DNA from: an uncultured Anaerolineaceae bacterium
GTDB lineage: Bacteria > Chloroflexota > Anaerolineae > Promineifilales > Promineifilaceae
Length of the DNA stretch: 11,132 nt
Direction: 5' to 3'
Assembly (NCBI GenBank): GCA_937967805.1
Contig: CALBTC010000537.1
Location: 1 to 11,132, forward strand
The position numbers and the translations under genes are program-made. The stretch's first letter is position 1. Each line of letters begins with the position of its first letter. Below are positions 1 through 11,132 of this stretch, one piece after another. Below the pieces are notes generated by a model. The model was not told where the DNA came from. It saw nothing but the letters and a program-made list of their open reading frames with translations, and made no database searches.

Positions 1-67
1 ACCTTTTACTGGACAAAGACAATGCATTTGCATTTGTCAATTGCACAAGTTTCTTTTTAACAAAAGG

Positions 68-73
68 AAGGAG
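68..73 (+). promoter_or_regulatory. Shine-Dalgarno site of the BMP lipoprotein gene
   Basis: AAGGAG lies six bases before the ATG at 80, a strong ribosome-binding site. It decides the start: an in-frame ATG at 41 has no such site and would put 13 extra, partly charged residues before the lipoprotein signal peptide. No convincing promoter is visible in bases 1-67. That stretch holds a small palindrome (AATGC, four bases, GCATT at 21-34), which could be an operator or chance. Confidence 0.8.
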
Positions 74-79
74 AACAAA

Positions 80-1249
80 ATGCAAAAATCAAAGTTTTGG
101 TTGTTAAGTTTGCTGCTCATATTGGCTATGGCTCTCGTAGCCTGCGGCGGTGGTGGCGACGAGCCGGCCGCTGATGAGACGGACACAACCGACACAACTG
201 CTGAAGAAACAGAAGAAATGGCAGAAGAAGAGATGGAAGAGGAAATGGCAGAAGAAGAGATGGAAGAAGAAAGCGCTGAAGGCGATTGCGCCAGCGAAGA
301 GGTCTTCTGTGTCGGTCTGGTTACAGACGTTGGTGAAGTCGATGACAAATCCTTCAACCAATCTGCCTGGGAAGGCGTTCTTCGCGCCGAAGAAGAACTG
401 GGCGCTCAGGTTGACTTCATCGAAACCAGCGACGCCAAAGATTACGGTGCCAACATCGCCTTGTTCGCCGACGCCGGCTATGATGTCATCGTAACCGTAG
501 GGTTTGCTCTGGGTGAAGCCACGCTTGAAGCCGCAGCCACCTACCCGGATATTAACTTCATCGGTGTGGACCAATTCCAGGCTTGGCAGTTTGACGAGGA
601 CGAATCTAACGATGTCCCCAACGTCGCCGGGCTCATCTTCAATGAAGACAAAGCCGGCTTCCTGGCTGGCGCTTTGGCCGGTTTGCTGACCGAAACGAAC
701 ACGATTGCCGCTGTGCTCGGTACCGATCTCGTTCCCCCCGTTGTCGCCTTTAAAGAAGGGTATGAAAACGGCGCGGAATACGTAAACGAAGACGTGACCA
801 TTATCTCCACCTATCATCCCGGTGGTTTGGATGTGGCCTTTACTGACCCCGAATGGGGTGCCAGCACCGCCGCTCAGGCCATTGGCCAGGGCGCAGATGT
901 GATCTTTGGCGCCGGTGGTAAAACCGGTAACGGTGCCCTCATCGAGGTTGCCAGCAACGAAGATGTCTACTGCATCGGTGTCGACACCGACCAGTGGGAA
1001 ACCGTGCCGGAAGCCCATTCCTGCCTAGTTTCCAGCGCCATGAAGCTCATTACCCCGGGTGTCTTTGACCTGATTTCTGCGGCCAATGACGGCAGCTTCC
1101 CGGCCGGCAACTTTGTCGGTGACGTTGGTCTGGCTCCGTTCCATGACTTTGACGCCGTTATTTCTGACGAAATCAAAGCCACGCTGGATGAAATCAACAC
1201 AAGCCTGCAAGATGGTTCCCTTGAGACTGGTTACGTCCCTGGTGGATAA
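80..1249 (+). CDS. nupN: BMP/Med-family nucleoside-binding lipoprotein of an ABC importer
   Basis: This is the extracytoplasmic substrate-binding lipoprotein that delivers ligand, most likely purine or other nucleosides, to the permeases encoded downstream. The 389-residue product starts with a lipoprotein signal peptide (MQKSKFWLLSLLLILAMALVAC). The lipobox is LVAC, with the lipidated cysteine at residue 22. Residues 27-68 are a very acidic, low-complexity tether containing a duplicated nine-residue unit. The Bmp domain follows from about residue 76. It has the family signature DVGEVDDKSFNQSAWEG near residue 83, a glycine-rich GAGGKTGNGAL at 277-287 and GVDTDQW at 300-306. Four cysteines besides the lipidated one (70, 77, 298, 315) could form disulfides. 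The family (PnrA, BmpA, NupN, RnsB) is known to bind nucleosides. The exact ligand here is inferred from the family and the operon, and the gene symbol follows the B. subtilis naming by homology only. Confidence 0.93.
   Translation: MQKSKFWLLSLLLILAMALVACGGGGDEPAADETDTTDTTAEETEEMAEEEMEEEMAEEEMEEESAEGDCASEEVFCVGLVTDVGEVDDKSFNQSAWEGVLRAEEELGAQVDFIETSDAKDYGANIALFADAGYDVIVTVGFALGEATLEAAATYPDINFIGVDQFQAWQFDEDESNDVPNVAGLIFNEDKAGFLAGALAGLLTETNTIAAVLGTDLVPPVVAFKEGYENGAEYVNEDVTIISTYHPGGLDVAFTDPEWGASTAAQAIGQGADVIFGAGGKTGNGALIEVASNEDVYCIGVDTDQWETVPEAHSCLVSSAMKLITPGVFDLISAANDGSFPAGNFVGDVGLAPFHDFDAVISDEIKATLDEINTSLQDGSLETGYVPGG
215..267 (+). repeat. 27-bp tandem duplication in the acidic linker
   Basis: Bases 215-240 and 242-267 are identical 26-base copies separated by one base, giving a period of 27 bp (nine codons). 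They encode the repeated EMAEEEMEE-type segment of the lipoprotein tether. The repeat lies in frame, so gain or loss of a unit would only change linker length. Confidence 0.9.
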
Positions 1250-1280
1250 TCAAACCGGTTGTGTGAATTAGGCTTTTAAG

Positions 1281-1314
1281 AATGTGCGGCGTGCCTGCGG
1301 GCATGTCGCACATT
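1281..1314 (+). terminator. Strong hairpin between binding-protein and permease genes; probable attenuator
   Basis: The arms AATGTGCG (1281-1288) and CGCACATT (1307-1314) pair perfectly. Pairing continues inward, with two G-U wobbles, to a four-base loop TGCG at 1296-1299, for about 15 stacked pairs. Only four T residues (1313-1316) follow, so termination is probably partial. A hairpin after the first gene is common in ABC importer operons. There it stabilises the binding-protein message and limits read-through to the membrane genes. That role is inferred here. Confidence 0.7.
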
Positions 1315-1333
1315 TTGCTATAAGTTTCTGATG

Positions 1334-1396
1334 AAAACCCCCCAAGGGTTTGTACCAATTAAACTTCTCGTTAATAGATATAAACCCTTGGGGTTT
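1334..1396. repeat. Palindromic intergenic repeat, AAACCC...GGGTTT double-hairpin family (copy 1)
   Basis: CCCCAAGGGTTT (1340-1351) and AAACCCTTGGGG (1382-1393) are a perfect 12-bp inverted pair around a 30-base AT-rich interior. Each arm with its flank is also a small palindrome of the form AAACCC-N(3-5)-GGGTTT, so two small hairpins or one long one can form. A second element with the same design lies at 5125-5184. No T-run follows, so it does not look like an ordinary terminator. It ends 34 bases before the start of the first permease gene. Confidence 0.75.
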
Positions 1397-1430
1397 GTCT
1401 ACCCTCTTTTCCACTGCAAAAGGTGGTCGC

Positions 1431-2543
1431 ATGACAAAAGACGCAAGTAACAACGAACAAACCAACAGCGTCATTAACTGGTTGATTCAGCTTTGGCGTG
1501 GGGTGAGCGTGCCGCTAACGGCCGTTCTTCTGGCAGGCATCATCGGTTCCATTATTTTGTGGCTTTCAGACGCCAATCCCTGGGAAGCGTATACTGCCCT
1601 TTATCGAGGTTCCTTCGGCAGCGAAGCCGCCTTTGGCCGTACCCTGGAAAAAGCCACGCCGCTCATCCTGGGTGGCCTGGCGGTTGCTTTTGCTTTCAAG
1701 GCGGGCCTGTTTAACATCGGCGGGCAGGGTCAGCTGCTGATGGGGGCCATTATTGCCGGATACGTAGGCTTTGCCGTTACCGGACTCCCTTTCATTATCC
1801 ACATGCCGCTGGCGCTGCTCATTGGCAGCCTGATGGGCGCCCTGTTTGCCAGCATTGCCGGCGCGCTGCGCACCTACACCGGCGCGCATGAAGTCATCAC
1901 CACCATCATGCTCAACTTCGTGGCCATCAACATCACCGATTATTTAGCCGATGGCCCCTGGAAAGATACGGGCATCGTGGCCCGCACGCCGGCCATTGCT
2001 GAATCGGCCGCCATTCCCATCTGGGGCACGCTGCCCGCCGGCTTTTTTATTGCGGCGCTCATGGCCTTTGCCACCTGGTATCTGCTCTTCCGCACTACGC
2101 TGGGTTATGAAATCCGCACCGTGGGGTTAAATTCCAACGCGGCGCATTACGCCGGTATCAAAGTAGCCCGCATCATCATTTTAACGATGGCCATCAGCGG
2201 CTTTTTGGCCGGCATGGGCGGCGCGATTGAAACGCTGGGTGTGGTCGGCCGTTATCAGCCGGGCTTCAACACGGGTCTGGGCTTTGACGGCATCACCATC
2301 GCCCTGCTGGCCCGCACCAATCCGCTGGGCGTCATTCCGGCTGCGCTGCTGGTGGGGGCCATGCAGGCCGGGTCCAGCCAGATGCAGTTCGATGCCAACG
2401 TGCAGTCCCAGATTATTGATGTGATTCAGGCACTTATTTTGTTCTTTGTTTCGGCCGACATGATTGTGCGCTGGATTATCCGCACCCGCGCCGATGAGGC
2501 CGGCGGCGTGACCATCAGCAGCAGTTGGGGCAGCACAGGCTAG
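1431..2543 (+). CDS. nupP: Nucleoside ABC importer permease, NupP/YufP type
   Basis: This is one of two membrane subunits forming the translocation channel of the importer (BPD_transp_2 family, the branched-chain amino acid/ribose/nucleoside permease fold). The protein has 370 residues. It has a short charged N-terminus, a membrane segment near 27-45, and then the family stretch TPLILGGLAVAFAFKAGLFN and NIGGQGQLLMGA (about 76-106). Cytoplasmic coupling-loop candidates are GAHEVITTIMLNF (151-163) and GYEIRTVGLN (225-234). Several more hydrophobic segments run to residue 351. The start at 1431 is chosen because AGGTGG stands just upstream. A longer reading from 1350 would translate through half of the palindromic repeat. 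The stop is followed after 11 bases by the partner permease. Nucleoside specificity is inferred from the BMP protein in the same operon. Confidence 0.92.
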   Translation: MTKDASNNEQTNSVINWLIQLWRGVSVPLTAVLLAGIIGSIILWLSDANPWEAYTALYRGSFGSEAAFGRTLEKATPLILGGLAVAFAFKAGLFNIGGQGQLLMGAIIAGYVGFAVTGLPFIIHMPLALLIGSLMGALFASIAGALRTYTGAHEVITTIMLNFVAINITDYLADGPWKDTGIVARTPAIAESAAIPIWGTLPAGFFIAALMAFATWYLLFRTTLGYEIRTVGLNSNAAHYAGIKVARIIILTMAISGFLAGMGGAIETLGVVGRYQPGFNTGLGFDGITIALLARTNPLGVIPAALLVGAMQAGSSQMQFDANVQSQIIDVIQALILFFVSADMIVRWIIRTRADEAGGVTISSSWGSTG

Positions 2544-2554
2544 AGGAGATATTC

Positions 2555-3574
2555 ATGGACTCGACAATGACACAAACCAGGAGTAAAGGCTGGTCAATTT
2601 CCTTGCGCTCAATTGGGATTGTGCTGGCGGTAGGCGTGCTGATCGCTATTGTGTATGGTTACATTACGAACCCGGCGGTGACAACGGCCGTTCTCGCCTC
2701 CAGCTTGCGCCAATCCACCCCACTGGTGCTGGGCGCACTGTGCGGCCTCATTGGTGAACGCTCCGGCATTGTCAACATCGGCATTGAGGGCCAGATGTTG
2801 ATGGCCGCTTTTATTGGCTTTTTGGCCAACGTGTACACCGGCAACCTGCTCCTGGCCGTGCTTGCCGGCGTTGGCGCCGGCGCACTGCTGGGGGCCTTTT
2901 TGGGCCTCATGTCCATTGGCCTAAAAATGGACCAGATTATCGGTGGGACGGTGATCAACATTCTGGCCTTGGGCCTGACCAGCTTTTTTTACCAGGCCGG
3001 CCTGACCACCGAAGGAAAATTGCAGCCTATCAGCTTTGGCGCCCTGGCCGACATTCCACTGATTGGTCCGATTTTATTTAACAATCCGCCCATCACCTAC
3101 GCCACCTTGATTTTAGTGGTACTGGTCCATTTTGTGCTGTTTCATACTCGCTGGGGCCTGCGCACCCGCGTCATTGGCGAGCATCCCAGCGCCGCCGACA
3201 CGGTAGGCATCAATGTTCATATGATGCGCTACGTTAACATAACAATAGCTGGGGCCATTGCCGGCCTGGGCGGCGCCTACTTGACGCTGGAGGCGGTTGG
3301 CTCTTTTGAGCGGGCCATGACAAACGGCCGTGGCTTTGTGGCCCTGGCGGTGATGCTTTTTGGTAAACGCACCCCCTTTGGCGCCTGGGGTGCGGCGCTG
3401 CTGTTTGGTTTTGCCACGGCGCTGCAAACGCAGCTCCAATTCGGCGGACAGATCGATATTCCGCACCAATTCATCGGGATGCTGCCTTACGTGCTCACCA
3501 TTTTGGTGCTGGCCGGATTTGTCGGCCGCAGCCGCGACCCGCAGGCGCTGGGCCAACCCTATGAAACAGAATAG
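2555..3574 (+). CDS. nupQ: Nucleoside ABC importer permease, NupQ/YufQ type
   Basis: This is the second channel subunit, in the same permease superfamily as its upstream neighbour but the shorter, distinct partner. It has 339 residues and about eight to ten hydrophobic segments. The diagnostic stretch is STPLVLGALCGLIGERSGIV followed by NIGIEGQMLMAAF (about 54-86). A coupling-loop candidate KMDQIIGGTVIN lies at 124-135, and a second loop GLRTRVIGEHP at 201-211. The start at 2555 follows AGAGGAG (2542-2548), which overlaps the stop codon of the first permease and so points to coupled translation. An upstream in-frame ATG at 2525 lies inside the previous gene and lacks a ribosome site. ATG at 2567 (Met5) is a weaker alternative. 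The gene is followed 18 bases later by the ATPase gene. Confidence 0.92.
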   Translation: MDSTMTQTRSKGWSISLRSIGIVLAVGVLIAIVYGYITNPAVTTAVLASSLRQSTPLVLGALCGLIGERSGIVNIGIEGQMLMAAFIGFLANVYTGNLLLAVLAGVGAGALLGAFLGLMSIGLKMDQIIGGTVINILALGLTSFFYQAGLTTEGKLQPISFGALADIPLIGPILFNNPPITYATLILVVLVHFVLFHTRWGLRTRVIGEHPSAADTVGINVHMMRYVNITIAGAIAGLGGAYLTLEAVGSFERAMTNGRGFVALAVMLFGKRTPFGAWGAALLFGFATALQTQLQFGGQIDIPHQFIGMLPYVLTILVLAGFVGRSRDPQALGQPYETE

Positions 3575-3592
3575 GGCAATTAAGGATCACAC

Positions 3593-5116
3593 ATGAGCGA
3601 AAACACAAACCAGATCGTCCTCCAGGCAAAAGGAATCACCAAGCGCTTTCCCGGTGTGCTGGCCAATGACAGCGTCGATTTAACGCTGCGTCACGGCAAA
3701 ATTTTGGCCCTACTCGGTGAAAACGGCGCGGGCAAAAGCACGCTGATGAACATGCTGTACGGCCTTTATCATCCCGATGAAGGTGAAATCTGGATTAAGG
3801 GAGAAAAAGTAGCGCTAAAAAATCCGCGCGATGCGATTGATCGCGGCGTGGGCATGGTGCACCAACATTTTCAGCTGGTGCCGGTGATGACGGTGACGGA
3901 AAACGTGATGCTGGGGTCGGAGGTGACGCGCAACGGCCGTCTCGATATGCGCACTGCCCAAAAGCGAGTGTTAGAACTGTCCCAGCAGTACGGACTCAAG
4001 GTCGATCCCACAGCCATCGTGGAAGATTTACCCGTCGGCACACAGCAGCGGGTGGAGATTGTGAAGGCCCTGTACCGCCACGCCGACATTTTGATTCTGG
4101 ACGAGCCAACGGCCGTTCTCACCCCCCAGGAAGCCACCGAACTGTTCCGCATCATGCGCGAGCTCACCGAGCGTGGCGTCTCCATCATCTTTATTACCCA
4201 CAAGCTCAAAGAAGTACTGGCCATCGCCGACGATATTGCCGTGCTGCGCGGCGGCCGCATGGTGGGCACGGCCGATCCCAAAACGGCCACCCAGGCCACC
4301 CTGGCTGAATTAATGGTGGGCCGAAAAGTAATTTTGCAGGTGGAAAAAGATGAACCGCAGCCCAAAGAGGTCGTCTTGAGCGTGCGGGATTTACATGTTT
4401 TGGATGATCGGGGGCATACGGCCGTCGAAGGCGTCGATCTGGAAGTACGTGCCGGCGAAATTGTAGGCATCGCCGGGGTGCAGGGAAACGGACAGCGCGA
4501 ACTCGTCGAAGCCCTTACCGGCCTGCGGCCTGTTGCCGGAGGCAGCATCACCATTACTGGGCAGGACAGCACTCATTTTTCGCCGCGGAAGGTAACCGAA
4601 TTAGGCGTGGCTCACATCCCGGAAGATCGGGAAAAGCACGGGCTGGTCATGGCCTACACCGTGGCCGACAACATGGTGCTGAACAATTATTACCAGAAGC
4701 CGTATGCCAGTGGCCCAGTGATGCACCAAGAAGCGATTGACGCGCACGGCACGGAGTTGGTAAAGGAATTCGACGTGCGCACGCCCGGCATTCATACGGC
4801 GACCCGTACCCTTTCCGGAGGAAACAAGCAAAAAGTGATCGTGGCCCGCGAATTTTCTCGCCCGATCAAGCTGCTCATCGCCGCCCAACCCACGCGGGGC
4901 ATTGATGTCGGTTCCATCGAATTCATCCACAACCAGATTGTGGCCCAGCGCGACCGGGGCATTGCTGTGTTGGTGGTTTCTGCGGAATTGGACGAAATTT
5001 TGGGATTGGCCGATCGGGTAGCGGTGATGTTCGACGGCCGTATCGTCAAAACCTTACCCATCGCCGAAGCCACCCGCGAGCGCATCGGCCTGCTCATGGC
5101 CGGTTCCGAAGAATAG
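3593..5116 (+). CDS. nupO: Nucleoside ABC importer ATPase with two fused ABC domains, NupO/RnsA type
   Basis: This cytoplasmic ATPase powers the importer. It has 507 residues, the usual length for the double-domain sugar/nucleoside class. Domain 1 (about 8-250) is complete: Walker A GENGAGKST (42-50, Lys48), Q-loop Gln91 in HQHFQL, a signature variant LPVGTQQRVEI (146-156), Walker B ILILDEPT with Asp170 and Glu171, and switch His203. Domain 2 (about 260-505) has no true Walker A; GVQGNGQREL at 295-304 lacks GK[ST]. Its signature LSGGNKQK (407-414) is intact, but the Walker B end reads IAAQPTRG, so both acidic residues are replaced. Such asymmetry is typical of this family and implies one fully active ATP site. 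The start at 3593 follows AAGGA at 3582-3586. The gene closes the transporter operon. Its stop is followed by a palindromic repeat. Confidence 0.95.
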   Translation: MSENTNQIVLQAKGITKRFPGVLANDSVDLTLRHGKILALLGENGAGKSTLMNMLYGLYHPDEGEIWIKGEKVALKNPRDAIDRGVGMVHQHFQLVPVMTVTENVMLGSEVTRNGRLDMRTAQKRVLELSQQYGLKVDPTAIVEDLPVGTQQRVEIVKALYRHADILILDEPTAVLTPQEATELFRIMRELTERGVSIIFITHKLKEVLAIADDIAVLRGGRMVGTADPKTATQATLAELMVGRKVILQVEKDEPQPKEVVLSVRDLHVLDDRGHTAVEGVDLEVRAGEIVGIAGVQGNGQRELVEALTGLRPVAGGSITITGQDSTHFSPRKVTELGVAHIPEDREKHGLVMAYTVADNMVLNNYYQKPYASGPVMHQEAIDAHGTELVKEFDVRTPGIHTATRTLSGGNKQKVIVAREFSRPIKLLIAAQPTRGIDVGSIEFIHNQIVAQRDRGIAVLVVSAELDEILGLADRVAVMFDGRIVKTLPIAEATRERIGLLMAGSEE

Positions 5117-5124
5117 ACCTCTAC

Positions 5125-5184
5125 AGACCCTAAGGGTTTGGCCTGTTACATTTAACAACTAGCAAATCCAAACCCTTAGGGTCT
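5125..5184. repeat. Palindromic intergenic repeat, AAACCC...GGGTTT family (copy 2)
   Basis: AGACCCTAAGGGTTTGG (5125-5141) and CCAAACCCTTAGGGTCT (5168-5184) are a perfect 17-bp inverted repeat around a 26-base AT-rich interior. Each arm is itself a near-palindrome around AAACCC/GGGTTT. Size and layout match the element at 1334-1396, so they look like two members of one dispersed family. The element fills most of the gap between the ATPase stop and the pheA start. It could fold in RNA as a read-through barrier, but it has no U-tract. Confidence 0.8.
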
Positions 5185-5201
5185 AAACTTGCGATACTAT
5201 C

Positions 5202-6041
5202 ATGACCGAAACCCAACCCATTGTCGCTTTCCAGGGCGAACCCGGCGCCTATTCCGAGCAGGCCGTGCGTGAGCATTTTGGCACCGAAACAGCCACCCTG
5301 CCCTGCCGCACCTTCACCGAGATGTTTGACGCCGTGCACAACGGCCGTGCCAGCCAAATTATGCTGCCCGTGGAAAATTCGCTGGCCGGTATGGTCATCC
5401 CTGCCTACGACATGCTTGTTGACCACGATCTGCGCGTGCAGGCAGAAGTCATCGTGCGGGTGGAACACTGTCTGATGGCTCCCGCCAGCACGCAGCTTAG
5501 CGACATCACCCATGTGATGTCCCATCACCAGGCGTTGGCCCAATGCGAGAACAACATCCGCCGCCTCGGTCTTATTCCTGTCGATCATTACGATACGGCC
5601 GGCGCCGCCCGCGATCTGGCCAACAACCCCCAGGCAGGCATGGCGGCCATCGCCAGCACCCTGGCCGCAGAAACGTACAATCTGGAAATTTTGGCCCACA
5701 ACTTTGAAGATATGGATTTCAACTTCACCCGCTTTTTTGTGCTGGGCAAGCTGGACCCACCCCGGCAAGAACCATGTAAAACCTCCATCATCTTCACCAC
5801 GCGGCACGTCCCCGGCGCCCTGTACACCGTGCTGGGCGAACTGGCCGATCGCGGCATCAACCTCACCAAAATCGAATCCCGTCCCCGGCGCAACCGCCCC
5901 TGGCATTACCGCTTCTTTGTTGATTTTGAAGGGCACGAGGATGACGAATCCGTGCAGGAAGCGATGCTGGGCATCCTGAAACAATCCTCTTTTTTGCAGG
6001 TGCTTGGCTCCTACCCCATGGCCAAAATGCCCACGCAATAA
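5202..6041 (+). CDS. pheA: Prephenate dehydratase (PDT catalytic domain plus ACT domain)
   Basis: The enzyme converts prephenate to phenylpyruvate with loss of water and CO2, the committed step to phenylalanine, in the cytoplasm. It has 279 residues, the normal length for a monofunctional bacterial enzyme with no chorismate mutase domain. The PDT part shows IVAFQGEPGAYSEQA (7-21), PVENSLAG (56-63), SHHQALAQC (107-115, usually SHPQAL) and DTAGAA (131-136). The catalytic TRF is at 176-178 in NFTRFFVLG. The regulatory ACT domain begins at about 191 (KTSIIF). It contains GALY (205-208) and ESRP (225-228), the motifs linked to phenylalanine feedback inhibition. The start is firm: an in-frame stop lies at 5184-5186 with no alternative start between. 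No Shine-Dalgarno sequence precedes it. A weak -10-like GATACT at 5193-5198 allows an almost leaderless transcript, which is speculative. Confidence 0.96.
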   Translation: MTETQPIVAFQGEPGAYSEQAVREHFGTETATLPCRTFTEMFDAVHNGRASQIMLPVENSLAGMVIPAYDMLVDHDLRVQAEVIVRVEHCLMAPASTQLSDITHVMSHHQALAQCENNIRRLGLIPVDHYDTAGAARDLANNPQAGMAAIASTLAAETYNLEILAHNFEDMDFNFTRFFVLGKLDPPRQEPCKTSIIFTTRHVPGALYTVLGELADRGINLTKIESRPRRNRPWHYRFFVDFEGHEDDESVQEAMLGILKQSSFLQVLGSYPMAKMPTQ

Positions 6042-6055
6042 CCCTTAATTGCAAA

Positions 6056-6156
6056 TTGTCATTCTGAACGCAGTGAAGAATCCCACCGGAGATACTCTTT
6101 CAAAGGCCTTGTCCGCAATGGGTAAGGTTTAGAGTTCAAGGCGTTCAGCATGACAA
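6056..6156. repeat. MITE-like element with TTGTCATTCTGAACGC terminal inverted repeats
   Basis: TTGTCATTCTGAACGC (6056-6071) and GCGTTCAGCATGACAA (6141-6156) match as inverted ends at 15 of 16 positions. They bound a 101-bp element with no coding potential. The left end continues as AGTGAAGAATCC, and from memory this whole motif resembles a short intergenic repeat seen in many unrelated bacterial genomes. It lies 14 bases after the pheA stop, between convergent genes. No clear target-site duplication is evident. Confidence 0.7.
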
Positions 6157-6192
6157 CTATTGGATCGTTGTAATTATGCAGCTTCTCTGGCT

Positions 6193-6245
6193 GTGGCCGG
6201 TGTCCTCACCGTGCCACCCGGCGGCTCGGTCTGAAGACCGGCCGC
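6193..6245. repeat. Inverted pair of REP-like hairpins (BIME-like)
   Basis: Two adjacent hairpins are separated by three bases. The first (6193-6217) pairs GTGGC with GCCAC and CGGTG with CACCG around the loop TCCT, with T6212 bulged. The second (6221-6245) pairs GCGGC with GCCGC and CGGTC with GACCG around TGAA, with T6226 bulged. Reversed and complemented, the second aligns with the first at 18 of 25 positions. Two of its stem differences are compensated on the opposite arm. The unit lies between convergent genes, 24 bases beyond the stop of the glycosyltransferase gene, and may act as a two-way transcription end. Confidence 0.75.
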
Positions 6246-6269
6246 AGCACCTGTATAAATACGGTTCGT

Positions 6270-9065
6270 TTAGTTTTCAACAGTGATTGATTCCAGCAAA
6301 ACCGCATCGCTTTCAGAGCCGTTGGGCTGCACAGCCTGGAGGCGCTGGCCGGTTTCAGCAATGTAGAGGCCAATTTCCAGCCGGTAGCTGCCCGTTGGCG
6401 TGTCGGGCGGCAGCGTGATCTGGTAGCTGTCGGTCACGACCTCGTCACTCAGCCAGCGGCTGGTGGGATACTGGTTTTGCTGCGGCATCACGTCTTGCTG
6501 CCACAGGCAGGGATTGCAACTGCCGTCAGCTTGCAACAGGTGGATAAATACAGTGTAGTCGTTACTTGGTTCTGTTTGTGCCTGCCAGATGAGGTCAAGC
6601 TGGTACTGGTTCGCATTATCGAGGGAGGCAAGATTGTAGCCCAGCAGCTTGATTTCGTTGCCAAAGGTGGCGGGATACGGCCGTGCCACAGCCGGCACCG
6701 TAAACTTGCGCTCTGTTACCTCCACGCGCAGGGGACCAAGATCTGACGTGGCCAGCGTCGCGTCCGCCCCATCCAAAAAGCGGGCCAGCAAACGGTACTC
6801 CCCGGAGGGGATGTCGTTGGGCAGCCGCACCGTTTGCCAGTCGATAAGAAATTGGGGCGTTTGCCAGCTTGTGAATGGATATGTATCATGCACCGGCTGG
6901 GTATTGCTCAGGATGCGCCCCACGTTGTTGCCGCCCATCAGCTCCAGCCGGATGCTGGTGTAAGGCACAAATTCTGTGGCATACCACCACAGCGCCAGGT
7001 CGATGCTTTCGCCCGTGGCGGCTTCCAGCGCACCGCGCGTCACGCCCAACAGTTCCAGCTGAGGGCGAATGGTTTGGTTAAGGACAATGGGCGGTTGGGG
7101 AAAATTACGCGGTGGTTCGCCGGGAAGCACGGTGATGTTTTCAATCAGGTAGGTGTCGCCGGCGTAACGGCCATTTTCATCCAGCCGGGGCAAACGCGCG
7201 CCGCTGCTGGCAGAAAACAGCCCCAGACGCAGCCGGTAACTGCTGCCCAGCGGCGCACCCGCAGGCACCTCGATTGCCACGCGCTGCACAATCGTTTCCC
7301 CCCGCGACCATTGTGCTGAAGGATAAGCAAACGTCTCTTCCTGGCTCCAGCGATGTCCCCAATCATCTTCAAAATGGATGAAGGGAGTGAAATCGGCCGT
7401 TTGGTCAAAATTCACCTGCCAGTAAAGAAAAAGGAGCAGCGGTTCACCAGCGGTTGCCTGACCTACCTCATACCCCTTCAGAGTAATGGCATTGCCAAAA
7501 TTTACGGACAGGGGCAGAGCAGGTGTAATTGTTGGCGCATTGTCCATCTCATAAGCAAGAAACGCCACGCTGCCATCGGGAGCAAACGGTGTGGGCAACA
7601 GGTCTGCTTCGGAAAAGTAAGGGATGGCCCATTCAGGCAGTGGGCTGTTGTGGGGAAAGATGTAGACTGCTTCCTCACGGGCGGGGAAAACCACCGCCTG
7701 GCTTTGCGGCAGCCATTTTACCTGCTCATATTTGTCGCTCAGGTAAGCCAGCGTGGGATGTTGGTAATGCAGCGCCGAGACGTAAATGTTTTTGTTCTCA
7801 GTGTCTAATTGATCCAGGAAATCGGCCACGGCCGTTAAATCCCCATCCGTTTCGTAGAAAACGGCCGTCTCCTGCCCCCACACCCGAAAATAAAGCCGCT
7901 CCGTGAGCAATCCGCCCACCATCAAGGCCAAAACGCCCACCATAAGCACCGCTGACGTCAGCTCGATCCGCTTGAACTGCCGGCCTAAATCATTGACAAA
8001 AACCATCAAGCCCACGCCGGGCAAATAAAAAACGAAGGGAATCAAGCCAATGGCGCGTAAGTTGCTAGGAACAATCTCATTGACCGCCAGGGCCGTGGGC
8101 AATAGCATGACGAATGGTGCCAGCAGCAGCAGCAGCACGCTTGCCCGCTGCCAGTCGGCCTGCAAAGCGCGCCAGCGCCAGATGAGCATCATCCAGCCCA
8201 CCAACAGCAGACCACCCCAAAACCAGCCGAACAACGGCCGTTCCGGCAAATTAAAGCGTATGTAGGGATCGCCCACCAGAAAGAACATTTGCAGCGAACG
8301 CAGGATGCTCTCCCCCAGGGTCAATGCCGTCTCGTCGGGGGCGACCTGGCTGATGCGCACCCAAAACGCATCCGGGTTGGCCACAAAAAAGCCCAGCAGT
8401 GGGGCCAACACAACGAGGGCTACGCCGCCGACCAGCAGCAACTGCAAGCCGCGCTTACGCCATTGGCCGCCAAACAGCAGCGGCAGGCTGGCCATGAGCA
8501 GCAAAACGGGAAAAAGGCGCGCGGCCAGGTAGGTGTAAGCCGTCAAACCTAAGAAAACGCCGCTCAGCAGCAGCCATTTGCGCTGATCCAGCCGAACGCC
8601 ACGCAGCAGCGCCGCGACCGTTAGCGTTTGCAGCAGCGGCTGGGTGATGGCCCGAAAACCCAGATGGCTAAACAGCAAATGCCAGAAGCTAATCGCCAGC
8701 AGCGCCGCCGCCACCAGCGCCACCCGCCGGTCGCGGAACAGTTCCAGTCCCAGCCAGTAAACGGCCGCAGCCGTGACAATGCCCACCAACGCGGCCGTCA
8801 GCCGCAGGGTAAATACGGAATCGCCCAGCAAGCGCATCAGACCACCTGCCAGGTAGAAAAAGAGCACTTCTTTACCCGTATAGCTGGTGATGAAAAGCGG
8901 CCGTTCCCCCTGAAGCCCAATTTCACTGGCCAGGATACCGTTGGCAGCTTCGTCGTAGTGCACACCGGCGGGCACCTGGGACAAATCGCTCAGGCGCAAT
9001 GTAGCGGCTGTCATCAGGCAAAAGAGCATGAAGAGCAAAGCGTGACTGTGTTGAAGGCGTCGCAT
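6270..9065 (-). CDS. GT39-like (GT-C fold) integral membrane glycosyltransferase with three repeated C-terminal beta domains
   Basis: This is a polyprenyl-phosphate-sugar-dependent glycosyltransferase of the PMT/ArnT superfamily, acting at the outer face of the cytoplasmic membrane. Acceptor and sugar are unknown. It has 931 residues. Residues 9-390 carry about ten hydrophobic segments. The first external loop has HYDEAANG (36-43), whose Asp38-Glu39 fits the acidic catalytic pair of GT-C enzymes. SHLGFRAITQPLL (133-145) and NLRAIGLIPFVFYLPG (335-350) are typical of bacterial family members. Residues 390-520 form a soluble linker region. Three similar beta-rich modules follow at about 521-647, 658-783 and 797-930. 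Each has an ITLKGYEV-like opening, an aromatic LxWQ-like strand and a P-x-G-x-YRL-like ending. Cys850 and Cys853 may form a disulfide. The ATG start has no clear ribosome site. Family assignment is firm, function is inferred. Confidence 0.85.
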   Translation of the reverse strand: MRRLQHSHALLFMLFCLMTAATLRLSDLSQVPAGVHYDEAANGILASEIGLQGERPLFITSYTGKEVLFFYLAGGLMRLLGDSVFTLRLTAALVGIVTAAAVYWLGLELFRDRRVALVAAALLAISFWHLLFSHLGFRAITQPLLQTLTVAALLRGVRLDQRKWLLLSGVFLGLTAYTYLAARLFPVLLLMASLPLLFGGQWRKRGLQLLLVGGVALVVLAPLLGFFVANPDAFWVRISQVAPDETALTLGESILRSLQMFFLVGDPYIRFNLPERPLFGWFWGGLLLVGWMMLIWRWRALQADWQRASVLLLLLAPFVMLLPTALAVNEIVPSNLRAIGLIPFVFYLPGVGLMVFVNDLGRQFKRIELTSAVLMVGVLALMVGGLLTERLYFRVWGQETAVFYETDGDLTAVADFLDQLDTENKNIYVSALHYQHPTLAYLSDKYEQVKWLPQSQAVVFPAREEAVYIFPHNSPLPEWAIPYFSEADLLPTPFAPDGSVAFLAYEMDNAPTITPALPLSVNFGNAITLKGYEVGQATAGEPLLLFLYWQVNFDQTADFTPFIHFEDDWGHRWSQEETFAYPSAQWSRGETIVQRVAIEVPAGAPLGSSYRLRLGLFSASSGARLPRLDENGRYAGDTYLIENITVLPGEPPRNFPQPPIVLNQTIRPQLELLGVTRGALEAATGESIDLALWWYATEFVPYTSIRLELMGGNNVGRILSNTQPVHDTYPFTSWQTPQFLIDWQTVRLPNDIPSGEYRLLARFLDGADATLATSDLGPLRVEVTERKFTVPAVARPYPATFGNEIKLLGYNLASLDNANQYQLDLIWQAQTEPSNDYTVFIHLLQADGSCNPCLWQQDVMPQQNQYPTSRWLSDEVVTDSYQITLPPDTPTGSYRLEIGLYIAETGQRLQAVQPNGSESDAVLLESITVEN

Positions 9066-9145
9066 GGCGGGATTTTATCGCTGGAAACGCAGTTCGTCGA
9101 TTGGCGTTATTTGACAGTCACGTTTATTTGTGAAATTAAGAACTT

Positions 9146-9198
9146 GCGTAGGTTTCGCGTAGGTTCGGCGTAGGTACGGCGTACAGACCAGCGTAGGG
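9146..9198 (+). promoter_or_regulatory. Array of five GCGTA(GGT) direct repeats with 11-bp spacing; candidate operator
   Basis: GCGTA begins at 9146, 9157, 9168, 9179 and 9191, so the spacing is 11, 11, 11 and 12 bp. The first three units extend to GCGTAGGT, the fourth is degenerate (GCGTACAG) and the fifth reads GCGTAGGG. The units therefore fall on one face of the DNA helix. The last one ends six bases before a candidate extended -10 box. Winged-helix activators of the OmpR/PhoB and SARP type are known to bind direct repeats with this spacing close to the -10 box, so an activator site is the leading reading. The protein that binds is not in the window. The array might also act on the divergent glycosyltransferase gene, which starts 80 bases away. 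Confidence 0.6.
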
Positions 9199-9201
9199 AA
9201 G

Positions 9202-9212
9202 TGGTATAGAAT
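9202..9212 (+). promoter_or_regulatory. Candidate extended -10 promoter element
   Basis: TGGTATAGAAT contains an extended-TG arrangement (TG, one base, TATAGA at 9205-9210) and also an overlapping TAGAAT (9207-9212) that matches the -10 consensus at five of six positions. The expected -35 position (9182-9187, TACAGA) is poor and lies inside the repeat array, as expected for an activator-dependent promoter. Transcription would start near 9217-9219. Confidence 0.45.
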
Positions 9213-9217
9213 CTTCT

Positions 9218-9332
9218 GCGAAGGGTAAAAATCTCTTCTTCTTCTCCTCCTTTTAACGAGGGTCAGGTTTCGGCGTTCCTGACTCTCTAAAAAATAACCG
9301 GGCTGGCAACATTGCCAGCCCGATTTTTTTTT
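9218..9332 (+). ncRNA. Candidate small RNA of about 115 nt with anti-Shine-Dalgarno tract and terminator
   Basis: Between the candidate promoter and a strong terminator there is no ATG or GTG start on this strand, so the segment is either a non-coding RNA or an untranslated leader of murJ. It holds a pyrimidine tract at 9229-9254. That tract includes CTCCTCCTTTT, which is complementary to a Shine-Dalgarno sequence. A hairpin follows with GAGGGTCAGG (9258-9267) pairing with CCTGACTCTC (9278-9287), one G-U pair, and a ten-base loop. The terminator hairpin comes last. A single-stranded C/U-rich patch followed by hairpins is the common layout of small RNAs that block ribosome-binding sites. Transcription here is inferred, not shown. 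Confidence 0.45.
9299..9332 (+). terminator. Strong intrinsic terminator upstream of murJ
   Basis: CGGGCTGGCA (9299-9308) pairs perfectly with TGCCAGCCCG (9313-9322) around a four-base loop, followed by A and nine consecutive T residues (9324-9332). This is a textbook rho-independent terminator pointing toward murJ, whose ATG is only 28 bases further on. No gene on this strand ends nearby (pheA stops 3.3 kb upstream), so it must terminate either the candidate small RNA or a murJ leader. Confidence 0.92.
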
Positions 9333-9346
9333 ACCGTCACGTCGCG

Positions 9347-9352
9347 TATAAT
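9347..9352 (+). promoter_or_regulatory. Perfect TATAAT -10 box for a probably leaderless murJ mRNA
   Basis: TATAAT ends eight bases before the ATG at 9361, so transcription should begin within a base or two of the start codon. No Shine-Dalgarno sequence precedes that ATG. The -35 position overlaps the T-run of the terminator (9324-9329) and matches TTGACA poorly. Confidence 0.55.
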
Positions 9353-9360
9353 CCTCGCCC

Positions 9361-11001
9361 ATGCCTGCAGAAAACGACAATAAGTATGATCCTGAAATTG
9401 TAACGGCCGTTCCCAGCAGCCATTCACTGGTTATGCGTGCTGCAGGACTGGTTAGCGCAGCTGTTTTATTGAGCCGAATTGTGGGGTTAGTGCGTGATAT
9501 TATCATTAAGGCCAATCTGGCTGTGACAACCCTTCCGGCTGAGGCGTATGAAATCGCGGTGCGCCTTCCCGAAACTATTTTTTTGATTATTGCCGGCGGG
9601 GCAATTGGCTCAGCGTTTATCCCTACCTTTGCCGCCTATTTTGAGCAGGATGACAGCGAAGGTGGCTGGCGGCTGTTTTCTAACGTCATTAACCTGATAA
9701 CGGTGGTTGTCACGACCGTTTCCCTTCTCAGCATTCTATTTGCTCCCGATCTTGTCATTTTGTTGGCCAATGAAAAAGTGGCTGCTAACCCGGAACTACT
9801 GCCGCTAACGGTGCGCCTAATGCGCATCATGCTGTTGTCACCTATCATTTTTGGAGCCAGTGGCGTGATTATGGGGGCGCTTAATGCCCGGCAACATTTT
9901 TTGCTGCCGGCACTGGCCCCCACTGTTTACAACATTGGCATTATTGCTGGCGGCTTGTTGTGGCCTGCAAGCGAACCAGAGGAAGCAGCCATGGGGTTTG
10001 CTGTAGGTACGGTGGTTGGCGCACTGGGGCATATTGCGGTGCAATTACCTGGGCTATGGCAGAAAAAGGCGAAGTATACGGCCGTCTTTTCCCTACGCGA
10101 TCCCGGCGTCAAACAAGTGCTCAAATTGATGTCTCCCCGTGTGCTGGGATTGTCCTTTAGTGAAGTGAATAAATTTCTCATTATCGTGCTCACCAATCCG
10201 ATGGTGACCGGCAGCTTACCAGCCTTAAATGCGGCCTTTCGGCTAATCATTATGCCACAGGGATTCATTGGGCAAGCATTGGGCATTGCGGCGTTTCCTA
10301 CGCTTTCTACTTTAGCAGCGCGTGGTGCCTATGAAGAAATGCGCCGGATTCTGGCCAATTCTCTACGTATTGTACTGTTTTTAGGGCTGCCGTTTTCGGC
10401 CATCTTCTCAATTTTGAATCAGCCTGTTGTGTCGCTGCTGTTTGAATGGGGCATTATGGGTGACGAAGATATTGCCTTGATAAGCTGGGCACTGTTATTT
10501 TATGCCATAGGCTTGCTCCCCTTACTCGCTTTGGAGGTTATTGCCCGGGCATTTTATGCGCTCAGCGATACCTTGACGCCAGTTTTAGCAGGTGGCGTGC
10601 AAATTCTCATCATGTGGGTGTTGAGTCTTTGGTTTAGCCAGACAATTTTCCCCCAACAAGGCTGGCTGCCCTTAGGTGGATTGGCATTAGGTTTTAGCAT
10701 TTCGAATATCGTTGAAGTGTTGCTGCTGCTATGGCTGCTACGGCGCAAGTTAGGTGGCATCCAAGGTGAATCGCTGCTGAAAGGTTTGTGGCGAATGAGT
10801 GCGGCTACTTTGCTAATGGCAGGCGGTATGTGGTTAACGCAATTAAACTTACCTTCACCTACGGGACTAAGGCAATTACTAATGCAATTAATTATTGTAG
10901 GCGGTCTAGGGGGTGCGATCTATCTACTTACCTGCGCCGGGCTGCGGCTTGAGGAACTTAATCAACTATGGCAATACGGCCGTCGCCGCCTCAACCGTTG
11001 A
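9361..11001 (+). CDS. murJ: MurJ/MviN lipid II flippase
   Basis: This membrane flippase moves lipid II, the peptidoglycan precursor, across the cytoplasmic membrane (MVF family of the MOP exporters). It has 546 residues and many hydrophobic segments in the pattern of the 14-helix family. The signature SRIVGLVRD lies at 38-46, keeping the two arginines (39 and 45) that match essential Arg18 and Arg24 of E. coli MurJ. GGAIGSAFIPTF is at 79-90. By eye, E. coli Asp39 aligns with Glu61, and the Arg52 position is hydrophobic here. An in-frame stop at 9349-9351 makes the ATG at 9361 the longest possible start. Met25 (9433) is an alternative that would remove a hydrophilic N-terminal tail. The gene looks more AT-rich than the importer and pheA genes. 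It stands alone, behind its own control region. Confidence 0.93.
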   Translation: MPAENDNKYDPEIVTAVPSSHSLVMRAAGLVSAAVLLSRIVGLVRDIIIKANLAVTTLPAEAYEIAVRLPETIFLIIAGGAIGSAFIPTFAAYFEQDDSEGGWRLFSNVINLITVVVTTVSLLSILFAPDLVILLANEKVAANPELLPLTVRLMRIMLLSPIIFGASGVIMGALNARQHFLLPALAPTVYNIGIIAGGLLWPASEPEEAAMGFAVGTVVGALGHIAVQLPGLWQKKAKYTAVFSLRDPGVKQVLKLMSPRVLGLSFSEVNKFLIIVLTNPMVTGSLPALNAAFRLIIMPQGFIGQALGIAAFPTLSTLAARGAYEEMRRILANSLRIVLFLGLPFSAIFSILNQPVVSLLFEWGIMGDEDIALISWALLFYAIGLLPLLALEVIARAFYALSDTLTPVLAGGVQILIMWVLSLWFSQTIFPQQGWLPLGGLALGFSISNIVEVLLLLWLLRRKLGGIQGESLLKGLWRMSAATLLMAGGMWLTQLNLPSPTGLRQLLMQLIIVGGLGGAIYLLTCAGLRLEELNQLWQYGRRRLNR

Positions 11002-11012
11002 TCCTGCTCTCT

Positions 11013-11069
11013 GGGAGGGTGAAGCTTTCACCAAGGTTTTTGCGGGAACCTCCCGGAGGTTGATTCACC
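11013..11069 (+). other. Structured 3' segment with mutually exclusive hairpins
   Basis: GGTGAA (11018-11023) can pair with TTCACC at 11027-11032 or with a second TTCACC at 11064-11069. GGGAGG (11013-11018) can pair with CCTCCC (11049-11054), while AACCTCC (11047-11053) can instead pair with GGAGGTT (11055-11061). The alternatives compete, as in RNA switches, but the segment could equally be a palindromic intergenic repeat. No known riboswitch class was recognised. It lies directly after the murJ stop. Confidence 0.4.
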
Positions 11070-11081
11070 TGAGAAACCAAA

Positions 11082-11103
11082 AGCCCGGCCAAATGGCCGG
11101 GCT
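11082..11103. terminator. Terminator-like hairpin downstream of murJ
   Basis: AGCCCGGCC (11082-11090) pairs perfectly with GGCCGGGCT (11095-11103) around the loop AAAT. On the plus strand the tail is pyrimidine-rich (CCCTTCTTCCTCTTCTC) rather than pure T. On the minus strand it is TTTTGGTTT, somewhat better. It may therefore end murJ, a gene converging from beyond the window, or both. Confidence 0.65.
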
Positions 11104-11132
11104 ATCCCTTCTTCCTCTTCTCTTCCTTCAAA

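What the first reader, a model, noticed from the sequence alone, without database searches (positions are those of the whole stretch)
1518..10983. HIP1-like overrepresentation of the palindrome ACGGCCGT
I count 15 exact copies in 11.1 kb. A simple base-composition estimate at about 57% GC gives about 0.2-0.3. They occur in six genes of unrelated function, on both coding strands and in all three reading frames (Thr-Ala-Val, X-Gly-Arg, X-Arg-Pro). About half of the CGGCCG hexamers I noticed carry exactly the A...T flanks, so the octamer, not just the GC-rich core, is favoured. Cyanobacterial HIP1 (GCGATCGC) is the known parallel: a dispersed palindrome of debated function, possibly tied to methylation or repair. 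I know of no described equivalent with this sequence.
Basis: partly seen in the sequence, partly recalled or inferred. Interest (0 to 1): 0.8.

Follow-up and report, generated by a model that had tools for sequence, protein, structure and literature searches.

The report
HIP1-like genome-wide palindromes in Chloroflexota
A short palindromic DNA word is repeated thousands of times through the genomes of a group of Chloroflexota bacteria, kept in place across species, written into their proteins, and swapped for a different word in some relatives, much like the unexplained HIP1 word of cyanobacteria.

Summary
The window has 15 ACGGCCGT (shuffle mean 0.18; codon-shuffle mean 1.7). Its closest genome has 11,907 in 8.1 Mb. 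In that genome's order 31 of 56 hold at least 1,000; of 279 sampled class members outside it, none. Positions persist: 14 of 15 identical in a relative at 83% DNA identity, against 28% of control octamers. In G305, 632 of 688 coding places that allow the octamer carry it and Thr-Ala-Val is 7-fold in excess.

Beyond the finding: (1) dialects. TCGGCCGA (two genomes), GCGGCCGC (one) and TGCCGGCA (one) replace it; others enrich only CGGCCG. (2) Every dialect sits in a symmetric skew, G-rich 5' and C-rich 3', over about 25 bp, weak or absent at control palindromes and weak at HIP1.

No cytosine-methyltransferase family or Vsr tracks the word; flanking divergence is normal. I favour per-site selection for an unidentified dimeric DNA-binding protein (0.5). 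Methylation-linked repair and uptake-driven spread remain rivals.

The parts
1518..1525 (.). ACGGCCGT site in permease 1 gene (1350-2543 +)
   Evidence: identical in L001
2684..2691 (.). ACGGCCGT site in permease 2 gene (2525-3574 +)
   Evidence: identical in L001
3324..3331 (.). ACGGCCGT site in permease 2 gene
   Evidence: identical in L001
3933..3940 (.). ACGGCCGT site in ABC ATPase gene (3593-5116 +)
   Evidence: identical in L001
4109..4116 (.). ACGGCCGT site in ABC ATPase gene
   Evidence: identical in L001
4418..4425 (.). ACGGCCGT site in ABC ATPase gene
   Evidence: identical in L001
5034..5041 (.). ACGGCCGT site in ABC ATPase gene
   Evidence: identical in L001
5341..5348 (.). ACGGCCGT site in prephenate dehydratase gene (5202-6041 +)
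   Evidence: identical in L001
6677..6684 (.). ACGGCCGT site in PMT_2-like gene (6270-9065 -)
   Evidence: identical in L001
7828..7835 (.). ACGGCCGT site in PMT_2-like gene
   Evidence: identical in L001
7861..7868 (.). ACGGCCGT site in PMT_2-like gene; the only one of 15 not identical in L001 (ACGGCCGC there)
8234..8241 (.). ACGGCCGT site in PMT_2-like gene
   Evidence: identical in L001
9403..9410 (.). ACGGCCGT site in MurJ gene (9361-11001 +)
   Evidence: identical in L001
10078..10085 (.). ACGGCCGT site in MurJ gene
   Evidence: identical in L001
10976..10983 (.). ACGGCCGT site in MurJ gene
   Evidence: identical in L001

Best explanation
It is a highly iterated palindrome (HIP) of the same kind as cyanobacterial HIP1, found in an order of Chloroflexota. 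Shown: thousands of copies per genome; copies kept at the same positions between species; most places where the protein sequence allows the octamer carry it; lineages differ in the word they use (ACGGCCGT, TCGGCCGA, GCGGCCGC, TGCCGGCA); every dialect sits in a symmetric G-to-C skew of about 25 bp on each side; divergence beside the sites is normal. Inferred: each copy is favoured on its own by weak but uniform selection (log-odds about 5 per site, rough), because a dimeric DNA-binding or DNA-processing protein reads the octamer together with its skewed surroundings. A change in that protein's recognition of the outermost base pair would start a new dialect, after which old sites decay and new ones fix. 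Neither the protein nor what it does for the cell (chromosome organisation, repair or recombination) is identified.
For: Whole-genome counts of four dialects. Retention in 1,294 of 1,425 pairwise comparisons with identical amino acids between groups of ACGGCCGT genomes (control octamers 0.18), and 0 of 116 in G100, G187 and G314 (controls 0.08, 0.10, 0.18). Saturation 632 of 688 in G305; by independent ascertainment 13 of 16 against 0 of 16 in G100. Flank skew 0.149 (se 0.003) at 2,230 carriers against 0.010 (se 0.008) at 292 non-carriers with the same coding possibilities. Skew in all dialects and beyond the empirical null of palindromic hexamers. Flat divergence in flanks argues against a local mutator. 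In G305+G240 saturation does not fall near another site beyond 30 bp, so the pressure acts per site there. C-methyltransferase families patchy, Vsr in 8 of 56.
Against: No binding protein was identified and no binding data exist. The skewed flanks are not more conserved than elsewhere except weakly at positions 3 and 4 (0.112 and 0.134 against 0.152), which is odd for a large protein footprint. No 10.5-bp periodicity in A genomes. In G100 frames 1-2 saturation falls with crowding (71 of 146 below 200 bp, 84 of 111 at 400 bp or more), and in the second A-genome set it is low at 30-60 bp (14 of 24 against 72 of 88 at 400-800 bp), as a density-based or uptake model would predict. CGGCCG more than 45 bp from any ACGGCCGT also has a little skew (0.030, z 5.1), so the skew is not tied strictly to the full octamer. 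Selection and biased conversion cannot be told apart by these data.
Confidence: 0.5

Rival explanations
1. Methylation-linked repair (Elhai's model): an orphan methyltransferase modifies the core, and a methylation-directed mismatch repair ratchets near-misses into the full word.
For: PMC4390886 states that all its cyanobacterial genomes with highly overrepresented words have at least one putative methyltransferase for them (section 2.5.3), although a passage lists four HIP1-rich strains without a recognisable CGATCG enzyme. One-off losses here are concentrated at the first/last base (34 of 76), as for HIP1. Core CGGCCG is shared by three dialects and the hexamer-only genomes.
Against: PF00145 in 26 of 56 genomes only, absent from many high-copy ones. 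Five high-copy genomes (G307, G173, G309, G319, G326) have no PF00145 match and best PF01555 E-values of only 9.5e-10 to 5e-4. GCGGCCGC contains no A, so adenine methylation cannot be general. The A...T and T...A flanks create no GmeC. No C>T excess at one particular C in decay. Vsr rare. Weak point: the genomes are largely MAGs of unstated completeness.
Confidence: 0.2
2. Uptake- or recombination-driven spread: the word is a DNA-uptake or recombination-promoting signal, so alleles carrying it are preferentially copied between cells.
For: Dialects and saturation resemble a drive. Mild even spacing (CV 0.89) and a crowding effect in G100, and a hint of the latter in the second A-genome set.
Against: Palindromic, whereas uptake sequences are not (passage in PMC1939737). 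Coding and intergenic density of the same order. No even spacing in G305+G240 (CV 1.39) or the other A genomes (CV 1.22), and no fall of saturation with crowding beyond 30 bp in G305+G240. Competence genes were not examined.
Confidence: 0.15
3. Selection against unprotected near-miss sites by a restriction-like nuclease that spares only the exact word.
For: In G305+G240 six of nine core one-offs are at 0.33-0.48 of their rate in G100. GCCGGC nearly absent in G187 and G157.
Against: Avoidance alone cannot raise Thr-Ala-Val from about 58 to 320 per 100,000 residues or fill intergenic DNA. The other three core one-offs are not depleted (1.18-1.35), and the mirror test for TCGGCCGA in G100 shows no general depletion (core one-offs 0 to 16 times the other genome).
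Confidence: 0.05
4. Codon usage, amino-acid composition or G+C produce the excess.
For: 9 of 15 window copies are in frame 0, Thr-Ala-Val.
Against: Codon shuffles give a seventh to a fifteenth of the count in relatives. Intergenic copies are of similar density in most samples. Relatives of similar G+C (G314, G100, G308) have 14, 85 and 198 copies genome-wide.
Confidence: 0.02

Closest known systems
HIP1 (GCGATCGC) of cyanobacteria
   Same: GC-rich palindromic octamer, about 440 to 2,100 per Mb in the 28 genomes where ACGGCCGT is 34-85% of CGGCCG against 300-2,700 per Mb for HIP1 (PMC4390886 Table 2); coding, intergenic and all frames; one-off losses at the outer base. Saturation measured here for HIP1 on an A. 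variabilis plasmid: 188 of 323. Weak flank skew at HIP1 (0.032, z 5.1, highest of 25 palindromes at positions 3-25).
   Different: Different phylum and core (GGCC, not GATC); no universal C-methyltransferase family; flank skew about 2.6 to 6 times stronger at the octamer dialects. At positions 7-25 HIP1 (0.024) is second to HIP-free CGATCG (0.029), so the cyanobacterial signal is only suggestive.
Alternate cyanobacterial HIPs (TCGATCGA, GGGATCCC, GGCGCC, rCCGGy, GCsGC; Elhai 2015)
   Same: Related genomes replace the word by another; some keep the core and change the outer base.
   Different: There the exceptional words are described as sporadic. Here one order of 56 genomes holds four octamer dialects, one of the three minor ones (TCGGCCGA) in two genomes, each above 3,600 copies, plus hexamer-only genomes.
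DNA uptake sequences (Pasteurellaceae, Neisseriaceae)
   Same: Dispersed short overrepresented words; lineage variants exist (recalled).
   Different: Not palindromic and more frequent in non-coding DNA than expected (passage in PMC1939737).
Chi sites
   Same: Overrepresented recombination-related octamers (recalled).
   Different: Chi is oriented and non-palindromic (recalled); no helicase-nuclease link was tested.

Membership tests
Highly iterated palindromes (HIP, as a class) | Palindromic word overrepresented genome-wide at hundreds to thousands per Mb | tested here: met
   G305 15,031 in 7.2 Mb; 31 of 56 order genomes at least 1,000 copies; 7 to 15 times the codon-shuffled count in samples of eight relatives
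Highly iterated palindromes (HIP, as a class) | Dispersed in coding and intergenic DNA, all reading frames | tested here: met
   intergenic/coding density ratio 0.55 (G001) to 1.16 (G317) in eight relatives; the window itself has no intergenic copy
Highly iterated palindromes (HIP, as a class) | One-base deviations concentrated at first/last position | tested here: met
   34 of 76 one-off losses at position 1/8; outer variants enriched 2.5 to 12.9-fold in G305+G240 against G100, but the mirror comparison in G100 does not show it (outer variants 0.32-0.76)
Highly iterated palindromes (HIP, as a class) | Conserved beyond neutral expectation | tested here: met
   14 of 15 against 28% of 1,841 octamers; 1,324 of 1,471 against 5,968 of 16,413 (pairs overlap)
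Highly iterated palindromes (HIP, as a class) | Methyltransferase able to methylate the word present in the genome | tested here: inconclusive
   PF00145 in 26 of 56; PF01555 in 52 of 56, above cut-off in 45; both patchy; specificity cannot be read from these searches; completeness not stated
HIP1 sensu stricto | GCGATCGC in a cyanobacterium | tested here: not met
   Different word; closest records are Chloroflexota MAGs
DNA uptake sequence | Non-palindromic, enriched outside genes | tested here: not met
   Palindrome; density per kb coding/intergenic 2.01/1.39 in G305 and 1.54/1.65 in G100
DNA uptake sequence | Promotes uptake of own DNA | not testable with these tools
   needs a culture
Vsr/VSP-type repair hotspot | Vsr endonuclease present | tested here: not met
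   8 of 56 genomes

The most novel reading that the evidence does not exclude
HIPs in Chloroflexota and cyanobacteria are one general class of genome element: an octamer core inside a symmetric G-to-C skewed surround of about 60 bp, read by a still unknown conserved protein and not by a methyltransferase. Changes in that protein's specificity make whole genomes swap thousands of sites and measurably rewrite the tripeptide content of the proteome.
Probability: 0.3. Interest if true: 0.92.

Novelty: new variant of a known kind. Interest (0 to 1): 0.82.

Why it matters
HIP1 has been unexplained since 1995 (date from citations in the papers seen) and, as far as the searches show, was discussed only in cyanobacteria. 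A second phylum with several dialects in one order gives a natural experiment: whatever reads the word must differ between G100, G308, G187, G314 and their ACGGCCGT relatives. It questions the rule that a matching methyltransferase must be present, adds a measurable property (the flanking skew) that any mechanism must explain, and shows a DNA word biasing amino-acid choice across a proteome sample.

Tried and rejected
Extended inverted repeat or cruciform: partners at -k/+k pair no more often than their marginals. Gyrase-like wrapping: no 10.5-bp signal in A genomes, only a small one in G100 G+C content. Local mutagenesis: divergence beside sites is flat. Repeat elements as the source of the skew: the three dispersed hairpins looked at contain no HIP. 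Universal m5C or N4/N6 methyltransferase: patchy. Vsr: 8 of 56. In-situ flank switching in G100: in the grid (columns with at least two HIPs) no column has TCGGCCGA in G100 and ACGGCCGT in a relative; one column (PER1 675) does mix dialects, with ACGGCCGT in eight genomes, TCGGCCGA in G317 and G073, and GCGGCCGC in G318. Short-range exclusion below 30 bp: seen in G305+G240 (23 gaps against 42.8 expected) but hardly in the other sets (16 against 20; 19 against 21), so not claimed; G305+G240 also has an excess of gaps of 30-50 bp (87 against 37.4), part of it local tandem copies. Codon-usage O/E of one-offs is confounded by the Thr-Ala-Val excess and was not used.

Limits. Pairwise retention counts and the carriers re-use orthologous sites of related genomes and are not independent. 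Saturation includes places that became permissible because of the word; the independent set is small (16 places). ORFs were called by a simple length rule. Samples for G308, G187, G314 and the hexamer genomes are 10-50 kb. Some genomes lack some genes in the alignments. CCGGCCGG was not counted genome-wide. In one search one cross-control is slightly above zero (TCGGCCGA-permissible non-carriers in A genomes 0.020, se 0.004). cannot show absence in incomplete MAGs.
Full report
OBSERVATION. The window has 15 ACGGCCGT, against 0.18 in dinucleotide shuffles and 1.7 in codon shuffles. 29 CGGCCG occur, 15 with A...T flanks. All 15 lie in six of the seven genes named by Pfam, in all three frames. 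The window's genome is not held. The nearest record found is L001, a MAG titled Anaerolineaceae bacterium NAT123 (96% protein identity).

GENOME SCALE. Counts in whole genomes of six relatives: 11,907 in 8.1 Mb, 11,524 in 5.8, 6,147 in 6.2, 2,984 in 3.0, 9,134 in 5.9, 6,466 in 4.1; the same letters read backwards give 403, 218, 71, 55, 202, 123. In 298 genomes drawn from the class, 11 have at least 1,000 copies, and all 11 reappear in the order list. Of the 279 class genomes not in that list the highest count is 430. In the order, 31 of 56 have at least 1,000. In three of these 31 (G157, G287, G210) the octamer makes up only 5-15% of CGGCCG; in the other 28 it is 34-85%. The order carries no name in the tool; record titles among the enriched loci read Anaerolineaceae, Anaerolineae, Anaerolineales, Ardenticatenaceae, Chloroflexi or Chloroflexota.

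DIALECTS. Several genomes of the order with few ACGGCCGT turned out to use other words. Whole-genome counts: TCGGCCGA 9,414 in G308 and 7,668 in G100, 68% and 79% of their CGGCCG. GCGGCCGC 12,040 of 13,814 CGGCCG in G187. TGCCGGCA 3,665 in G314, half of its 7,315 GCCGGC; it has only 14 ACGGCCGT and 447 CGGCCG. G157, G287, G331-G333 and G210 have 19,809-25,568 CGGCCG of which none of the three symmetric flanks counted exceeds 15% (C...G was not counted); in G157 that is one per about 195 bp. Other motif-poor genomes of the order (for example G073, G278, G311) show no dominant palindromic octamer in 16-20 kb samples. A tree of three transporter proteins places G100 inside the ACGGCCGT genomes (nodes 74-100), so its word is best read as a replacement. 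The root of that tree is arbitrary (G314), and G073, without a dominant word, also falls inside (node 91).

CONSERVATION. Window against L001 (83.2% identity over 10,737 aligned bases): 14 of 15 sites identical, and 14 of L001's 17 in the aligned part; controls 28% of 1,841 GC-matched octamers (overlapping), 7 of 13 other NCGGCCGN, 0 of 9 GGCGCC, 4 of 20 GCCGGC, 5 of 14 TGGCCA and 1 of 5 GCGCGC with flanks. Codon alignments of the operon and neighbours: where amino acids are identical, ACGGCCGT is retained in 1,294 of 1,425 comparisons between groups of ACGGCCGT genomes, 124 of 127 and 78 of 78 within groups; controls 0.18, 0.42, 0.33. In G100, G187 and G314 it is retained in 0 of 35, 0 of 46 and 0 of 35 (controls 0.08, 0.10, 0.18); in G073 in 21 of 53 (control 0.21). 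At the Thr-Ala-Val of the ATPase column 543 (Walker-B region, recalled) all 21 ACGGCCGT sequences carry it, and so does G073. Sixteen genome pairs aligned by blastn: 1,324 of 1,471 against 5,968 of 16,413 controls.

SATURATION AND PROTEOME IMPRINT. In G305, 632 of 688 coding places that permit the octamer carry it (328 of 338 for Thr-Ala-Val); G240 289 of 323, G304 179 of 217, G001 98 of 129, G318 125 of 141, G250 95 of 111, G317 114 of 146. In G100, 551 of 733 for TCGGCCGA and 5 of 223 for ACGGCCGT. Taking codon use in G100 as neutral, the log-odds in G305 are about 5.6, 5.2 and 5.6 in frames 0, 1, 2 (my arithmetic; inflated by non-synonymous gains). Places chosen because both a G100 protein and its homologue permit the word: 13 of 16 carriers against 0 of 16 in G100; the mirror test for TCGGCCGA gives 6 of 10 in G100 and 1 of 10 in the others. 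Thr-Ala-Val stands at 169-332 per 100,000 residues in seven ACGGCCGT samples (expected 38-48) and 58 in G100 (expected 50); Ser-Ala-Asp/Glu at 297 in G100 (expected 66) and 21-72 elsewhere. HIP1 on an A. variabilis plasmid is also well filled: 94 of 124, 59 of 93, 35 of 106; smaller samples of two other cyanobacterial plasmids give 26 of 41 and 20 of 59. So high saturation is shared with HIP1, not a peculiarity of this order.

FLANKING SKEW. On each strand the 5' side of the site is G-rich and C-poor: G 50% and 56% at positions -3 and -4, fading by about 30 bp, with a faint tail to 100 bp. It is seen at 55 intergenic sites too. No sustained skew appears at CGGCCG with neither the A nor the T in place (n 216), GCCGGC (297), TGGCCA (236) or GCGCGC (234), though CGGCCG of any flank more than 45 bp from a HIP shows a little (0.030, z 5.1, n 443). 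At places with equal coding possibilities, carriers have mean (G-C) per base 0.149 (se 0.003, n 2,230) and non-carriers 0.010 (se 0.008, n 292); in G100 0.083 against -0.002. Every dialect has it: 0.187 G308 (n 29), 0.121 G187 (n 42), 0.103 G314 (n 57), and 0.028-0.050 around CGGCCG in five hexamer genomes. The window's own 15 sites give 0.114 (se 0.032). HIP1 in 450 kb of cyanobacterial plasmids: 0.032 (se 0.006, n 289), highest of 25 palindromes at positions 3-25 but only about 2.4 null standard deviations out, and second to HIP-free CGATCG at positions 7-25; suggestive, no more. The base next to the octamer also differs between genomes: mostly A in window, G001, G318, G250, G002; C in G304, G305, G240; G in G317; A or T in G100 and G308; C in G187.

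MECHANISM. Divergence next to shared sites equals that far away (0.14-0.17 against 0.152; 0.112 and 0.134 at positions 3 and 4). The process is therefore neither a local mutator nor a long constrained footprint; the skew looks like a preference about where sites are gained or kept. One-off losses are mostly transitions (60 of 76) with no favoured cytosine. PF00145 is in 26 of 56 genomes and PF01555 in 52 (45 above cut-off), both patchy; G307, with 14,867 copies, has no PF00145 and only a 4.6e-4 PF01555 match. Vsr is in 8 of 56. Spacing is not even in G305+G240 (CV 1.39), nor does saturation fall near another site there beyond 30 bp. In G100 there is mild evenness (CV 0.89) and a fall with crowding in frames 1-2, and the second A-genome set dips at 30-60 bp (14 of 24); this is evidence for a density- or uptake-based rival. 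DNA around 33 methyltransferase loci in ACGGCCGT genomes has 152 copies against 196.6 expected, so possibly mobile DNA is only a little poorer. I conclude that each copy is favoured individually, most simply because a symmetric protein reads it. That last step is inference.

LITERATURE. PMC4390886: abstract, sections 2.2, 2.3, 2.5.3, 3.4 (part 1) and passages read. PMC6604393, PMC1939737, PMC4060949: passages only. PMC10269773: one passage in its reference list. Xu 2018 is not held; its claim of selection on HIP1 is taken from a passage in PMC6604393. No paper on such a word in Chloroflexota turned up, judged from the listings; most subscription papers are not covered.

Noticed in passing
   Followed up: partly
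G187 and G157 whole genomes: GCCGGC is nearly absent: 51 in 8.0 Mb and 132 in 4.1 Mb, as if strongly avoided.
   Followed up: no
G314 whole genome: CGGCCG only 447 in 4.0 Mb while GCCGGC is 7,315: the core itself is different in this genome.
   Followed up: partly
window about 200-285: The Bmp lipoprotein has a Glu/Met-rich low-complexity linker after its lipobox-like Cys (read from the translation).
   Followed up: no
L025: Record titled Pleurocapsa minor (a cyanobacterial name) sits among Chloroflexota matches at 65% identity; possibly a mislabelled MAG.
   Followed up: no
G073, G296, G250, G240, G005, G317, G006, G139: All 10 Vsr matches lie within about 2 kb of a PF00145 methyltransferase match on the same contig.
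   Followed up: no
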